In this document: positions 1-63,412 of the stretch, piece after piece
Layout of the letters: the number at the start of each line of letters is the position of its first letter
Position numbering within the stretch: position 1 is the stretch's first letter
Program-made: the position numbers and the translations under genes
Source of the DNA: Terriglobia bacterium
GTDB lineage: Bacteria; Acidobacteriota; Terriglobia; Terriglobales; Acidobacteriaceae
Direction of reading: 5' to 3'
NCBI GenBank assembly: GCA_032252755.1
Contig: JAVUPY010000080.1
Location: forward strand, 1-63,412
Length of the DNA stretch: 63,412 nucleotides
Notes under the pieces: generated by a model
The model's input: the letters and a program-made list of their open reading frames with translations, nothing else
Database searches by the model: none
What the model was told of the DNA's origin: nothing

Positions 1-1
1 C

Positions 2-1333
2 TCACTGGAATCGGTGCGGCAGTAATTTCACAACGTCGTTGAAGATCACCAGTCCGGCGAACAAGATCAGGCACACGAATGCTGCCTGGTAGATACGTTC
101 TTTCACGGTCTGATTGATGTCGCGCCTGATCAGGCCTTCGATCGCCAGCAGCAGGATCAACCCGCCGTCGAGGATCGGAATAGGGAAGAGGTTGAAGATC
201 CCGAGGTTCAGACTGATCGCAGCCATCACCATCATGATCGGTGTCCAGCCGTCCTGCTGCGCTGCCTCCCCGGAAATCTTCGCGATGCCAATCGGTCCCG
301 ACATGGTCTTGATCGAAACCTTCTGTTCGACCATGCGCTTCACCAGGTCCAGAATCAGAACCGAGTAGCGCTTGTTCTGCTCGACTGATTTTGCGAACGC
401 CTTTGGGAACGGCAGCTTCTGTATTCTTACCGCTGGCTCAGTAGCCACACCGATGCGATATTTCTTCGAGCCGCTAACGTCCGTGAGTGCCGGCGCGAGC
501 GTGAACTTCATCTCCTTGCCATCGCGAACCACAGTGAGTTCCACAGGCTTGCTTTCGGTCTGCTGGAGCATGCGAACCATGACCTGGGTGGAGCGGATTG
601 GGGTGCCGTTCAGGGCCACGATCTCGTCGTCGACCTTAATGCCGACTTTTGCCGCGGGCTGCCCCGCTTCAACATCAGTCACCGTCGTGGGCGAATCCGG
701 CAGCCACCCGGCGCTGCCAACCTGGTCCGGGCCCACAGCTTCGGGAACGATGGTCTTCTGCAGTGTCTCGTTTCCGCGCTGGATCGTAAGCGATACTTGC
801 GAATTCGGGCTCAGCATGACCTTGGAAATGACATCTTCCCAAGTCGGGTTCTCCATATTGTTATAGCGAGCAATACGGTCGCCCGGCTCCAGCCCCGCCT
901 TTTCTGCCGGTGAGTTCTCCAGTACCCAGCCGATCACCGCCGGCTGGTTCAGATAGACCGGCTGTTCATCGTGCACCATGAACACGGCCGTGAGCAGCAC
1001 GACCGCCAGCAGGATGTTCATGAATGGGCCTGCCACGGCAATGATGAATCGCTGCCAGCGCGGGTGCGACATGAACTCGCCCGGATCGCCCGTGCGGCTC
1101 TCCATCGGGTTCTCGCCTGACATCTTCACGTACCCGCCCAGTGGCAGGGCAGAGATGCGGTAATCCGTTTCGCCGCGCTTGAACCCCAGCAGCCGCTTGC
1201 CGAATCCGATCGAGAACGTCTCGACACGAACTCCAAACATCTTCGCGGCCATGAAGTGGCCCAGCTCGTGGACCACGATCATGATCCCGAGAACGATGAC
1301 AACTGATACTACGTCGTAGAGAAAGGTGACCAT
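2..1333 (-). CDS. rseP: RseP-like site-2 intramembrane zinc metalloprotease
   Basis: This is a membrane metalloprotease of the M50B (RseP/RasP) family, which cleaves transmembrane segments of anti-sigma factors and signal-peptide remnants. The zinc motif HELGH lies at residues 22-26 in the first membrane helix. Two PDZ domains follow (about residues 130-205 and 215-290), and the C-terminal membrane segment carries FPIPILDGG, the counterpart of the third-ligand NPxPxLDGG motif. At 443 residues the length is normal, and the stop codon is the second codon of the window, so the gene is complete. A GAGG Shine-Dalgarno sits just before the ATG. It is the last gene of the uppS-cdsA-dxr-rseP run, a gene order conserved in many bacteria. 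A possible, unproven client is the anti-sigma factor encoded at 38991. Confidence 0.95.
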   Translation of the reverse strand: MVTFLYDVVSVVIVLGIMIVVHELGHFMAAKMFGVRVETFSIGFGKRLLGFKRGETDYRISALPLGGYVKMSGENPMESRTGDPGEFMSHPRWQRFIIAVAGPFMNILLAVVLLTAVFMVHDEQPVYLNQPAVIGWVLENSPAEKAGLEPGDRIARYNNMENPTWEDVISKVMLSPNSQVSLTIQRGNETLQKTIVPEAVGPDQVGSAGWLPDSPTTVTDVEAGQPAAKVGIKVDDEIVALNGTPIRSTQVMVRMLQQTESKPVELTVVRDGKEMKFTLAPALTDVSGSKKYRIGVATEPAVRIQKLPFPKAFAKSVEQNKRYSVLILDLVKRMVEQKVSIKTMSGPIGIAKISGEAAQQDGWTPIMMVMAAISLNLGIFNLFPIPILDGGLILLLAIEGLIRRDINQTVKERIYQAAFVCLILFAGLVIFNDVVKLLPHRFQ

Positions 1334-1370
1334 TCAACCTCAAAAGCCGAAACGACTGCTATACCAACGT

Positions 1371-1402
1371 GCCCATATCTGCGCCTCTCGGCAGATGTGG
1401 GC
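1371..1402. repeat. REP-like hairpin, copy A
   Basis: Two 12-nt arms, GCCCATATCTGC and GCAGATGTGGGC, pair with one G-U wobble around an 8-nt loop. The hairpin lies in the 79-nt gap between rseP and dxr. Similar hairpins with a GTGCCCCA-type outer arm and a CTGC/GCAG neck recur at 4863 and 17963. No T-run follows on the minus strand, so it does not look like a simple terminator. Confidence 0.6.
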
Positions 1403-1412
1403 TTGTCCAATC

Positions 1413-2606
1413 CTAACCGCGCATCGCACTCGGCTGCTTGCCTCGCCCGAACTGCTTCACGAAAGAGCCTGCCCGCTCGCGAGCCTCGGCATCCGCTGCA
1501 AGTACCTCTTTAATAGATTCCGGATGATGCTCGGACGTTACTTTCAATACTCGCTCAATTGTATCCGGGATTGCGTTGAACGGAATGTTACCTTCGAGGA
1601 ATGCCGCCACGGCCACCTCGTCGGCGGCGTTCAACGCCACCGTCTTCTCTCCGCCGCCTTCGGCTGCCTCGTAAGCTAAACGTAAACAAGGGAATTTCTC
1701 GAAATCCGGAGGACAAAAGTCCAATTTCCGCATCTCCAGGGGATCAAACCGGAGTTCCGATGGAACCCGGTCGGGGTAAGTCAAGGCATACAGGATTGGT
1801 AACCTCATGTCCGTCACAGATATCTGGGCTAACAGGCTGCCGTCCACGAACTCCACCATGCTGTGTACCGTCGACTGAGGATGAACGATGACCCGAACCT
1901 GCGGGGGAGGCAAGTTAAACAATCTGCAGGCTTCGATGACCTCGAATCCCTTGTTCATCAGGGTCGCAGAATCAATCGTGATCCGCCGTCCCATTTTCCA
2001 CGTTGGATGATTCAGCGCTTGCGCGACCGTGATGTTGTCGAACTCCGCCTTGGGCGTGTGCAGGAATGGTCCGCCCGAAGCCGTCAGCCATACTCGCTCG
2101 ACCTCGTTGAGCCTGCCGCCCCGCATGCACTGGTGAATCGCGTTGTGCTCGCTGTCGATGGGCAGCAGCGGCTTCCCTTGCCGACGAGCTTCCGCCGTGA
2201 TCAGTTCTCCGGCGGCGACTAGACATTCCTTATTAGCCAGACCTATGGCCTTCCCCGCCTTTACCGCTTCGTAAGTAGCTTCGAGTCCCGCAACCCCAAC
2301 AATCGCGCTGACCACGAAATCAACCTCCGGGTGGGTCGAGACCGCGACTGTGCCCGCCGCCCCGTGTACCACCTCGATTCCGGAAAGTTCGGCCCCCTTG
2401 AGCTTGGCTCGAACTGTTTCCGCATCCTGCTCCTTCGCCAGCGAAAGCACCTTCGGTCGCCACCGGCGCGCCTGCTCCACCGCAAGTTCGAGATTGGAAC
2501 CCGCGGCCATGGAGACGACCTGGAACTTGTCAGGGTAACTCTCGACGATGCTGAGGGTACTGCGGCCAATGGAGCCGGTCGAACCCAGGATGGCAATCCG
2601 CTTCAT
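1413..2606 (-). CDS. dxr: 1-deoxy-D-xylulose 5-phosphate reductoisomerase
   Basis: This enzyme converts DXP to 2-C-methyl-D-erythritol 4-phosphate with NADPH, the first committed step of the MEP isoprenoid pathway. The N-terminal dinucleotide-binding motif GSTGSIG is at residues 8-14. The family motifs LANKE and PIDSEHNAI (metal and substrate site) are both intact. I chose the ATG at 2606, which gives MKRIAILG and a 397-residue protein of normal length; an upstream extension to 2705 would add an unconserved Cys/Arg-rich tail. It lies 22 nt downstream of cdsA in the same operon, so isoprenoid precursor supply is coupled to uppS. Confidence 0.97.
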   Translation of the reverse strand: MKRIAILGSTGSIGRSTLSIVESYPDKFQVVSMAAGSNLELAVEQARRWRPKVLSLAKEQDAETVRAKLKGAELSGIEVVHGAAGTVAVSTHPEVDFVVSAIVGVAGLEATYEAVKAGKAIGLANKECLVAAGELITAEARRQGKPLLPIDSEHNAIHQCMRGGRLNEVERVWLTASGGPFLHTPKAEFDNITVAQALNHPTWKMGRRITIDSATLMNKGFEVIEACRLFNLPPPQVRVIVHPQSTVHSMVEFVDGSLLAQISVTDMRLPILYALTYPDRVPSELRFDPLEMRKLDFCPPDFEKFPCLRLAYEAAEGGGEKTVALNAADEVAVAAFLEGNIPFNAIPDTIERVLKVTSEHHPESIKEVLAADAEARERAGSFVKQFGRGKQPSAMRG

Positions 2607-2628
2607 GGAAGAGCCTAGGATACAGGAA

Positions 2629-3522
2629 CTAAGGCACCTGTAGAAAGTACTCACGCAGCGCGCCGAAGAGCACCAGCGCGATGGGCGCCGCGAACAGCAG
2701 AGCATCGATTCGGTCGAGAATGCCGCCGTGACCTGGTAGCAGCGAACCCGAGTCCTTCACGTTCGCTCCACGCTTAATCAGCGACTCCAACAGGTCCCCA
2801 ATCTGTCCGGCGATATTGATTGCCAGCGCAACCAGCGCCGTGATCCACATCGGGGTGTCTTCGAAATACAGTGGCGCGTGCAGCAGGTGAATCGTCGTCA
2901 GCCCACGGCTTATCGGAGTCGCAAACTCCACCAGCAGGATGCCAACGATGATGCTCGCCACGGCTGACGCGATCGCGCCTTCCCACGTCTTCTTCGGACT
3001 GATCCGCGGCGCGAACTTGATCTTCCCAAACGCGCGTCCCACGTAATAAGCCGCGGTGTCTCCCACCCAGATCACAAAAAAGGTGATCAGAACCAGCAAC
3101 CAACCCGCCAGCATGATCCTCATGATGACCAGGCAGGCGAGGCTGAATCCGAGATATGGAAGCGCTACATAGGAGACCGCCGCCCCCGGCAGCACCGAAC
3201 GCATGTCCTCACGCGACATCCCAGCACAGAGAAACACAAAGGGCGAAAGTGTGAAGAAGAACACCATCGTGATCAGCACATATTCGCCGTTCGGCGAGGG
3301 ACTGCCCGTAGCCCAGAGGATGATCCCGTAGAACGTGACGATCAGCAGGTAGGTAAGAAACCGGAACGGCTCGTATCCGTAGCCGGCCGCAAGCGACAGG
3401 TACTCCACAGCCGCGAGCACCGCGACCGCTCCCACCAGCACCGCGAATAGCCAGTTCGGCGCCAGGAACAGCGCCAGCAGCACCAGCGGAATCAGCACCA
3501 CCGCAGTAAGGACTCGTTTCAT
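2629..3522 (-). CDS. cdsA: Phosphatidate cytidylyltransferase (CDP-diglyceride synthase)
   Basis: An integral membrane enzyme that makes CDP-diacylglycerol from phosphatidate and CTP, feeding phospholipid synthesis. The protein is almost entirely hydrophobic helices. It carries the C-terminal family signature, seen here as KRGANVKDSG followed by LLPGHGGILDRID near residues 250-280. The ATG at 3522 (MKRVLTAVVL) gives 297 residues; an upstream alternative at 3558 adds 12 residues that overlap poorly with the family. It sits between uppS (56 nt upstream) and dxr. Confidence 0.96.
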   Translation of the reverse strand: MKRVLTAVVLIPLVLLALFLAPNWLFAVLVGAVAVLAAVEYLSLAAGYGYEPFRFLTYLLIVTFYGIILWATGSPSPNGEYVLITMVFFFTLSPFVFLCAGMSREDMRSVLPGAAVSYVALPYLGFSLACLVIMRIMLAGWLLVLITFFVIWVGDTAAYYVGRAFGKIKFAPRISPKKTWEGAIASAVASIIVGILLVEFATPISRGLTTIHLLHAPLYFEDTPMWITALVALAINIAGQIGDLLESLIKRGANVKDSGSLLPGHGGILDRIDALLFAAPIALVLFGALREYFLQVP

Positions 3523-3578
3523 TGTCAATGAATGTAGCAGAGGAAGGTGAGAAGGCACACGCTTTCAATAGCAGTTGG

Positions 3579-4373
3579 TTACGCCGGCTGACTATGATTC
3601 GCCACCAGCCCGCCGTAGCGCCGCTCCCGCTTCTGAAACTCCGCGATGGATTCCAGCAAGTTCGTACCGCGGAAATCCGGCCACAGCGTCTGTGTCACGT
3701 AGATCTCGGCGTAGGCTGACTGCCACAGGAGGAAATTGCTCAGCCGCATCTCGCCGCTGGTGCGGATGATCAAATCGGGATCGGGAAGGTTCGCCGTGTA
3801 GAGATGCTTCCCGATCATCTCTTCATCGATCTGGAGATGCTCGAAGCCGCCGTTCGACATCGCCTGCCGCACGATTGACGAGAACGCATCGGCCAGTTCC
3901 GTGCGCGCGCCATAGTTCAGCGCCAGCGTCAGCACCGTGCCCGTGTTTTTTGACGTCGCGTCCTGCGCCCAATCCATGCGGTCTTGCACTTCCGGCGGGA
4001 GTTCGTGCTTGCGCCCGATGTACTGCAGTCGAATGTTGTTCTTGTTCAGCGTCGGGACTTCGTTCTTGAGATAGCTGCGCAGCAGTTGCATCAGGAAGGT
4101 CGTTTCCGTCTTTGGCCGCCGCTTCCAGTTCTCGACCGAGAACGCGTAAAGCGTGAGCCACGGAATCCCACATCGCGCCGCCGTCTCGACGGTGGAGCGC
4201 ACCGATTCGGCACCGGCCTTGTGTCCGGCGATGCGCGGCAAGTGGCGGCGGTGAGCCCACCGTCCATTGCCGTCCATGATGATTGCGATATGTTTCGGAA
4301 GCCGCTCGGGATCGAGCCTCTCGAAAATTTCCGCTTCTTTGCGACTCATCCCGGCGGGCACTTGTGTGCGCAA
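3579..4373 (-). CDS. uppS: Undecaprenyl (polyprenyl) diphosphate synthase
   Basis: A cis-prenyltransferase that builds the C55 undecaprenyl diphosphate carrier used for peptidoglycan and polysaccharide synthesis. The active-site motif IIMDGNGRWA places the catalytic Asp at residue 34. The later family motif GEMRLSNFLLWQ is also present, and the length of 264 is typical. The start shown is TTG, preceded at about 6 nt by GAGGT; an ATG eight codons further in (4349) is possible but has a weaker ribosome site. It is the first gene of the envelope operon. Confidence 0.95.
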   Translation of the reverse strand: MRTQVPAGMSRKEAEIFERLDPERLPKHIAIIMDGNGRWAHRRHLPRIAGHKAGAESVRSTVETAARCGIPWLTLYAFSVENWKRRPKTETTFLMQLLRSYLKNEVPTLNKNNIRLQYIGRKHELPPEVQDRMDWAQDATSKNTGTVLTLALNYGARTELADAFSSIVRQAMSNGGFEHLQIDEEMIGKHLYTANLPDPDLIIRTSGEMRLSNFLLWQSAYAEIYVTQTLWPDFRGTNLLESIAEFQKRERRYGGLVANHSQPA

Positions 4374-4489
4374 CGAGTTACCTCAACTTGAGCTTTGAAA
4401 CTAGCACAGGCCAGAGGCTCGGCGCAATGAACCACGGCCCCAAACCTTGTGACGAAAAGAAACTCTGTGACTGAAACGCCGCCCCACGT

Positions 4490-4723
4490 TCAGGCTATTC
4501 TGCGGCCATTCGGTCGATGCCCGGTGAGAACAAAGTCTTCGCGCTCCCAATCGTACTGAAGCGTGTACTGGTGGGCGCATGTCTTGCAAAGCCATACCAC
4601 CCGCCGCTCCTGCCCCTTCTGGAATTCGCGCGTCGGCTGAATAAACAACTTGCCTTCCCCCAGCCTCTTGAATTGCGTCGAACAGGACGGATTGAAACAA
4701 CTGGCGACCCTCGGTTTCAGCAC
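4490..4723 (-). CDS. Small zinc-ribbon-like protein
   Basis: A 77-residue protein with four cysteines in two pairs (C9 and C14, then a CKTC pair near residue 46), the pattern of a small zinc ribbon. The GTG start at 4723 has a near-perfect AGGAGGT Shine-Dalgarno four to seven bases upstream, which is the strongest argument that it is a real gene. I do not recognise the family. It lies alone on the minus strand, upstream of uppS with a gap of about 115 nt, so it may or may not be cotranscribed with the isoprenoid operon. Confidence 0.72.
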   Translation of the reverse strand: MLKPRVASCFNPSCSTQFKRLGEGKLFIQPTREFQKGQERRVVWLCKTCAHQYTLQYDWEREDFVLTGHRPNGRRIA

Positions 4724-4862
4724 GGGACCTCCTCTTACGCCTGCTCGCCTGTCGGGAACTTTATATGAGTTTGGAATCGGGCCTTGGTTCAGGACGTTGC
4801 TTGAGTAGCCACGTATTTATCCCGGAAAAAAGCAAACCGGAACCTAAGCTCCGGTCACTTCC

Positions 4863-4899
4863 GTGCCCCACGTCTGCCGCTTTCAGCAGACGTGGGCAC
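4863..4899. repeat. REP-like hairpin, copy B
   Basis: Arms GTGCCCCACGTCTGC and GCAGACGTGGGCAC pair over 14 bp with one bulged C, around the loop CGCTTTCA. The hairpin lies in the 199-nt gap between the small zinc-ribbon gene and the XRE regulator, 24 nt from the XRE stop codon. It shares the outer arm and neck with the hairpins at 1371 and 17963. The rest of that gap shows no gene. Confidence 0.65.
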
Positions 4900-4922
4900 C
4901 ACGAAAATCAGCGCGAGAGATG

Positions 4923-5456
4923 TTACGCCGTACGCCGTGTCCCCAAAGTCATCTCGCGAACCTCGTTCACGATTGATGCGCGCTGGATGGGCGTAAGGCT
5001 GCTCACGAACGGAATCATCTGGGCCGTGAACTCGTCGGCCATCAGCTCGCGGATATCGTCCTCGATGGTCCGCCCGTTCGGGTTCAGCAGGTCGGGCACG
5101 CGCACGTGCAGTGCGTTCGCCAGGCGTTCCAGCGAACTCAGAGTCGGACACGCCTTCTCATTTTCAATCTTGCTGACGTATGTGCGTGGTACCTTCATAC
5201 GCTGCGCCAGTTGACGCTGGCTCAGGCCCGCGCGCAGGCGGAGATTGCGGATCGCCAGCGCAACCGGCAGACTGCTGGACGAGGGCTCGGCTGGAACTGG
5301 CTGGGGCGCAGGCTGAACGATCACAGGCTCCGGCTCATCGTCCAGAGAGGTCTTGCAGCGGCGGCATAAATTGTTATTTGTCCGGAATTGGACTAAATGG
5401 CAATGGTCGCAACGAACAACTTCTCGACTATCGACCGGCGCAAGTGTTGTGGCCAT
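4923..5456 (-). CDS. XRE-family regulator with N-terminal zinc ribbon
   Basis: A probable DNA-binding regulator of 177 residues. The N-terminus has two cysteine pairs, CDHC and CRRC (about residues 17-35), resembling a zinc ribbon. A Pro/Glu linker follows, then a Cro/C1-type helix-turn-helix around residues 68-125, with GLSQRQLAQRMKVPRTYVSK as the recognition part. The C-terminus is helical. The ATG at 5456 was chosen over an upstream TTG at 5495. It is transcribed divergently from the HD-domain gene at 5683. The 226-nt shared region contains a two-copy direct repeat that could be its operator. Confidence 0.88.
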   Translation of the reverse strand: MATTLAPVDSREVVRCDHCHLVQFRTNNNLCRRCKTSLDDEPEPVIVQPAPQPVPAEPSSSSLPVALAIRNLRLRAGLSQRQLAQRMKVPRTYVSKIENEKACPTLSSLERLANALHVRVPDLLNPNGRTIEDDIRELMADEFTAQMIPFVSSLTPIQRASIVNEVREMTLGTRRTA

Positions 5457-5625
5457 TCTGGATCTACGGAGTTGCCAGAGCGGGCACTCCCCCAAGGTTT
5501 CCCCGGTGCTCGCAAGTGCAAGGCACCAGAAAAGTTAACCTTAGGCTGGGCTCAATTTGCGACAGACCGCCTGTGGATGTCAACATGAATCTTCCGAGTT
5601 TCACGGAGATAACCACCCAAAAAAG

Positions 5626-5658
5626 CGGACAATGTTCCCGTGATATCGGACAATTTCC
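5626..5658. promoter_or_regulatory. Two-copy direct repeat CGGACAAT, candidate operator
   Basis: CGGACAATGTTCC at 5626 and CGGACAATTTCC at 5647 are direct repeats with starts 21 bp apart, two helical turns. They lie immediately upstream of the HD-domain gene start at 5683 and in the divergent region shared with the XRE regulator. This geometry suits a dimeric regulator binding one DNA face. The functional assignment is inference. Confidence 0.35.
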
Positions 5659-5682
5659 AGCGAAAACATGGAGAATATAGGG

Positions 5683-6255
5683 ATGAATCGCGAAGAAGGA
5701 TGGTGTTTACTAACTGAGTTCACCCAGTCGGAAAGTCTTCGGAAACATGCGCTTGCGGTCGAAGCCTGCGTCCGCGCCTACGCCCGCAAGTTCGGCGGGG
5801 ACGAGGAGACTTGGGGCCTCGTCGGCCTCATCCACGACTTCGATTACGAGAAGTATCCCAGCGCCGAAGACCACCCCTTCCGCGGCAGCGAGATCCTCGC
5901 CCAGCGCGGTGTCAGCGAAGAAATCCGAAGGGCCATCCTCAGCCACGCCGACTACTCCGGCGTCCCGCGCGTCTCCAAGCTGGAAAAGACCCTCTTTGCC
6001 TGCGACGAACTCGCCGGATTCATCACCGCCGTCGCGCTGGTGAAGCCATCGAAGTCGCTCAACGAAGTCGACGCCAAGTCCGTGCGAAAACGAATGAAGG
6101 ACAAAGCCTTCGCCCGCTCGGTCAACCGCCAGGACATTATCAACGGCGCCGCCGACCTCGGCGTCGATCTCGACGAACACATAACGTTCTGCGTGGAAGC
6201 GATGAAAACCATCGCGGAAAGATTGGGACTGGCAGGAGTGCAGGCCGCGCCCTAA
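5683..6255 (+). CDS. HD-domain (HDIG-type) phosphohydrolase-like protein
   Basis: A 190-residue member of the HD superfamily (HDIG-domain class). Likely metal ligands are H22, the doublet H51-D52 in GLIHDFDYEKYP, and H88 in SHADYSG, in the right order and spacing for an HD fold. Members hydrolyse phosphoesters or nucleotides, but the substrate cannot be told here. The ATG at 5683 was chosen because GGAG lies nine bases upstream; an in-frame ATG at 5668 lacks a site. It is transcribed divergently from the XRE regulator and ends one base before the convergent VWFA gene's stop codon. Confidence 0.87.
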   Translation: MNREEGWCLLTEFTQSESLRKHALAVEACVRAYARKFGGDEETWGLVGLIHDFDYEKYPSAEDHPFRGSEILAQRGVSEEIRRAILSHADYSGVPRVSKLEKTLFACDELAGFITAVALVKPSKSLNEVDAKSVRKRMKDKAFARSVNRQDIINGAADLGVDLDEHITFCVEAMKTIAERLGLAGVQAAP

Positions 6256-6256
6256 T

Positions 6257-7165
6257 TTATTGCTCGAAGGAACAACTCGGAAGTCGATCTGGAGCGTGTA
6301 CCTCGAACTTGCGAAATTTGCCCGTAGGCTTGGTGAGGGGCACGACTTTCAGTTGCGGATTGCGTGGAGCCGATGTCACGAAAGTAACTCGGTAGTACGC
6401 CAGCGCTTCGGCGTAGAACCGAAGCGGCAGGATGTGCTCCGGTTTCTTCGGTTGTGTGCTTGGCAGGTATAGAACGAACCCCCCGAGTTCTTCGGCTATT
6501 TGCGGTATTCTGATGCGCGCATTCTCCTCTACCAGAGTCTGCGGGTTTGGTTCCGGTGTAAGAAACAGGAAAGCAGGATGGATCGCACGGTCAGCCAATT
6601 CTCGCGTCAATGTCGATTCATCGGTTTTTGAGAGATTGTCGCCACCATCGGTAATGATGATGACTGCATCATCGATGCCGATATGCTCTGAATCTACGGC
6701 CGAAGCGATGTCGTCGTACAGTTCAGTTCGTCCACCGAGCGGCCGAGTCTTCGTGATGTTCTCGCCGAGGTATCTCAAGTAAGAATACGCTTCGTCCCGC
6801 TTTGTAAAGGATCGACCTCTTTCCGCGAATACTTCTGTGGTGAACGGAACCCTGTTGGTGATATTCGAGAGAAGCTCGTATGCGGTCTGTACCACGATAG
6901 CCCACCTTCGAGGTCCGCTTCGCATGCTGCCGCTGGCGTCAACGAACAGGAATACTCGATCTATTGTCCGATGGCTGACCTCAGAAGGCGCTAACTTCTG
7001 CTTTCCGACTCGTATTTGAAATGAATCAGTACCGAATCCGATCAGCGGTTCCAACGTCTTCGCATCCGTGACAGTGACCGGTACCGAGAATCGACAATCA
7101 GTTTGCTCGCAGTAAAGGCCCGAGGTGAGGGCCAGGATGATCACCGTGACTCGGAACCATTTCAT
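6257..7165 (-). CDS. Secreted VWFA-domain protein
   Basis: A 302-residue exported protein with a hydrophobic N-terminal signal (MKWFRVTVIILALTSG) and a von Willebrand factor A domain. The metal site DASGS is at residues 76-80, and the VIIITDGGDN strand is further on. This matches the VWFA-related family common in Acidobacteriota. The region before the domain (about residues 25-70) looks like the small beta domain that usually precedes it. Its role is probably protein binding in the periplasm or at the cell surface. The ATG at 7165 was preferred to an upstream start at 7204 because it gives a clean signal peptide. Confidence 0.85.
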   Translation of the reverse strand: MKWFRVTVIILALTSGLYCEQTDCRFSVPVTVTDAKTLEPLIGFGTDSFQIRVGKQKLAPSEVSHRTIDRVFLFVDASGSMRSGPRRWAIVVQTAYELLSNITNRVPFTTEVFAERGRSFTKRDEAYSYLRYLGENITKTRPLGGRTELYDDIASAVDSEHIGIDDAVIIITDGGDNLSKTDESTLTRELADRAIHPAFLFLTPEPNPQTLVEENARIRIPQIAEELGGFVLYLPSTQPKKPEHILPLRFYAEALAYYRVTFVTSAPRNPQLKVVPLTKPTGKFRKFEVHAPDRLPSCSFEQ

Positions 7166-7444
7166 TTTCGCGAGCAGACTATTCCTATCCTTGAGCGCTG
7201 ACAAGTGAAGCTGCGCAAATTCAGCACTTTACAACAAAAGTGGCGCATTCTGTGTAGCACCCGAGTTTACAGACGCGCATTGGCAACGGTTTCAAATCGA
7301 CGGAGAGAATCTCACAAACGTTGCCGTCGTCGATCTCGGCGGGCTCTTCTCCGGCAACCTATCGGCTTCTCGCGCAGCGTTATGATGCGCCTCGCCGACC
7401 AGCTTCTGAGCGCCTGAGGTGGGCAAAACAGCGAAATGTCGCAA

Positions 7445-7497
7445 TGACGATTGAACTGCAGAACTGCAGTGACGATTGAACTGCAGTGACGATTGAC
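7445..7497. repeat. Tandem 17-mer repeat in the VWFA-hutH spacer
   Basis: The unit TGACGATTGAACTGCAG occurs at 7445 and again at 7470, separated by a partial copy AACTGCAG, and is followed by a third partial TGACGATTGAC at 7487. The inverse motif CAATCGTC appears twice downstream (about 7541 and 7556), so the 400-nt gap can fold back on itself. I see no gene in 7166-7601. The TGACGATTG core is shared with the palindromic element at 9747. Confidence 0.65.
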
Positions 7498-7601
7498 AAT
7501 TTTCTCATCGACGATCAAAAGCGGTTCAGTAAATAGGTGTCCAATCGTCATGAGACAATCGTCAATGACTCAATCTGTTTGCAGCTCATTCGTCATTTCA
7601 T

Positions 7602-9161
7602 TTACCTCAGCGCCTCTGCAATTCCTCCCCGCGTGATCAGTTCCACCACCCGCGCCATATCCGGAGCCAGCGAGCGGTCATGCTCCATCATCTTCGCCGC
7701 GCCGCGAATCGCCGACAGGGCCTGTTGTGCGCGCTTGCTCGGCTTCATTGGGGCGAGAATGTCTAAAGCTTGTGCTGCCGCCAGGGCTTCGATTGCGAGC
7801 ACGTTGCGCGCATTCGCGACCACCCGCTTGAGTTTCAGCGCCCCTGCCATGCCCATCGAAACGTAGTCTTCCTTGTTGCCCGAGGTCGTAATCGAATCTG
7901 CGGAGGCCGGGTGCGCCAGAACCTTGTTTTCGCTTACCAGCGCCGCCGCCGTGACCTGCGGCATCATGAAGCCCGAGTTCAATCCCGCCGTTGGCGCCAG
8001 GAATGGCGGCAGACCTTCGTTGAGCGACGGGTTCACCAGTCGCTCGATCCGCCTCTCGCTAATCCCCGCCAGGGCCGTCAGGGCAATCGCCATAAAATCG
8101 AGTGCGAACGCCAACGGTTCACCGTGGAAGTTTCCGCCTGAAATGACATCTCCGCGCACGGCGGCGTCTTGATTCCTCTTTTCTCCGGGCTGTTTCCCTT
8201 CCGCGAATACCAGCGGATTATCGACCGCCGAGTTCATCTCGATCTCGAAGACCGCACGTGCATTGGCTAGTGTGTCGCGCACGGCGCCGTGCACCTGCGG
8301 AATGCACCGCAACGAGTATGCGTCCTGCACCCTCTTATGCTCGGGGCCCCGATGCGATTCGCGAATCTGGCTGCCCTCGAGCATCCGCCGCATATGGGCC
8401 GCAACCGTCAGTTGTCCCGGGTGCGGTCGCACGCGATGGATGCGCTCGTCGAACGCCGCGTCTGTTCCGCGCAGCGCGTCCAGCGACATCGATCCCAGCA
8501 CGTCGGCCGTATCCGCCAGCGTCTCGGCCTCGATCAATGCCAGCGTGCCCACGGCCAGCATGCATTGCGTACCGTTGATCAGCGAGATTGCTTCCTTGGC
8601 GTCGAGCACTACCGGCTTGACCTGCGCCTTCTTGAGCGCATCGGCGCCGCTCATCCGTCTGCCTTCGAAGATCGCTTCACCTTCGCCGATCAACACCAGC
8701 GCGAGATGCGCGAGAGGCGCGAGATCTCCTGACGCCCCTACCGACCCCTGTGACGGGATGACCGGATGCACGCCGCGGTTCAGCATCTCGCAAAGCGTAT
8801 CGATGATGATTGGCCGCACGCCGCTGAAACCCTTGGCGAGCGAATTCGCACGCAGCAGCATCATGGCGCGTGCTTCGGACTCGGACAGCGGATCTCCGAC
8901 GCCGACCGCGTGCGAGCGCACCAGGTTGACCTGCAACTCGCGGACCTGCTCATGTGAAATGCGAACGTCCGACAACTGTCCGACGCCGGTTGTAATTGCG
9001 TAGGCGACCTGGTCCTTGGCGACAAGGTCATCAACAACCGCGCGCGCGGTTTCTACTGCCTGCCGCGCATCGGGCGCCAGCAATACCGGGAGTTTGTCAT
9101 AAACCACGCGCCGAAGATCTTCGAGAGAGAGGTCGTTTCCGTTGATATGAAGTGCAGGCAT
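7602..9161 (-). CDS. hutH: Histidine ammonia-lyase
   Basis: Deaminates L-histidine to urocanate, the first step of histidine catabolism. The Ala-Ser-Gly triad that forms the MIO cofactor is at residues 143-145 (SVGASGDLAPLAH), and the catalytic Tyr is in YAITTGVG. The substrate-selectivity pair is Ser-His (RSHAVGVG, about residues 83-84), as in histidine rather than tyrosine or phenylalanine lyases. The length of 519 is normal. No hutU, hutI or hutG is in the window. The gene opens the minus-strand catabolic run on its downstream side, and its leader lies in a repeat. Confidence 0.95.
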   Translation of the reverse strand: MPALHINGNDLSLEDLRRVVYDKLPVLLAPDARQAVETARAVVDDLVAKDQVAYAITTGVGQLSDVRISHEQVRELQVNLVRSHAVGVGDPLSESEARAMMLLRANSLAKGFSGVRPIIIDTLCEMLNRGVHPVIPSQGSVGASGDLAPLAHLALVLIGEGEAIFEGRRMSGADALKKAQVKPVVLDAKEAISLINGTQCMLAVGTLALIEAETLADTADVLGSMSLDALRGTDAAFDERIHRVRPHPGQLTVAAHMRRMLEGSQIRESHRGPEHKRVQDAYSLRCIPQVHGAVRDTLANARAVFEIEMNSAVDNPLVFAEGKQPGEKRNQDAAVRGDVISGGNFHGEPLAFALDFMAIALTALAGISERRIERLVNPSLNEGLPPFLAPTAGLNSGFMMPQVTAAALVSENKVLAHPASADSITTSGNKEDYVSMGMAGALKLKRVVANARNVLAIEALAAAQALDILAPMKPSKRAQQALSAIRGAAKMMEHDRSLAPDMARVVELITRGGIAEALR

Positions 9162-9180
9162 AAGAAAGCGTTCTTCGTTG

Positions 9181-9312
9181 TTAATTCTTCGTTCTTCGTA
9201 AAAGAGGAAAGAAGAAGGAGTGTGATGCTGCGCGAATTGCCTATTCTAGACTTCGGAGCGGAAAACCCAAAGCAGTTGATCCCGACGAAGAACGAGGTAT
9301 GAAGAACTAATT
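9181..9312. repeat. Inverted-repeat spacer element between hutH and thioesterase
   Basis: The left arm TTAATTCTTCGTTCTTCGT (9181-9199) and a right arm starting ACGAAGAACGAGG at 9285 and continuing to GAAGAACTAA are imperfect inverted repeats built from a short TTCTTCG unit. They flank about 85 nt without coding signal. The right arm includes the stop codon of the thioesterase gene (9307-9309). Confidence 0.6.
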
Positions 9313-9741
9313 CCCCATCGCCTTCGTAAATGGCGCCATGTACTTCTCCGGAAGCGGCGTCTTCTGCATATCCGGACCAACTACGATGTGAACGCTCTCG
9401 CCTTCGGCAAGCAACGCGCCGTCTTCATCGCGCAGAATCTCGTAGAAGAAATGGATTACGTAGCCACGTAGATTGACGATTCTCGTGCGAATACGGATCA
9501 GGTCGTCGTATCTCGCCGGAGCCTTGTACCGGCACTTTACCTCGGCGACCGGCAGGTGGTAGCCGTCCTTCTCCATCTCGCGATAGGTGAATCCGAGCGA
9601 CCGCAACAATTCAACGCGCCCCACCTCCATCCAGATGACGAAGTTCGAGTGATAGACCACGCCCATCTGGTCGGTCTCGGCATAGCGAACCCGAAGCTGG
9701 GTTTCGGCGGCAAAGGCATCGGCATGTGCGTGAGGAGTCAT
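9307..9741 (-). CDS. Hot-dog acyl-CoA thioesterase (YbgC/FadM class)
   Basis: A 144-residue hot-dog-fold thioesterase that hydrolyses acyl-CoA. The family's N-terminal motif is intact: Asp24 in RYAETDQMGVVYHSNF, where that Asp is the usual catalytic residue. The ATG at 9741 (MTPHAHAD) was chosen; the longer frame to 9816 simply translates the palindromic repeat at 9747. It is followed by hutH and preceded by an enoyl-CoA hydratase gene, so a housekeeping role in releasing CoA during acyl-CoA catabolism is plausible. The exact substrate is unknown. Confidence 0.9.
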   Translation of the reverse strand: MTPHAHADAFAAETQLRVRYAETDQMGVVYHSNFVIWMEVGRVELLRSLGFTYREMEKDGYHLPVAEVKCRYKAPARYDDLIRIRTRIVNLRGYVIHFFYEILRDEDGALLAEGESVHIVVGPDMQKTPLPEKYMAPFTKAMGN

Positions 9742-9746
9742 GACGG

Positions 9747-9879
9747 ATTGACGATTGACGATTTGAAAAACAAATGACGAATGTCGAATGTCGGAATGAC
9801 GAATGAAGGTCTCCATCCTGCAGATGTTTTTCTATTCGTCATTTCGACATTCTCTTTAGCGCAATCGTCAATCGTCAAT
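9747..9879. repeat. Nested palindromic repeat element (133 nt)
   Basis: The outer arms ATTGACGATTGACGATT (9747-9763) and AATCGTCAATCGTCAAT (9863-9879) are perfect 17-bp inverted repeats. Inside them, GAATGTCGGAATGACGAAT (9786-9804) and ATTCGTCATTTCGACATTC (9834-9852) are 19-bp inverted repeats with one mismatch. Each arm is itself two short direct repeats. The element fills the gap between the thioesterase start and the enoyl-CoA hydratase, and its right end is the first base of the hydratase stop codon. Confidence 0.8.
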
Positions 9880-10661
9880 TATTTTTCGCTCCACTTCGGC
9901 TTGCGCTTCTCCAGGAACGACGATATCCCTTCCTTGAAGTCCGCCGTCTGGCGAATTCTCGCGTTGGCATCGACGGCGGCACGAATGCGCGTGTTCAATT
10001 CGTCGAAGGTGTATCCCGAGAGAAGTTGCTTGGTGGCCAGCAGCGATTCCGGAGAGTTCTCCAGCAGTTGCGCGGCCAATTCGCGCGCACTATCCAGCAC
10101 CTTGTCCGGCGAGACCACCCGCGTCACCAGTCCCATTCGCTGCGCTTCTCCCGCATCCACGATCCGCCCGGTCAGCAGCAGATCCCGTGCGACCTTCTCG
10201 CCCACCTGCTTGACTAGGAATGTCGAGACAATCGCCGGCAGGAACCCGATCTTCACTTCTGTATACCCGAACTTCGCCTCCGCCGATGCGATGGTGAAAT
10301 CGCACAGCGTGGCGATTCCGCAACCGCCGGCAATGGCCGCTCCGTTCACTGCCGCGATGGTGGGCTTCGGGAACTCGTAGATTGAGCGGAAGAGCAGCGC
10401 CATTGTCTGGGAGTCTTTCAGGTTCTGCTCCGGCGTGAGACCGGTCAGCGCTTTCAACTCGTCCAGGTCCATTCCCGCGCAGAACGCCTTGCCCGCACCA
10501 GTCAGAATCAAAACCTGCGCCGCCGACTTCTCCACCTCGGTCAACGCCCTCAGCAACTCATCGATCAGTTGATAACTGATCGCATTGCGCTTCTCCGCGC
10601 GATTGAAAGTAATCGTCGCAAGCCGGCCATCGAACTGAAGTAGTAGCGTTTCGTAGCTCAT
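9879..10661 (-). CDS. Enoyl-CoA hydratase/isomerase (crotonase family), possible methylglutaconyl-CoA hydratase
   Basis: A crotonase-fold enzyme of 260 residues. The oxyanion-hole segments are visible: GAGKAFCAGMDLDEL and AAVNGAAIAGGCGIATLCD. The acid positions for hydration are consistent with a hydratase but cannot be verified by eye. Its place directly upstream of an HMG-CoA lyase gene and near an MCC-type carboxyltransferase suggests 3-methylglutaconyl-CoA hydratase in leucine breakdown; this is inference. The ATG at 10661 gives MSYETLLLQFDG; the longer frame only translates the repeat upstream. Confidence 0.88.
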   Translation of the reverse strand: MSYETLLLQFDGRLATITFNRAEKRNAISYQLIDELLRALTEVEKSAAQVLILTGAGKAFCAGMDLDELKALTGLTPEQNLKDSQTMALLFRSIYEFPKPTIAAVNGAAIAGGCGIATLCDFTIASAEAKFGYTEVKIGFLPAIVSTFLVKQVGEKVARDLLLTGRIVDAGEAQRMGLVTRVVSPDKVLDSARELAAQLLENSPESLLATKQLLSGYTFDELNTRIRAAVDANARIRQTADFKEGISSFLEKRKPKWSEK

Positions 10662-10668
10662 GTGAATG

Positions 10669-10742
10669 GTGCCATCGTGCAATCGTGCCGTTGTGCGATC
10701 GAACCGCAATGGCTCGATGGCACGTTGATGCGACGGCACGAT
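10669..10742. repeat. Degenerate repeat with two crossing inverted pairs
   Basis: GTGCCATCG (10669-10677) is the exact inverse of CGATGGCAC (10715-10723). ATCGTGCCGTTG (10682-10693) is the inverse of CGACGGCACGAT (10731-10742) with one wobble. The pairs cross (A-B-A'-B'), so the two stems compete or form a pseudoknot. The element fills the 82-nt gap between the hydratase start and the HMG-CoA lyase stop. Confidence 0.6.
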
Positions 10743-10743
10743 C

Positions 10744-11601
10744 TCAATACTGCCTCCCGATTTCCTCGCTCGCCTTAATCAACTGATCCAGCGGTTTCCG
10801 TATCGCCAATCCCACTCCGCGGCTTTCCAGCGCCTCGATGACAATCTCCGTCGGAATATTTCCAACGAGTTTGTCTCCCGCGAATGGGCAACCGCCCAAT
10901 CCGCCGATCGCCGAATCGAATCGCCGAATCCCAGCATCATATGCCGCCAGAACTTTTGGGGCCGCGTCGCTGCGCCGCGAGTGCAAGTGCACGCCCGTAT
11001 CGAATCCCTCAAAGCGCTCCACCGCCTCGCGCGTAAGCGCCGCAATCTGCTCCGGCGTGGCCACTCCCACGGTGTCCGCCAGCGATATCGACATGACGCC
11101 CAGGTCAGAGATGTTCTCCATCGCTTGCATCACCTCGTCGATGCTCCACGGATCGCCATACGGATTGCCGAACGCCATCGAGATATACACGACCATATCC
11201 AGGCCGGCCTCGTCAGCTTTCTTGTAGATGGCCTCCAGCGCGTCGTAATTTTCCTCCGGAGTCTGGTTCTGATTGCGCTTCAAAAAAGTCTCGGAGAGCG
11301 AGTATGGAAACCCGATTGTCCGCACCGCTTGCGTCGCAATTGCGCGTTCGGCCCCCCTCTCGTTCACCACGATCCCGATGATCTCGACATCGTCGGACAT
11401 ATCGAGCAGTTCCAGAACTTTTTCGCTGTCGGCCATCTGCGGCACAGCCTTGGGCGAGACGAAACTCACCGCGTCGATGTGCCTGAACCCTGCGCTCACC
11501 AGCGCTTTCAGGTAGTTCGTCTTCAACTCTGCCGGTATCTGGTTTTCGAGTCCCTGCCAGGCGTCGCGAGGGCACTCAATCAATTTGACGGAATCAGCCA
11601 T
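10744..11601 (-). CDS. mvaB: Hydroxymethylglutaryl-CoA lyase
   Basis: Cleaves HMG-CoA to acetoacetate and acetyl-CoA, the last step of leucine degradation. The 285-residue TIM-barrel protein opens with VKLIECPRDAWQG, the family's first strand. It carries the conserved HLHSRRSDA metal segment and a late GGLGGCPFAGDKLVGN loop with the active-site Cys. That loop differs from the textbook GGCPYAPGATGN form. It is cotranscribed with the upstream TPR gene or the carboxyltransferase on the minus strand. Acetoacetate produced here could feed the thiolase at 30951. Confidence 0.92.
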   Translation of the reverse strand: MADSVKLIECPRDAWQGLENQIPAELKTNYLKALVSAGFRHIDAVSFVSPKAVPQMADSEKVLELLDMSDDVEIIGIVVNERGAERAIATQAVRTIGFPYSLSETFLKRNQNQTPEENYDALEAIYKKADEAGLDMVVYISMAFGNPYGDPWSIDEVMQAMENISDLGVMSISLADTVGVATPEQIAALTREAVERFEGFDTGVHLHSRRSDAAPKVLAAYDAGIRRFDSAIGGLGGCPFAGDKLVGNIPTEIVIEALESRGVGLAIRKPLDQLIKASEEIGRQY

Positions 11602-11659
11602 GGCATTTGCGCAATTCGCGCAGCAATATCCTAAAGCATCGGCTCGTCTTGTGCAGGAA

Positions 11660-13972
11660 TTACGAGGCTTGCAGAGATTCCATGAAGCGGGTTCTCAGAT
11701 CGTCGTCCGTCAGGCTGTGTGCCAAGACAACATCTTGTGGTAAAGCCGTGCGATCCTCGTCGGAACTGACGCCCACCAGGATTGACCCAAACATGTATTT
11801 CTCCACCTGGGCCGAGGTGTACATCTGTACCGGCGTAAGTCCGTCCAGCGCATCGCCGTCGATCAACAACACGTCGGCGCGCCGCTTGCGCATTGAACTC
11901 ATCGCCAGGTCCCAGAAGGTGAACGTGCGAACATCCGCGCCCGCCGCCTTCAAAACGGTGCGATAGTGGCTCACCATCACGCCACAACCGACGATCACAA
12001 TATTCGCCTCGTTCAGCGCGCGCGCGATCTCCGGTTCCGGGGCATGAGCCACACGAACAGCCCTCCCGCTTCCATTACCGTTCGGGGATAACTGCGGTAT
12101 GTCCGTCTCTTCCGGTTCGTGCGCCTTGATAGGCTCCGGCGGTTCCTCGGCCTGTCCATCGCCGGCCCGTTCCAACGCGCGCTGCAGTACTTGTGTGAAC
12201 GGCCGGGACGGTGGCGGCTCCTCCGGGGGTGAAGGTTTCTCCGAAGCCGGCGTCAGAGGATTCGGTGCATCCGACGGCACAACCACGTCGTCCGGAGCAT
12301 CCAGGAATGGCGACAGCGGTCGCAGCGGCACAATTTGTGACATCGGGTTGGCGGCAGATTCAGGCTCGTCCTGCTGAATGGATTTCGCGAGGTCCGGGTT
12401 TGAAAGGTCGCGCCACCACGGCCGCTCCGGTGCTGCAGCACCACGACGTCTTCGCGGCGTTCTCGGCGCCTCGGCCTCCTGTGAAACTGGCAACTCTGCC
12501 CGCGGAGTTTCCACATTCTGCGCGGATGCTGCTGCCGAACCTTCGACTGCCGCGGTCATCGCCTGTGCAGGTGCAGCCTGCGGTTCCGTTTCAACTTCCG
12601 GCTCCGATGGTTTTGGCGCCGGCAGCAATTCCGAGAGCGGCAGAGGTTCCGCCTGCATCTTCGACGCTGGCTCTACCGGTCGATACGATCTCGCCGGCTT
12701 CTCAACCCGGGGCGGTCGCGAGAACTCTTCCAACCTCGCCCATTGTTCCACCGGATTCGGCGCCGGTGTGGCTTCGGCCAGGCGCGCCGCGACCACCGTT
12801 TTGCCCTCTTTCTTATTTCGCACGGTCGGCAGGAAGAAAAGGAAGAATGCGGCGACCACGAACACCGACACCAGCACCGCCAGCCCCATTCCGATAACCC
12901 ACAGATTGCTGTGTCCCGGCTGCGAATTGCCATTGGTCGGCGCCGGACTGGATGCCTGCGGCTTCTTTGCCGATTCGCTCGCCTCATCCACTAACGGCAA
13001 TGGGGGATTCCATGCGGTAGTCGTATTCCCCCGGCTCTTGTCGTTTGTGCGTTTGATTGTTGGCGCCAGGATCGGCCACTCCGGGGCACCCGCGCTGACA
13101 TCGCCTGTGAAAATATTCACCGCACCCAGCCGCTTGAGAGCGTCCCGAACCTCGGCAACTTCCGGGTGACGCGAATTGGCCCGCTCCAGCATCGGAAGGG
13201 CCTCACTCTTTCGGTCGCTCCAGATGAGCGAGAAGCCCTGACCCACCAGCGCATCGTAGTTCCCCGGATCCACGACGAGCGCTTTCTGATATTGCTCCAG
13301 CGCCAGTTGCTGGTTTCCCTGCCACGAATAAACCTTCCCCAGCCCAATGAGCGCGTCCGTGTTATCCGGGTACCACCTCAGGACCATCCGATACTGGTCC
13401 TTCGCCGCCGCATACTGCCGCTGATACAGGAGATTGCGCGCGTATTCCACACGCAGTTCCGGGTCATTCGGATTTTGCTGCAGAGCAGCCGAGAGCAACC
13501 GGGATCCCTCGCCGTACTGGCCCAAATCCCGCAGCGCCGCAGCCATCCCGAGCACGTACGGTTGGCTGTCCGGATTCTTCCTCAGCAGGTAGTCGTACTG
13601 CGCCGCGGCCCGGTCCGGTTCGCCGAGTTGCAGCAAAACCCCGCCGAGGCGCTCGCGGCTCGAAAGATCGCTGGAGTTCTGATCGACTGCACGCTGCAGC
13701 CAATCAGCACCGGCCTTCAGGTTGGGATGGGTTGCGCGGATATTCGCTTCGGCGATGTTCCGGCAGCGCCAGTTGCTGATCTTGAGATTCGGATTTGCGG
13801 CTAGAACTCCTTGGTAGATTGACTGGGCGATATCGAACCGCCCCTGGCCGAGCGCCGTGTCTCCGCGCTGCAGCGTCGTCTCCGGGTCCTCAAACTGCCC
13901 AAAAGCGTGCAGGCAGGTGAGGAGCAGGAGGACGCCGGCACAACGACGCAAGCGCGACCCCAGCCCTAGCAA
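11660..13972 (-). CDS. TPR protein with single membrane helix and receiver-like C-terminal domain
   Basis: A 770-residue protein with four parts: a signal-like N-terminus (residues 1-25), six or so TPR repeats (about 30-285), one membrane helix (357-382), and a long Pro/Glu-rich cytoplasmic linker (390-650). The C-terminal alpha/beta domain of about 115 residues begins NIVIVGCGVMVSHYR and has ADVLLIDGDAL where a response regulator would have its phospho-Asp strand. I do not recognise the whole architecture. The topology suggests TPRs outside and the receiver-like domain inside, linking envelope assembly to a cytoplasmic signal. The start is TTG with a GGAGGGGGAG ribosome site directly upstream. 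It interrupts a leucine-degradation run. Confidence 0.8.
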   Translation of the reverse strand: MLGLGSRLRRCAGVLLLLTCLHAFGQFEDPETTLQRGDTALGQGRFDIAQSIYQGVLAANPNLKISNWRCRNIAEANIRATHPNLKAGADWLQRAVDQNSSDLSSRERLGGVLLQLGEPDRAAAQYDYLLRKNPDSQPYVLGMAAALRDLGQYGEGSRLLSAALQQNPNDPELRVEYARNLLYQRQYAAAKDQYRMVLRWYPDNTDALIGLGKVYSWQGNQQLALEQYQKALVVDPGNYDALVGQGFSLIWSDRKSEALPMLERANSRHPEVAEVRDALKRLGAVNIFTGDVSAGAPEWPILAPTIKRTNDKSRGNTTTAWNPPLPLVDEASESAKKPQASSPAPTNGNSQPGHSNLWVIGMGLAVLVSVFVVAAFFLFFLPTVRNKKEGKTVVAARLAEATPAPNPVEQWARLEEFSRPPRVEKPARSYRPVEPASKMQAEPLPLSELLPAPKPSEPEVETEPQAAPAQAMTAAVEGSAAASAQNVETPRAELPVSQEAEAPRTPRRRRGAAAPERPWWRDLSNPDLAKSIQQDEPESAANPMSQIVPLRPLSPFLDAPDDVVVPSDAPNPLTPASEKPSPPEEPPPSRPFTQVLQRALERAGDGQAEEPPEPIKAHEPEETDIPQLSPNGNGSGRAVRVAHAPEPEIARALNEANIVIVGCGVMVSHYRTVLKAAGADVRTFTFWDLAMSSMRKRRADVLLIDGDALDGLTPVQMYTSAQVEKYMFGSILVGVSSDEDRTALPQDVVLAHSLTDDDLRTRFMESLQAS

Positions 13973-14063
13973 ATCTCCCCCTCCAGGATGTACCGTTTTC
14001 CTTCGACTCAGAATACCGCGTTTGCGAGATAACGTAGTACGGAAACCGCTAATTTACAAGCTC

Positions 14064-14369
14064 TTACCGTCGATAAACGCCCCGCCAGGCAAAGACTAAG
14101 GTAATCATCGCGGCCGCGAGGGCGAGTTCAAAATAGAGCACTAAAAGGCGGTTCTTGGGGAGCAATTCGCCCATAGCCGAGGCGAGCACCAGAACGGCGG
14201 CGAATGCCGTGCACGGAACTTGCACCAGTCCGCAGGAGAGTCCTACTTTCAGCAGGATAGGAAACGTGACGCCGGCCCGAAGCGTGGCCGTCGCCGCAAA
14301 ACACACCCACGCAGGCGCCAGCAACACCTGCGCAATCCAGAAGAAAAGGGCCCCCTGCCGTGAATTCAT
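14064..14369 (-). CDS. Small integral membrane protein, unknown function
   Basis: A 101-residue protein with three probable membrane helices (residues 8-27, 39-64 and 77-95), starting MNSRQGALFFWIAQ at an ATG. It lies 21 nt downstream of the carboxyltransferase gene in the same direction, so it is probably cotranscribed. I do not recognise the family. It ends 91 nt before the TPR gene begins. Confidence 0.7.
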   Translation of the reverse strand: MNSRQGALFFWIAQVLLAPAWVCFAATATLRAGVTFPILLKVGLSCGLVQVPCTAFAAVLVLASAMGELLPKNRLLVLYFELALAAAMITLVFAWRGVYRR

Positions 14370-14390
14370 TTTTCGCTTTATGTCGCCGCG

Positions 14391-16088
14391 CTACGTCTGC
14401 AATATCCCCACCCGAAACGGCGGCACCTCCGGATTATGTCTCGCCGCTCTCAGCGCCCACGTAATCGCGTCCCGCGTCTCGATCGGGTCGATAATCTTGT
14501 CGATCCACAGGCGCGCCGCTCCATACCGCGGATCCATTTGCCTCGCATAAGTGTCGCGCACCGACTCGAACAGTTCCTTCTTGTCCTGGTCGGTCAGCTT
14601 TTTGCCCTCGCGCTCCAGTTGCTTGATCTTGATTTCAACCAGCGTGCCCGCTGCCGACTCGCCGCTCATGACGGAATACCGCGCGCTCGGCCAGGCAAAT
14701 ACAAACCGTGGATCGTAGGCTTTGCCGCACATCGCATAGTGTCCCGCGCCGAATGATCCACCGATGATGACCGTGATCTTCGGCACCACCGAGTTCGAAA
14801 CCGCGTTCACCATCTTCGCCCCGGCGCGAATGATGCCGCTCCACTCCGCGTCCTTGCCCACCATGAAGCCGTTCACGTCGTGCAGAAACACCAGCGGCAC
14901 CAGGTTCTGGTTGCAGTCCATGATGAACCGTGCCGCCTTCTCCGCCGACTCGGTGTAAATCACGCCGCCGAACTCCATCCGCTTGTTGCCGTTGTGATCC
15001 ACCTGGTGGACGTGTTTTTTCTGGTTGGCCACGATCCCGACCGCGTAGCCGCCAATCCGCGCATATCCGCAGATCACCGTCTCGCCATACTCCGGCTTGT
15101 ACTCGTCAAACTGCGAGCCATCGACGATGCGAGCGATCACCTGCTTCATGTCGTACTGCTTCGACGGGTCCGGGTCGTAGATGCCATACAACTCCTCCGC
15201 CGCATACAGAGGCGCCTCGACCTTTTCCGCGCGATGAAACGGAGCCGGAGTACGGTATCCCATCTTGTCCACCAGCGAGCGAATGCGCTCGATACACGCC
15301 TCATCGTTCGGCTCCTTGAAATCAACGGTGCCGGAAATCGATGCATGCATCGTTGCCCCGCCCAATTCCTCCGCCGAACTCTTCTGCCCAATCGCCGCCT
15401 GCACCAGAGCCGGCCCAGCGAGGAACAGCCCCGAGCCCTCGGTCATCAAAATGTGGTCGCACATCACCGGGAGGTACGCGCCTCCAGCCACGCACATGCC
15501 CATGATGGCCGTGATCTGCGGAATTCCCAACGCCGACATCACCGCGTTGTTGCGAAACACGCGCCCGAAATCGTCGGTGTCTGGGAAAACATCTTCCTGC
15601 AAGGGCAGGAAGACCCCCGCCGAATCGACGAGATAAATCGTCGGCAGTCGGTTCTCGATGGCGATGTTCTGCGCGCGGATCACCTTCTTCGTCGTCGTCG
15701 GGAAGAATGCGCCCGCCTTCACCGTCGCGTCGTTGGCGATGATCATGAAAAGCCGGTCGCGCACGCGACCAAGCCCGGTGATCACCCCCGCCGCCGGCGC
15801 TCCGCCCCACTCCTCGTACATCTCGTGAGCCGCATACAGACTCAGTTCAAAGAACTCCACGCCCGGGTCGAGCAGCTTCGCCAGCCGCTCCCGTGCCGTC
15901 AGCCGACCCTTCTTGTGCTGCGACTCAATCGCACGCTGGCCGCCACCCTCGAGAATCTTCTCCTCCTGGTTGCGAATCTCGGCCATCTTGTGCGCCAGCT
16001 CGCGCATGTTGATCTCATACCGCTTGCTGGAAGGATCGACTGTATTGGGAATGACGTTGGTGGGAACGGTCGTAATCTTATCCGCCAT
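14391..16088 (-). CDS. mccB: Acyl-CoA carboxylase carboxyltransferase subunit, methylcrotonyl-CoA type
   Basis: A 565-residue biotin-dependent carboxyltransferase. The segments LVDSAGVFLPLQEDVFPD, MCVAGGAYLPVMCD and GQKSSAEELGGATMH are those of the beta subunit of 3-methylcrotonyl-CoA carboxylase rather than of propionyl-CoA carboxylase. The enzyme moves CO2 from carboxybiotin to 3-methylcrotonyl-CoA in leucine breakdown. With the HMG-CoA lyase and two enoyl-CoA hydratases it makes a leucine-degradation block. The biotin carboxylase subunit and isovaleryl-CoA dehydrogenase are not in the window, so the alpha subunit must be elsewhere. Geranyl-CoA carboxylase is the main alternative. Confidence 0.93.
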   Translation of the reverse strand: MADKITTVPTNVIPNTVDPSSKRYEINMRELAHKMAEIRNQEEKILEGGGQRAIESQHKKGRLTARERLAKLLDPGVEFFELSLYAAHEMYEEWGGAPAAGVITGLGRVRDRLFMIIANDATVKAGAFFPTTTKKVIRAQNIAIENRLPTIYLVDSAGVFLPLQEDVFPDTDDFGRVFRNNAVMSALGIPQITAIMGMCVAGGAYLPVMCDHILMTEGSGLFLAGPALVQAAIGQKSSAEELGGATMHASISGTVDFKEPNDEACIERIRSLVDKMGYRTPAPFHRAEKVEAPLYAAEELYGIYDPDPSKQYDMKQVIARIVDGSQFDEYKPEYGETVICGYARIGGYAVGIVANQKKHVHQVDHNGNKRMEFGGVIYTESAEKAARFIMDCNQNLVPLVFLHDVNGFMVGKDAEWSGIIRAGAKMVNAVSNSVVPKITVIIGGSFGAGHYAMCGKAYDPRFVFAWPSARYSVMSGESAAGTLVEIKIKQLEREGKKLTDQDKKELFESVRDTYARQMDPRYGAARLWIDKIIDPIETRDAITWALRAARHNPEVPPFRVGILQT

Positions 16089-16150
16089 GAATCACCTTAT
16101 GACTGCATAAGTAACCGATAAGCGTAAATGACACAGGGAAGGGGTGCAAC

Positions 16151-16234
16151 AACGGCAAAACGGCAAAGGGGCAAAGCTGAAAAGGGCCGGATCGAACCAA
16201 CTTCAGATTTCTTCGTGCCTTCGTGCCTTTGTGG
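16151..16234. repeat. Short degenerate direct repeats after the carboxyltransferase gene
   Basis: Two blocks lie here: CGGCAAAA/CGGCAAAG/GGCAAAGC at about 16153-16177, and CTTCGTGCCTTCGTGCC followed by TTTGTGG at 16211-16234. The second block runs into the enoyl-CoA hydratase coding end and is translated as TTKARRHEE on the minus strand. The hydratase stop codon (16203-16205) lies just beside it. Confidence 0.65.
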
Positions 16235-16808
16235 TAATCCTCTCCACGCACGCCTGCACCGGTTCTTCGGCGATCTCATCCACCAAACCGATCTCGAGCG
16301 CCTTCGCAGCGTGAATCTTCTCCGCTGCCAAAAACATCTCAAGCGCCTTGGCTTTCCCGACCAAGCGCGGCAACCTCTGCGTCCCGCCCCAACCGGTGAT
16401 CAATCCCAGCGCCGCGCCTCGATGCCCGAACACCGAATGCGGATGGGCGATGCGATAGCAACATGCGAGTGCCAGGTCGAACCCGCCGCCCATGCAATAC
16501 CCCCAGACAGCGGCATACGTCGGAGCAGGGAAGTTCGCGACGGTATTCATCAGCGCCTGGCCCATGGCCGCAAACTCATACGCCTCGACCCCGGTGAGCG
16601 CGGCGATCTCATTCAAATCTGCGCCTGCCGAGAAGAAATGCTTATTCCCAGTGATGATCAGTGGCTTCGGATTCACCTCTCGCGCCAGTTCTTGCGTGAC
16701 CGTGGTGAGTGCCTTCACGCGCAACCGGGTCAGGCGGTTTGTTTCGTCACCGCTCAGTCGCAAGACATTGGCGGACTCTCGTGATTCGAGTTCGTAGAAG
16801 GTCACCAC
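16203..16808 (-). CDS. Short enoyl-CoA hydratase/isomerase family protein, repeat-derived C-terminus
   Basis: A crotonase-fold protein of 201 residues that starts at a GTG. The oxyanion segments are present: KHFFSAGADLNEI and AAVWGYCMGGGFDLALAC. The usual family length is about 255-265; here the C-terminal helical part, which normally covers the active site and makes the trimer, is missing. The last ten residues (TTKARRHEEI) are encoded by an intergenic-type repeat. Either this is a genuinely short member or its 3' end was replaced by the repeat. It lies upstream of the carboxyltransferase gene and could be the leucine-pathway hydratase. Confidence 0.82.
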   Translation of the reverse strand: MVTFYELESRESANVLRLSGDETNRLTRLRVKALTTVTQELAREVNPKPLIITGNKHFFSAGADLNEIAALTGVEAYEFAAMGQALMNTVANFPAPTYAAVWGYCMGGGFDLALACCYRIAHPHSVFGHRGAALGLITGWGGTQRLPRLVGKAKALEMFLAAEKIHAAKALEIGLVDEIAEEPVQACVERITTKARRHEEI

Positions 16809-16915
16809 TGCGGAATCATATCGGGCGAAGGTCGGTTTCGCGAATTTCGAATTGCGTTTTTACTAATTGCTAATTGCCCGACTTCAAGTTTGCCTTTTGC
16901 GTTCGCCCGATTCCC

Positions 16916-17881
16916 TCACGCCGTCTTTCGTTCCCGCTCTGCCGGCCTCTCCAACTCCCCACGATCCCACTTCGCCAGCGTCGCCCCCGCCTCATAGGTG
17001 CTCTCACAGAACTCCAGCAACGTCGCTCGCGGGTCTGCCGACTCCCGCACGTCGTCATACTTCAGCAGGAACTCGCCTAGTTCTTTGTGATAGAAGGCAC
17101 GGTTCGGCCGGACTTTCGCTTCGGCGAATCCTTCCGGCGCCGGTGCCGCATACGCGTAGAACGCGGGATACTCCAGCACTGGCCCCCATGCCGACTCGCC
17201 ACCGGGCCACCAACCCGCGCTGATGACTTCATGTGAATATGCTTCGCGGGTTATCGCGTCCGCACCGTCCTTCTCCGGCGCGCGGCGCCCTGAGAAACGC
17301 GTAACTGCGAGATCGAAGCTTCCCCAGAAGAAATGCACCGGGCTCGACTTGCCAATGAACCGTCCGCGGAACTCCTCGAAGATCGGCTCGATCGTCTGAA
17401 GCACGCGTGAGAATCGCTCCACGGCCTCGCGATCATAGCTCGCGTGTTTCGTGTCCTGCTCGAACGGAATCGGGTTCGGCACCTCGACCGGCATCGTCCA
17501 GATGCGCACATCGATCTTCAGCTTTTTCAGCGCCGACTCGAACTCGCGATAAAAATCTGCCACGGTGCGCGGATACATCCCGATCTTCACCTTGCGCCGA
17601 TCATTGCACTCCAGCACCAGCGCGTGCTCCTGGAAGTCAAACGTCGCCTGCACCACGCAATCGCCATACGGCATTGCCCCGGTCGTCAGCCCCTGCGACG
17701 AAACGTACAGCGGCACGTGCCACCAGTGATTCACCGGCGGGGCCAGCCGCAAGCGCAACTTCCCCACCATCTGCGTCCACATGTGCAGCGTTTGCAAGGT
17801 AGGCTTCCACTCCTTGAGCGGCAGCGGTGGCCAGACATTCGGAGTTGCAAAAAAATTCGGAGTTATGGAAGAGGAAACCAT
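16916..17881 (-). CDS. DUF5996 family protein
   Basis: A 321-residue protein with the features of DUF5996: WPPLPLKEWKPTLQTLHMWTQ at the start, the HWWHVPLYVS segment, VHFFWGSFDLAVTRFSGR in the middle, and SAGWWPGG followed by FYAYAAPAPEGF near the end. The biochemical role is unknown. The ATG at 17881 is preceded by GTGGGGG, whereas a GTG at 17896 adds five residues. It is the first gene of the minus-strand catabolic run, but its link to acyl-CoA metabolism is not evident. Confidence 0.85.
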   Translation of the reverse strand: MVSSSITPNFFATPNVWPPLPLKEWKPTLQTLHMWTQMVGKLRLRLAPPVNHWWHVPLYVSSQGLTTGAMPYGDCVVQATFDFQEHALVLECNDRRKVKIGMYPRTVADFYREFESALKKLKIDVRIWTMPVEVPNPIPFEQDTKHASYDREAVERFSRVLQTIEPIFEEFRGRFIGKSSPVHFFWGSFDLAVTRFSGRRAPEKDGADAITREAYSHEVISAGWWPGGESAWGPVLEYPAFYAYAAPAPEGFAEAKVRPNRAFYHKELGEFLLKYDDVRESADPRATLLEFCESTYEAGATLAKWDRGELERPAERERKTA

Positions 17882-17962
17882 GGCATACCCCCACACAAGA
17901 GGATGCCTATCTTACTGCATCAGGCGGTCAATGAAGGTGCCGTCACGAACTCCCCAAGTGCG

Positions 17963-18004
17963 AATAGCCCCACACCTGCAGGTTTCAGCAGAAGTGGGGC
18001 TATT
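17963..18004. repeat. REP-like hairpin, copy C
   Basis: Arms AATAGCCCCACACCTGC and GCAGAAGTGGGGCTATT pair over 17 positions with two mismatches, around the loop AGGTTTCA. It lies in the 157-nt gap between the OPT transporter stop and the DUF5996 start. The CTGC/GCAG neck and the TTTCA loop end match copy B at 4863. Confidence 0.65.
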
Positions 18005-18038
18005 CCGAGCAGTCGAATTGTTGTGAACTGCAAATCGC

Positions 18039-20066
18039 CTACATGACTGCTGTCGGCGGTGCCGGTTCGTCCGGACTGCCGGCATTGGCCAGCGGAACGC
18101 GGATCATCACCGTCGCAATCACAACCAGGGCGATCAGGCCGTAGATCCAATTTGGATGGTCCATAATTGACCACAACTGGCGGCCGCTGCCGACGATTCC
18201 CGCGATTACCAATCCGCAGAGCGCTTCGCCCGCGATCAGTCCTGAAGCGGTCAGCACTCCGGCGTTCTCTACGCGCGCCTTCTGTGCGTCGTTCAGTTTG
18301 GCACGGTCGCGCAACTTGTCGGTAATCCAACGCAGGATGCCACCGACAAAGATCGCGAACGTCGTTCCCAGCGGCAGGTACATGCCCACGGAGAACAGCA
18401 TCGGGCTCCTCACTTCGATCATGATCAGCGCAAAGCCCATCAGGATGCCGACGATTACCAGCGGCCACGCCATGTTGCCACCGACGATTCCCTGCGCCAG
18501 CATCGCCATCAAGCCGGCCTGTGGAGCAGGAAGAGCCGCGCTGCCGAAGTGATACGCCTTGTCGAGTATTGCCAGCGGGAAGAACAGAACCAACGATGCC
18601 ACAACGATCCCAAGCAGGTCGCCAATCTGCATCTTCGACGGAGTGCCGCCGAGAATGTGCCCAACCTTGAGGTCCTGCAGCATTTCGCCGGCGACCGCGG
18701 ACGAGACGCAAACCACGGCCGCGACGCCGAGCACCGCGGTCACGCCGCCAATTCCCGAAACGCCGAGCGCCACCATCAGCAGCGCTGCAACCACCAGCGT
18801 GCACAGAGTCAGGCCGGATACCGGGTTGTTCGACGAGCCGATCATGCCCACCAGGTTGCCGCTGACCGCCGCGAAGAAGAACCCGAGAATCACCATCACG
18901 ACCGCGGCGACGACTGCACCCGCAATAATCTTGTTGCTCGCCAGGCCACCGGCGCCCGAAATGAAGAAGTAGTACAGCGCGATCATCGCGATGAGTACCA
19001 ACGCAATGCCGGCGAAGACGACCTTGGAGTTCAAATCGCGCTGCGTGCGGTCGGTCGCCTCATGTGCCTGGGCCGATTTCTTCAAGTCCGAAACCGCTCG
19101 CCCAATGCCGATGCCGAGTTGTTTGCGCATTTTGAACAGCGTGTAGCAGGCGCCCACCAACATGCCTCCGACGGCGATCGGCCGGACGATCGAGAAATAG
19201 ATGGAGCCGGCAATCGTCGGCCACGGAATCTGTGCACCCGTGGCGGGCTGCATGTACGGTCCAAGGATGTAGGTCAAGAGTGGAACCAGCAGGCCCCACG
19301 CCAGCACGCCGCCGGCGAAGTTCAGTGCCGCCAGCCGTGGTCCAATGATGTATCCCACGCCAAGGTAAGCGGGCGAGATATCCGGCCAACTGAAGGTTGT
19401 CGCACCGCCGGTTACGGTAGTCCCGACATTCGGGTTCGTTGCGGTACGCAGCAACAGTTTCTTACCAACTGCGCTGATGTTGAACACCACCGTTCGCGAG
19501 AACGCAAACAGGTTGATCTGGCTCAGGAAATAGAACACCGCGCCGAATCCCATGTTCGCAAACAGGATCTTCGCGGCCTTGCTCCCCTGTTGTCCGGCCT
19601 TGTGAATCTGCGAGGCTGCCACCGACTCGGGATACGGAAGCTCCGGATCTTCGACCATCACGCGCCGCAGCAACGTAACGAAGAGAATGCCCAGCGTGCC
19701 GCCGATCGCCATGAGCGCGACGGATTGCCAGTACTTCGCTGCGGTGAGTCCCGGCCAGATTCCGGCGAGGACGAATGCCGGTATTGTGAACACGGCGCCC
19801 GCAGCCACCGACTCACCGATGGAGCCGATGGTTCGGGCGATGTTTTCTTCCAGCAGCGAGCCTTTGAAAATCCTGAGAATGGACATGCCGATCACGGCAG
19901 CCGGATAAGTAGCCGCGATTGTCATACCGGCCTTGAGGCCCAGGTAAGCGTTGGCCGCGCCTAGAATCGCGGTCATGATTAGGCCGAGGATGATCGCCCG
20001 GAGCGTAAACTCCTTCATCGGCATGTCAGCGGGAACATAGGGACGATATTGTTGTGGGGAGCTCAT
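18039..20066 (-). CDS. OPT family oligopeptide transporter
   Basis: A 675-residue polytopic membrane protein of the OPT family, which imports peptides or metal-chelate siderophores by proton symport. About 14-16 hydrophobic segments are visible, starting at FTLRAIILGLIMTAILGAAN near residue 20. The NAYLGLKAGMTIAATYPAAV segment is a family hallmark. The ATG at 20066 gives MSSPQQYRPYVP; upstream residues to 20120 are unlikely. It stands alone on the minus strand, divergent from comF with about 165 nt between. The substrate cannot be told from sequence. Confidence 0.92.
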   Translation of the reverse strand: MSSPQQYRPYVPADMPMKEFTLRAIILGLIMTAILGAANAYLGLKAGMTIAATYPAAVIGMSILRIFKGSLLEENIARTIGSIGESVAAGAVFTIPAFVLAGIWPGLTAAKYWQSVALMAIGGTLGILFVTLLRRVMVEDPELPYPESVAASQIHKAGQQGSKAAKILFANMGFGAVFYFLSQINLFAFSRTVVFNISAVGKKLLLRTATNPNVGTTVTGGATTFSWPDISPAYLGVGYIIGPRLAALNFAGGVLAWGLLVPLLTYILGPYMQPATGAQIPWPTIAGSIYFSIVRPIAVGGMLVGACYTLFKMRKQLGIGIGRAVSDLKKSAQAHEATDRTQRDLNSKVVFAGIALVLIAMIALYYFFISGAGGLASNKIIAGAVVAAVVMVILGFFFAAVSGNLVGMIGSSNNPVSGLTLCTLVVAALLMVALGVSGIGGVTAVLGVAAVVCVSSAVAGEMLQDLKVGHILGGTPSKMQIGDLLGIVVASLVLFFPLAILDKAYHFGSAALPAPQAGLMAMLAQGIVGGNMAWPLVIVGILMGFALIMIEVRSPMLFSVGMYLPLGTTFAIFVGGILRWITDKLRDRAKLNDAQKARVENAGVLTASGLIAGEALCGLVIAGIVGSGRQLWSIMDHPNWIYGLIALVVIATVMIRVPLANAGSPDEPAPPTAVM

Positions 20067-20233
20067 GAAAACAGGTCCTTTATACGTGTTGTAGACACGA
20101 CTAACAGGGAACCCGCGCAAAGTAGCACGCCGCTGAGCATTATTACAAGTGCGTAAAACCTGTGCCGTCGTGACGATGCGCTATTCAGTCGCGAAGGGAA
20201 CCGGTGTATACTTGAACCACGTTCCCGCCGAAG

Positions 20234-21175
20234 ATGCAGTTTTCGGTGCTTCGGGCCGCTCCCGAAGCGGACGGTAAGGAGGTCGTCTTCAGCAGTAGCG
20301 GAGACCGAACTCGGGCCGATGGGGTCCAGGCGCCACCCGGAAGGCCTCTTATTGCCAATACGCTGAACGCCTTGTTCGGCAGCCTATATAGCGCTCTCTT
20401 CCCGTCCGATTGCCGTCTCTGTTCCACACCCCTGAATACAGTTTCGCGCCTGCCGGTGTGTGAGGCCTGCGTAAACCGGATAGAACAGATGCCCGCCGAC
20501 CGTTGTCGCGCCTGCGGAGACCTGTTCCCCGTTGGCTATCAGTCCTCGACCGACCTTTGCCCGGACTGCGCTTTTGAGGCACCGCCATTCGAGCGCGCCG
20601 CCGCTTACGGTCCCTACACAGGTGGGCTGCGCGAACTAATTCATCTTTTGAAGTATGAACAGATCAAACCCGCGGCCAAGGTTCTCGGCCGCATGTTGTC
20701 AGAGGCCGCCAACACCCTGGAATTGCGTGGAGAGGTGATCGTGATCCCCGTTCCCCTGCACGCCGCCAAGTTGCGACAGCGAAGCTTTAACCAGTCAGAG
20801 TTGATCGCGAAAGAGGCGCTGCGGCATCTACATGGATATCAGAACGCGCATTTCACCCTGGAAGTCGCGCTCATGAAACGGCGTCGCGATACGCCGTCGC
20901 AGGTTGGAATGACACGCGAAGAGCGCGCCGCAAACCTGCGTGGAGCCTTCGGTGTGACCTCGCGTTCGCGTATTCGGGGCCAACAAGTTCTCCTGGTCGA
21001 TGACGTTCTCACGACCGGTGCGACCGTTGCCGAGTGTACGCGTGTGCTGCGGCGCGGGGGCGCGAAACACATTTGGGTGGCGACGGTGGCGCGAGCGGTG
21101 CGAGTGTCCGCGACTTTCGCCGAAGCAAGGGATTCTAATCAGCAAGCGCCGTTGGCGATAGCGGCGCGGGGATAA
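20234..21175 (+). CDS. comF: ComF family phosphoribosyltransferase-like protein
   Basis: A 313-residue ComF/GntX-type protein. The N-terminal half carries four CxxC pairs (CRLC, CEAC, CRAC, CPDC) typical of the ComF zinc finger. The C-terminal half has the PRPP loop as [14 protein letters not shown]. ComF proteins support DNA uptake in naturally competent bacteria and may be general phosphoribosyltransferases. The ComM-like helicase gene at 32306 is a second competence-related gene in the window. The N-terminal 55 residues are unusual, so the true start may be downstream of 20234. Confidence 0.9.
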
Positions 21176-21179
21176 GGCC

Positions 21180-21770
21180 ATGTCTGCTGCTAGATCGGAG
21201 AGTCATAGATCACCGCGACACATGGAGTCGCATGTGCCCGCCGAAGTGCATTATTCGCCCATGCACGCTCCCGTTCTCGTGCTCAACGCTTCCTATGAGC
21301 CGATCAACGTCTGCGCCGCACGGCGCGCCATCGTGCTCGTGCTGAAGGGCGTTGCCATGACCGAAGAGGTGAATGGACACTTCCTGCACTCGACGCGCAT
21401 CTCCATGCGCGTGCCATCGGTCATTCGCCTGCTGGAATATCGCCGCATTCCGCACCAGACTCGCGCTCTCTCGCGCAAGAACATCCTTCTGCGTGATCGC
21501 AACACCTGCCAGTACTGCGGACTCGTTCTGCCGTCCTCGGATTTGACCCTCGATCACGTGATCCCGAGATCTCGCGGCGGGGCCTCAACCTGGGAAAATC
21601 TCGTAGCCTGCTGTCACGATTGCAACCGCGAGAAAGGCAACATGCTGCCTCATGAGGCTGGCATGAAGTTAATGCGTGAGCCTCGTCCGTTCACTCTCCA
21701 CACCAGCCGCCACATCATGCGAATGATGGGCCGGTCCGATGCCAAGTGGAGGAAGTATCTGTTTTATTAA
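21180..21770 (+). CDS. HNH endonuclease
   Basis: A 196-residue HNH protein of the widespread small-endonuclease class. It has an N-terminal [14 protein letters not shown] segment, a CQYC and later CCHDCN cysteine pair for structural zinc, and the nuclease core [20 protein letters not shown] containing the HNH histidine (DHV). It begins four bases after comF, so the two are likely cotranscribed. Internal starts at 21222 and 21261 (MHAPVLVL) would be closer to the usual family N-terminus. Whether it acts on its own DNA or foreign DNA is unknown. Confidence 0.9.
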
Positions 21771-21943
21771 TGACTTATGTAGATATCGGAAGTCCCCATC
21801 CCGACGGTACCTTCGTGTAAGTAAATACTTTCATTTTGGCGAGTGTTTTCTGGGATACTAGGGTTCTTACTGACCGAAAGGTGCCACTTAGTACCGGGAT
21901 TTCAGGGTAGGAATTCTGGAATGGGAAAGGCAGGGCTAGCTCT

Positions 21944-24637
21944 ATGACGAAGCTTCCCCGCAGTACAGCGTTACTGATAGCCGCCCTCGTATTGATCATT
22001 GTCACGCCGGCCTTCGCCGGCGACCCCCCAGACCGCGTGTTGAGGCTCAAGTACATGAGCGGTCAAGTTTCGTTTCAACCCGGTGGCGTTGACGACTGGG
22101 TTGCCGCCACGATGAATCGGCCTCTTACAACTGCCGATCGCGTCTGGACCGACAAGGATTCTCGCGCCGAACTCACGCTCGCGACTGCCGCGTTGCGCAT
22201 GGACAGCGAGACCAGCCTCACGATCAGCAATCTCTCCGACAATACCGTGCAGCTCGAACTCGACCAGGGCGTGCTCAATGTCCACGTTCGCAGGATGTAC
22301 AACGGCGAAATCTACGAGATCGACACGCCGAACGTCGCTTTCACGCTCCTGAAGCCCGGAGACTATCGATTTGAAGTCGATGCCATTGGCGATACCACGA
22401 ACGTCATCGTTCGTCGCGGTAAGGGCGAAGGCAACGGCAACGGCCGTGGCGTAGAAGTCAAGTCCGGCGAAATGGCCCGCTTCGAGCACGGCAACACTCT
22501 GATGCACACAATGGCGGGAGCGCCACGTCCCGATGGCTTCGACGACTGGTGCGAGGTTCGCGACAAGCGTGAAGACCGCGCCCAATCTTTGCAGTATGTC
22601 TCCAGCGACGTGATCGGTTACGAAGACCTCGATGAATATGGCTATTGGCAGCCGGTTCCGACCTATGGCTATGTCTGGTATCCGCGCGGCGTGGCTGTTG
22701 GCTGGGCACCATATCGCTACGGACACTGGGCATGGATCGCGCCGTGGGGATGGACCTGGGTTGACGATTCGCCCTGGGGCTTTGCTCCGTTCCACTACGG
22801 CCGCTGGGTCTACACCTCATACGGCTGGGGCTGGTGTCCTGGACCGCGTCATTATCGACCGATTTACGCGCCCGCATTGGTCGCCTGGTTTGGCGGTTCC
22901 GGTTGGGGCGTCGGAATGTCCTTCGGCGGTCCTGCGGTTGGCTGGGTTCCGCTGGGCTGGGGTGAACCATACTATCCGTACTATCGCGTCAGTCGCGGAT
23001 ATTTCCGCAACGTCAACATCTACAACACGCATATCACCAACATCACGGTGATCGAGAACAACTACTACAATCGCCGCGGACGAGAGTTCCAAAACGTCCA
23101 CTACGTGAACCAGCAGCACGGCTTTTCTGCGGTGAACACGGGAACGCTGCAGCACGGACGTCCCGTGGCCCGCGACCTGGTACGGGTTTCGGATCACGAT
23201 TTCAAGGGCGGGCACTTCATGCGTTCCGTCGATGTCACGCCGACGCGTGCGGCCGTGCTGGGTGGACGTGAAAACGCTCCGGCGGCAATTCCTCCTCACC
23301 GAGCGAATCGTCCCGTTGTTTCGAAGATGACGCCGCCTGCGCGTCCCGCAAAATTCGAGGACCGCTTCCCTTCCGCGGATCGCAACCCGGGCATGGTTGG
23401 AAACAGAGAAGCGAACGGGCGCCGCAACAGCCCTGATAACCGTCCGGCAGCAAATCCCGGCAACGGGGTCTCGGTTACCCCGGCAGAAGCGGCTCGGCCT
23501 TCAAACGGCAACATTCATCGCCCGTCGGTTGGCGAGCGCCCCGGCAATCCCGGCGCGAACCGTTCGATGGATGCCAATAACGGTCAACCCGGCAACGCGC
23601 CCGGTCACGTCGTCCCGCGTCCTCCCGAACGTTCGCCCCGTGTGATCAACATGGACGGCAACGCCGGCGAGAACGCCTCGAACGATCGTGGCCCGACTCG
23701 CGCCGTCCATTCGCCAAACGCGCCTGCGAACGAGCACTACGTACCACGTCCGCCCGAGCGTCAACGAATAGACGCGCAGGGGAACTCGGGGCGCCAGGAC
23801 AACGCAACTCCGCCACCCGAGATGCGTCGCAGTTCTCAACCGTCGGAAGCGAACCGCACGCCGCAGAACGGCCGATCCCCGGTGTTCGACCGCAACAACG
23901 CGAACGATCAAGCCGACTCTGCGACACAACGCAACGTGCCGCGTCCCGCGGAGAACAATGCTGTTCGCAACGAAAACCGCGCACCGGCAAACGTCGAGCG
24001 TCCAACTGTTGAACGCAACGCCTCTCCTCGAAGCGAACCCGCCGTAGAGCGCCGTTCGGTTCAGGAGAATCGTCCGGCGCACAGCGTAGAACGCGCACCG
24101 AAGACTGAACACAACGTTCAGCGCCCATCGGAAAACAAACCGGCGAAGGGCGATGCGGGAAAGCGTTCGTCGCTCCGCCCGTATCCTTCGCCGTATTCCG
24201 ACTCCGGATCGTACTCGGTTCGCCCGGCGTCTTATTCTCCGCGTCAGAGCTTCTCTTCGGCGAGAGCGTCCTCGTTCTCGCCCAGGTCTGACTACTCGAC
24301 GCAATATGGAAACAACTCACGCATGGATCGGCCGGCTTACTCCCGGCCGAGTTCTTCTTACGCACGATCGTATTCGCGTAGCTATTCGTCTCCCAGCTAT
24401 TCACGGTCCGAAGCGCCGCGCGCCACGTACTCGCGTTCGACACCTTCTTACAGCAGCCCACGTGCCTACAGCAGCGGCCGCTCTTATAGCGGGTCGCGCG
24501 CCTATAGCACCGGACGGTCCTACAGCGCTGGTTCCTATGCTGGTCGTTCCTACGGAGGTGGCGGTGGACATTCCTACGGAGGTGGTGGATCCCACGCAGC
24601 GCGCTCTTCTGGTGGCGCTGTCGGCCGACGACATTGA
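21944..24637 (+). CDS. Secreted FecR-domain/DUF6600 protein with long low-complexity tail
   Basis: An exported 897-residue protein. It has a signal peptide (residues 1-25), then a FecR-like beta domain (about 30-185, YMSGQVSFQPGG onward). A Trp/Tyr/Gly-rich DUF6600-type repeat region follows at about 215-345 (GYWQPVPTYGYVWYP, WGWTWVDDSPWGFAPFHYGRW). The remaining 500 residues are Pro/Asn/Arg-rich and end in a Ser/Tyr/Gly tail (YSRSYSSPSYSRS, GRSYGGGGG). It is likely an envelope or surface protein; the tail looks disordered. A GTAAGTA motif lies 121 nt upstream of the ATG. I found nothing else in 21771-21943. Confidence 0.83.
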   Translation: MTKLPRSTALLIAALVLIIVTPAFAGDPPDRVLRLKYMSGQVSFQPGGVDDWVAATMNRPLTTADRVWTDKDSRAELTLATAALRMDSETSLTISNLSDNTVQLELDQGVLNVHVRRMYNGEIYEIDTPNVAFTLLKPGDYRFEVDAIGDTTNVIVRRGKGEGNGNGRGVEVKSGEMARFEHGNTLMHTMAGAPRPDGFDDWCEVRDKREDRAQSLQYVSSDVIGYEDLDEYGYWQPVPTYGYVWYPRGVAVGWAPYRYGHWAWIAPWGWTWVDDSPWGFAPFHYGRWVYTSYGWGWCPGPRHYRPIYAPALVAWFGGSGWGVGMSFGGPAVGWVPLGWGEPYYPYYRVSRGYFRNVNIYNTHITNITVIENNYYNRRGREFQNVHYVNQQHGFSAVNTGTLQHGRPVARDLVRVSDHDFKGGHFMRSVDVTPTRAAVLGGRENAPAAIPPHRANRPVVSKMTPPARPAKFEDRFPSADRNPGMVGNREANGRRNSPDNRPAANPGNGVSVTPAEAARPSNGNIHRPSVGERPGNPGANRSMDANNGQPGNAPGHVVPRPPERSPRVINMDGNAGENASNDRGPTRAVHSPNAPANEHYVPRPPERQRIDAQGNSGRQDNATPPPEMRRSSQPSEANRTPQNGRSPVFDRNNANDQADSATQRNVPRPAENNAVRNENRAPANVERPTVERNASPRSEPAVERRSVQENRPAHSVERAPKTEHNVQRPSENKPAKGDAGKRSSLRPYPSPYSDSGSYSVRPASYSPRQSFSSARASSFSPRSDYSTQYGNNSRMDRPAYSRPSSSYARSYSRSYSSPSYSRSEAPRATYSRSTPSYSSPRAYSSGRSYSGSRAYSTGRSYSAGSYAGRSYGGGGGHSYGGGGSHAARSSGGAVGRRH

Positions 24638-24941
24638 GAACCCGGTGATGTGCTGAATCATCAGCGCCGCTAGCGACGAATTTCGCGTCTGTATGTAAAT
24701 TCAGGTGCAGGAAATTTTTTCCCAAGCAGGTCGATGCGTAGAGTTGGTATCTGTGTTCCAACTCAGCGCCGTTCAGCCGACGTTCCTGTTTGCGCTTCAT
24801 ACCGCCTCTGTTCCCAATTCCAATGACTTAGGGCGCTTCCGGCCCATTTCAGAGATGGCAACCCAACTGCTCTTAGAAGTGTGATTGCCAGACCCTCTCT
24901 GGCTTCGATCCTCGTAACCAAAACAGCGAGTTGGAGCGTAG

Positions 24942-25961
24942 ATGGCCGAAAATATCATGGACCAGATAGTTGCCGCATTGCGGCAGGATGGTGCCAGCCA
25001 CTATCCCGGGCGCGGCGAGTTGCGCAACGTACGAGTGGTGGGGCACACACCCAAATCCGACCACTACATTTATGACATCGTGATCGATTTCGCGGACGGC
25101 AGCGAACGCGTCGCAGCCAAGGTCTACCGCGGCTCCAAAACCGGTCCGGGAACGGCCCGGGCCATGGCCGAACTGGAAGCCGACAATCTGCGTACGGTTC
25201 ACGAAATTTTCACCCGTAAGAAGCTGGCGGGAATTCCGCGCCCCATCGGCGACTTTGCCGAAATCGGTGCCGTAGTCGCCGAAAAACTTCCCGGCGTGCC
25301 GTTGCAATCCATCATCATGAAGGCCGCGCTGCTGCCCTCGTACTCCGACCTCGGGATGCTGCGCGAATCCGCCAGGGCCACCGGCGAGTGGCTGCGACGC
25401 TTTCACAAAGCAACTGCCGATATGCCCGCTCCATTTGACGGTGCCGGTCTCATGGGAGACCTCGAGAAGCTCTGCGCCAACTGCCGCACCTCGGGACTGG
25501 ACGAGGGCTCGGTGCGAACGATTCTGAGCGGTACGAAGTCGATCCTCGCACATTCGCGAAAGGCGCTGCCATGCTCGGTCGTTCTGAATGACTTTACGCC
25601 ACTCAACGTGATGGTGGCTGAAAACGGCATCGGCTTTGCCGACCTCGCGAAAATGAGCAAAGGCGGCAATTCGTTCCAGGACGTGGCACTATTCCTCGCA
25701 TCGGTCGAAGCGCTCGAAAAGTATCCGTTCTGCAACCGAGCCATCACTGCCGAACTGCAACAGCAATTTCTCGATGCTTACGGCATCTCGCAGCAGGAGG
25801 AGCAGGTACTCCGCGTGTTCAAGATGAAGGCCCTGCTTTCGATGTTCGCGCAGGGCCGCGGCTTGAAAGAAAGCGCCGTGCGCAAGAAAGTGATGTGGGC
25901 CACGGTGATGAAGCGCTTCATTGCTCAGGCTGCGGAGAGGTCTCTTTCTCCGGCAGCGTAG
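24942..25961 (+). CDS. Aminoglycoside-phosphotransferase-like kinase
   Basis: A 339-residue protein with the APH/choline-kinase fold. The N-lobe has the Lys in VAAKVYRG, and the catalytic loop is LNDFTPLNVMV, keeping the catalytic Asp and Asn, although the preceding residue is Asn rather than His. The metal-binding strand reads GFADLAK in place of the usual DxD. GGAG lies upstream of the ATG. The 304-nt gap before it (24638-24941) holds only a weak GCTGA/TCAGC hairpin. It ends close to a terminator shared with the convergent FecR-like gene. The substrate is unknown; resistance should not be assumed. Confidence 0.82.
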   Translation: MAENIMDQIVAALRQDGASHYPGRGELRNVRVVGHTPKSDHYIYDIVIDFADGSERVAAKVYRGSKTGPGTARAMAELEADNLRTVHEIFTRKKLAGIPRPIGDFAEIGAVVAEKLPGVPLQSIIMKAALLPSYSDLGMLRESARATGEWLRRFHKATADMPAPFDGAGLMGDLEKLCANCRTSGLDEGSVRTILSGTKSILAHSRKALPCSVVLNDFTPLNVMVAENGIGFADLAKMSKGGNSFQDVALFLASVEALEKYPFCNRAITAELQQQFLDAYGISQQEEQVLRVFKMKALLSMFAQGRGLKESAVRKKVMWATVMKRFIAQAAERSLSPAA

Positions 25962-25980
25962 ACCCGTGTTTATAAACAGC

Positions 25981-26012
25981 GAGGCCGCCTGGACAACGGG
26001 CGGCCTCTTCAT
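25981..26012. terminator. Bidirectional-looking terminator hairpin
   Basis: GAGGCCGCC and GGCGGCCTC form a perfect 9-bp stem around a 9-nt loop, followed by TTCATTT. It lies between two convergent genes, the APH-like kinase (ending 25961) and the FecR-like gene (ending 26029). A short T-rich tract follows on the plus strand; the minus-strand side is less T-rich. Confidence 0.75.
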
Positions 26013-26028
26013 TTGCCATCGGAATCGC

Positions 26029-26661
26029 TTAAGGAATCTGGTTGCTGACAGCCTTCTTTTCGTTGCTTTTTGATCGCCAATAGATGAGCCCCGCAGCTGC
26101 ACCGGTTCCGATCGCGCCAATCACAAAGATCCTGCGGTTCGACGGCCCGCTTACTGGAGAAGCGGTTTGATCGTCATCTTTCTCTACCAGCGTCATGGTT
26201 CCACCCGGGGGCAGTATCGTGATCTCGCCGTTGTTGTTTACTCTGATCTCTTCTTCCAGCGATGCGACAACAACCAGATGCGGTGAACGGTCCACCCGGA
26301 ACTTCGCCGAAGTCTTGTTCGGTTCGATTTTGACAGTGTCCGTTTCGATTTTCAGGCCCTGGGAGGTGTTGATTTGCGTGGAGCCAAGATGCAGTTCAAC
26401 CGCGTCCCCAAAATAGTGAACGCGCGAGTTCGAGCCTATCAGGATCGTCGACCCTTTCGCATTGATGGTCAGCGTGGAATTTGCGCCGGTTTCCAGAAGG
26501 TCTCCAGAAAAAATTGTGGTCGACCCTGCCATCGCCGCTCCATTGAGCGCCGCGACTCCGCGCACCATCACCATCGCCGCTTGCGACTCCGCCAGCATCA
26601 TGCTCGCCGGAAATACCAGCAGCATCACGCCGCAGATGAGCCTGATCGTACGCGCCGCCAT
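26029..26661 (-). CDS. FecR-like secreted/membrane protein
   Basis: A 210-residue protein with a signal peptide (MAARTIRLICGVMLLVFPAS), a FecR-type beta domain (GVAALNGAAMAGSTTIFSGD onward, roughly 30-150), and a C-terminal membrane helix (IFVIGAIGTGAAAGLIYW) followed by a basic tail. The classic FecR anti-sigma N-terminus is absent, so it is not an obvious sigma regulator. The ATG at 26661 was chosen for its signal peptide. Two overlapping GTAAGTA motifs (minus strand, 26719-26729) lie about 60 nt upstream. Confidence 0.82.
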   Translation of the reverse strand: MAARTIRLICGVMLLVFPASMMLAESQAAMVMVRGVAALNGAAMAGSTTIFSGDLLETGANSTLTINAKGSTILIGSNSRVHYFGDAVELHLGSTQINTSQGLKIETDTVKIEPNKTSAKFRVDRSPHLVVVASLEEEIRVNNNGEITILPPGGTMTLVEKDDDQTASPVSGPSNRRIFVIGAIGTGAAAGLIYWRSKSNEKKAVSNQIP

Positions 26662-26768
26662 TTCACCCCCACAGGTTCTGCTGAATGATCCGATCACCCA
26701 ATTCAGCCCCAGTTCAGATACTTACTTACCTTGAGGTCTACTGTACGGCCCCACCCACAGAAAGAGTC

Positions 26769-28421
26769 CTACTGCCCGTCCGCCGGCGGCGCTTTTGCGC
26801 CTGGCGCGGACAGCCGCGTTAAATACGGAAACATTGGTGTAACTTCCAGTGGCATCTTCTCGCGCGCCGAGAGGATCGCCACCGGCTTGTTCTTCGAAAT
26901 CTCGACTGTATTGTTATAAGGATCGACTTTGATGCGCCCGCCCAATGGAAGTGCTGCAATCTGTTTCACATCTCTTGGAGCCAGTTGCGGAGATCCGCTC
27001 ACCAACTGGTCCATCCGAACATCCTTCTGCTCAAAGAGCGGATTCCCAAGATGCGCGCGAACGAGGTTCGGCAGCGCAGCGCGACTCGCTTCCAACTGGC
27101 GCAGGAACAGTCCTACACTCTGCAATTTGTCCTTGTATGGCGAGTTCTGCAGCAACTCGAACGCCTTCTTGTCGGCTGCTTCTTCGTCCGCTTCGGGGTG
27201 CCGCAGGTCAAACTTCTGGAAGGTCAACTCGTCCGAAAACAGCATCCGGTCGCTGAACGCATAGCGCGTGTCGAGACGATGCCCAAGCACGATATGCGCC
27301 AGTTCGTGCGCAAGCACCGCGGCCAATGTGGCCTCATCCGGAAGCGTATCCAGCAACCCGCGGCTGATCACGATCGTATGGCCAATCGTAAAGGTCTCGA
27401 GCGGTGTCGTAAGCAGGACGCGGCAGTGAACCGCTGGCTGCACGTCTATGTTGTTCGTGATCTCGAGGTTATTAACGACTGTCTCCAGAACCTTGTCGAC
27501 GTCACCCGGGGGTGCCAGCAAACTCGCACGCTGCAGCCGCTCGACGACGTTCTCTTCTGCCTGCGATTCCCATTCGCGCTGGCTCGCAATTGGTGACATG
27601 TCCTGCGCGCTCTGGCTCTGGTCTTTCACCTTGTCATTGGTGTCGACCAACACCTGCGTGAATTCCGACTGGTGCGCCGCGTTGCTGACGTTATATCCCC
27701 ACAACCGTGTCTGCGCTTTGTAATGCAGGGAGCGGAACATGTTCACCTGCATATCTGATTCTTCGCTGTACACGTACGCGGGCAGCCACAACCCCCGCGC
27801 CATATTCAATCGCCAGCTGTCAAAGTGCAGGTAGACGCCTTTCTTGCCCTGCTCGTAAGTTCCGTTGAAGCGAACGATGTTATAGTCCTGGTCCTCAACC
27901 CAGATACGTCCGAGAAACCGACCCGGCCCCGCCTTCGGCTTCGGTGTCACGTCAATCACGATGGTACGCAACTCCCCGAGAAATTCCCTCCGAACGAAGT
28001 TGAAGTCGTAGTGCGCGCGATCGAGTCCCCGCCCGTCGACCAGCACCATCTGCGCAAACCCCAGCGGCAGATAATCCACGCGCATAAACCCGGTCATCTT
28101 CTTGTACGTCTTCGACAAGAACCCCGGATTGTTTTCGTTTACGAACGACTTCTGCGCGACCTTGCCCTGGTAGCTCATGCGGCCCAGAAAGTAACGGTCG
28201 CTGGCCGGAACCGCACCGAGTTCCTTGTCCGGTTTCATGTTCTGGATGTAGGTCTCGACGATGGGATTGTAGTTGCGCAGGTTCTTGTTGAACTGCGCCT
28301 CACGCTCCATCACCCGGTCGATCACCTGGTCAAAACTCGCGGCCGGAGCTTGCGCCTGCGCGAACGCGGAAACCGCCACCACTGCAACGGCGATCAGCAC
28401 TGCCAAACGAGGAAATCGCAT
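26769..28421 (-). CDS. Secreted M48 family zinc metallopeptidase with N-terminal extension
   Basis: A 550-residue exported peptidase. It has a signal peptide (MRFPRLAVLIAVAVVAVSAF), then a 300-residue beta-rich N-terminal region of unknown type, then an M48 domain with HELAHIVLGH (Zn ligands) and a downstream glutamate in HPEADEEAADK. M48 enzymes commonly act in envelope protein quality control. The start at 28421 has GAAGAG upstream; an ATG at 28451 instead shares its A with the tonB stop (TGATG), suggesting translational coupling. It therefore probably forms an operon with tonB. Confidence 0.9.
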   Translation of the reverse strand: MRFPRLAVLIAVAVVAVSAFAQAQAPAASFDQVIDRVMEREAQFNKNLRNYNPIVETYIQNMKPDKELGAVPASDRYFLGRMSYQGKVAQKSFVNENNPGFLSKTYKKMTGFMRVDYLPLGFAQMVLVDGRGLDRAHYDFNFVRREFLGELRTIVIDVTPKPKAGPGRFLGRIWVEDQDYNIVRFNGTYEQGKKGVYLHFDSWRLNMARGLWLPAYVYSEESDMQVNMFRSLHYKAQTRLWGYNVSNAAHQSEFTQVLVDTNDKVKDQSQSAQDMSPIASQREWESQAEENVVERLQRASLLAPPGDVDKVLETVVNNLEITNNIDVQPAVHCRVLLTTPLETFTIGHTIVISRGLLDTLPDEATLAAVLAHELAHIVLGHRLDTRYAFSDRMLFSDELTFQKFDLRHPEADEEAADKKAFELLQNSPYKDKLQSVGLFLRQLEASRAALPNLVRAHLGNPLFEQKDVRMDQLVSGSPQLAPRDVKQIAALPLGGRIKVDPYNNTVEISKNKPVAILSAREKMPLEVTPMFPYLTRLSAPGAKAPPADGQ

Positions 28422-28450
28422 AACTGTCTCTTCAAATGATCCGTTCAACA

Positions 28451-29485
28451 TCAGCTGAGCTGAAAAACTATGTGAAGGGTCGCCGTTGAATCGACCGGCT
28501 GACCGTTGCGTTGCGCAGGGATGAAACGGACATTTTGCGCAGCCTGAATCGCGGACTCATCGAGTCCATACCCCAGACCGCGAACCACTCGCAGCACGTG
28601 TACCTGGCCGGACGCAGTGAACACAACCTGCAATAGCACTTCTCCCTGCACGCGTTCTTTCCGGGCCTGCTCCGTATATACAGGGGTCGGTTTCGAAGTC
28701 ACTGCCACCGGAGTGGTCGGTGCCTGCTCCTGCAGCTTCGGGCGTGACGGAGCTTCAGCAACCGGCCTCGCATCGCCGAATGAAGTGGTCTCCACGTGTC
28801 CACCACCGTATGCGCGGCCACCGCTACCTTGTCCCGTTGCTACCCCGTTTCCGAACCCCGCACTTGCTATGGTGCCCTGTCTTCCGCGCGCTCCGCCAGT
28901 ACCGTTGCCGGTACCCGGCCCGCCCGGTAGGTCGGGGCTGCCGAAACCTGCAACCGCCAGGTGGCTACGCGGCGCATTGGCATTCGTTTTTACGCCCTCG
29001 GGATCACCGAACCCGCCCGTCTGCACTTTTTCCGCCCGCGTATTCGCCGGAAGTGTCGGTGTCGCTGAACTTCCAAATGTATTTGTCACTACCGCACGTA
29101 CCACCCGTGGTCCCGGCATTTTGTCGAGGATTGGAGAATCGAACTTCACCGGCGTCGGCTTCGGCGGTGCAACTTCCGCGGCCTGCACCTTCTTGGGCAG
29201 AACCACGTTCGGCACGATAATCTTGGGCTCAAACTTTTCGATTACCTGCTTTGGCGGCGCAACCGGCGGAATCACCTTTGCGATCTGAGGTTTCGGGGGC
29301 TCGTAGGGCTTGGGCTGCTCGAGTGGTGGTGCGACCAGGTCGATCTTGTCGTAGGCGACACGGATCATGTTGGGCGCCGTCAAAATCGTTACAACCAGCG
29401 CCATCAGCATCGCCCCAGTTACTATTGAATAACTGGCCACAAACGACTGCCACCGCGGTCTTGGATACTCCAGTTGAGCGAACAA
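28451..29485 (-). CDS. tonB: TonB family energy transducer
   Basis: A 344-residue TonB-type protein that passes proton-motive-force energy from an ExbB/D complex to outer-membrane receptors. One N-terminal membrane helix (about residues 15-38, SYSIVTGAMLMALVV) is followed by a Pro-rich spacer (PKPYEPPKP), a Gly-rich segment, and the C-terminal domain (PVYTEQARKERVQGEVLLQV). I chose the TTG at 29485, which has AGGGGG just upstream; an upstream TTG at 29539 lacks a site. The exbD at 35198 and the receptor at 59769 are possible partners. A GTAAGTA motif (minus, 29662) and a GTACATGTAC palindrome (29556) lie upstream. Confidence 0.9.
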   Translation of the reverse strand: MFAQLEYPRPRWQSFVASYSIVTGAMLMALVVTILTAPNMIRVAYDKIDLVAPPLEQPKPYEPPKPQIAKVIPPVAPPKQVIEKFEPKIIVPNVVLPKKVQAAEVAPPKPTPVKFDSPILDKMPGPRVVRAVVTNTFGSSATPTLPANTRAEKVQTGGFGDPEGVKTNANAPRSHLAVAGFGSPDLPGGPGTGNGTGGARGRQGTIASAGFGNGVATGQGSGGRAYGGGHVETTSFGDARPVAEAPSRPKLQEQAPTTPVAVTSKPTPVYTEQARKERVQGEVLLQVVFTASGQVHVLRVVRGLGYGLDESAIQAAQNVRFIPAQRNGQPVDSTATLHIVFQLS

Positions 29486-30023
29486 AACCCACCCCCTGTG
29501 GATACTTGTGGGGCTTGATGATAGCCCAGAGAATGTCAATTACCGTGTCTCCGCAGTACATGTACGGAGGAAGAACCAATCTGGAGCAACTACGACGGGC
29601 ATGTCTGGTTCCAATTCATCGCTCTTCCCCCGCTGATACTCACCATCCTTGCAAAATCAGCTACTTACATTGAGCGGCACAGTCCCCACCCGGATGAGGA
29701 TTGTCCACAATGCAGAATTTCCGCAATGGATCTGTCCCGAAAGTACACTCACGACCGTGTCGGAGTTCCATTACGGGGCAATTACTAAAACGTTACTTAA
29801 TTGGCGAGAGCGGCGCGCTCCAGGGTTGAACAAACTCCAGGACCCGTGGAAAGCTGCGCATTCTCGCAACTGTCCCGGAAAGAAAGTTCCCCGATTTTAG
29901 CACCATTCTGGAGTTGACCCGTGCGGTGGGAAAAACAATTGAAGTGGCAGAAAAATAAAATGCCGAGCGTGAAGAAGCGTTAGTTCAGAAACCAAACCGC
30001 CTGGAAAATCTCGGCGCTATTAT

Positions 30024-30048
30024 CAGGATTCAGGATTCAGGATTCAGG
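30024..30048. repeat. Heptamer tandem repeat CAGGATT in the tonB-CPBP spacer
   Basis: CAGGATT occurs three times in tandem with a partial fourth copy. The spacer from 29486 to 30099 is about 600 nt and I see no convincing gene in it; an open frame at 29649-29900 has poor protein character. A conserved-looking AGGAGG-like stretch is absent. Confidence 0.7.
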
Positions 30049-30099
30049 TTTTTATTTCCTTCGCAACCTCTACGCCTTTGCGTTAATCGTTTTGCGGCG

Positions 30100-30846
30100 T
30101 CACTTGAACAAAGCGCGCATGACCAGCCCGGTGAAGGCGTCATGCCACGCATGCGCCATCATTCCAGGCCGCAGCGATTTCCTCAATTCGACGAGCGCGC
30201 TGAAGAGGAAACCGTAAACGCAGATCAGGATCATCCGCTTCCAACCTTCGTATCCGTGCGCCATGCCGAACACGATTGAGCTGACGAGCATCCCGACGAA
30301 AACCTTTCCGGACATCACCGAAAATTGCCGCTGTACGTAACCGCGAAAAATGAACTCCTCGCAGAATCCCGCGGTCAGCGCCACGCAGATCCACAACGCA
30401 ATTTCCAAATTCGTGTGCGGCACCAGGAACCCCAGCAACTTTTTCGTTTGCTCCAGGTTGGCTCCGCCCTTCGCCATTCCCAGCGCGTAAGCGACACCGC
30501 CTAGCACCATCACCGCGACAATCCAGAACGCCGCCGCAATCCCAATCTCAAGGAGAAAATCTTCTACCTTCTCCCATCGACCGCCGATCACCTCGCGTAT
30601 CGTGAGCACTCCGCCCTTGCGCAATCCCCACACAACATACAGGAACGCAAGCCACTCGATGACAATCATCGAAACGTATTGCGCAACCAGCCCCGAGCTC
30701 TTTTGAACCGGATGCCCTGCCTTCGCTCCCGCAAACGAGAACAATAGGAGCACGAGAATCAGCACAACGGTGTGCCACAGCGGCGCAATGCGGCGCGGAG
30801 GAGCAGTTGGCGGCGATTGAAGTTCCATTCCCGACGAAGCAGCCAT
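30100..30846 (-). CDS. CPBP family intramembrane glutamic endopeptidase
   Basis: A 248-residue polytopic protein of the CPBP (CAAX protease and bacteriocin-processing) family. The catalytic motif is CEEFIFRGY (Glu163, Glu164, Arg168), followed by FGMAHGYE with His197 and, in the last helix, HAWHD (residues 232-236). About seven to eight membrane segments. Bacterial members process peptides or anchor proteins; the substrate is unknown. It is transcribed divergently from the thiolase, with 104 nt between the two starts. Confidence 0.9.
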
Positions 30847-30950
30847 TTAGGTCCTTGAGAACGAGGTCAGCAAATGTGAGTCTTCAGCATCTTATAATGA
30901 AGGGTTGGTCCAATCCCCAGAGATCCTTTAGAGAGCCGGTACTTAAGTTT

Positions 30951-32147
30951 ATGTCCTCACAGAATGATCCCGTCATTGTCTCCGGCGTGCGTACGCCGGT
31001 TGGTAAATTCCTTGGCTCGCTCGCCGATCTCACCGCCGTCGATCTCGGCGCCATTGCCGTTCGTGAAGCCGTAAAGCGCGCCGGCATCACCGACCTCAGC
31101 GTCGTGAACGAATGCATCATGGGCAACGTCGTGCAGGCCGGCCTCGGCCAGAACCCCGCACGGCAGGCCGCGATCTTCGCCGGACTGCCGCCCACTGTCG
31201 GCGCGATGACCATCAACAAAGTCTGCGGCTCCGGCTTGAAGTCCGTTGCGCTCGCCGCCCAGGCCGTCCAGACCGGCAACTCGGAAGTCGTTGTCGCCGG
31301 GGGCATGGAATCGATGAGCAACTGTCCTTACCTGTTGCCCAAGGCGCGCATCGGCTACCGCCTCGGCAACGGCACCCTCGTCGACTCGATGGTTAACGAC
31401 GGCCTTTGGGACAAGTACAACGACTACCACATGGGCATCACCGGCGAAAACGTCTCCGAGAAGTACCGCGTCACCCGCGAGCAGCAGGACGAATACGCCG
31501 CCAACTCGCACAAGAAAGCTATCTCTGCTATCAAGTCCGGCCGCTTCAAGGACGAAATTGTCCCCGTCCAACTTCCGCCTAAAAAGAAAGGCGGGGAACC
31601 TGTCATCTTCGACACCGACGAAGGTCCTCGCGAAGACACCAACTCTGAAACTTTGCGCAAGCTGAAACCCGCCTTCAAGAAGGACGGCACCGTCACCGCC
31701 GGCAACGCGCCCAGCACCAACGACGGCGCCGCCGCCCTCGTCGTGACCAGCGCCGCCAAAGCCCAGCAACTCGGCCTCAAGCCGATGGCGCGCATCATCG
31801 CCCAGGCCACCAGCGGCGTCGCCCCCGAGTGGGTCATGATGGCGCCCGTCGATGCCATCCGCCAAGTCTGGAAGAAAACCGGCTGGAACGCCAGCGACGT
31901 CGACCTCTACGAAATCAACGAAGCCTTCTCCGTCGCCGCCCTCGCGGTCACCAGCGAACTCGGCCTCGACCTCAGCCGCGTGAACGTCAACGGCGGCGCC
32001 GTCGCCCTCGGCCATCCCATCGGCGCCAGCGGCGCCCGCATCCTCGTCACGCTTCTCTACGAAATGATCAAGCGCGACGCGAAGCGCGGCATCGCGGCCC
32101 TCTGCCTCGGCGGTGGGAATGCCGTAGCAATGGCGGTGGAACGATAG
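30951..32147 (+). CDS. Acetyl-CoA C-acetyltransferase (thiolase II)
   Basis: A 398-residue thiolase that condenses two acetyl-CoA or, in reverse, splits acetoacetyl-CoA. The nucleophile Cys92 is in [11 protein letters not shown], the His is in [10 protein letters not shown], and a second Cys is in ALCLGGGNA near the C-terminus. The ATG at 30951 gives [10 protein letters not shown]; the reading frame continues upstream to 30807 but has no family similarity. It could work with HMG-CoA lyase and the AtoE transporter in acetoacetate use. The stop codon lies in an inverted repeat. Confidence 0.96.
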
Positions 32148-32188
32148 GTACGAGGTACGAGACAACACTGAAGGATTTCCTCGTACCT
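32146..32188. repeat. Inverted repeat overlapping the thiolase stop codon
   Basis: AGGTACGAGG (32146-32155) and CCTCGTACCT (32179-32188) are perfect 10-bp inverted repeats with a 23-nt loop. The left arm continues with a second GGTACGAG unit and the right side continues GGACCTGGTACTT. The last two bases of the thiolase TAG are inside the left arm. Confidence 0.65.
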
Positions 32189-32305
32189 AGGACCTGGTAC
32201 TTCAATTCCCATTTCGGCACTCGACCGCACCCCACCGTGACGTTTTCCATTCCATAACGGGCGCATCCGCGATATCCAGAAGGTTCGGACTTCACGGGAC
32301 CTTTC

Positions 32306-33859
32306 ATGCTTTTCAAAACTCGCAGTGCTGCCGTTTACGGAATCGATGCCAACCTCATCGACGTCGAAGTCGATTGTTCCGGCAAAGTCGAGCAGAAGGA
32401 CAACTTCAACACCGTCGGCCTTCCAGACGCCGCCGTGCGCGAAAGTCGCGAGCGCGTTCGCGCCGCTCTTCGCAATTCCGGCTACGATATCCCGCCGACG
32501 CACATCACCGTCAACCTCGCCCCCGCCGACATCAAGAAAGAAGGTTCCGGCTTCGATCTTCCCGTCGCCCTCAGCATCCTCGGCGCCTACGGCGGCCTGA
32601 ACAAAAAAGAACTCAACGACTTCGTCATCGTCGGGGAACTCTCCCTCGACGGAGCGATCCGCGCCGTTCGCGGCGTCCTTCCGGTAGCCGTGGCTACCCG
32701 CACCGCCAAGATCAATAACCTGCTCGTCCCCGTAGCCAACGCTCGCGAGGCCGCTGTCGTCGACGGGATCCGTGTCTTCCCTATGAAGTCTTTTATGGAC
32801 GTCGTCCAGTTCATCAACACCGGGAACGGCGTCTCGCCCTTCGAACTCAATCGTGACGAACTCCTCGCGACGAAGCTCGATCACCACGCCGTCGATTTCA
32901 AGGAAGTACGCGGTCAGCACACTGCCAAGCGAGCCATGGAGGTCGCCTGCGCCGGCGGCCACAACATCCTCATGATCGGCCCTCCCGGCGGCGGCAAGAC
33001 CATGCTCGCCAAGCGTATGCCAACGATCCTTCCGTCGCTGACATTTGAAGAAGCCCTCGAGACCACAAAGATTCACAGCGTCGCCGGCGTGCTCGACTCC
33101 GGCGCCGGCCTCGTCGGCACTCGACCCTTCCGCTCGCCGCACCACACCATCAGCGACGCCGGACTCATCGGCGGTGGCGCCGTACCCCGCCCTGGCGAAG
33201 TCTCCCTCGCGCACAACGGCGTCCTCTTCCTCGACGAACTCCCCGAATTCCCGCGCAACGTTCTCGAGGTCATGCGCCAGCCCCTCGAAGACGGCACCGT
33301 ATCCATCGCTCGCGCGTCAATGTCGCTGACCTTTCCCGCCCGGTTCATGCTCGCTGCAGCCATGAATCCTTGTCCTTGCGGCTATTTCAACGATCGTTCG
33401 CGCGAGTGCCAGTGCACTCCGCCGATGATCCAGCGCTACGTCTCCAAAATCTCTGGCCCGCTTCTCGACCGCATCGACATCCACATCGATGTTCCCGCCG
33501 TGAACTACAAGGAACTCCGCAGCACCGCCACCGCCGAAAGCTCCGCCGACATCCGCGCTCGCGTCATGCGCGCCCGCGAATTCCAACTCAAGCGCTTCCG
33601 CGCCGCCGGAGAAAAGATATATTCGAATGCGCAGATGGGCTCGCGCCAGATCCGTCTGTTCTGCGAACTGTCCCCCGAGTGCGAGCGCCTGCTCGAGCGT
33701 GCCATGACCCAGCAAGGCCTCAGCGCCCGCGCTCACGACCGCATCCTTAAGGTCGCCCGCACCGTCGCCGACCTGGAATGCGCCGACCGAATAGACTCCC
33801 AGCACATTGCCGAAGCCATCCAGTACCGCACCCTCGACCGCACCTACTGGTCCGGCTGA
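32306..33859 (+). CDS. comM: YifB/ComM family Mg-chelatase-like AAA+ ATPase
   Basis: A 517-residue protein of the ComM/YifB family. An N-terminal Lon-protease-like domain (about 1-170) precedes an AAA+ core with Walker [17 protein letters not shown] and the segment [14 protein letters not shown] as Walker B. ComM is a branch-migration helicase that supports natural transformation and recombination. The C-terminal domain with the Cys pattern [17 protein letters not shown] is intact. It stands alone on the plus strand, with comF elsewhere in the window. Confidence 0.95.
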
Positions 33860-33989
33860 CTTTCATTTCTCTCGCGCCATTCTCCGCCAAACCCGCTGCC
33901 GGATGTTTATAGGTGTCTTGACCTGTTGACACTGGGATCGATTTGCGGTTCACTTCTCCGGCGCTTTTTCGGCGCAGCCGAGGTGCCCT

Positions 33990-35153
33990 GTGCGGAGCCG
34001 TCCCCACTCCGTTTTCTCCGACCCGATTCCCGTATTCCAGAAGACTGTCTTCGCTATTAGCCTGTTGCTCGTCGTACTGTGCGGCTCTGCAACAGCATTT
34101 GGCCAGACCCCTGAAACAGTGGCTTCAATAGGCCACCATGATCCAATCGCGTCCGAAGCCCCAACCCACTCCTCCGCGCCCGCAACGGCCCCTGTCACCG
34201 TCCATCCTGTCGCCGCGTCAACCGCAAAGCTGAAAATTCCGCCGAAGTATGACCTTGACCGGATCGGCGAGCGTGGTATCGGCAAGGGCCTCAATTTCTT
34301 TTCATTGAAGCGCGAACGTGCCTTGGGCCAAGCCATGGCTGGAGACCTCGACACACAGCTGCATTTGGTTCGCGACCCTGACCTCAACGCCTACGTTAAC
34401 CACGTCGTGCAGAACCTGGTTTTCCATTCGGACGCCCAGATCCCTTTCACCGTCAAAATCGTGCAGAACGACGAGGTGAATGCTTTCTCTCTTCCCGGCG
34501 GATTCTTGTACGTGAATACCGGACTCATCGCCTCCGCCCCCGACGAAGCCACCTTCGCCGGCATTCTTGCACACGAGGTGGCACACGTCGCCGCACGGCA
34601 CGCAACCAAAGCCCTGACCCGCCGAATGCTGTTCAGAATGGCGTACGTGCCCATGATGTTCATAACCGGCGGAGCGGCAATCGCGATTAACAATGCGGCA
34701 GGCGTTGTAATGCCAATGTCCAATATGAAATTTTCGCGGGATTCGGAACGTGAAGCCGACTTGCTTGGCCTCGAGTACATGTACGCCGCCGGTTATGACC
34801 CCGGAGCATTTGTGCAGTTCTTTGAGACTGTCCAGAGTCATCAGAGGCCGAAGCACAAAATGCCCAAGATACTGGGCCTCATGTTCAACTCTCAACCGGC
34901 GACTACCGACCGCATCAAGCGTGCGCAGGCCGTCATCACAACCATGCTCCCGGAGAAATCCGACTACATCCTCGATACCAGCGCTTTCCAGGCTGCGAAA
35001 GATCGACTCTCTGAGGTAATACACCTACCCTGCACCGACGCCCACGGCAGACCGATTCTCTTGGGCGCTGGACAACGTTGCGAGGATAAGTCCGGCACTA
35101 AAAAGCCGACGTTGCGCGGAACCTTGCACCCCGCGCCAACCGTTACACCGTAA
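33990..35153 (+). CDS. Periplasmic M48 family metalloprotease (BepA/LoiP-like)
   Basis: A 387-residue exported peptidase. A signal-like hydrophobic stretch lies at residues 18-37, and the zinc motif HEVAHVAARH is near residue 196. The third ligand is in SEREADLLGLEYM, and a C-terminal helical extension contains LGLMFNSQPATTDR. It resembles BepA/YfgC-type envelope proteases that degrade misassembled outer-membrane proteins, but without clear TPRs. The GTG start is preceded by GAGGTGCCCT. It is the second M48 gene in the window. Confidence 0.9.
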   Translation: MRSRPHSVFSDPIPVFQKTVFAISLLLVVLCGSATAFGQTPETVASIGHHDPIASEAPTHSSAPATAPVTVHPVAASTAKLKIPPKYDLDRIGERGIGKGLNFFSLKRERALGQAMAGDLDTQLHLVRDPDLNAYVNHVVQNLVFHSDAQIPFTVKIVQNDEVNAFSLPGGFLYVNTGLIASAPDEATFAGILAHEVAHVAARHATKALTRRMLFRMAYVPMMFITGGAAIAINNAAGVVMPMSNMKFSRDSEREADLLGLEYMYAAGYDPGAFVQFFETVQSHQRPKHKMPKILGLMFNSQPATTDRIKRAQAVITTMLPEKSDYILDTSAFQAAKDRLSEVIHLPCTDAHGRPILLGAGQRCEDKSGTKKPTLRGTLHPAPTVTP

Positions 35154-35197
35154 GTCTAGTCAGTTAACCTCGTTCACCCGATCGCCGGATTACCAGG

Positions 35198-35641
35198 TTA
35201 TCTCTTAGCCTCTTCGATCTTGGCGGTGATCAGGCCCACATTGACCACTCCCGCGCCGTGGGCGATGTCGATCGCCTGCGCCACGGGTTCCCAGTCCAGA
35301 GTCTCGTCGGCGCGGACGAACATCGCTTTATCGGCGCGTTCCTTGTAAATAGCCGCAAGTTTGACGTTCAGATCGGACCAGTTGGTCTCCTGTCCGTTGA
35401 TTCGAAGGAGAACTGGGCCGGCCGGGTCGGGCGTCATCTGGAGCACGACAACGCTGGGTTGGACGATCTCCGGCCGGTCCTTGTCCGGTGGCTGGGGGAT
35501 GAGGGCCTTCTCGCCTACCGGATGTAGCGGGGTGAGGATCATGAATATGATGAGCAGAACTAGCAGGACATCGATAAGCGGGGTGACATTGATTTCCGCG
35601 CCCTGTTTGCCGGACGTGCCAAGGTTCATGGCCTTCGCCAT
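35198..35641 (-). CDS. exbD: Biopolymer transport protein ExbD
   Basis: A 147-residue ExbD/TolR protein: a short cytoplasmic N-terminus, one membrane helix with the conserved Asp in NVTPLIDVLLVLLIIFM (about residues 20-38), and a periplasmic domain. It would couple the proton gradient to TonB. No exbB is adjacent, so it is an isolated copy; the motor protein must be encoded elsewhere. The downstream neighbour is on the other strand and unrelated. Confidence 0.93.
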   Translation of the reverse strand: MAKAMNLGTSGKQGAEINVTPLIDVLLVLLIIFMILTPLHPVGEKALIPQPPDKDRPEIVQPSVVVLQMTPDPAGPVLLRINGQETNWSDLNVKLAAIYKERADKAMFVRADETLDWEPVAQAIDIAHGAGVVNVGLITAKIEEAKR

Positions 35642-35700
35642 TCTCCGTGCACGTCCCGCGGCGTGCTTGCGTTAGAGATCGACACCGGGGTGGAACAGAA

Positions 35701-35758
35701 GTTCCCAGTTCTCCGTTCTCTGTTCCGAGTTCTCGGTTGTTCGTCTCAGTTCTTCGTG
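35701..35758. repeat. Degenerate TTCTCNGTT/AGTTC repeats in the exbD-atoE spacer
   Basis: A 58-nt run of related 7-8 nt units (CAGTTCTC, CGTTCTC, GAGTTCTC, CGGTTGTTC, CAGTTCTTC). The 287-nt gap between exbD and atoE otherwise shows a second short block, AGGAACCAAGAACC, near 35875. No gene is evident. Confidence 0.6.
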
Positions 35759-35928
35759 AAACGCGACGACGATCAGATTGAAATTGCAAACGAACGAACT
35801 CATCCCTGCCTGTAAAAGGATCCTCCTCTTCGGCTTCGCTCAGTCTCGTGATGACACCGGACCTCTTCTTGAGGAACCAAGAACCGTTTTCTTGCTCGCA
35901 GCGAATGCCGCACGTATGATGCTCCGCC

Positions 35929-37338
35929 ATGAGCACCCCAAGCACTCGTCATGAAGTTCAACCCGGGCGTTTTGTGCGCATCGGCCTGTGGCTTGCCGAG
36001 TTCAGCGAACGGTGGTATCCGGACCCGCTTGTCTTTGCATTCATTGGAATCGTGGTCGTGTTTCTGACCGGGATCGCTCTGCGGGAACATGCGTCGAACC
36101 TGGCGATCCAGGGCGGAAAGAATTTCTGGACCCTCGTTCCCTTCACCATGCAGATGGTGATGATCATCATCGGCGGGTACGTGGTCGCGTCGTCTCCGCC
36201 GGTGTACCGAGTGATTCGTGCGGTTGCGGGCTGGCCGAAGTCGCCGAAACCGGCGGTAGCGATGATCGCCATGTTCTCGATGCTGACCTCGCTGGTCTCC
36301 TGGGGCTTCAGCCTGATCTTCAGCGGTTTGCTGGTGCGCGAGATGTCGCACCGGGTCAAGGGGCTCGATTATCGCGCCGCCGGTGCCGCCGGATACCTCG
36401 GCCTCGGCGCTGTATGGGCCATGGGCGTGTCGTCCTCGGCGGCGATGATGATGGCGACGCCTACCGCGATCCCCCAATCTCTGTCGAAAATCACGGGAGT
36501 AATCCCGCTGACGCAGACGATTTTTCTCTGGCCGAGCATTCTGACGACGGCAGTTCTAGTGATCGTTTCGATGGTGATCTCTTACCTCTCGGCGCCAGGC
36601 GCCGAGCACGCCCGCACGGCCGAGTCGTTTGGGATTCAATACGAGCCGCTCGATGCCTCGATCGAGAAGCCTTCCAAACCGGGTGAATGGCTGGACTATT
36701 CTCCAGCCCTGACGATCTTCATCGCGCTGCTGCTGGCGTTTTATCTCGTGAATGTTTTCCGGACTTCACCGCAGGGCGCGCTGGCGGCGCTTGACTTGAA
36801 TACTTACAACCTGATGTTCATTACGGCGGGCCTGCTGTTGCACTGGCGTCCGCGAAGGTTTGTGCGAGCGGTGTCGCAATCGGTGCCCGCCACCGGTGGC
36901 GTAATCATCCAGTTTCCTTTCTATGCGGTTATTTTCGGGATGATCGTCGGCACCGGGATCACGGAATGGCTTGCGCACCTGTTCGCCTCCATGTCAACGC
37001 ACGGGACGTTTCCGCTTCTGGTCGCGCTGTACTCGGCGATTCTCGGTATCTTTGTGCCGTCGGGCGGGAGCAAGTGGGTGATTGAGGCGCCCTACATCAT
37101 GCAGGCCGCCAATGCACACCAGGTGCATCTCGGCTGGGTGGTGCAGATCTATAACGCCGCCGAAGCGCTGCCAAACCTGGTCAATCCGTTCTGGATGCTG
37201 CCGCTGCTTGGGATTTTGCGGGTGAAGGCGCGCGACTTGGCCGGATACGGCTTCCTGCAAATGGCGGTGCACATCCCGATCGTGTTCTTCTTATGCTGGC
37301 TGTTCGCGCGCTATCTGTCGTATCTGCCGCCGCGTTAA
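35929..37338 (+). CDS. atoE: Short-chain fatty acid transporter (AtoE family)
   Basis: A 469-residue polytopic protein of the AtoE family, which takes up short-chain fatty acids such as acetoacetate or butyrate. About 11-12 hydrophobic segments; the motifs SWGFSLIFSGLLVREM, GLGAVWAMGVSSSAAMMMAT and IFVPSGGSKWVIEAPYIM are family-typical. The ATG at 35929 gives MSTPSTRHEV. It could supply acetoacetate to the thiolase at 30951, though the two are not cotranscribed. It is followed by a repeat and a convergent hypothetical gene. Confidence 0.95.
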   Translation: MSTPSTRHEVQPGRFVRIGLWLAEFSERWYPDPLVFAFIGIVVVFLTGIALREHASNLAIQGGKNFWTLVPFTMQMVMIIIGGYVVASSPPVYRVIRAVAGWPKSPKPAVAMIAMFSMLTSLVSWGFSLIFSGLLVREMSHRVKGLDYRAAGAAGYLGLGAVWAMGVSSSAAMMMATPTAIPQSLSKITGVIPLTQTIFLWPSILTTAVLVIVSMVISYLSAPGAEHARTAESFGIQYEPLDASIEKPSKPGEWLDYSPALTIFIALLLAFYLVNVFRTSPQGALAALDLNTYNLMFITAGLLLHWRPRRFVRAVSQSVPATGGVIIQFPFYAVIFGMIVGTGITEWLAHLFASMSTHGTFPLLVALYSAILGIFVPSGGSKWVIEAPYIMQAANAHQVHLGWVVQIYNAAEALPNLVNPFWMLPLLGILRVKARDLAGYGFLQMAVHIPIVFFLCWLFARYLSYLPPR

Positions 37339-37559
37339 AAGAGAAACGCAGAGGACGCGGAGGAGCAGAGGGCGCTGAGGAATGCGATTCAAGGCACAGC
37401 GGATGCTGACGCCATCGCACCGTACATCTGTACTTTTTCCAACATGGTGCGTTCGATTTCGAGTTTCATATTGGATGGCTGACCATCGATGGAGAGGCGG
37501 CATTTCGTTTTGGATCCGATCCAAGTCTCACCAGTGATGTCGAACTGAATCGAGTGGAA

Positions 37560-38210
37560 TCAGACCCAGCGGCTCTTCACCGCCACCGCTCCGACGCACC
37601 ACATCAGCGCATCCTCTATCGTTTCGCGGTCCAAACCGGTCTCGGCGAGCATGGTTGCGAATTCCGGACTCGCCGCGAGTCGTTCGGAGAGGGCACTCAA
37701 AACCGACATGTATTGCGCTGGAACGTTGATTTGTACGGCGCGGATGAGATCGTCGAAGAGGGCAATGGTTTCGAGCAGGGTGCCGTCGGAATCGGTGTCC
37801 TGCGCATTGGCGATGTGGAGGGCTTCGGCGACGTCGCAGACGATTTCGATTTCAGTTGGGGCAGGACCGAGGCGGGACATGTCATTGTCGGCCAGTTTTA
37901 GCGCGTCAGCGGCGCTTGCGGGATCGGAGAAGAAGATTACGCGCCCACTGGCGACGAGAGGACGGTCGTTCTCGCTTTCCAGAACGAACAGCGTGTAGAA
38001 CTGCGGGCCTTCCGCGTCGGGATCGAGTCGAAAGCCGACCAGATAGAGCGCTTCGGTTGGCGGAGGTGGCGGGAAGGGGACGAAGTCGGACACGGAGAGA
38101 TTGTATCGAGCCGTCGTGCCATCGGGCCATCGGCCACTGAAAAACCAACCGCAGGCCTCGGACGACGAGCCAGGAGCGGCAAAAGCGTTTTTACGAAGAA
38201 CGGAGAACAC
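37560..38210 (-). CDS. Hypothetical protein
   Basis: A 216-residue protein I cannot assign. It has a Pro run (PFPPPPPTEALYLVGF) early and acidic, helical stretches later, with no membrane segment. The frame shown starts at a GTG inside a degenerate repeat (CTCCGTTCTTCG family), so the true start may be a later codon such as the GTG near residue 40. The gene is convergent with atoE and divergent from the sigma factor operon. The gap to atoE (37339-37559) contains short direct repeats of the type GCAGAGG. Confidence 0.6.
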   Translation of the reverse strand: MFSVLRKNAFAAPGSSSEACGWFFSGRWPDGTTARYNLSVSDFVPFPPPPPTEALYLVGFRLDPDAEGPQFYTLFVLESENDRPLVASGRVIFFSDPASAADALKLADNDMSRLGPAPTEIEIVCDVAEALHIANAQDTDSDGTLLETIALFDDLIRAVQINVPAQYMSVLSALSERLAASPEFATMLAETGLDRETIEDALMWCVGAVAVKSRWV

Positions 38211-38223
38211 AGAACGGAGAACC
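38193..38223. repeat. Degenerate GAAGAACGGAGAAC repeats
   Basis: ACGAAGAACGGAGAAC followed by ACAGAACGGAGAACC; the unit AACGGAGAAC occurs twice. This is the inverse strand of the TTCTCCGTTCT units seen at 35701. It overlaps the annotated start of the hypothetical gene at 38210. Confidence 0.6.
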
Positions 38224-38292
38224 GCCTAAGAACAAGCACTGGGAACCCTTCCGGGCTACTGCTACAATTCCCGCGGAACTCATAGTCAGTAC

Positions 38293-38319
38293 GGAACTTT
38301 TCATCGACGGGACTCGTAA
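38293..38319 (+). promoter_or_regulatory. Candidate ECF sigma promoter upstream of the sigma gene
   Basis: GGAAC (38293-38297) and CGTAA (38315-38319) are separated by 17 bp, the -35/-10 pattern used by many ECF sigma factors of the RpoE/SigW type. It lies just upstream of an ECF sigma gene, as in autoregulated sigma operons. The distance to the ATG at 38328 is very short; a TTG at 38391 with a strong GGGGGAG site would give a normal leader. Function is inferred. Confidence 0.5.
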
Positions 38320-38327
38320 TTCTGAGC

Positions 38328-38990
38328 ATGGCCGCGGCTTACTCTATCCCTGCTGCGGCGTGTCCACAGAAAGTCTCGGGGGAGCATCGGTTGGACGACG
38401 CCCAGATTGTGGCAATTCTGGTTCGGCGCTGTGTTGCCGGAGATGCCGCTGCATGGGAAGAAATTGTTCACCGTTTCAATCGCCGGATTTATAACATCTG
38501 CTATCGGTTCGCTGGTGGGGCAGACGACGCCGAGGATCTCACCCAGGAAGTGTTCATCAAGATCTACCGTACGATGGCCAGCTTCGATCCGGAGAGGGCC
38601 TCGTTTAATACCTGGGTGACGACGGTGACGCGGAATCTGCTGGTCGACCACTTTCGCAAAACCAAGAACGAGCGCATTACGGATTCCATGGACGCCCCGA
38701 TCGGAGAGGAAGATGAGGGTCGGTCCATCTCCGAACAGATTGAAGATAAAGGGGTTAGCCCCGATCAGCAGGTTGAACGGTTACAGACCAAGCAGATGGT
38801 GCACGAGGCGCTCCAGAAGCTCTCGCCGGAACTTCGGGAGGCGGTGATTCTACGGGACTTACAGGACATGGATTACCGGGAGATCGCGGCGGCGCTCAAG
38901 GTTCCCGAGGGGACAGTTAAGTCGCGGATAAACAGGGGCCGAACGGAACTGGCACGGCTATTGCAACGTACATATAGGCAGGTGAGTTAG
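38328..38990 (+). CDS. ECF-type RNA polymerase sigma factor
   Basis: A 220-residue group-4 (ECF) sigma factor. Region 2 runs about 38-108 (NRRIYNICYRFAGGADDAED, DLTQEVFIKIYRT), and region 4 is a helix-turn-helix at about 158-205 (MDYREIAAALKVPEGTVKS). Extra N-terminal residues make it long. An in-frame TTG at 38391 has a strong GGGGGAG site and would remove the unusual N-terminus; I keep the ATG as the annotated start. It is the first gene of a tight operon with a zinc anti-sigma factor and three membrane genes, so an envelope-stress role is likely. Confidence 0.93.
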   Translation: MAAAYSIPAAACPQKVSGEHRLDDAQIVAILVRRCVAGDAAAWEEIVHRFNRRIYNICYRFAGGADDAEDLTQEVFIKIYRTMASFDPERASFNTWVTTVTRNLLVDHFRKTKNERITDSMDAPIGEEDEGRSISEQIEDKGVSPDQQVERLQTKQMVHEALQKLSPELREAVILRDLQDMDYREIAAALKVPEGTVKSRINRGRTELARLLQRTYRQVS

Positions 38991-39731
38991 ATGAACGGCG
39001 AAACCAAAAACCGGATGCAGTGCGCGGAATTTGAAGCGCTCCTGGCCGACGCTCTCGACGGAACACTTACGGGCGAGAAGCAGGCGAGGTTTGAGCGTCA
39101 CAAGACCGAATGCGCGACTTGCAATGCGATGTTCGCCGAAGCGGAATCGGGGCTGAAGTGGCTCGAGACCCTGGACGAGGTCGAGCCTCCTCGCAACCTG
39201 GTTCACAACATCCTGGTAGCGACTTCGGGGGTCGCCGAGACGGCGCGCGAAGCCGAGGCCAGTAAGCCGCCACTGTGGGATCGGGTGCGAGTGTGGTTTA
39301 CCCCTCATCTCTCGCCACTGTGGACCCCAAGATTTGCAATGTCGTGTGCGATGGCGTTCTTCTCCGTATCCATGATCATGAGCGTGACCGGGGTTCGGCC
39401 GAGGGACCTGACGCCCAAAGGCGTCACTCGCGCGTACTACGACAGCCAGGCGAAGGTGGTGAAGTACTACGAGAACATTCGGCTGGTCTACGAGATCGAG
39501 TCGCGCGTTCGCGATTTGAAGCGCGTGACCAATACCGGCAGCGATGCCGGTGGCAGTAGCAATGAGAAGGAAAAACAGAAAGATCCGCCAAGGGACGAGA
39601 AGCAGAACAACACCAATCGCGAGCCCGAACAAAAGCAATACCAGAACTACAGCCGGGACAATGACGACAGTGTTCTGGTCGCGCTGGACAGAAGGCTACC
39701 CGATCCTGGACGGCAGAGGAGGGAAATATGA
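38991..39731 (+). CDS. Zinc-binding membrane anti-sigma factor
   Basis: A 246-residue protein with the anti-sigma zinc motif His37-x3-Cys41-x2-Cys44 (HKTECATC) and a single membrane helix near residues 112-132. It should bind and silence the sigma factor encoded directly before it; the genes abut (TAG then ATG). The C-terminal part is Lys/Glu/Asn-rich and probably outside. Its cleavage by a site-2 protease such as the RseP encoded at the start of the window would release the sigma factor; that step is inference. Confidence 0.9.
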   Translation: MNGETKNRMQCAEFEALLADALDGTLTGEKQARFERHKTECATCNAMFAEAESGLKWLETLDEVEPPRNLVHNILVATSGVAETAREAEASKPPLWDRVRVWFTPHLSPLWTPRFAMSCAMAFFSVSMIMSVTGVRPRDLTPKGVTRAYYDSQAKVVKYYENIRLVYEIESRVRDLKRVTNTGSDAGGSSNEKEKQKDPPRDEKQNNTNREPEQKQYQNYSRDNDDSVLVALDRRLPDPGRQRREI

Positions 39732-40585
39732 GCACCTGCGCCAAGCACCCTGATGTCGCAGCGGCGGCATACTGCCGCACGTGTGGCAAGGCGGTGTGCA
39801 GCAGCTGCGCTCGTGACGTTCGCGGTGTTGTGTACTGCGAGGAGTGTTTAGCCGCACGGGTGGGCGACACCATGCCTCCACGTGGGGCCAATGTCGCGCC
39901 ACCGCCGGGAGCGCCGCCCGTAGAACCCGGCAGCGGTGGAGGTCATCCGGGGCTGGCCGCCATCCTGGGATTCATCCCCGGAGTGGGAGCCATGTACAAC
40001 GGCCAGTTCGTGAAGGGTTTCATTCACGTCCTGATCTTCATCACGTTCATCTGGCTCGGCAATAACGTTTCCGGCTTCTTCGGATTGCTGGTGGCCGCCT
40101 GGGTGTTCTACATGGTTTTCGACGCCTATGAGACGGCGAAGGCGATGAAGTACGGGCTGCCGCTGCCCGATCCGTTCGGGATCAACAACCTCGCGGGCGG
40201 TATTACCAGCGAGGCTGCGTATGCGAGGCGTATGCATGAAGCTGGAGAGCGTATCGGAGAAGGATTCTCCACTGCGGCCTCCGCATTCCACCGCGTAGGA
40301 ACGGATCCCGCCGGGGTACCGCCGCAGCAGCCGTACGCGGGATCGATGCAGGATCCGTATGGTGCCGCAGCGTCGCAGCAGGCCTACGTGACTCCCCCGC
40401 AACCGGAGCCGCCGGCAAGGCGGGAAACAACGCCCGCGGGCGCAGTCATCCTGATCATCCTCGGCGTGCTGTTCCTGCTCGGAAACTTTACCCACCTGAA
40501 TCTCGACCGCTGGTGGCCGTTATTGCTGATTGGCGTCGGCGTGTGGCTCTTCATTCGCCGGCAGCAACAACAGAAGGTGGAGTAG
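39728..40585 (+). CDS. B-box-type zinc finger membrane protein
   Basis: A 285-residue protein. An N-terminal B-box-like zinc finger (Cys4, His7, Cys16, Cys19, Cys24, Cys27, CEECL) is followed by a Gly/Pro linker, a hydrophobic domain (about 75-140), and a C-terminal pair of helices (AVILIILGVLFLLGNF, RWWPLLLIGVGVWLFI) similar to those in LiaI/LiaF-type proteins. The ATG overlaps the previous stop (ATGA), so it is translationally coupled to the anti-sigma gene. The membrane module repeats in the next two genes. Function is unknown. Confidence 0.85.
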   Translation: MSTCAKHPDVAAAAYCRTCGKAVCSSCARDVRGVVYCEECLAARVGDTMPPRGANVAPPPGAPPVEPGSGGGHPGLAAILGFIPGVGAMYNGQFVKGFIHVLIFITFIWLGNNVSGFFGLLVAAWVFYMVFDAYETAKAMKYGLPLPDPFGINNLAGGITSEAAYARRMHEAGERIGEGFSTAASAFHRVGTDPAGVPPQQPYAGSMQDPYGAAASQQAYVTPPQPEPPARRETTPAGAVILIILGVLFLLGNFTHLNLDRWWPLLLIGVGVWLFIRRQQQQKVE

Positions 40586-40594
40586 GAGGACACC

Positions 40595-40933
40595 ATGGCA
40601 CATTTCAGATCAAATCCGCGCTGTGGCTGCCCAAGATGCCGTCTCCGGGGATTGATGGGTCCTACCGTGCTCGTCACGCTAGGCATCCTGTTCCTGCTCG
40701 ATAACCTGAACGTGATGAGTTTCGACCGGAGTTGGGCGATCCTGCTGATCGTGATCGGCATTGTGATGGTCTTACAGCGCACTGCCTCGACCGAAGGACA
40801 TATTGCAATCGGCTACGTTCAACCCGGCTATGTTCCGTCGCCGGGTGTATATCCGCCGCAACCACCACCGGTGCCGGGCGACATTCCGCCCGATATTCCG
40901 GGACCAGGAACCGAGGGGGTGCACAATGGTTAG
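40595..40933 (+). CDS. LiaI-like small membrane protein
   Basis: A 112-residue protein with a short Cys-rich N-terminus (CGCPRC) and two membrane helices (TVLVTLGILFLLDNL, WAILLIVIGIVMVL) of the type found in LiaI/LiaF and DUF5668 proteins, then a Pro-rich tail (YPPQPPPVPGD). It lies nine bases after the B-box gene; the next gene starts inside it at 40926. An AGGAGG-like site (GTAGGAGGA) lies just before the ATG. Confidence 0.83.
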   Translation: MAHFRSNPRCGCPRCRLRGLMGPTVLVTLGILFLLDNLNVMSFDRSWAILLIVIGIVMVLQRTASTEGHIAIGYVQPGYVPSPGVYPPQPPPVPGDIPPDIPGPGTEGVHNG

Positions 40934-42320
40934 CCCCGCAATGTATCCGCCGCGACGCCGGCGCTCGCTCGCCGGCCCGGTCATTCTCATCATCATCGGC
41001 ATCATTTTTCTGCTGAAGAACCTTGGCTGGTCCTTCCCTTGGTGGAATCTGTTGGTCGATTGGTGGCCGGTGCTGCTGATCATTGTCGGCGCGATCAAGC
41101 TCTGGGAATACTACAGTGCGAAGAAGAGCGGTGAGTACGCGCCCGGCATCGGTGGCGGTACGGTCGTGCTCCTGATCTTCATCGTCATCTTCGGCTTGAG
41201 CATGACCGGTCTGAGGCGCGTGAACAATGAGGTCAATTGGGGCGAGGTGCGCGACCAGTTCGGCATGGACGACGACATGATGACCATGCTCGGCCAGCAC
41301 GCTTACACCTACGATGACCAGTTCACGCAGGATCTGCCGGCCAATGCGACCGTGAAGATCGTCAGCGATCGCGGTAGTGTCGCCGTCAACGCGTGGGATA
41401 ACGATCAGGTCAAGGTTGTGACGCATAAGAAGGTCTACGCTCGAAACGACCAGGACGCACAGCAGGTGAACGGCGCCACGAAGCCCCAGGTCGAGGTTGC
41501 GGGATCGAACATCACCATCAACGCGAACACGCAAGGTGAAGGGCCCAAAGGCGTAGTCACCGACCTCGAAATCTATCTCCCACGGAAGGTGCCGCTCGAT
41601 ATCTCGGCCCGCCACGGCGACGTGAACGTTACGGATCGCACGGCGGATGCGCATGTGGAAGCAATGCGCGGCGACGTCAGCTTCGACCAGATCACCGGAA
41701 ACATTAACGCCAACCTGAGCCACGGCTCCTTGAGCGCCAGCAAGGTGACCGGCAACATCACCGCCGAAGGACATATCAACGACCTGGTGGCCGCCGATGT
41801 TTCCGGAGCGTTGACCGTCAACGGCGACGTGATTGACGAACTGAAGCTGTCCAAGATCGGCAAAGGCGTGGCCTTCCACTCCTCACGCTCGGACTTCGAA
41901 CTGGCCAAGCTCGACGGCGATCTCGATATGGACCGTACGGACCTGCGTGCTGACAACATCGTCGGCCCGACCACCATGAACCTGAAAACCAAGGACGTGC
42001 AACTCGACAGCGTAAGCGGCGCGTTTAATCTGCAAGGGGAAAATGGCGACGTGACCGTTGGCTTCGCAAACAAGCCGCTCGGCAACGTGCAGGTGACGAC
42101 GAATCACGGCGACATTCGGCTGACTATGCCTAACAACGCCGGGTTCCACCTCGACGCCAGCACCGGCAATGGCAGCTTCAGTTCCGATTACCCGGAGCTG
42201 AGCGCTTCAGGCAGTGGGCAGAGTAACGCCAACGTCAAAGGGATGGTCGGCAAGGGAAATTCCAAGGTCACTGTGTCTACCGATGTCGGTGATATCGATA
42301 TCCGGAAAAGCAGCAGTTAG
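40926..42320 (+). CDS. LiaF/DUF4097-type membrane protein with beta-strand repeats
   Basis: A 464-residue protein. Three N-terminal membrane helices (AGPVILIIIGIIFLLKNLG, WWPVLLIIVGAIKLW, VVLLIFIVIFGLSM) are followed by a long stretch of short beta repeats of the DUF4097 kind (VTDLEIYLPRKVPLDISARH, GDVNVTDRTADAHVEAM, and so on). Such domains occur in envelope-stress regulators like LiaF. The ATG overlaps the end of the previous gene. It ends the sigma operon; a strong hairpin lies 40 nt after the stop. Confidence 0.87.
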   Translation: MVSPAMYPPRRRRSLAGPVILIIIGIIFLLKNLGWSFPWWNLLVDWWPVLLIIVGAIKLWEYYSAKKSGEYAPGIGGGTVVLLIFIVIFGLSMTGLRRVNNEVNWGEVRDQFGMDDDMMTMLGQHAYTYDDQFTQDLPANATVKIVSDRGSVAVNAWDNDQVKVVTHKKVYARNDQDAQQVNGATKPQVEVAGSNITINANTQGEGPKGVVTDLEIYLPRKVPLDISARHGDVNVTDRTADAHVEAMRGDVSFDQITGNINANLSHGSLSASKVTGNITAEGHINDLVAADVSGALTVNGDVIDELKLSKIGKGVAFHSSRSDFELAKLDGDLDMDRTDLRADNIVGPTTMNLKTKDVQLDSVSGAFNLQGENGDVTVGFANKPLGNVQVTTNHGDIRLTMPNNAGFHLDASTGNGSFSSDYPELSASGSGQSNANVKGMVGKGNSKVTVSTDVGDIDIRKSSS

Positions 42321-42359
42321 GACAGTTCACCACAGAGACAAAGCAGAGAAATTGAAATA

Positions 42360-42383
42360 GGGGGGAGCCGAGAGGCTCCCCCC
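42360..42383. terminator. Strong hairpin between the sigma operon and pyrD
   Basis: GGGGGGAGCC and GGCTCCCCCC form a perfect 10-bp stem with a GAGA tetraloop. It lies between the convergent ends of the sigma operon and pyrD and could end both transcripts. The flanking T content is modest on both sides. Confidence 0.75.
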
Positions 42384-42398
42384 TCGAACTTTGTGCTC

Positions 42399-43352
42399 CT
42401 ACTGCGGGTTCTCTAAAAGCATTCCGCCGGTCAGCTCCCTCGCGCTTCCCACCCGATGCTCGACGCACCAGCGCTCGAACTGGTCGACCAGCTTTTCGCA
42501 CGCGCACGGGTCCCAGAAGTTCGCGGTTCCTACCTCGACTGCCGCGGCCCCCGCCAGCATGAACTCGGCGATGTCTTCGGCGGTGCTGATACCGCCCATG
42601 CCGATCACCGGGATGTTCACCGAATGCGCCGCCTCGTACACCATGCGAACGGCGATGGGCTTGATGCAAGGCCCGGAAAGTCCCGCCGTGATGTTCGAGA
42701 TGCGCGGCTTGCGGGTGACGGGATCGATCGCCATCCCCAGGAACGTGTTCACCAGCGAAAGCGCGTCCGCACCGGCGTCTTCAGCCGCGCGTGCCATACG
42801 GCCGACGCTGGTCACATTCGGTGAGAGCTTCACAATCAGGGGGCGCTTTGAGTTCGCCTTCGCCGACGACACCACTTCCGACAGCAACGCCGCATCCTGG
42901 CCGAAGGTGATGCCCCCGTGCTTCGTGTTCGGGCACGACACGTTCAGTTCGTAGGCCGCAATTCCCTCGCCATCGTTGAGCACTTTGATGACCTCGACAT
43001 AGTCGTGGACGCTGTAGCCGAAGACGTTGGCCAGCACCATGATGTCTTTGACTTTGCGCAGCAGCGGCAGTTTCTCTTCAACGAAGGCCTGCGCGCCGAT
43101 GTTCTGCAGCCCTATGGCGTTCAGCATTCCTGCGGCAGTCTCGAACAGGCGCGGCGGCGGATTGCCCGCCATCGGCTCGCGCGAGAGGCCTTTCACGACG
43201 AAGCCGCCAAGCTTATTTAGGGTAACGATGTCTTCGAATTCGACGCCGTATCCGAACGTCCCAGAGGCTGCGATGACCGGGTTCTTGAACTTTAGCCCGC
43301 AGAACTCGATGCTCATGTCGGGCGGGCCGCGACGGATTGGAGAGGTGCTCAT
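42399..43352 (-). CDS. pyrD: Dihydroorotate dehydrogenase, class 1B catalytic subunit
   Basis: A 317-residue FMN enzyme that oxidises dihydroorotate to orotate in pyrimidine synthesis. The catalytic Cys is in ELNVSCPNTKHGG, which marks class 1; the length and GMGGISTAEDIAEFMLAGA flavin loop fit type B, which pairs with an iron-sulfur subunit (pyrK). No pyrK is seen here. AGGAG five bases before the ATG supports the start. It is convergent with the sigma operon. Confidence 0.95.
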   Translation of the reverse strand: MSTSPIRRGPPDMSIEFCGLKFKNPVIAASGTFGYGVEFEDIVTLNKLGGFVVKGLSREPMAGNPPPRLFETAAGMLNAIGLQNIGAQAFVEEKLPLLRKVKDIMVLANVFGYSVHDYVEVIKVLNDGEGIAAYELNVSCPNTKHGGITFGQDAALLSEVVSSAKANSKRPLIVKLSPNVTSVGRMARAAEDAGADALSLVNTFLGMAIDPVTRKPRISNITAGLSGPCIKPIAVRMVYEAAHSVNIPVIGMGGISTAEDIAEFMLAGAAAVEVGTANFWDPCACEKLVDQFERWCVEHRVGSARELTGGMLLENPQ

Positions 43353-43492
43353 TGGCTCCTAGTGTAAACGACGAACCGAGGATTTTCGCGGAACACGCGG
43401 ATTGCCCCAGTGCCGTCATCCCGGGCGGAGCCGCACGCCTTTACGGCGGAGTCGAGGTGATCTGCATTTCTTCGCCGATATTCGCGACCCTA

Positions 43493-43527
43493 ACGAAGAA
43501 CCAACTGAGGACCGAGAACTGAGAACC
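43493..43527. repeat. Degenerate GAAGAACC/GAGAACTGAG repeat before serS
   Basis: Units CGAAGAACC, GAGGACCGAGAACTGAGAACC; similar composition to the blocks at 35701, 38193 and 59277. It lies in the 215-nt pyrD-serS gap, which shows no gene. Confidence 0.5.
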
Positions 43528-43567
43528 CCGTGCAAATTCCCCGCCCTTTCCATTACATTAAAGGGTC

Positions 43568-44857
43568 ATGCTTGACTTATCTTTTGTCCGCGATAATCTC
43601 CCGCGAGTTGAAGAAATGCTGCGCCAGCGCGGCCAGGTTCCTGATGAAGTGCTGAAGGACTTTCACGCCATCGACCAGAAGCGGCGGGCTGCCATCCAGC
43701 AGGTAGAGACGCTCAAGGCGGAGCGCAATCGCATCACCGAAGAAATTGCGCGCCTGAAGAAGAACAAAGAGGACGCCACCGCGCAGATCGAAAAGACCAA
43801 GCAGATGCGCGAACAGATCCCCGCCTTAGAAAAAGAAGTCGAAGAGCAGGACTCCAAGCTTCGCGCCATCCTGACCGGCATTCCCAACATACCGCACGAG
43901 AGCGTCCCGGTCGGCAAGGACGAGCACGACAACAAGGTCGTGAAGACTTGGGGCGAACCGCCGAAATTCGATTTTCAGCCCAAGCCGCACTGGGAACTCG
44001 GCGAAGAGCTCGGCGTACTCGATCTCGAACGCGCCGCCAAACTGACCGGCGCACGCTTTGCGCTGTACTGGGATCTCGGCGCCCGTCTCGAGCGCGCGTT
44101 GATGAACTTCATGCTCGACCTGCATACGGGCGAGCACGGCTACACAGAAGTACTGCCGCCCTACATGGTCAACTCCGATTCCATGTACGGCACCGGTCAG
44201 TTGCCGAAATTCGCGCAGGACCTGTTCCGCGTGCCGCATGGCGAGCGCGACCTCTGGCTCATCCCGACCGCCGAAGTTCCCGTCACGAATATTTATCGTG
44301 ACGAAACTCTCGACGCCGCGCGCCTGCCCATCTCGCTGACGGCGTTTACGCCCTGCTTCCGAAGCGAGGCCGGCAGCTATGGCAAAGACGTGCGCGGCAT
44401 CATCCGCCAGCACCAGTTCCAGAAGGTCGAACTCGTGAAGTTCACCAAGCCCGAAGAATCGTATGAGCAGCATGAGAAGCTCACGCGAGACGCCGAATCC
44501 ATCCTCGAAGCGCTCGGGCTGCACTACCGCCGCGTGCTGCTCTGTACCGGCGACATGGGCTTCTCATCCGCGAAAACTTACGATCTCGAAGTCTGGCTAC
44601 CCGGCCAGGGCCTCTTCCGTGAAATCTCCTCCTGCTCCAACTTCGAAGCCTTCCAGGCGCGCCGAGCCAACATCCGCTACCGCCCTGAAGGGAAGAAAGG
44701 CACCGAACTCGTCCACACCCTGAACGGCAGCGGGCTCGCGATCGGGCGAACGTGGGTTGCGATCCTCGAGAATTATCAGCAGGCGGACGGCAGCGTGGTG
44801 ATTCCCGAAGCGCTACGGAAGTATGTGGGGGCGGAGAGGATCACGAAGAAAAGGTAA
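43568..44857 (+). CDS. serS: Seryl-tRNA synthetase
   Basis: A 429-residue class II synthetase that charges tRNA-Ser. An N-terminal long helical arm (about residues 30-100, with an [19 protein letters not shown] coiled coil) binds the tRNA. The class II motifs follow, including [20 protein letters not shown] (motif 2) and [14 protein letters not shown] (motif 3). The length is normal. It stands alone on the plus strand. Confidence 0.97.
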
Positions 44858-44933
44858 ATGACGGTTGCGCGGGACAGGCCATGGTAAGGAGATATATCTC
44901 TTACGAACCTGGATGCACGCGTAAGTGTGGTGC

Positions 44934-45416
44934 TTAGTTATCTCCGAACGCCCTATAGTGCAACAATGTTCCAGGCGGGACACAGAGAAAGAGATATCGC
45001 TTTGTTTCGTCGATAACTTTACCGTTCCAGTTGTCGACTGTGATGCCTACGACTTCATATTTCTTTTGTTTTCGCCCGTCTGTCTTGACGGTTTTCGCGT
45101 TGTAGAGAAGCGTGACAACTGAGCCGTTCTTGATTGTTGACAACGGAAAGGGCGCCACGGCATTGTTGCCCTCTGGCAGCCGGCACGGAGCCACGGCAGT
45201 CGCCTCAAAGGTCTCGGCGCGATCGCCATGCTTATAAACCAACTTAATGCTGTTGGCCGTTGTGCTCTCTACTGTTCCTGTAAAGGTCCCGCCGTTGTAG
45301 CTTGGGGGATAGTAGTTGTTCGGAGCTGTCCCGAATTGCCCCGCCGCGGCAACCTGCAATGACAGCACAATCGCAATTGCGCCCAAACAGTAGACGCTGT
45401 GACTGGGCCTCACCAT
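44934..45416 (-). CDS. Hypothetical secreted protein
   Basis: A 160-residue protein with a signal peptide (residues 1-26, ending in AAAGQF) and a short beta-rich domain with two cysteines. I do not recognise the family; it resembles small OB-like secreted proteins only loosely. An AAAGGAG site seven bases before the ATG supports it. It lies between serS and the GAF-AMIN gene, alone on the minus strand. Confidence 0.72.
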   Translation of the reverse strand: MVRPSHSVYCLGAIAIVLSLQVAAAGQFGTAPNNYYPPSYNGGTFTGTVESTTANSIKLVYKHGDRAETFEATAVAPCRLPEGNNAVAPFPLSTIKNGSVVTLLYNAKTVKTDGRKQKKYEVVGITVDNWNGKVIDETKRYLFLCVPPGTLLHYRAFGDN

Positions 45417-45542
45417 TCAATTACTCCTTTGGCGTTTCGAGCCAGTTCCACAAAAATTTACGGCCGGCATCTTAAACCAGGAAGAGGGCAATTTCCACGA
45501 TTGTTATCGGTATCGGGGCTTACCTATCGCGATCCACGCCTT

Positions 45543-46970
45543 CTATCTTCCCGGCCTGATTCCCTTCTGTGGCTGCACGTCGAGCACGATTGCTTGCGGA
45601 TCGTTAGTGACGCTGACCAGGAACGTGCAGGGTGCATCGAGAAGCATGCCGAGGCGGATGACACCTGGCTCATCCGTAGGTGTCAGCTTGAATTGCGCGA
45701 TGGGTCCGGCGGGATCGACGGTCGTCGCCTTCATCAGCGGCGAGAGTTGCACGCCGTGGAGATCCACGTAGATGTGATCGGGCGCGGGCTGTGTCTGAAA
45801 CTGCACGGGGGCGCTTAGGTAAATGGTGACGAAGACATGTCCGGGCGTGACCTGGGTACGGATGTCGCGCACGAAAACAAGGCCGGCCGACGCGGCTTTT
45901 ACCTCCCCAGAGATAAGGCCACCTGCTGTGGCACCGGATTTGTGGGCCAACTGCTTCCCGGCGATGTAGTCGGCTGTAGGCTCGATGTTAGTGCCAGAGG
46001 TGAAGCGCGGAACCGCCCACCACACTGTCAGCAAAGTAAGGACCACGACGATCGTGAGCGCGATGATGCTCGCCAGGCGGCGCCCCGGGTGCTCTTCCGA
46101 GAAGAGATAGCTGGTCGCCCTCGCGGGATAGGACGCTTCTTCTTCCGGCGGGCGAGCCCAGTCAAAGTCCTCAGTGGTCTCCGGCTCGGTAACCACTGCC
46201 TCGACCGGTTCGAGCGAGGTGGTCAGATCGGGCTCGAACAACGGACGCTCCTCATCCGGCAATTCGATCGACTTGTCGAAAGTCGGCGCCGCGCCGGTGG
46301 CGATCAGCGCCTCCCCCAGTGAGCCGACAGGCTTCTCCGGAACCGGCAGCGCCTCGGCCGGCGTCTCGACAAAGGATGTTTCCGAAAGCGCCGCGTCTCG
46401 CGGGATTTCCAGCGGCTTTGGTTCGACCTCCGGCGAGAGTTCCCACTTCAGAGATCGCGTCACCTCCCGCGCCATCATCTGCAGGACACGGACATCGTGC
46501 GGTGTGAAGTGGTTTGGCTTGTCGGCAAACACGCCGATCACGCCTTCAGGCTTGACTCCACGGAATACCGGAACGTATACGATGGAGCGCACGCCGAAGG
46601 TGCGCGAGTGCATTCGATCGACGAAAGGATGGGTTTCGGTATCGCCGCAGAACTGCGGCAGCGCCGTGCGCAGGCATTCGCCCGCAAGCCCGATATTCGC
46701 CGCCGGGCGCGAACCCAGTTGTGGCGCCGCCTCGCCGCTCCTCGCGATGCACTCGATGCGGTGCTGGTGCTCAACCGCGATCGCAGCTCCCGAAGCCATC
46801 GTCGCCAGCCGTGCCTGTCGTGCCAGTTGCGTCAACTCGTCGGCAATACGGCGCAGATGCCCCATCTGCATCCCGTAGGCAAACGCCAGCACCCGTTCCA
46901 GGTTTTTTCGATCCGGATCGGCCTCGGGAATCCACCGCTTGGTGCCACGGTGTTTCGTTTCTATACTCAT
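45543..46970 (-). CDS. GAF-domain protein with membrane helix and C-terminal AMIN domain
   Basis: A 475-residue protein with an unusual order. An N-terminal GAF domain (about 15-165, with VYVPVFRGVKPEGVIGVF) comes first, then an acidic linker, one membrane helix (near residues 305-328, LASIIALTIVVVLTLLTVW), and a C-terminal AMIN-like domain (about 370-470, VRDIRTQVTPGHVFVTIYL onward). GAF domains sense small molecules in the cytoplasm, and AMIN domains bind cell wall components outside. It may therefore link a cytoplasmic signal to peptidoglycan. The ATG at 46970 was chosen. The family is not one I can name. Confidence 0.82.
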   Translation of the reverse strand: MSIETKHRGTKRWIPEADPDRKNLERVLAFAYGMQMGHLRRIADELTQLARQARLATMASGAAIAVEHQHRIECIARSGEAAPQLGSRPAANIGLAGECLRTALPQFCGDTETHPFVDRMHSRTFGVRSIVYVPVFRGVKPEGVIGVFADKPNHFTPHDVRVLQMMAREVTRSLKWELSPEVEPKPLEIPRDAALSETSFVETPAEALPVPEKPVGSLGEALIATGAAPTFDKSIELPDEERPLFEPDLTTSLEPVEAVVTEPETTEDFDWARPPEEEASYPARATSYLFSEEHPGRRLASIIALTIVVVLTLLTVWWAVPRFTSGTNIEPTADYIAGKQLAHKSGATAGGLISGEVKAASAGLVFVRDIRTQVTPGHVFVTIYLSAPVQFQTQPAPDHIYVDLHGVQLSPLMKATTVDPAGPIAQFKLTPTDEPGVIRLGMLLDAPCTFLVSVTNDPQAIVLDVQPQKGIRPGR

Positions 46971-47151
46971 CGCTCTCTTGGGGCTAAGTTGCTGATTACG
47001 AAGTGTGGCGCGTGTTGGCGTAAGTGTCAACCATCGATATCCGCAAATAGTAGCTGGACTTATCCCGCTTTGCCGCTTTTCCATTGGCCATTTTGCCGTT
47101 CATTCTTGACTTTGATCGCAGAGTTGCTATAGTCGCGCTCACGGGACTCTC

Positions 47152-47406
47152 ATGAAGAACCTTTACGATCTCCTCCGCCAGAAAGAACTTGCGATGAAAC
47201 GCCTCGAGAAGGAAATCGAGGCAATCCGTATCGTCATCTCCATGCTTTCCGAAGATGGCGAGCAGCCCGATGCTGCCGATATCAAGCAGGCGATCGCGGC
47301 TACAACTGCGGCCATGAACAACAGCCCGGCCGCCGGCGGAACCTATTCGGCCGTCCAGCAGAACGCCCCGGCCGAGACGCCGAAGCTAACCCGCAACTGG
47401 CCGTAA
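47152..47406 (+). CDS. Small coiled-coil protein, unknown function
   Basis: An 84-residue protein with a charged heptad-like helix (LLRQKELAMKRLEKEIEAIR) at residues 7-33, then a low-complexity tail rich in Ala, Asn and Pro. Function unknown. A good hairpin terminator follows at 47433, which supports a real transcript. The ribosome site is weak. Confidence 0.6.
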   Translation: MKNLYDLLRQKELAMKRLEKEIEAIRIVISMLSEDGEQPDAADIKQAIAATTAAMNNSPAAGGTYSAVQQNAPAETPKLTRNWP

Positions 47407-47432
47407 ACAAGGCTTCCACTGCCCCTGATCCG

Positions 47433-47468
47433 AGCACAGCCGCGCCGCTTCTGCGTGGCTTTTTGTGC
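47433..47468 (+). terminator. Rho-independent terminator after the small coiled-coil gene
   Basis: The inner stem AGCCGCGC / GCGTGGCT (one G-U) with a 7-nt loop is followed directly by TTTT; outer bases GCACA and TGTGC can also pair. It begins about 30 nt after the stop codon of the small coiled-coil gene. Confidence 0.72.
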
Positions 47469-47477
47469 TTCTATTCC

Positions 47478-47508
47478 TCATTTCGACATTGTCTTCCAGT
47501 CGTCAATC
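47478..47508. repeat. Half copy of the 9747 palindrome family
   Basis: TCATTTCGACATTGTCTTCC followed by AGTCGTCAAT resembles the right half of the nested palindrome at 9747-9879 (TCATTTCGACATTCTC, then ATCGTCAAT). No matching left half is seen, so only one arm remains here. It lies in the 181-nt gap before the PilZ-REC-PilZ gene. Confidence 0.45.
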
Positions 47509-47587
47509 TGAAAATCGTCGATCGACAAACCCTCTTGGTTACGCTCGTAACTAGCGACGCCCCGACCTTCTACATACCATTCCATCA

Positions 47588-48580
47588 ATGGGTTATCGGC
47601 GGGAAGAGCGTGTTCCGTTGCAGGTGCCGGCGCTTGTCTCCGGGCTGGACCGCCGCGGGCGCGCGTTCATTGAATCCGCCAAGACTCTCGACATCTCCAC
47701 AGCCGGGGCCCGCATTACGGGGCTCAACACTCAGCTTGACCCTGGCTCCGTCCTCTCCATCCAATTGGGAAACCGCAAGGCTCGCTTTGAAGTGTTGTGG
47801 GTCGGCGAACCTGGCTCTTCGCGCGAAGGCGAAATCGGCCTCAAGTGCATCGAAGTCGGCACGCAGACGCGCAAACGAATCATCTATATCGATGACCAGG
47901 AGCATGAACTGGAGGCGCGCCGTGGCATGCTCGAGGCAGCCGGCTTCGAAGTCGTGTGCGTGCAGAGCGCGCGCGATGCCGCCGAATACCTCAAGAACTA
48001 TGGCTTCGACGCGCTCATCCTCGACTTTCCGCTGCCCGGCGTCGATTGCCTCCGGCTGGTGCTGGCGTTGAAGGCCGAAACACCCGAGACCCGCATCGTT
48101 CTCTTATCGGGTTATCCGGCGCAGATCCCCGAAGCGCTTCTCGCCGAGGTAGACGCATTCATCCATAAAGGAGAGCCGCGCCAGAAACTGCTGTCAATCC
48201 TGGATGAGATGATCGGTAACAGTAGCGTTCTAAAATGGCCGGTGGCGCGTATCAGCTCGCGTTTTGCGATTCATGTCGCAGTGGATGTGAAGGTGTTCCG
48301 TTCGGGACACCTCATTGTCATCTCCGGTCGCTCTACCGACCTTAACGAGTTCGGGCTTGGCGCCAAGCTCGAACAAGAACTCGTTCCCGGCGAAATGGTC
48401 ACGATCGAGTTTCGCTTGCCCATGGCGGATGAAGTGTTCTCCGCCCGAGCGACGGTTCGTCGCCGCAGCAATTCGTGTAACTACGGATTCGAATTCGTCT
48501 CCATCGACCCTGCCCAGCGGGCCCGAATTCGCGATCTCTGCGAAGTTCTGCCACCACTGGACGTCCCGCAGCCTGTATAA
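47588..48580 (+). CDS. PilZ-receiver-PilZ domain protein
   Basis: A 330-residue protein with three domains. The first PilZ domain (about 1-95) has both c-di-GMP motifs: RREER at residues 4-8 and DISTAGARI. A response-regulator receiver domain follows (about 97-215), with IIYIDD, the phospho-Asp in ALILDFPLPG, LLSGYP, and the Lys in FIHKGEP. A second PilZ domain (about 220-325) has DLNEFGLGAKL but no RxxxR motif. It could join a phosphorelay to c-di-GMP. No kinase gene is adjacent. Known families have PilZ or REC-PilZ; this three-domain order is less usual. Confidence 0.9.
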   Translation: MGYRREERVPLQVPALVSGLDRRGRAFIESAKTLDISTAGARITGLNTQLDPGSVLSIQLGNRKARFEVLWVGEPGSSREGEIGLKCIEVGTQTRKRIIYIDDQEHELEARRGMLEAAGFEVVCVQSARDAAEYLKNYGFDALILDFPLPGVDCLRLVLALKAETPETRIVLLSGYPAQIPEALLAEVDAFIHKGEPRQKLLSILDEMIGNSSVLKWPVARISSRFAIHVAVDVKVFRSGHLIVISGRSTDLNEFGLGAKLEQELVPGEMVTIEFRLPMADEVFSARATVRRRSNSCNYGFEFVSIDPAQRARIRDLCEVLPPLDVPQPV

Positions 48581-48587
48581 ATGGCGC

Positions 48588-48779
48588 ATGCAGTTTCGCT
48601 TCGCGCTATTGCAACTGCTGTTAGGGATCGGCCTGGTGAGCGGTGCCTTCACGGGCAGGGCCTCCATCCGGGGTTTCCAGTATCTGCCGCAAACGACTGC
48701 ATATCGTGTTCTCTTCTTCGTGTTGGGCGTCATCTTTTTCTGTTGTGGCGTATATTCACTGACTCACTTACATCCTTAA
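48588..48779 (+). CDS. Small membrane protein
   Basis: A 63-residue protein starting MQFRFALLQLLLGIGLVSGA, with two hydrophobic segments (residues 6-20 and 42-58). It begins eight bases after the PilZ-REC-PilZ stop, so it is probably cotranscribed. Family and function unknown; reading-frame character is the only support. Confidence 0.5.
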   Translation: MQFRFALLQLLLGIGLVSGAFTGRASIRGFQYLPQTTAYRVLFFVLGVIFFCCGVYSLTHLHP

Positions 48780-48827
48780 CCCATTAGAAATTTCGGCTTT
48801 TTGTTCTCCAGTTGCTATCATTGTTCC

Positions 48828-49202
48828 GTGACTGGTTTCTGGAAAACCGTGAAGGGCTACATCTGGTGGACCTTCCCGCGCGGCAGCTTTCATTACGACG
48901 TCATGGTGACGTTGATACTGCTGTTCATCTTCGTCACCCCTATGTTCGTGAATTTCAAGGACAAACCGGCAGAGCGCAAGCCGCATCCAACTCAAGTAGA
49001 AGTCGTCCCGGACGGAATTAATGGCTTTATTTTCGAGGTTCAGGCTGCCGCGGTACACGGAAACAGCGACGACCAGATCCGGCAGGATTTAATGCGCGTG
49101 ATCGAACCGATCGCTGGGGAATCGAAAATCAGCCGTTATGAGCCTGTCCAGGATCTCGGCGGTCGAACCGTGGGTTATCGTGTGTGGGTCCGACGTCAAT
49201 AA
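48828..49202 (+). CDS. Single-pass membrane protein, ExbD/TolR-like layout
   Basis: A 124-residue protein with an aromatic-rich N-terminus (FWKTVKGYIWWTFPRG), one membrane helix (residues 26-41, VMVTLILLFIFVTPMF), and a soluble tail (about 50-124). The layout resembles ExbD-type subunits but lacks their membrane Asp. A GTG start at 48828 is chosen; an ATG at 48903 is inside the helix. It precedes the LolA-like gene by 22 nt, suggesting a joint transcript and an envelope role. Confidence 0.7.
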   Translation: MTGFWKTVKGYIWWTFPRGSFHYDVMVTLILLFIFVTPMFVNFKDKPAERKPHPTQVEVVPDGINGFIFEVQAAAVHGNSDDQIRQDLMRVIEPIAGESKISRYEPVQDLGGRTVGYRVWVRRQ

Positions 49203-49224
49203 TTTCGCTGCTCTGAGAACACGA

Positions 49225-49911
49225 ATGAAACGCAAGATCATAACTGCTCTCTTTCTTACAATCCTTTGCACCGTCGCCGTCGCCCAAGCGAATCCACAAC
49301 TTGAGAGCGTTCTCAATTCCATGGATCGCGCCGCCTCGGACATGAAGACGGTCCAGACCGACTTCGTGTGGGACCAGTACACGGCTGTCGTCAAGGAACA
49401 CGATTTCCAGGACGGCACGATGTACTTCCGCCGCAACGGCAACAATGTGGAGATGGCAGCAACCATCACGAAACCCGAGATCAAGCACATTCTGTTCACA
49501 AACGGCGTGGTGCAGATCTACGAGCCGAAGATCGAGCAGGTGACGAAATACAATGCAGGAAAGAATCGCGATACGTTCGAGAGCTTCCTCGTCCTGGGCT
49601 TCGGCGGCCGCGGCCACGACCTGGAGAAATCGTTCGACGTGAAGTACGGCGGACCTGAAACGGTGAGTGGGGTTGCGACCCAGAAGCTTGTGCTTACGCC
49701 GAAATCGGAAAAGATTCGCGATATGTTTCAGACGATCACTCTCTGGATCGACCCGGCGCGCGGCATCAGCGTGCAGCAGAAGTTCGAATCTTCAAGCGGT
49801 GATTACCGGCTCGCCACGTATAAGAACATCAAAATCAAAGGGAAGCTGCCGGATGACATCTTCAAACTCCACACAACCGGCAAAACCAGGGTGGTGACGC
49901 CGCAGGGCTAG
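49225..49911 (+). CDS. lolA: Outer-membrane lipoprotein carrier LolA family protein
   Basis: A 228-residue protein with a signal peptide (MKRKIITALFLTILCTVAVA) and a LolA/LppX-like beta fold (DFVWDQYTAVVKEHDFQDGT, GTMYFRRNGNNVEM, ITLWIDPARGISVQQKFES). LolA carries lipoproteins through the periplasm; in Acidobacteriota such proteins may instead serve other lipid carriers, so the exact role is open. The ATG at 49225 gives the signal peptide; the longer frame from 49138 does not. It follows the membrane protein gene at 48828. Confidence 0.85.
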   Translation: MKRKIITALFLTILCTVAVAQANPQLESVLNSMDRAASDMKTVQTDFVWDQYTAVVKEHDFQDGTMYFRRNGNNVEMAATITKPEIKHILFTNGVVQIYEPKIEQVTKYNAGKNRDTFESFLVLGFGGRGHDLEKSFDVKYGGPETVSGVATQKLVLTPKSEKIRDMFQTITLWIDPARGISVQQKFESSSGDYRLATYKNIKIKGKLPDDIFKLHTTGKTRVVTPQG

Positions 49912-49918
49912 CGTCATC

Positions 49919-49999
49919 GCGACCAGCAGTGTCAACTCGCAATTCGGGTTTTCGCAATTCGCAAAAGCAAATTGTCTTGAATGGCTGATTGCTGGTCGC
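49919..49999. repeat. Palindromic spacer element after lolA
   Basis: The arms GCGACCAGCA (49919-49928) and TGCTGGTCGC (49990-49999) are perfect 10-bp inverted repeats. Between them, CGCAATTCG occurs twice as a direct repeat. The element starts eight bases after the lolA stop, the same arrangement as the palindromes in the hutH region. Confidence 0.65.
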
Positions 50000-50171
50000 A
50001 GATAGCTCAGAAGTCTCGGCTAGCAACTTTTACAGGATTTTGTGCTCCTGCAGGCGAATTCAGTGGTCAAATTCCAAGCGCGCGGTATACTCACGCTCTA
50101 TCAGGCAACGGAGTGGGACGTTGCCGGCTTCCAATAGAAGTTCAGGCACTGTAGCTTTTCGAGAGGTTGTT

Positions 50172-50393
50172 TTGGCCAAAGTATTTGTAATTCCGAGCCG
50201 CCCAAATCCGGATCATCTCAAACGCGAGCGCAGCGCCGATCCCGCGTACATCGAAGGGCAGCGGCTGCTAGTTCAGGCTATGAGCTACCTCGTGAAATCC
50301 GACCCTGAGTCGAACCGCCCAGCCCTCGAGCTCCTCTCGGAACACGTGCGCACGAAGTTCCGCATGAGCGACTCCCCGTTGAAACCGCAATAG
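50172..50393 (+). CDS. Small hypothetical protein with TTG start
   Basis: A 73-residue helical protein (KVFVIPSRPNPDHLKRERS, RLLVQAMSYLVKSDPES, ALELLSEHVRTKF). The TTG at 50172 has GAGAGG five bases upstream. Function unknown. A minus-strand open frame overlaps its 3' half, so only one of the two is likely to be a gene there. Confidence 0.5.
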   Translation: MAKVFVIPSRPNPDHLKRERSADPAYIEGQRLLVQAMSYLVKSDPESNRPALELLSEHVRTKFRMSDSPLKPQ

Positions 50394-50509
50394 TAATCAC
50401 CCTGCACGCTGTAAGAGTCCATCATGTGCAGCCACCAGCGACTCGGCGTGCAAAACATCCAGTCCTCCGCGCCCGGTTTGCCTTTCGCTGCTGCCGCCGC
50501 GCGTTCCAT
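50285..50509 (-). CDS. Possible small gene or remnant, Trp/Tyr-rich
   Basis: A 74-residue open frame (ATG at 50509) that can be extended in frame to about 50587. The part PSRWWLHMMDSYSVQGDYY looks protein-like, but I do not recognise it. It overlaps the plus-strand gene at 50172 over its last 100 bases, so it may be the remains of a longer gene cut by that region. No ribosome site is evident. Confidence 0.3.
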   Translation of the reverse strand: MERAAAAAKGKPGAEDWMFCTPSRWWLHMMDSYSVQGDYYCGFNGESLMRNFVRTCSERSSRAGRFDSGSDFTR

Positions 50510-50590
50510 CTCTTTGCCGTCGCCGCGCAGGGGCTCCGCATTTGCAGGCGGTGAATGGGGCAGTTCTTTGTATCTGCCGGGATTCTCGTA

Positions 50591-52015
50591 TTAATTGCCT
50601 ATAGCTAATGGCTTCGCGATTTCTTCATCGACCGAATGCTCAGTGCTGAGTGCTGATTGCTGTCCCCATCCCGCCAAATAACGTGCTCCCAGAATGAACA
50701 AACACGGGAAGCACTCCAGCGTGTACCGATCTTCCACTTCTCCCATGTAACCCAGCAGCAAGGTTCGAACGAGCATGTACATGAGGAACATTCCGATATA
50801 CCGCATCTGCGGTCCGCGCAGCATTCCCATTATCGCTGCGGCCACGAACGCAAAATTCAGTAGCATGAGCGCGACCGCCCAGGAAGAGTCGTGGGGATCG
50901 ACGGAGAAGCGCCACCAGTGAGTGTCGATGGGCAGCATCTCGGTGCGCGGACGCAGCCAGATGTCTGCCACCTTCAGCAGCGGGATGATGACGCGATACT
51001 GAATCGGGTGTTCACGAATATGCCGGTCGGCGATGCGCCCGAACGCGGCGTCCACATCGGGTGGAACTTCGTAATGCTCGTTGTAGCGCGCGATCAGTTG
51101 TTGGACTTCAGCCTTCTCTTGCGCATCCGCAAACGCCCGCTCGGGAATATTCTCGAATGGTATCGCCTCGCCTGTGACGTGGAACGCCACATCCTCCAGG
51201 CTGGAGTAGTCCACGATCCACGTACTCATCCAGCGATCCAGCCCTGCCGGTTCCGTTTCGCCCGGATCCAATGCCGCCGGATTCACCAGTGGCTGGAATA
51301 CGTGGAACACGCGCCAATTGCGAATCGTCCACGGCACTAGCGGTACCAGTGACACGGCCAGTACCACCACGCCCGCGCGGAAAAGGAATTTCCTCTCACC
51401 GGGGATCACCCACATGCGCAGCAGCATGAATAGCCCGATCGATCCCAGCAGCCAGCCCGTATCTGGCCGCAGCAGGATGCCGTATGCGAGCGCCGCGCCG
51501 CAGCCCACCATGGGCCCCAATCGCTTTTCGTCGAACGCGATGATCGCGAACAAGAACGCCAGGCTGGTGCAGAAGATCGTCAGCGTCTCTGTCAGAACTG
51601 TTCCCGCGTAGTTCGCGGTAAACGGGCAGAAGGCCGCCAGTACAAACGCGATCTTCGCCGCTCGCTCGTTGATGATTCTGCGGGCGATCGCGGCGATGAC
51701 GAAGCAGGTCGCCGTATCGATGAATGCGTGCAGAATCATCACCGCGCGCCAGTTATCCTGCCCGAAGAACCGAAACATCAGCGCCAGAAAGTACGGATAC
51801 CCCGGGAGACGTATCAAAGTCGCGTAATAGCTGCCGTTGTCGCCGGACATTCCGTAGACGTGATAATTGAGCAGCGTCCGGGCAATATTCGCGTAGGTGT
51901 AGGTATCGCCGGCGGAAAGGCACGGGATGTAAAGGGCAAAATACAGCCGAAACAGCAGGGCCGCCGGTGTCAGGAGCAGGAAGAATCGCGAATTTTTCCG
52001 CAGTAACTCGCGCAT
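50591..52015 (-). CDS. GT-C type glycosyltransferase (GT39/ArnT-like)
   Basis: A 474-residue polytopic protein of the GT-C superfamily, which uses lipid-linked sugars. The N-terminal loop after the first helix has the catalytic acidic motif in SAGDTYTYANIARTLL (Asp near residue 37), followed by many membrane helices and a C-terminal soluble domain. Substrate unknown. It is transcribed divergently from the GH18-NodB-GT2 gene, 109 nt apart, so both may act on one cell-surface polysaccharide. Confidence 0.87.
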   Translation of the reverse strand: MRELLRKNSRFFLLLTPAALLFRLYFALYIPCLSAGDTYTYANIARTLLNYHVYGMSGDNGSYYATLIRLPGYPYFLALMFRFFGQDNWRAVMILHAFIDTATCFVIAAIARRIINERAAKIAFVLAAFCPFTANYAGTVLTETLTIFCTSLAFLFAIIAFDEKRLGPMVGCGAALAYGILLRPDTGWLLGSIGLFMLLRMWVIPGERKFLFRAGVVVLAVSLVPLVPWTIRNWRVFHVFQPLVNPAALDPGETEPAGLDRWMSTWIVDYSSLEDVAFHVTGEAIPFENIPERAFADAQEKAEVQQLIARYNEHYEVPPDVDAAFGRIADRHIREHPIQYRVIIPLLKVADIWLRPRTEMLPIDTHWWRFSVDPHDSSWAVALMLLNFAFVAAAIMGMLRGPQMRYIGMFLMYMLVRTLLLGYMGEVEDRYTLECFPCLFILGARYLAGWGQQSALSTEHSVDEEIAKPLAIGN

Positions 52016-52124
52016 TAACTCGATGATAAATCTACTTTGGAAGAGAGCGCAGCAGAATTCCCCCCGTTTGGTCCAATTGACGCAATCTATTCAGACACTT
52101 AGCATGTAAGTAGTACTTCCCCCC

Positions 52125-55100
52125 ATGTCCAAACCAGTTTTCTTCGATCCAGAGGGCAAACGCAGAAAGCGTATTCGCCGCATTCTCGACGTCCTCGGCG
52201 TCTTGTTCACGCTGCTCGCAGTCTTCTTCGTCGTAACCGTCGTCTCCGACTCGGACATAGGGCAAATTCTTTTTCCGGTGCAAAAAAAGTCCTACCACGC
52301 GCTGCTGCAGAAAGAGCGGAAACACCCGAAGAAAATCGGCACGCACCGCAAGACCAAAATCGCCCCCTCGCAAGTCGTCCTCAACAAGGACGAAGGCATC
52401 CGGGGGGCATTTTATGTCACCTGGGACGCGGCCAGTTTCTCTTCCCTGCGGGAATATATCCACCAGATCGACCTGCTCTATCCCGAGTGGCTTCACGTAC
52501 TGACACCTGACGGGCGTCTGCAGGCCGTCACCGAGTTGAACCAGCTCTACAACGTCATTGACAAGAATGGCCGACCGCGCGTTGTTGATGACAAGCTAAT
52601 GCCATATCTCAAGGCCGAGAAGGCCGAGACCGAAGTTTTCCCCATGGTGAACAACTTCGACCCGGTCGCCAGCGTCTGGAAGGAAAACATCGGCTCATTC
52701 CTGAGCGACCCGGGGGCGCGCGCCCGTTTCCGCCGGCAACTCACGACATTTCTTGCCAGCGACAAGTATCGCGGCCTCACGCTCGACTTTGAGGCGTTCC
52801 CGCTGTCCGCGCAACCCGGCTATCGCGCGCTCATCCAGGAACTCGCGTCCGACCTTCACGCCAGGGGCATGAAACTGTATGTCGCGGTCCCGGCCAACAA
52901 TGAGGACTTCGACTACTCCTTCATGTCGAAGTATGCCGACGGATTGATCCTGATGAACTACGACCAGCACTATCCCGGATACCCCGGTGGCGTGCCCGGT
53001 CCGATTGCCGGTCAGGACTGGTTCATCAACAACCTGAAGGCGGCACTGAAGGTCATCCCGCAGGACAAGATCATTTGCGCTATCGGCAACTACGGTTACG
53101 ACTGGATCGTCCACAAAGACCAGAAGCCGTTTGACGGGAACGCGCACAACGTTTCCGTGCAGGACGCGTGGCTCGAGGCACACGACTCCGAAGCCGACAT
53201 CGACTTCGACCCTGACCAGTTGAACCCGCACTTCTCATATCTCGACGAGGACAATACCAAGCACGAGGTCTGGTATCTCGACGCGGTCACCGCACTAAAT
53301 GAGATGCGCGCCGCACGCCACCTTGGAATCACGACGTTCGCGCTTTGGCGGCTTGGATCCGAAGACCGTGCGCTCTGGCAGATATGGGATAAGCCGATGG
53401 ATCCGAACGCCGTCGATAAGCTCCGCGTAATGCCACCGGGACAGGATGTCGACCTCGAAGGAGCCGGCGAAGTGCTCCAGATCGAGGCGCAACCATCAGA
53501 GGGTAGTCGCGAACTCGACGTAGACAAAGATACCGGCTACGTCACCGACCAGCGCATAACGGAACTTCCGCTGCCCTACCGTCTCGGCGAATACGGCGGC
53601 TCCGATAAGAAGAAGGTTGCGATCACCTTCGACGACGGCCCCGATCCACAATGGACTCCGAGGATTCTGGACATACTGAAGAAGGAGCACGCGACAGCGA
53701 CCTTCTTCATTATCGGCTCTGAGGCTCAGAACAATATGCGCCTGCTTCGTCGCATTTACGACGAAGGCAACGAGATCGGCAACCATACCTTCCTGCATCC
53801 GGACATCAGCGACGTCTCGAAAACATACATGAAGGTCGAGTTGAACCTTACCGAGCGCCTCTTCGCCGGCGTGCTTGGCATCAAGACGCGGTTGTTCCGG
53901 CCGCCATATTCCATCGACCAGGAGCCTGATACCGAAGACCAGGTTCGTCCGCTCGAACTCACACAGTCGCTCGGATATCTCACGATTGGCGACAAGATCG
54001 ACCCCAACGACTGGCACGATAATCCGCGGCAGAGCGCCGAGCAGGTCACCGCATCGGTCATGTCGCAGTTGGGTAATGGCAACATCATCCTGCTGCACGA
54101 TGGCGGTGGAGACCGCTCGCAAACGGTCCGTGCCCTCCCCATGATCATCGAGGGTCTGCGCGCCCGCGGCTACGAAATCGTTCCCGTCTCCGAACTGCTC
54201 GGCAAAACTCGCGAACAGGTGATGCCGACCGTAAAGGGTGCTGACCGCTTCTGGGCGCAAATCGACCTCGTTGGATTTCTGCTGGGCAATTTCCTGAACA
54301 CGCTCATTGTCGCCGTGTTCTTTGTCGGCGATATTCTCATGACCGGGCGGCTCGTCGGTGTAGGCGCGCTGGCCATCTTCGATCGCTTCCGCCGTCGCGG
54401 CCAGGGTAAGGCCAGGGATGCGGCAGGCTATGAACCGGATGTCGCGGTTCTCATCCCGGCCTACAACGAAGAAAAAGTAATCGAGCGCACGATACGCGCC
54501 GTGCTGGATTCCGATTACACGCGGCTGCGAGCCATTGTCATTGACGACGGGTCCACCGATCGCACGTACGAGGTTGTGAACGACTCGTTCGCTCCGGAAA
54601 TTGCAGCCGGCCGGGTGACGCTCCTCACACAACCAAACGGCGGCAAGGCGCGCGCTCTCAACTGCGGCCTTCAACACGTGACGGAGGAAATTTTCGTCGG
54701 GATCGACGCCGACACCGTCATCGCGCCGGATGCAATCGGTTACCTCGTTCCAAACTTTATCGACCCGAAACTCGGCGCACTGGCCGGCAACGCCAAGGTC
54801 GGCAACAAGATCAATCTCTGGACACGCTGGCAGGCGCTGGAGTACATCACAAGCCAGAACTTCGAGCGGCGCGCCCTGAACACTTTCTCTGCCGTGAGCG
54901 TCGTGCCCGGCGCAATCGGCGCGTGGCGAACCGAAGCCGTGCGCGAATGTGGCGGGTATCACGTCGATACCGTCGCCGAAGATGCCGATCTCACGATGGC
55001 GCTGTTACAGGCCGGATACAAGGTCGAATACGAAGACCGCGCGATTGCATACACCGAAGCCCCGCACAACGCGCGCGGCTTAATGCGGCAGCGCTTCCGC

Positions 55101-55601
55101 TGGTCCTTCGGAATCCTGCAGGCCGTCTATAAGCATCGGCGGGCAACAGTGCGCGAAGGCGCGCTCGGCTGGATCGCCATCCCTAACATCATCATCTTCC
55201 AGATCCTGCTGCCGATCGTTTCGCCATTCATCGACATCATGTTCGCCTACGGCGCGCTCAAGTACTGGATCTGGGACCGCCACTTCCATCCCGACACCGC
55301 CGACCCGGCAAGTTTCCAGAAGCTGGTAATTTACTTCGCGCTGTTCATGATCATCGACTTCATCGCCTCGACAATCGCTTTCAGCCTTGAGCGTCGCCGC
55401 CGCGGCCATGGACATGACTGGTGGCTCCTCGGACAGGTTTGGCTGCAGCGCTTCGCCTACCGCCAGTTGTTCTCGGTAGTCCTGATGAAGACCATCAAGC
55501 GCGCTATGGAGGGCGAAAGCTTCGCCTGGGACAAACTCGAACGCCGCGCCACCGTGAAGGCCCAACCCGCGGTACCGGTCGGCGCGGGACGAAATGATTA
55601 G
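52125..55601 (+). CDS. GH18-polysaccharide deacetylase-GT2 fusion protein
   Basis: A 1158-residue protein with three enzyme domains. A membrane helix (20-42) leads to a GH18-like domain (about 90-440) with GLTLDFEAFP (Asp221, Glu223) in place of the usual DxxDxDxE. A NodB polysaccharide deacetylase domain (about 495-690) follows, with AITFDDGPDP (Asp503-504) and the zinc pair His554/His558. Membrane segments come next, then a GT2 domain (about 770-995) with VIDDGSTD, GIDADT, EDADLT and QRFRW (989-993), ending in more helices. The GT2 would polymerise a GlcNAc-type chain and the outer domains trim and deacetylate it, like PgaB plus PgaC in one chain. Substrate is inferred. The ATG lacks a good ribosome site. 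Confidence 0.93.
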   Translation: MSKPVFFDPEGKRRKRIRRILDVLGVLFTLLAVFFVVTVVSDSDIGQILFPVQKKSYHALLQKERKHPKKIGTHRKTKIAPSQVVLNKDEGIRGAFYVTWDAASFSSLREYIHQIDLLYPEWLHVLTPDGRLQAVTELNQLYNVIDKNGRPRVVDDKLMPYLKAEKAETEVFPMVNNFDPVASVWKENIGSFLSDPGARARFRRQLTTFLASDKYRGLTLDFEAFPLSAQPGYRALIQELASDLHARGMKLYVAVPANNEDFDYSFMSKYADGLILMNYDQHYPGYPGGVPGPIAGQDWFINNLKAALKVIPQDKIICAIGNYGYDWIVHKDQKPFDGNAHNVSVQDAWLEAHDSEADIDFDPDQLNPHFSYLDEDNTKHEVWYLDAVTALNEMRAARHLGITTFALWRLGSEDRALWQIWDKPMDPNAVDKLRVMPPGQDVDLEGAGEVLQIEAQPSEGSRELDVDKDTGYVTDQRITELPLPYRLGEYGGSDKKKVAITFDDGPDPQWTPRILDILKKEHATATFFIIGSEAQNNMRLLRRIYDEGNEIGNHTFLHPDISDVSKTYMKVELNLTERLFAGVLGIKTRLFRPPYSIDQEPDTEDQVRPLELTQSLGYLTIGDKIDPNDWHDNPRQSAEQVTASVMSQLGNGNIILLHDGGGDRSQTVRALPMIIEGLRARGYEIVPVSELLGKTREQVMPTVKGADRFWAQIDLVGFLLGNFLNTLIVAVFFVGDILMTGRLVGVGALAIFDRFRRRGQGKARDAAGYEPDVAVLIPAYNEEKVIERTIRAVLDSDYTRLRAIVIDDGSTDRTYEVVNDSFAPEIAAGRVTLLTQPNGGKARALNCGLQHVTEEIFVGIDADTVIAPDAIGYLVPNFIDPKLGALAGNAKVGNKINLWTRWQALEYITSQNFERRALNTFSAVSVVPGAIGAWRTEAVRECGGYHVDTVAEDADLTMALLQAGYKVEYEDRAIAYTEAPHNARGLMRQRFRWSFGILQAVYKHRRATVREGALGWIAIPNIIIFQILLPIVSPFIDIMFAYGALKYWIWDRHFHPDTADPASFQKLVIYFALFMIIDFIASTIAFSLERRRRGHGHDWWLLGQVWLQRFAYRQLFSVVLMKTIKRAMEGESFAWDKLERRATVKAQPAVPVGAGRND

Positions 55602-55664
55602 TGTTCTCGTTACCCGATGAAACGACTTCCCTTCCGCCAGCATCTATTCTCCTGAGATCTCTCC

Positions 55665-56618
55665 GTGCTCGAACTAGTCGCCTTTCTACTGAAACACGGC
55701 TACACGCTGCTTTTCGCCTGGGTCTTCGGCGAACAGATCGGGCTGCCCATCCCCGCATCACCCGTCCTGCTCGCGGCCGGAGCCCTCGCCGGAACGCAGC
55801 GGATGTACTTTTCGGTCGTGCTGGCCGTCAGTCTCGTCGCGGCGCTCAGTTCGGACCTGATCTGGTACGGAATCGGCAAACGAAAAGGCGCGAGCGTGTT
55901 GCGTTTGCTGTGCCGCATCTCACTTGAGCCCGATTCATGCGTGCGTCGCACCGAGAGCCTTTACGAGAAGTATGGCGAAAAGTCCCTGCTGTTCGCGAAG
56001 TTCGTTCCCGGCCTGAACACCGCTGCGTCACCGGTTGCCGGAATGTTCCAAATGCCACTCGGCCGCTTCCTGCTGTTCGACACGGCCGGCGTTCTTCTCT
56101 GGTCAGGGAGTTTCATTGGAATGGGTTGGCTTTTCAGCAATCAACTTGAGAACGTCGCATTCTACTTTCGACGGCTCGGATTCTGGCTGGTGCTGCTGCT
56201 TGGGATGACTCTGGCTGCTTACATCTTGCAGAAGTATGAGGACCGGCGCCGCTTCCTGAAGTCGCTTGCGAAAGACCGCATCACCGTCGACCAACTGAAA
56301 GGAATGCTCGATCGCGGTCACCCGGTCACGATTATCGATCTCCGCCACGCCCTCGATGCCCTGCCCGACCCCCGTACCCTGCCCGGCGCACTGCGAATGG
56401 AACCGAGCGAACTCCGCGCGCGCCAAATGGAAATACCCCGCGACCGCGGCGTCGTACTCTATTGCACTTGACCCAACGAAGCCACGAGCGCCCGGGTGGC
56501 GCTCGAATTACGGCGGTTAGGCATCACTGACGTTCATCCGCTGGAAGGCGGCTGGCACGAGTGGAAGTCCAAGGGCTACCCGCTTCAACATCCAGGAGAA
56601 CTGGGCGCGACCGCGTAA
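55665..56618 (+). CDS. DedA-rhodanese fusion, candidate selenoprotein (in-frame TGA at codon 269)
   Basis: A 317-residue protein if the TGA at 56469-56471 is read through. Residues 1-185 are a DedA/SNARE-associated membrane domain (GEQIGLPIPASPVLLAAGAL, KFVPGLNTAASPVAG). Residues 210-317 are a rhodanese domain (VTIIDLRHALDALPDP, then VVLYCT, TGA, PNEATSARVAL, then HPLEGGWHEW). The family usually reads YCxCPNE here, so the TGA replaces a Cys in the rhodanese active-site loop. The 49 codons after it keep the conserved rhodanese end, arguing against a simple pseudogene. A hairpin fitting a bacterial SECIS follows. The start is GTG. It ends at the base before the convergent glgP stop. Without selenocysteine the protein stops at 268. 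Confidence 0.82.
56485..56505 (+). promoter_or_regulatory. Candidate bacterial SECIS hairpin
   Basis: CGAGCGCC (56485-56492) and GGCGCTCG (56498-56505) form a perfect 8-bp stem with the loop CGGGT. The stem starts 13 nt and the loop 21 nt after the TGA. Known bacterial SECIS elements have an apical loop about 16-37 nt after the UGA with a G in its first two positions; this one has G second. It lies inside coding sequence, as required in bacteria. Confidence 0.65.
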
Positions 56619-59171
56619 TTACCCGATTTCCAGGTTCTCCCCGAGCGCGTGGTCATAAATCACTCTCGGCTCGGTACTCTGGACGGCGGAGAAGTTCACC
56701 ACTGGCGGCGTAGGTTCGACGCTCCGAATCCCCCATATATCTTTCGAGTACTCGGCAATCGTCCGGTCGCTGGAGAAGTAGTGCGACCGCGCGGTGTTGA
56801 GGATCGCCTTCCTTTGCCAGGTTTTCTGGTCGAGGTAGTCGCACTCGATTTCGCCGTTTGTATACACGTATGACGACAGGTCGGCAATATGGAAGAAGCG
56901 GTCTCCGCGGTTTACCAGCTCGTCGAAGATCCAGCGGAACAGTCCTGGCTCGTGCTTCGAAAACCGGTCGTTGGTGAACGAGTCCAGCACGCGTTTAATA
57001 TGCAGATCCTTCTCGTACATCTCGCGCGGATTGTAGACACCGTTCTTCTGCATCGACAGAATCTCTTCCGCGCGCAGCCCGAAGATGTAGATGTTCTCTT
57101 CCCCGACAGCTTCCGCGATTTCTATGTTCGCCCCGTCCCACGTCGCGATGGTCAGAGCTCCATTCATCGTGAGCTTCATATTGCCGGTGCCGCTGGCTTC
57201 CATGCCTGCCGTCGAAATCTGCTCGCTCAGGTCCGCCGCCGGAATAATCGTCTCCGCCAGTGATACGCGATAATCCGGCAGGAAGGTCACCTTCAGCCGG
57301 TCCTTCACCCGAGGATCGTCGTTCACAACCTCGGCGACATTGTGGATCAGCTTGATGATCTGCTTCGCCGCCCAGTATCCCGGCGCCGCCTTGCCCGCGA
57401 ACACGACCGTGCGCGGAACCGCGATCTCCTCGCCGTCCTCAACAACCCGCAGGTAATCCGCAATGACACGCAGAACGTTGAGCAGTTGTCGCTTGTACTC
57501 GTGAATACGCTTGATCTGCACGTCGAACAGCGCGTCGGGGTCCGCCTTCACGCCGGTCTGCTCGTGAATAATTCGCGCCAGGCGAACCTTGTTCTTGCGC
57601 TTCACATCGGCGAATTTTGACTGGAATCCGGCATCGTTCGCGAACTCTTCCAGTCGCCGCAACTCGCCTAACTCCACAATCCACTTCTCGCCAATTGTTT
57701 CGGACAGCAGCTTGGAAAGCCCAGGGTTTGCCTTCAGCAGCCAACGACGGGGCGCGACGCCATTCGTCTTGTTGCTGAACTTGTCGGGCCACAGCTGCGC
57801 GAAATCCGGCACAAGAGTCTTCTCAAGTAGTTCGCTGTGCAGCTTCGAGACACCATTCACAGCGTGAGAGCCGACGATCGCCAGGTGCGACATCTTCACC
57901 TGCTTCTCAAAACCTTCCTCGATGATCGACATGCGCCGGATCTTCTCGCCGTCAACCCACGAATACGCATGCAGGCTCTTCAGGAACTGGTAATTGATCC
58001 CGAAGATGATCTGCATATGCCGCGGCAGTACGCGCTCCATCAGCGACACGGACCAACGCTCCAGGGCCTCCGGCAGCAGCGTGTGATTCGTATACGCACA
58101 CGTTGCCCGCGTGATTTCCCACGCGTAGTTCCACTCGAGATTGTGCTCGTCCACCAGCACGCGCATCAGCTCCGCCACCGCCAGCGCCGGATGCGTGTCG
58201 TTCATCTGGATCGCCACTTTTCCGGGAAAATGATCGAAGTTGGAGTGATCCTGCAGATAGCGCCGCACGATATCGCGCACCGCACACGCCACCAGGAAGT
58301 ACTCCTGCACCAGCCGCAATTCCTTACCCGCCATCACAGAGTCCGACGGATAGAGCACGCGAGAAATGTTTTCCGTCCCAATCTTCTGTTCGATTGCGCG
58401 AATGTAGTCGCCGCGGTTGAAGATCTCAATGTCGAAGTCTTCCGACGCGTGTGCCGAAAATAGCCTCAGGAAGTTGACCGTCGTGCCGTTGTATCCAGCC
58501 ACCGGGACGTCGCTGGGAATTCCCACGACGATCTTGTGATCCAGCCACTCCTGCCGGAAATTCTCTTCCGGGTCGCTCGAGTTCACCACCCGCCCATAGA
58601 TGGGAATTACTACAGCTTCTTCATTGCGCGGCAACAGGAAGGGCGTTCCGCCCGATTTCCAGCGGTCGGGCTTCTCGCGCTGGAAGCCGTTGACGATCTC
58701 CTGCCGGAACAGTCCGTACTCGTAATCGATGCCGTAGCCGAAACCCGGCATGTTCATCGTCGCCAGCGATTCCAGGAAACACGCCGCCAGCCGCCCGAGG
58801 CCACCATTACCCAGCCCGGCGTCCGGCTCGCTCTCCAGAACCTCATCCAGATTGATTTTTTTCTCGGCGAGAACCTGTCGCGCCAGTTCCTCGAGCCGCA
58901 GGTTGCACATGGCGTCGCCCACCAGGCGCCCCATGAGAAATTCCATCGAAAGATAGTAGAGACGCTTCGCCCCCGCGTTACGGTATCTCCGCTCTGTCTC
59001 CAGCATCCGGTCGACGAGTTGGTCCCGTATCGCCAGCGACAAAGCGGGCAAAACCTCTGCCGGAACCTCTGGAACACCCTCACGTACAAACGTGTAGCGC
59101 AGATGGAAATCGATGGCGTCCCGCAGAACATCCGCGGGCCTGACCTGGTTCAGATAATTCGTTGCCGACAT
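56619..59171 (-). CDS. glgP: Glycogen phosphorylase
   Basis: An 850-residue enzyme that cleaves glycogen with phosphate to glucose 1-phosphate. The PLP-binding segment EASGTGNMKLTMNGA is intact, as is GNGGLGRLAACFLES, a family hallmark. It starts MSATNYLNQVRPADV with an ATG. It is convergent with the DedA-rhodanese gene, with stop codons touching. A REP-like hairpin lies just upstream of the start. Confidence 0.97.
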   Translation of the reverse strand: MSATNYLNQVRPADVLRDAIDFHLRYTFVREGVPEVPAEVLPALSLAIRDQLVDRMLETERRYRNAGAKRLYYLSMEFLMGRLVGDAMCNLRLEELARQVLAEKKINLDEVLESEPDAGLGNGGLGRLAACFLESLATMNMPGFGYGIDYEYGLFRQEIVNGFQREKPDRWKSGGTPFLLPRNEEAVVIPIYGRVVNSSDPEENFRQEWLDHKIVVGIPSDVPVAGYNGTTVNFLRLFSAHASEDFDIEIFNRGDYIRAIEQKIGTENISRVLYPSDSVMAGKELRLVQEYFLVACAVRDIVRRYLQDHSNFDHFPGKVAIQMNDTHPALAVAELMRVLVDEHNLEWNYAWEITRATCAYTNHTLLPEALERWSVSLMERVLPRHMQIIFGINYQFLKSLHAYSWVDGEKIRRMSIIEEGFEKQVKMSHLAIVGSHAVNGVSKLHSELLEKTLVPDFAQLWPDKFSNKTNGVAPRRWLLKANPGLSKLLSETIGEKWIVELGELRRLEEFANDAGFQSKFADVKRKNKVRLARIIHEQTGVKADPDALFDVQIKRIHEYKRQLLNVLRVIADYLRVVEDGEEIAVPRTVVFAGKAAPGYWAAKQIIKLIHNVAEVVNDDPRVKDRLKVTFLPDYRVSLAETIIPAADLSEQISTAGMEASGTGNMKLTMNGALTIATWDGANIEIAEAVGEENIYIFGLRAEEILSMQKNGVYNPREMYEKDLHIKRVLDSFTNDRFSKHEPGLFRWIFDELVNRGDRFFHIADLSSYVYTNGEIECDYLDQKTWQRKAILNTARSHYFSSDRTIAEYSKDIWGIRSVEPTPPVVNFSAVQSTEPRVIYDHALGENLEIG

Positions 59172-59195
59172 AATGGGTGCCCCACCGCCCGGGTG

Positions 59196-59230
59196 CCCAT
59201 CCTAACGCGCGCTTCTCGCGTTAGGGTGGG
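59196..59230. repeat. REP-like hairpin, copy D
   Basis: CCCATCCTAACGCG and CGCGTTAGGGTGGG pair over 14 bp with one wobble, around the loop CGCTTCT. It lies about 25 nt upstream of the glgP start. The outer arm is like copies A-C, but the inner CTAACGCG part differs, so it is a divergent member or a separate family. Confidence 0.5.
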
Positions 59231-59276
59231 ATAGTTCTGCCGAATTGTCCGCGCGCTGCAGGGCCGTATTTTCCGC

Positions 59277-59360
59277 TCTTCGGTTCGCCCGATCTTCGGT
59301 TCTTCCGGTGCTTCTCGGTTCCTCGGTTGCTTTCAGTTTTGCCGTTTTTCCGATTTGCCG
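59277..59360. repeat. Degenerate CTTCGGTTC/CTCGGTT repeats in the glgP-receptor spacer
   Basis: Units CTCTTCGGTTC, GATCTTCGGTTC, TTCTCGGTTC, CTCGGTTG, then GCCGTTTTTCCGATTTGCCG. The 597-nt spacer 59172-59768 also has a TGCACC/GGTGCA hairpin (59489), a perfect CTTGCGTCGCAAG palindrome (59568), and a GTAAGTA motif (59683). I see no gene in it. Confidence 0.55.
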
Positions 59361-59768
59361 TCCGTCTGATTGTAACTGACTAGCCCATCCCCAGACACAT
59401 TCGCTTGCGCGTTTCCCGCCCGTGCCATAAGGTCAATCCCTCAACTTCCACAATTCAAAGAACTGATCTCAACGCAAGCTTTTGTTGATGCACCCGAAAC
59501 GGTGCACTGGACGGGCGTTTTCATGCATTTTTAAATTTTCAGAGTCACTGGAAAGTGTTCTAATCAACTTGCGTCGCAAGACGTAATTCACCAGTTTCCC
59601 CAGGGTATTTCGCACGACTGATGACGAAGTCCGTGCCGGGCAAGTCCCCTCCAATCCTTGTCGGGCGCACAACAACGAACTTGTAAGTAAAGAAATTGAA
59701 CTCCCGGCTCGGACCGGTGCGTCTCGGGACCGTGCGAGTGTGAGCTTTGTAGTTCTCAGGAGAGCATC

Positions 59769-62700
59769 ATGAAAGCTGTTTTCCCCACATCCCAACTCCG
59801 AAAACTGTGCATTCTATTGACTGTGTCTTTAGTCTTTCCGGCCATCCTGTTCGCGCAAAGCGCCGGGGTCGGGTCCGTTTCCGGCGTCGTGGAAGACTCC
59901 ACGGGCGCGGTGGTCCCGGGCGCTCACATCGTCCTCGACAACACGGCCAAAGGAGTTCACCGCGAAACCGACAGTAGTTCAGCGGGCGTTTTCAATTTCG
60001 CGGCTCTTGTTCCGGCTGCCGGCTACACCGTGACGGTCACCAAGAGCGGCTTTGCCAATTATGTCGTGAAAGACATCACCATCCAGGTCGGCAACAACGT
60101 CGATCTTCGGGCCGCGCTCCGCGTTGCAGCCAGCGGCACGGAAGTCGTAGTGACCGGCGAAGCGCCCCTCGTCGATCCCACCAAGACCGATAACTCCGCA
60201 GTTGTCAACCAGCAGCAGATCCAGGACTTGCCGATCAACGGCCGGCGCGTCGACTCATTCGTCCTGCTTACGCCCGGCGTCAGCAACGACTTTGTTTACG
60301 GCCTGCTGACCTTCCGCGGCGTCGCCGGGCAGAACGCATTCCTGGTAGACGGCGTGGACACGACCGAAGGCTTCTACGGCGAAAACGCCGGACGTACCCG
60401 TATCGCCACACAGATCTCGCAAGATGCCGTCGATCAGTTCCAGGTGGTCACTTCGAACTACTCGGCGGAATTCGGACATGCCATGGGCGGCGTAGTCAAC
60501 ACCGTCACCAAGAGCGGCGGCAACGCCGTACACGGCACCGCCTACTGGTTCTATCGCAGTACCGGCTTCAATGCTAAGGACTATTTCGCCCAGTTCAATC
60601 CCTCAGAAAAACGTAACCAGATGGGCGGAAACGTCGGCGGACCGATCATCAAAGACAAACTTTTCTATTTCGTTAACTTTGAAGCTACGCGACGCAACTT
60701 CCCGATGGTCAGCAGCATTAAGAGCGGCAACGCGGTTGACGGCGACACCCAGACTTGGAAATCGTGCGGTGTTGCCAGCGGAGGATTCCCGGCCGCCACG
60801 CCCGAGCAATGCGCCGCCATCAATGCGCTCCTGCCACGTTTCTACGGCACAATTCCCCGCAGGCTGGACCAGGAGCTTTATCTTGCGAAACTCGATTACC
60901 GTCTGAACGACCGCAACACCCTGAGTGCCAGTTTCAACTTCCTGCACTCCATTTCGCCGAATGGCATCCAGACCGGCGCCGTTTCGACGAGCGGCTCGGC
61001 TCTTACCAGCAACGGTGACGACTACGTCACCGTGAAAAACGGCCGGCTGCAGTGGCTGACAACTCCGACCAATTCCTTGTCCAACGAATTCCGCTTCGGG
61101 TTGGCCACTGACCGGCAGGCCGACTCCCCGAACCCTGCTTTGCTCGGTGAAGGACTCGGATTGCTCGCCGTCAGCGTTTATGGGACCAACATTGGCGCGA
61201 CCAACTATTTGCCCCGCGTGGAACCCAACGAGCGCCGCTTCGAGTTCACCGACAATCTGACTTGGGTGAAAGGCAAGCACACTTTTAAGTTCGGCACCGA
61301 TATCGCCACCACCCACGATTACGTCTACTACGTCAGCAACTACAACGGCAGTTACAGCTACCAGAACGTCAATGCTTTCGCCCTGGATTATTCCGGCAAT
61401 GACGGGACGAAGCACTGGCAGTCTTATTCTCAGACGTTCGGCAAACCGGACATAGCGTTTACGCAAAACGACTGGGCCTTCTACGCGCAAGACCAGTGGC
61501 GCGCTACCGATAAACTGGTTCTGACGCTCGGCGCGCGCTACGAATACACGCAACTGCCACAGCCAAAGGTGTGCAACCCGGATTACACTCAGACCTGCCA
61601 CATCTCGTCAGACAATCTGAATCTGGCGCCACGAATTGGCGTTACCTATCAACTCGATCCTAAGACTGTGCTCCAGGCTGGATATGGCATGTTCTTTGCC
61701 CGATTCCAGGGCGGCACCATAGATAACCTGTTCACCAGCGGCAACGGCCTGTATCAAACTAGTATCTCGCTCGCATCGACTCAGTCGGCGCAACTCGCGG
61801 CCGGCCCAGTATTTCCAGACATCCTCTCGTCAGTTCCCAGCTCTGCCAGGGTCTCGGCAGCCAACCTGCAATACATGGCGCCGGGCATCCGCACGCCTTA
61901 CTCCGAGCAGGCTAACTTCGGCATCCAGCACGAGATCGCGAAAAATACCGTGCTCGACGTCTCGTACCTTTGGAGTCGAGGATTGCAGCTCATTGGCGTC
62001 CGCGACATGAACCTTCCAACCACCAGCACCCCCTTCACTTACATAATCGAAGACGAAAACGGCAACCAGACCGGAACCTACACCACCGACATCGTGACCG
62101 GCACTCGTCCCGATACCCGTTACGGAAGGATCTCAATGGACGAGAACGCCATCAACAGCTACTACAATGCGTTATCCGCGCAGTTGAACCAGCGCTTCTC
62201 GCATGGCTTCACCGCAATGGCGTCTTACACTTGGGCGCATGAGATCGACGATGGCCAGCAATATGGCGGAGGTACCAACAACCTCTTCATGGACACCCCC
62301 TATTACTGGCTGAACAATGGCGATTACAAGTCTGATAAGGGGAGCGGCAACCTCGATCAGCGCCATCGATTCGTGCTCTCCTGGGCTTGGGCACCGACAT
62401 TTACCAGTCGTACCGATGCTTTCTCGAAGTACTTCGTGAATGGCTGGCAGCTGTCCAACATCACTACGCTGGCTACCGGCCACCCGAGCGGCAGTTTGAC
62501 GGCGTATAAGAACTCCACCAAGGACGTACCCGGCATGTTCTCCACTTACAGTCTGAATGGGACGGGCTTCAGTTCACGCGTTCCCTGGCTGCCGGTGAAT
62601 AGTTACTACCTGCCGAACTTCTACCGGGCCGATATGAGGATCAGCAAGATCATCCCAATCGGAGCCGAGCATGGTAAGTCGCTGGCTCTCAACTTGGACG

Positions 62701-62903
62701 TATTCAATATTGCCAACAACTGGTCTGCAACCAGCTACGCGAGCAGCCAGGCCTACAAAGAAGTCTCAACAGGCGTGCTCCAGAAGACGCCGACTGTACC
62801 CACACCGGGTGCGACCCTGCTATATACCCCGAGCGCCGACGCCCTCGCTCCCGACGGGACGCAAGCGCGCCGTTTGCAGGTAAGCGCACGGTTCAACTTC
62901 TAA
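59769..62903 (+). CDS. TonB-dependent receptor, Oar-like with CarboxypepD_reg domain
   Basis: A 1044-residue outer-membrane receptor. A signal peptide (residues 1-30) is followed by a carboxypeptidase-regulatory-like beta domain (about 38-120, GSVSGVVEDSTGAVVPGAH), a plug domain (about 130-260, with NQQQIQDLPINGRRVDSFV, FLVDGVD) and a beta-barrel ending in aromatic RFNF. It would import a siderophore or oligosaccharide using TonB. AGGAG six bases before the ATG supports the start. No receptor-linked sugar genes are adjacent, so the substrate is open. A terminator follows the stop. Confidence 0.95.
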   Translation: MKAVFPTSQLRKLCILLTVSLVFPAILFAQSAGVGSVSGVVEDSTGAVVPGAHIVLDNTAKGVHRETDSSSAGVFNFAALVPAAGYTVTVTKSGFANYVVKDITIQVGNNVDLRAALRVAASGTEVVVTGEAPLVDPTKTDNSAVVNQQQIQDLPINGRRVDSFVLLTPGVSNDFVYGLLTFRGVAGQNAFLVDGVDTTEGFYGENAGRTRIATQISQDAVDQFQVVTSNYSAEFGHAMGGVVNTVTKSGGNAVHGTAYWFYRSTGFNAKDYFAQFNPSEKRNQMGGNVGGPIIKDKLFYFVNFEATRRNFPMVSSIKSGNAVDGDTQTWKSCGVASGGFPAATPEQCAAINALLPRFYGTIPRRLDQELYLAKLDYRLNDRNTLSASFNFLHSISPNGIQTGAVSTSGSALTSNGDDYVTVKNGRLQWLTTPTNSLSNEFRFGLATDRQADSPNPALLGEGLGLLAVSVYGTNIGATNYLPRVEPNERRFEFTDNLTWVKGKHTFKFGTDIATTHDYVYYVSNYNGSYSYQNVNAFALDYSGNDGTKHWQSYSQTFGKPDIAFTQNDWAFYAQDQWRATDKLVLTLGARYEYTQLPQPKVCNPDYTQTCHISSDNLNLAPRIGVTYQLDPKTVLQAGYGMFFARFQGGTIDNLFTSGNGLYQTSISLASTQSAQLAAGPVFPDILSSVPSSARVSAANLQYMAPGIRTPYSEQANFGIQHEIAKNTVLDVSYLWSRGLQLIGVRDMNLPTTSTPFTYIIEDENGNQTGTYTTDIVTGTRPDTRYGRISMDENAINSYYNALSAQLNQRFSHGFTAMASYTWAHEIDDGQQYGGGTNNLFMDTPYYWLNNGDYKSDKGSGNLDQRHRFVLSWAWAPTFTSRTDAFSKYFVNGWQLSNITTLATGHPSGSLTAYKNSTKDVPGMFSTYSLNGTGFSSRVPWLPVNSYYLPNFYRADMRISKIIPIGAEHGKSLALNLDVFNIANNWSATSYASSQAYKEVSTGVLQKTPTVPTPGATLLYTPSADALAPDGTQARRLQVSARFNF

Positions 62904-62920
62904 CATCCTGAAAACCACTC

Positions 62921-62957
62921 AGGCCCGATGCTTCAGCATCGGGCCTTTCTTTTTTCA
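62921..62957 (+). terminator. Rho-independent terminator after the receptor gene
   Basis: AGGCCCGATGC and GCATCGGGCCT form a perfect 11-bp stem with a TTCA loop, followed by TTCTTTTTTC. It starts 17 nt after the receptor stop codon. Confidence 0.9.
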
Positions 62958-63132
62958 TCCGCGACTTCGTGCTAGTTTGTCCCTTCCTCAACTCAAGATT
63001 TCAAAAAAATCTGTCAAGAGACAAAAACTGTCACTTTCGCCGCAAAATCTTCATTCCAGTCGAAATAAAGTTTCGCCCCAAATGTCACACCACCCCACCC
63101 CAATCTGCTATTCTGAAAATAGGGAAGAATAT

Positions 63133-63160
63133 AAGGCGTCCGTCAGTCGGACGCCTTTTG
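63133..63160 (+). terminator. Second terminator with no gene before it
   Basis: AAGGCGTCCG and CGGACGCCTT form a perfect 10-bp stem with a TCAGT loop, followed by TTGCATTTG. The 170 nt before it hold no convincing gene, so it either backs up the receptor terminator or ends an unannotated RNA. The plus-strand frame from 62977 to 63255 that crosses it looks spurious. Confidence 0.6.
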
Positions 63161-63272
63161 CATTTGTTATCGTCGGCATGTCGCTGGCCCTGGCGGGTGT
63201 CCCGCCGCCGCTTGTCTCTGTTCCCGAAGGACAAGTTGCGAGCCGCAAAACGTAAATCTATGTCCGATAACG

Positions 63273-63412
63273 TGTGGGATTTCAGGAGGTTGTCCATTCG
63301 GAAGAAACCGGAGAAGCTGATTTTGCTGAGCAATCCACTTTCAGGAGACGACCGAATGGACATCCATCAGAATGCCCGACTTACCCTGTTTCGTCGAGAG
63401 CAACTTGCCCTC
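63273..63412 (+). mobile_element. 5' end of an IS481-like insertion sequence, cut by the window edge
   Basis: The stretch beginning TGTGGGATTTCAGGAGG at 63273 is the kind of left end seen in IS481-type elements, starting TGT. A transposase reading frame starts at 63356. The right end is outside the window. The left boundary is my estimate; the inverted repeat and target duplication cannot be checked without the other end. Confidence 0.5.
63356..63412 (+). CDS. IS481-type transposase, N-terminal 19 residues only
   Basis: The ATG at 63356 opens a frame MDIHQNARLTLFRREQLAL that runs off the window end. This matches the usual N-terminus of IS481-family transposases (MDxHxNARLT). AGGAGA at 63343 is a good ribosome site 8 bases upstream. 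It is too short to judge whether the gene is intact. Confidence 0.6.
   Translation, partial: MDIHQNARLTLFRREQLAL

Follow-up and report, generated by a model that had tools for sequence, protein, structure and literature searches.

A DedA-family membrane protein with a rhodanese domain at its C-terminus, encoded in this genome of the order Terriglobales, is very probably a selenoprotein in which UGA-269, at the catalytic position of the rhodanese, is read as selenocysteine (Sec). The gene lies in the window, by which we mean the whole 63,412-nucleotide stretch of DNA analyzed here (Table 1). A selenocysteine rhodanese fused to DedA had been proposed from the letters of the window alone, and beyond this original prediction we describe a cysteine pair in the DedA domain, other fusion partners of the same kind of rhodanese, and NF041203 as the nearest known selenoprotein.

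Table 1. Features of the DedA-rhodanese gene and the basis on which each was assigned (positions in the window)
Feature	Positions	Strand	Basis
VTT (DedA)-rhodanese fusion, whole gene	55665..56618	+	317 residues with TGA-269 as selenocysteine; GTG start, TAA stop
VTT (DedA) membrane domain, residues 29-155	55749..56129	+	PF09335, 55 bits vs cut-off 33.9
Cys83 codon	55911..55913	+	Cys in 125/126 rows, 1 gap; not in two aligned VTT paralogues
Cys92 codon	55938..55940	+	Cys in 125/126 rows, 1 gap; not in two aligned VTT paralogues
Rhodanese domain, residues 207-302	56283..56570	+	PF00581, 41.9 bits vs 22.2 (C for U), spans TGA
Cys267 codon, first residue of CxU	56463..56465	+	Cys in 126/126 rows, set selected on motif
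TGA-269, probable selenocysteine codon, catalytic position	56469..56471	+	28 TGA vs 42 TGC/TGT among 70 genes compared
Putative bacterial SECIS element, 8-bp stem, loop CGGGU at 56493-56497	56485..56505	+	Fold, core conservation, covariation

An in-frame TGA at the catalytic position

From a putative GTG start at 55665, taken as such on the basis that it is the earliest ATG, GTG or TTG past the preceding in-frame stop, to the TAA at 56616-56618, the frame has a single interruption, the TGA of codon 269, and the motif around it reads YCT-(TGA)-PNEATSARVAL ... LEGGWHEW ... GYP. Under translation table 11 the open reading frame (ORF) stops at residue 268, and a standard annotation would therefore end the protein there, as had been foreseen. 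The frame does stay open beyond the TGA, as the original prediction held, but its count of 49 codons includes the terminal TAA; the sense codons between TGA-269 and TAA number 48. A stop-free run of that length has a probability of about 0.19 at the local GC content and is weak evidence when taken alone.

Comparison with relatives says considerably more. A protein search (E ≤ 1e-40) gave matches in 350 of the 397 genomes sampled from the order, and the closest homologues, at 45-59% identity, each have exactly one TGA and no other stop. We compared 70 genes, comprising the window gene, 29 loci from the protein search and 40 further ones taken mostly in rank order, a set that is not a random sample of the 350 matching genomes; the aligned codon 269 is TGA in 28 of them (window included), TGC in 29 and TGT in 13. 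The TGA thus sits where the active-site cysteine had been expected, with TGA in 27 relatives and Cys in 42 at the same position, and a check for random stops and frameshifts found all 69 relatives to have one or the other in frames that are otherwise open. A TGA-specific pattern run over the 397 genomes matched 50 places in 47 genomes, against 13 matches for the reversed pattern. Among the 22 places newly found in this way, 19 encode rhodaneses that continue past the TGA, of which 14 have a DedA domain and 5 gave no DedA match to the profile; the other three, in G166, G394 and G265, were chance matches and were removed before counting. A TGA rhodanese of the window type is present in at least 44 of the 397 genomes, own included, and is DedA-fused in 42, the figure of 44 being a lower bound since the pattern would overlook genes whose sequence next to the TGA differs in codons or residues. 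Recurrence of the same TGA in 44 genomes excludes, in practice, the sequencing error that had been raised as a concern. Judged by comparison, with the same TGA in 27 homologues from other genomes and the stem core described below kept in all of them, TGA-269 is far above chance. In some genomes a short TGA rhodanese occurs alongside a DedA-fused one: G095 (L253, L254), G104 (L250, L197) and G110 (L251, L196).

A quick unrooted tree of 126 DedA-rhodaneses (80 Sec, 46 Cys) has 4 Sec/Cys changes, compared with a mean of 37.6 after shuffling, and one starred group contains 39 of the order's 42 Cys rows. Sec rows from outside the order were fetched by their TGA pattern, support is weak at many of the deep forks, and the tree has no inferred root, so we draw from it no claim of Sec gain or loss.

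A hairpin with the features of a bacterial SECIS element

Thirteen nucleotides after the TGA, folding returned the hairpin CGAGCGCC-CGGGU-GGCGCUCG, the very 8-bp stem and loop that had been predicted, at a UGA-to-loop distance of 21 nt and with a minimum free energy (MFE) of -15.6 kcal/mol. Against dinucleotide shuffles its z-score is -1.34, with 23 of 200 shuffles folding equally well, so that by folding energy alone the hairpin does not stand out. Bacterial SECIS elements have been described as having a loop of 3-9 nt, a stem of 4-16 bp, an MFE of at most -7.5, a G in the first two loop positions and a distance of 16-37 nt from the UGA (PMC13188914, Fig. 2 legend). The window hairpin lies inside all of these published bounds, with a loop of 5 nt, a stem of 8 bp, G at loop position 2, and the spacing and energy just given, so that the predicted match to bacterial SECIS geometry holds by the terms of that legend.

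Conservation and covariation distinguish the TGA genes from their cysteine relatives. A five-pair stem core is found in 28/28 TGA genes vs 1/42 Cys genes, and five to seven of the window's eight paired positions are paired in the other TGA loci inspected. The stem codons are near-frozen in the TGA genes (Ser AGC 27/28, Ala GCC 28/28, Ala GCG 28/28), whereas the same codons vary in the Cys relatives. Across 148 distinct TGA sequences, combining the order set with a pattern set from public genomes, all five core pairs occur in 144, with 12 double compensatory changes, 8 one-sided wobble changes and 4 breaks, and loop position 2 is G in 148/148. The pattern used to fetch the public set fixes the TGA together with the greater part of the 5′ stem arm; the stem evidence of that set therefore lies mainly in the 3′ arm, and by itself the set cannot prove stem conservation or Sec:Cys ratios. 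The order set, in which the stem was not fixed, has the full core in 42 of its 44 distinct sequences and supplies 6 of the 12 double changes. Five of these six come from one genus code, g11, and may be one event, so that fewer events stand behind the 12; the other seven occur in separate sequences, one of the order (L250) and six (L055, L083, L100, L111, L156, L163) from records titled Gammaproteobacteria (three), Deltaproteobacteria, Myxococcota and Chloroflexi. Between L250 and its relative L251 two residues differ and the pair is preserved as A-U.

The loop G is contributed by the codon of residue 277 (56493-56495). All 80 of 80 Sec forms have R, S or G at this residue, but 30 of the order's 42 Cys forms have Lys, and the RNA element would seem to limit the choice of amino acid here.

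Selenocysteine machinery and its co-occurrence with the TGA rhodanese

The assembly of the window (5.39 Mb, 96 contigs, completeness 99.98) contains all four of selA, selB, selC and selD, the genes that the original prediction had named as the ones to look for: tRNA-Sec with anticodon TCA matches at 65.8 bits, SelB at 380.9, SelA at 563.2 and SelD at 374.7. The SelD gene itself has one in-frame TGA, in the context AAG-U-ASKL (G000:C11:56299-57219, locus L193), in agreement with the UxxK motif listed for SelD of the Sec type (PMC13188914, Table 1), and SelD is likely a selenoprotein in its own right. With the DedA-rhodanese, this makes at least two likely selenoprotein genes in the genome.

Across the order, 164 of the 397 genomes have SelB (E ≤ 1e-70), namely 39 of the 44 with a TGA rhodanese vs 125 of the 353 others (one-sided Fisher p = 7e-12, or 6e-12 on all 47 raw pattern genomes), a p-value that serves only as a guide since related genomes are not independent. 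SelB or tRNA-Sec is present in 43/44 TGA-rhodanese genomes: four of the five without SelB have tRNA-Sec, and the fifth (G366, 81% complete) yielded neither at the thresholds used. tRNA-Sec was found in 24 of the 28 TGA genomes searched for it, and the remaining four have SelB. A second tRNA-Sec candidate in each of G271 and G090 was rejected, as ARAGORN calls it tRNA-Ile(TAT). L190 and L191, second matches to the tRNA-Sec family at 60 and 58 bits and tRNA-Ile with anticodon TAT according to ARAGORN, are unusual tRNAs.

From the retained in-frame UGA, the SECIS-like hairpin and the full machinery, we infer that the ribosome inserts selenocysteine at UGA-269. Could the UGA instead be read through as cysteine, tryptophan or glycine? 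A decoder inserting cysteine would also yield an active enzyme, considering that relatives have Cys at this place, but the complete machinery with its TGA-containing SelD, the association with SelB, the covariation of the SECIS stem and the termination of 10 other long window ORFs by TGA make such decoding most improbable. TGA ends 11 of the 39 long non-overlapping ORFs of the window (ORFs, not proven genes, and the DedA-rhodanese ORF counted) and so looks like an ordinary stop here; a reassignment of the code is not favored. That TGA-269 is a true stop, the gene being truncated or decaying or the base miscalled, accords with the table-11 ORF and with a run of 48 open codons that is not improbable alone, but is hardly credible and already contradicted by sequence comparison: the same TGA stands in DedA fusions from 42 of the order's genomes, this one among them, and in at least 66 DedA-fused stretches of public genomes (some possibly the same genomes), the conserved rhodanese end that had been noted past the TGA has G286, G296 and W300 invariant in 42 aligned proteins, and the stem core separates TGA from Cys genes almost completely.

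The rhodanese domain and the cysteine pair of the DedA domain

Position 269 is Sec or Cys in all 126 aligned rows, a set selected on that motif, and the role of Sec269 as the predicted rhodanese nucleophile, next to Cys267, is supported. An AlphaFold2 model with Cys replacing Sec has a pLDDT of 91.1 and a pTM of 0.79. Among the best 50 of its 253 Foldseek matches the labels are mostly those of rhodanese chains or fusions, with rhodaneses as the top matches and no DedA or VTT label.

The DedA fusion is borne out by a profile match well above its cut-off (Table 1). Two cysteines of the membrane domain, C83 and C92, are common to Sec and Cys fusions alike; the pair was not found in either of this genome's two VTT paralogues that the profile recovered (it missed two others).

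Wider distribution and other fusion partners

A pattern scan of GTDB species genomes gave at least 119 stretches, all of which match a rhodanese profile made in this analysis and read through the TGA; some may come from the sampled genomes of the order. Among the matches listed, 66 are DedA fusions, 26 are short, 11 are fused to a Na+/H+-exchanger and 9 to a trypsin-like protease, while 4 are cut by the end of the stretch and 3 have no class. Pfam, applied to 10 of these proteins, reported Na_H_Exchanger in 4, Trypsin_2 in 2, VTT in 1 and rhodanese alone in 3 (one a cut stretch); the other architecture assignments rest on profiles built here. The listed records are titled Acidobacteria, Rokubacteria, Deltaproteobacteria/Myxococcota, Gammaproteobacteria, Chloroflexi, Nitrospirae, Gemmatimonadetes and Actinobacteria, among others. 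The 11 exchanger fusions come from Chloroflexi and Actinobacteria records. The nine trypsin-like proteases with a C-terminal TGA rhodanese come from Rokubacteria records, and their protease part has two conserved cysteines, in 8/9 and 9/9 of the matches listed. At a threshold of 60% or more, the conserved Cys columns of the exchanger fusions are those of a CxC within the exchanger domain and the first residue of CxU, both present in 11/11 of the matches listed; two stand-alone antiporters used for comparison are without the CxC at the aligned place.

A possible membrane relay and its alternatives

With SelB and tRNA-Sec placing selenocysteine at UGA-269, the product would be a membrane protein of 317 residues, a DedA/VTT domain followed by a rhodanese whose nucleophile, Sec269, would lie beside Cys267 in a CxU motif. 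Sec269 may accept sulfane sulfur (or selenium) as a selenenyl-sulfide and exchange the chalcogen, or electrons, with Cys267 and with Cys83/Cys92 of the membrane domain. The protein would in this way tie transport, or some step facing the lipid, to the transfer of sulfur or selenium or to redox state. We offer this relay through C83/C92, C267 and Sec269 tentatively, placing its likelihood a little under even; it is suggested by the near-invariance of the three cysteines in the fusions (Table 1) and by the lack of the membrane pair in the two VTT paralogues. Neighboring genes gave no hint for it: around 59 complete DedA-type stretches, crude calling yielded 100 nearest-neighbor ORFs that lie no more than 600 bases away and have fewer than 800 residues, with no clear orientation bias (same strand upstream 25 vs 26, downstream 21 vs 28) and no Pfam family in more than 4 of the 100. 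Just upstream of the gene, the window has a 1158-residue ORF (52125-55601), whose motifs resemble, by eye, those of a polysaccharide deacetylase fused to a glycosyltransferase.

Selenocysteine may also be correct and the domain serve another end, as a redox or persulfide sensor that gates its membrane partner instead of transferring sulfur. A similar Sec domain stands behind an exchanger in at least 11 stretches and behind a trypsin-like protease in at least 9, and the exchanger-domain CxC, present throughout the fusions listed and absent from the two stand-alone antiporters, would suit such gating; to our knowledge, these partners have no common substrate. On the other hand, the domain has the fold and the loop of a transferase, and we consider a sensor a serious possibility that nevertheless falls clearly short of an even chance. 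Rather unlikely in our estimate is a more general form of the relay, in which the Sec-rhodanese would have become fused on several occasions to membrane or envelope partners that are not related, with a conserved Cys pair in each (CX8C in DedA, CxC in the exchanger, two Cys in the protease), as a chalcogen relay between membrane partner and cytosol whose cargo would be sulfane sulfur, selenium or electrons. If true, it would amount to a selenium-dependent device serving several membrane partners.

Another view would make the DedA part an ordinary undecaprenyl-phosphate (UndP) flippase and the rhodanese an unrelated passenger. DedA-rhodanese fusions have been placed in COG0586, putative UndP flippases, in a passage that calls the connection unclear (PMC10127716); the VTT match above cut-off and the first acidic position (E23 in the window protein; E or D in 122/126 fusions) agree with this placement. 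The arginine described as essential for lipid-carrier flipping is, however, absent from the DedA part by alignment, the Arg and acidic positions being assigned through paralogue alignment and known motifs, not through alignment to YghB. The aligned positions 112 and 118 of the window protein are K and N: the first arginine site, 112, is Lys in 122/126 fusions, and 118, which aligns with the second arginine at the second re-entrant tip, is Arg in 0/125, with N, S, G, Q, A and T in its place, whereas both alignable VTT paralogues of the same genome retain R...R. The second acidic position, S32 in the window protein, is D or E in 3/126 fusions, and the Cys pair is confined to the fusions among the sequences compared. 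Together these make a plain flippase with a passenger improbable.

A possible link to selenite uptake is a lead only. A DedA protein of Cupriavidus metallidurans CH34 is tied to selenite uptake in PMC8679861, and work by Ledgham in 2005, cited by title, reportedly concerns the same subject. CH34 carries a Cys-type DedA-rhodanese (L273), which may be that gene.

Comparison with known systems

DedA-rhodanese fusions are already in print, in passages that make no mention of Sec (PMC10127716, PMC12893004), as are other Sec rhodaneses or sulfurtransferases (PMC1088965, PMC2398784). The words "DedA" and "VTT" are absent from the main text of a 2026 inventory of 119 selenoprotein families or subfamilies (PMC13188914), and a literature search, with most subscription papers and preprints outside it, found no report of a Sec DedA-rhodanese. 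The gene would add a widespread selenoprotein architecture, whose protein a table-11 reading cuts at the active site, and would tie selenium to a membrane family whose rhodanese fusions are given no known role in the cited passages of these papers. The Cys pair is a direct handle for testing what DedA-rhodaneses do.

Among known selenoproteins, the closest is NF041203 (rhodanese_LYCAU), the best NCBIfam match of the rhodanese domain, listed as rhodanese-like form 3 with motif CxU (PMC13188914, Table 1). A rhodanese domain with the CxU motif is common to both, but the window protein reaches 93.9 bits against a cut-off of 115 and is therefore a relative not filed under that family, and it is fused to a VTT domain with a near-invariant Cys pair, while the NF041203 model spans 126 positions. 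Of three short TGA forms, L103 passes the same cut-off at 145 bits, and L062 (95) and L090 (109) stay below it. TsoB (NF045694, rhodanese form 5) also combines, judging by its name (rhodanese/DsbD fusion-like), a Sec rhodanese with a membrane redox protein, but its motif is UxxxxU with two Sec (PMC13188914, Table 1) where the window protein has CxU, and the match of the window protein to NF045694 is weak, at 15.6 bits vs a cut-off of 805. The nearest functional analogy may be the YeeE/YedE thiosulfate transporter family selenoprotein (PF04143; PMC13188914, Table 1), a Sec sulfur transporter of another Pfam family, likened here by analogy alone.

The same domain order, with Cys, is seen in PA1209 of Pseudomonas aeruginosa, a Cys-type DedA-rhodanese whose role is left open in the passage describing it (PMC12893004), and in WP_003112452.1, a "DedA family protein/thiosulfate sulfurtransferase GlpE" from a P. 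aeruginosa plasmid; both are likened to the window protein by architecture. Four aligned proteobacterial Cys-type fusions have the same Cys pair and a Cys at the position of Sec269. The Cys-type fusions differ in having Cys for Sec, and 41 of the 42 Cys relatives of the order are without the five-pair SECIS core. With Sec and Cys forms among its relatives, in genomes with and without SelB, the family is a good system in which to ask why selenocysteine is kept or lost.
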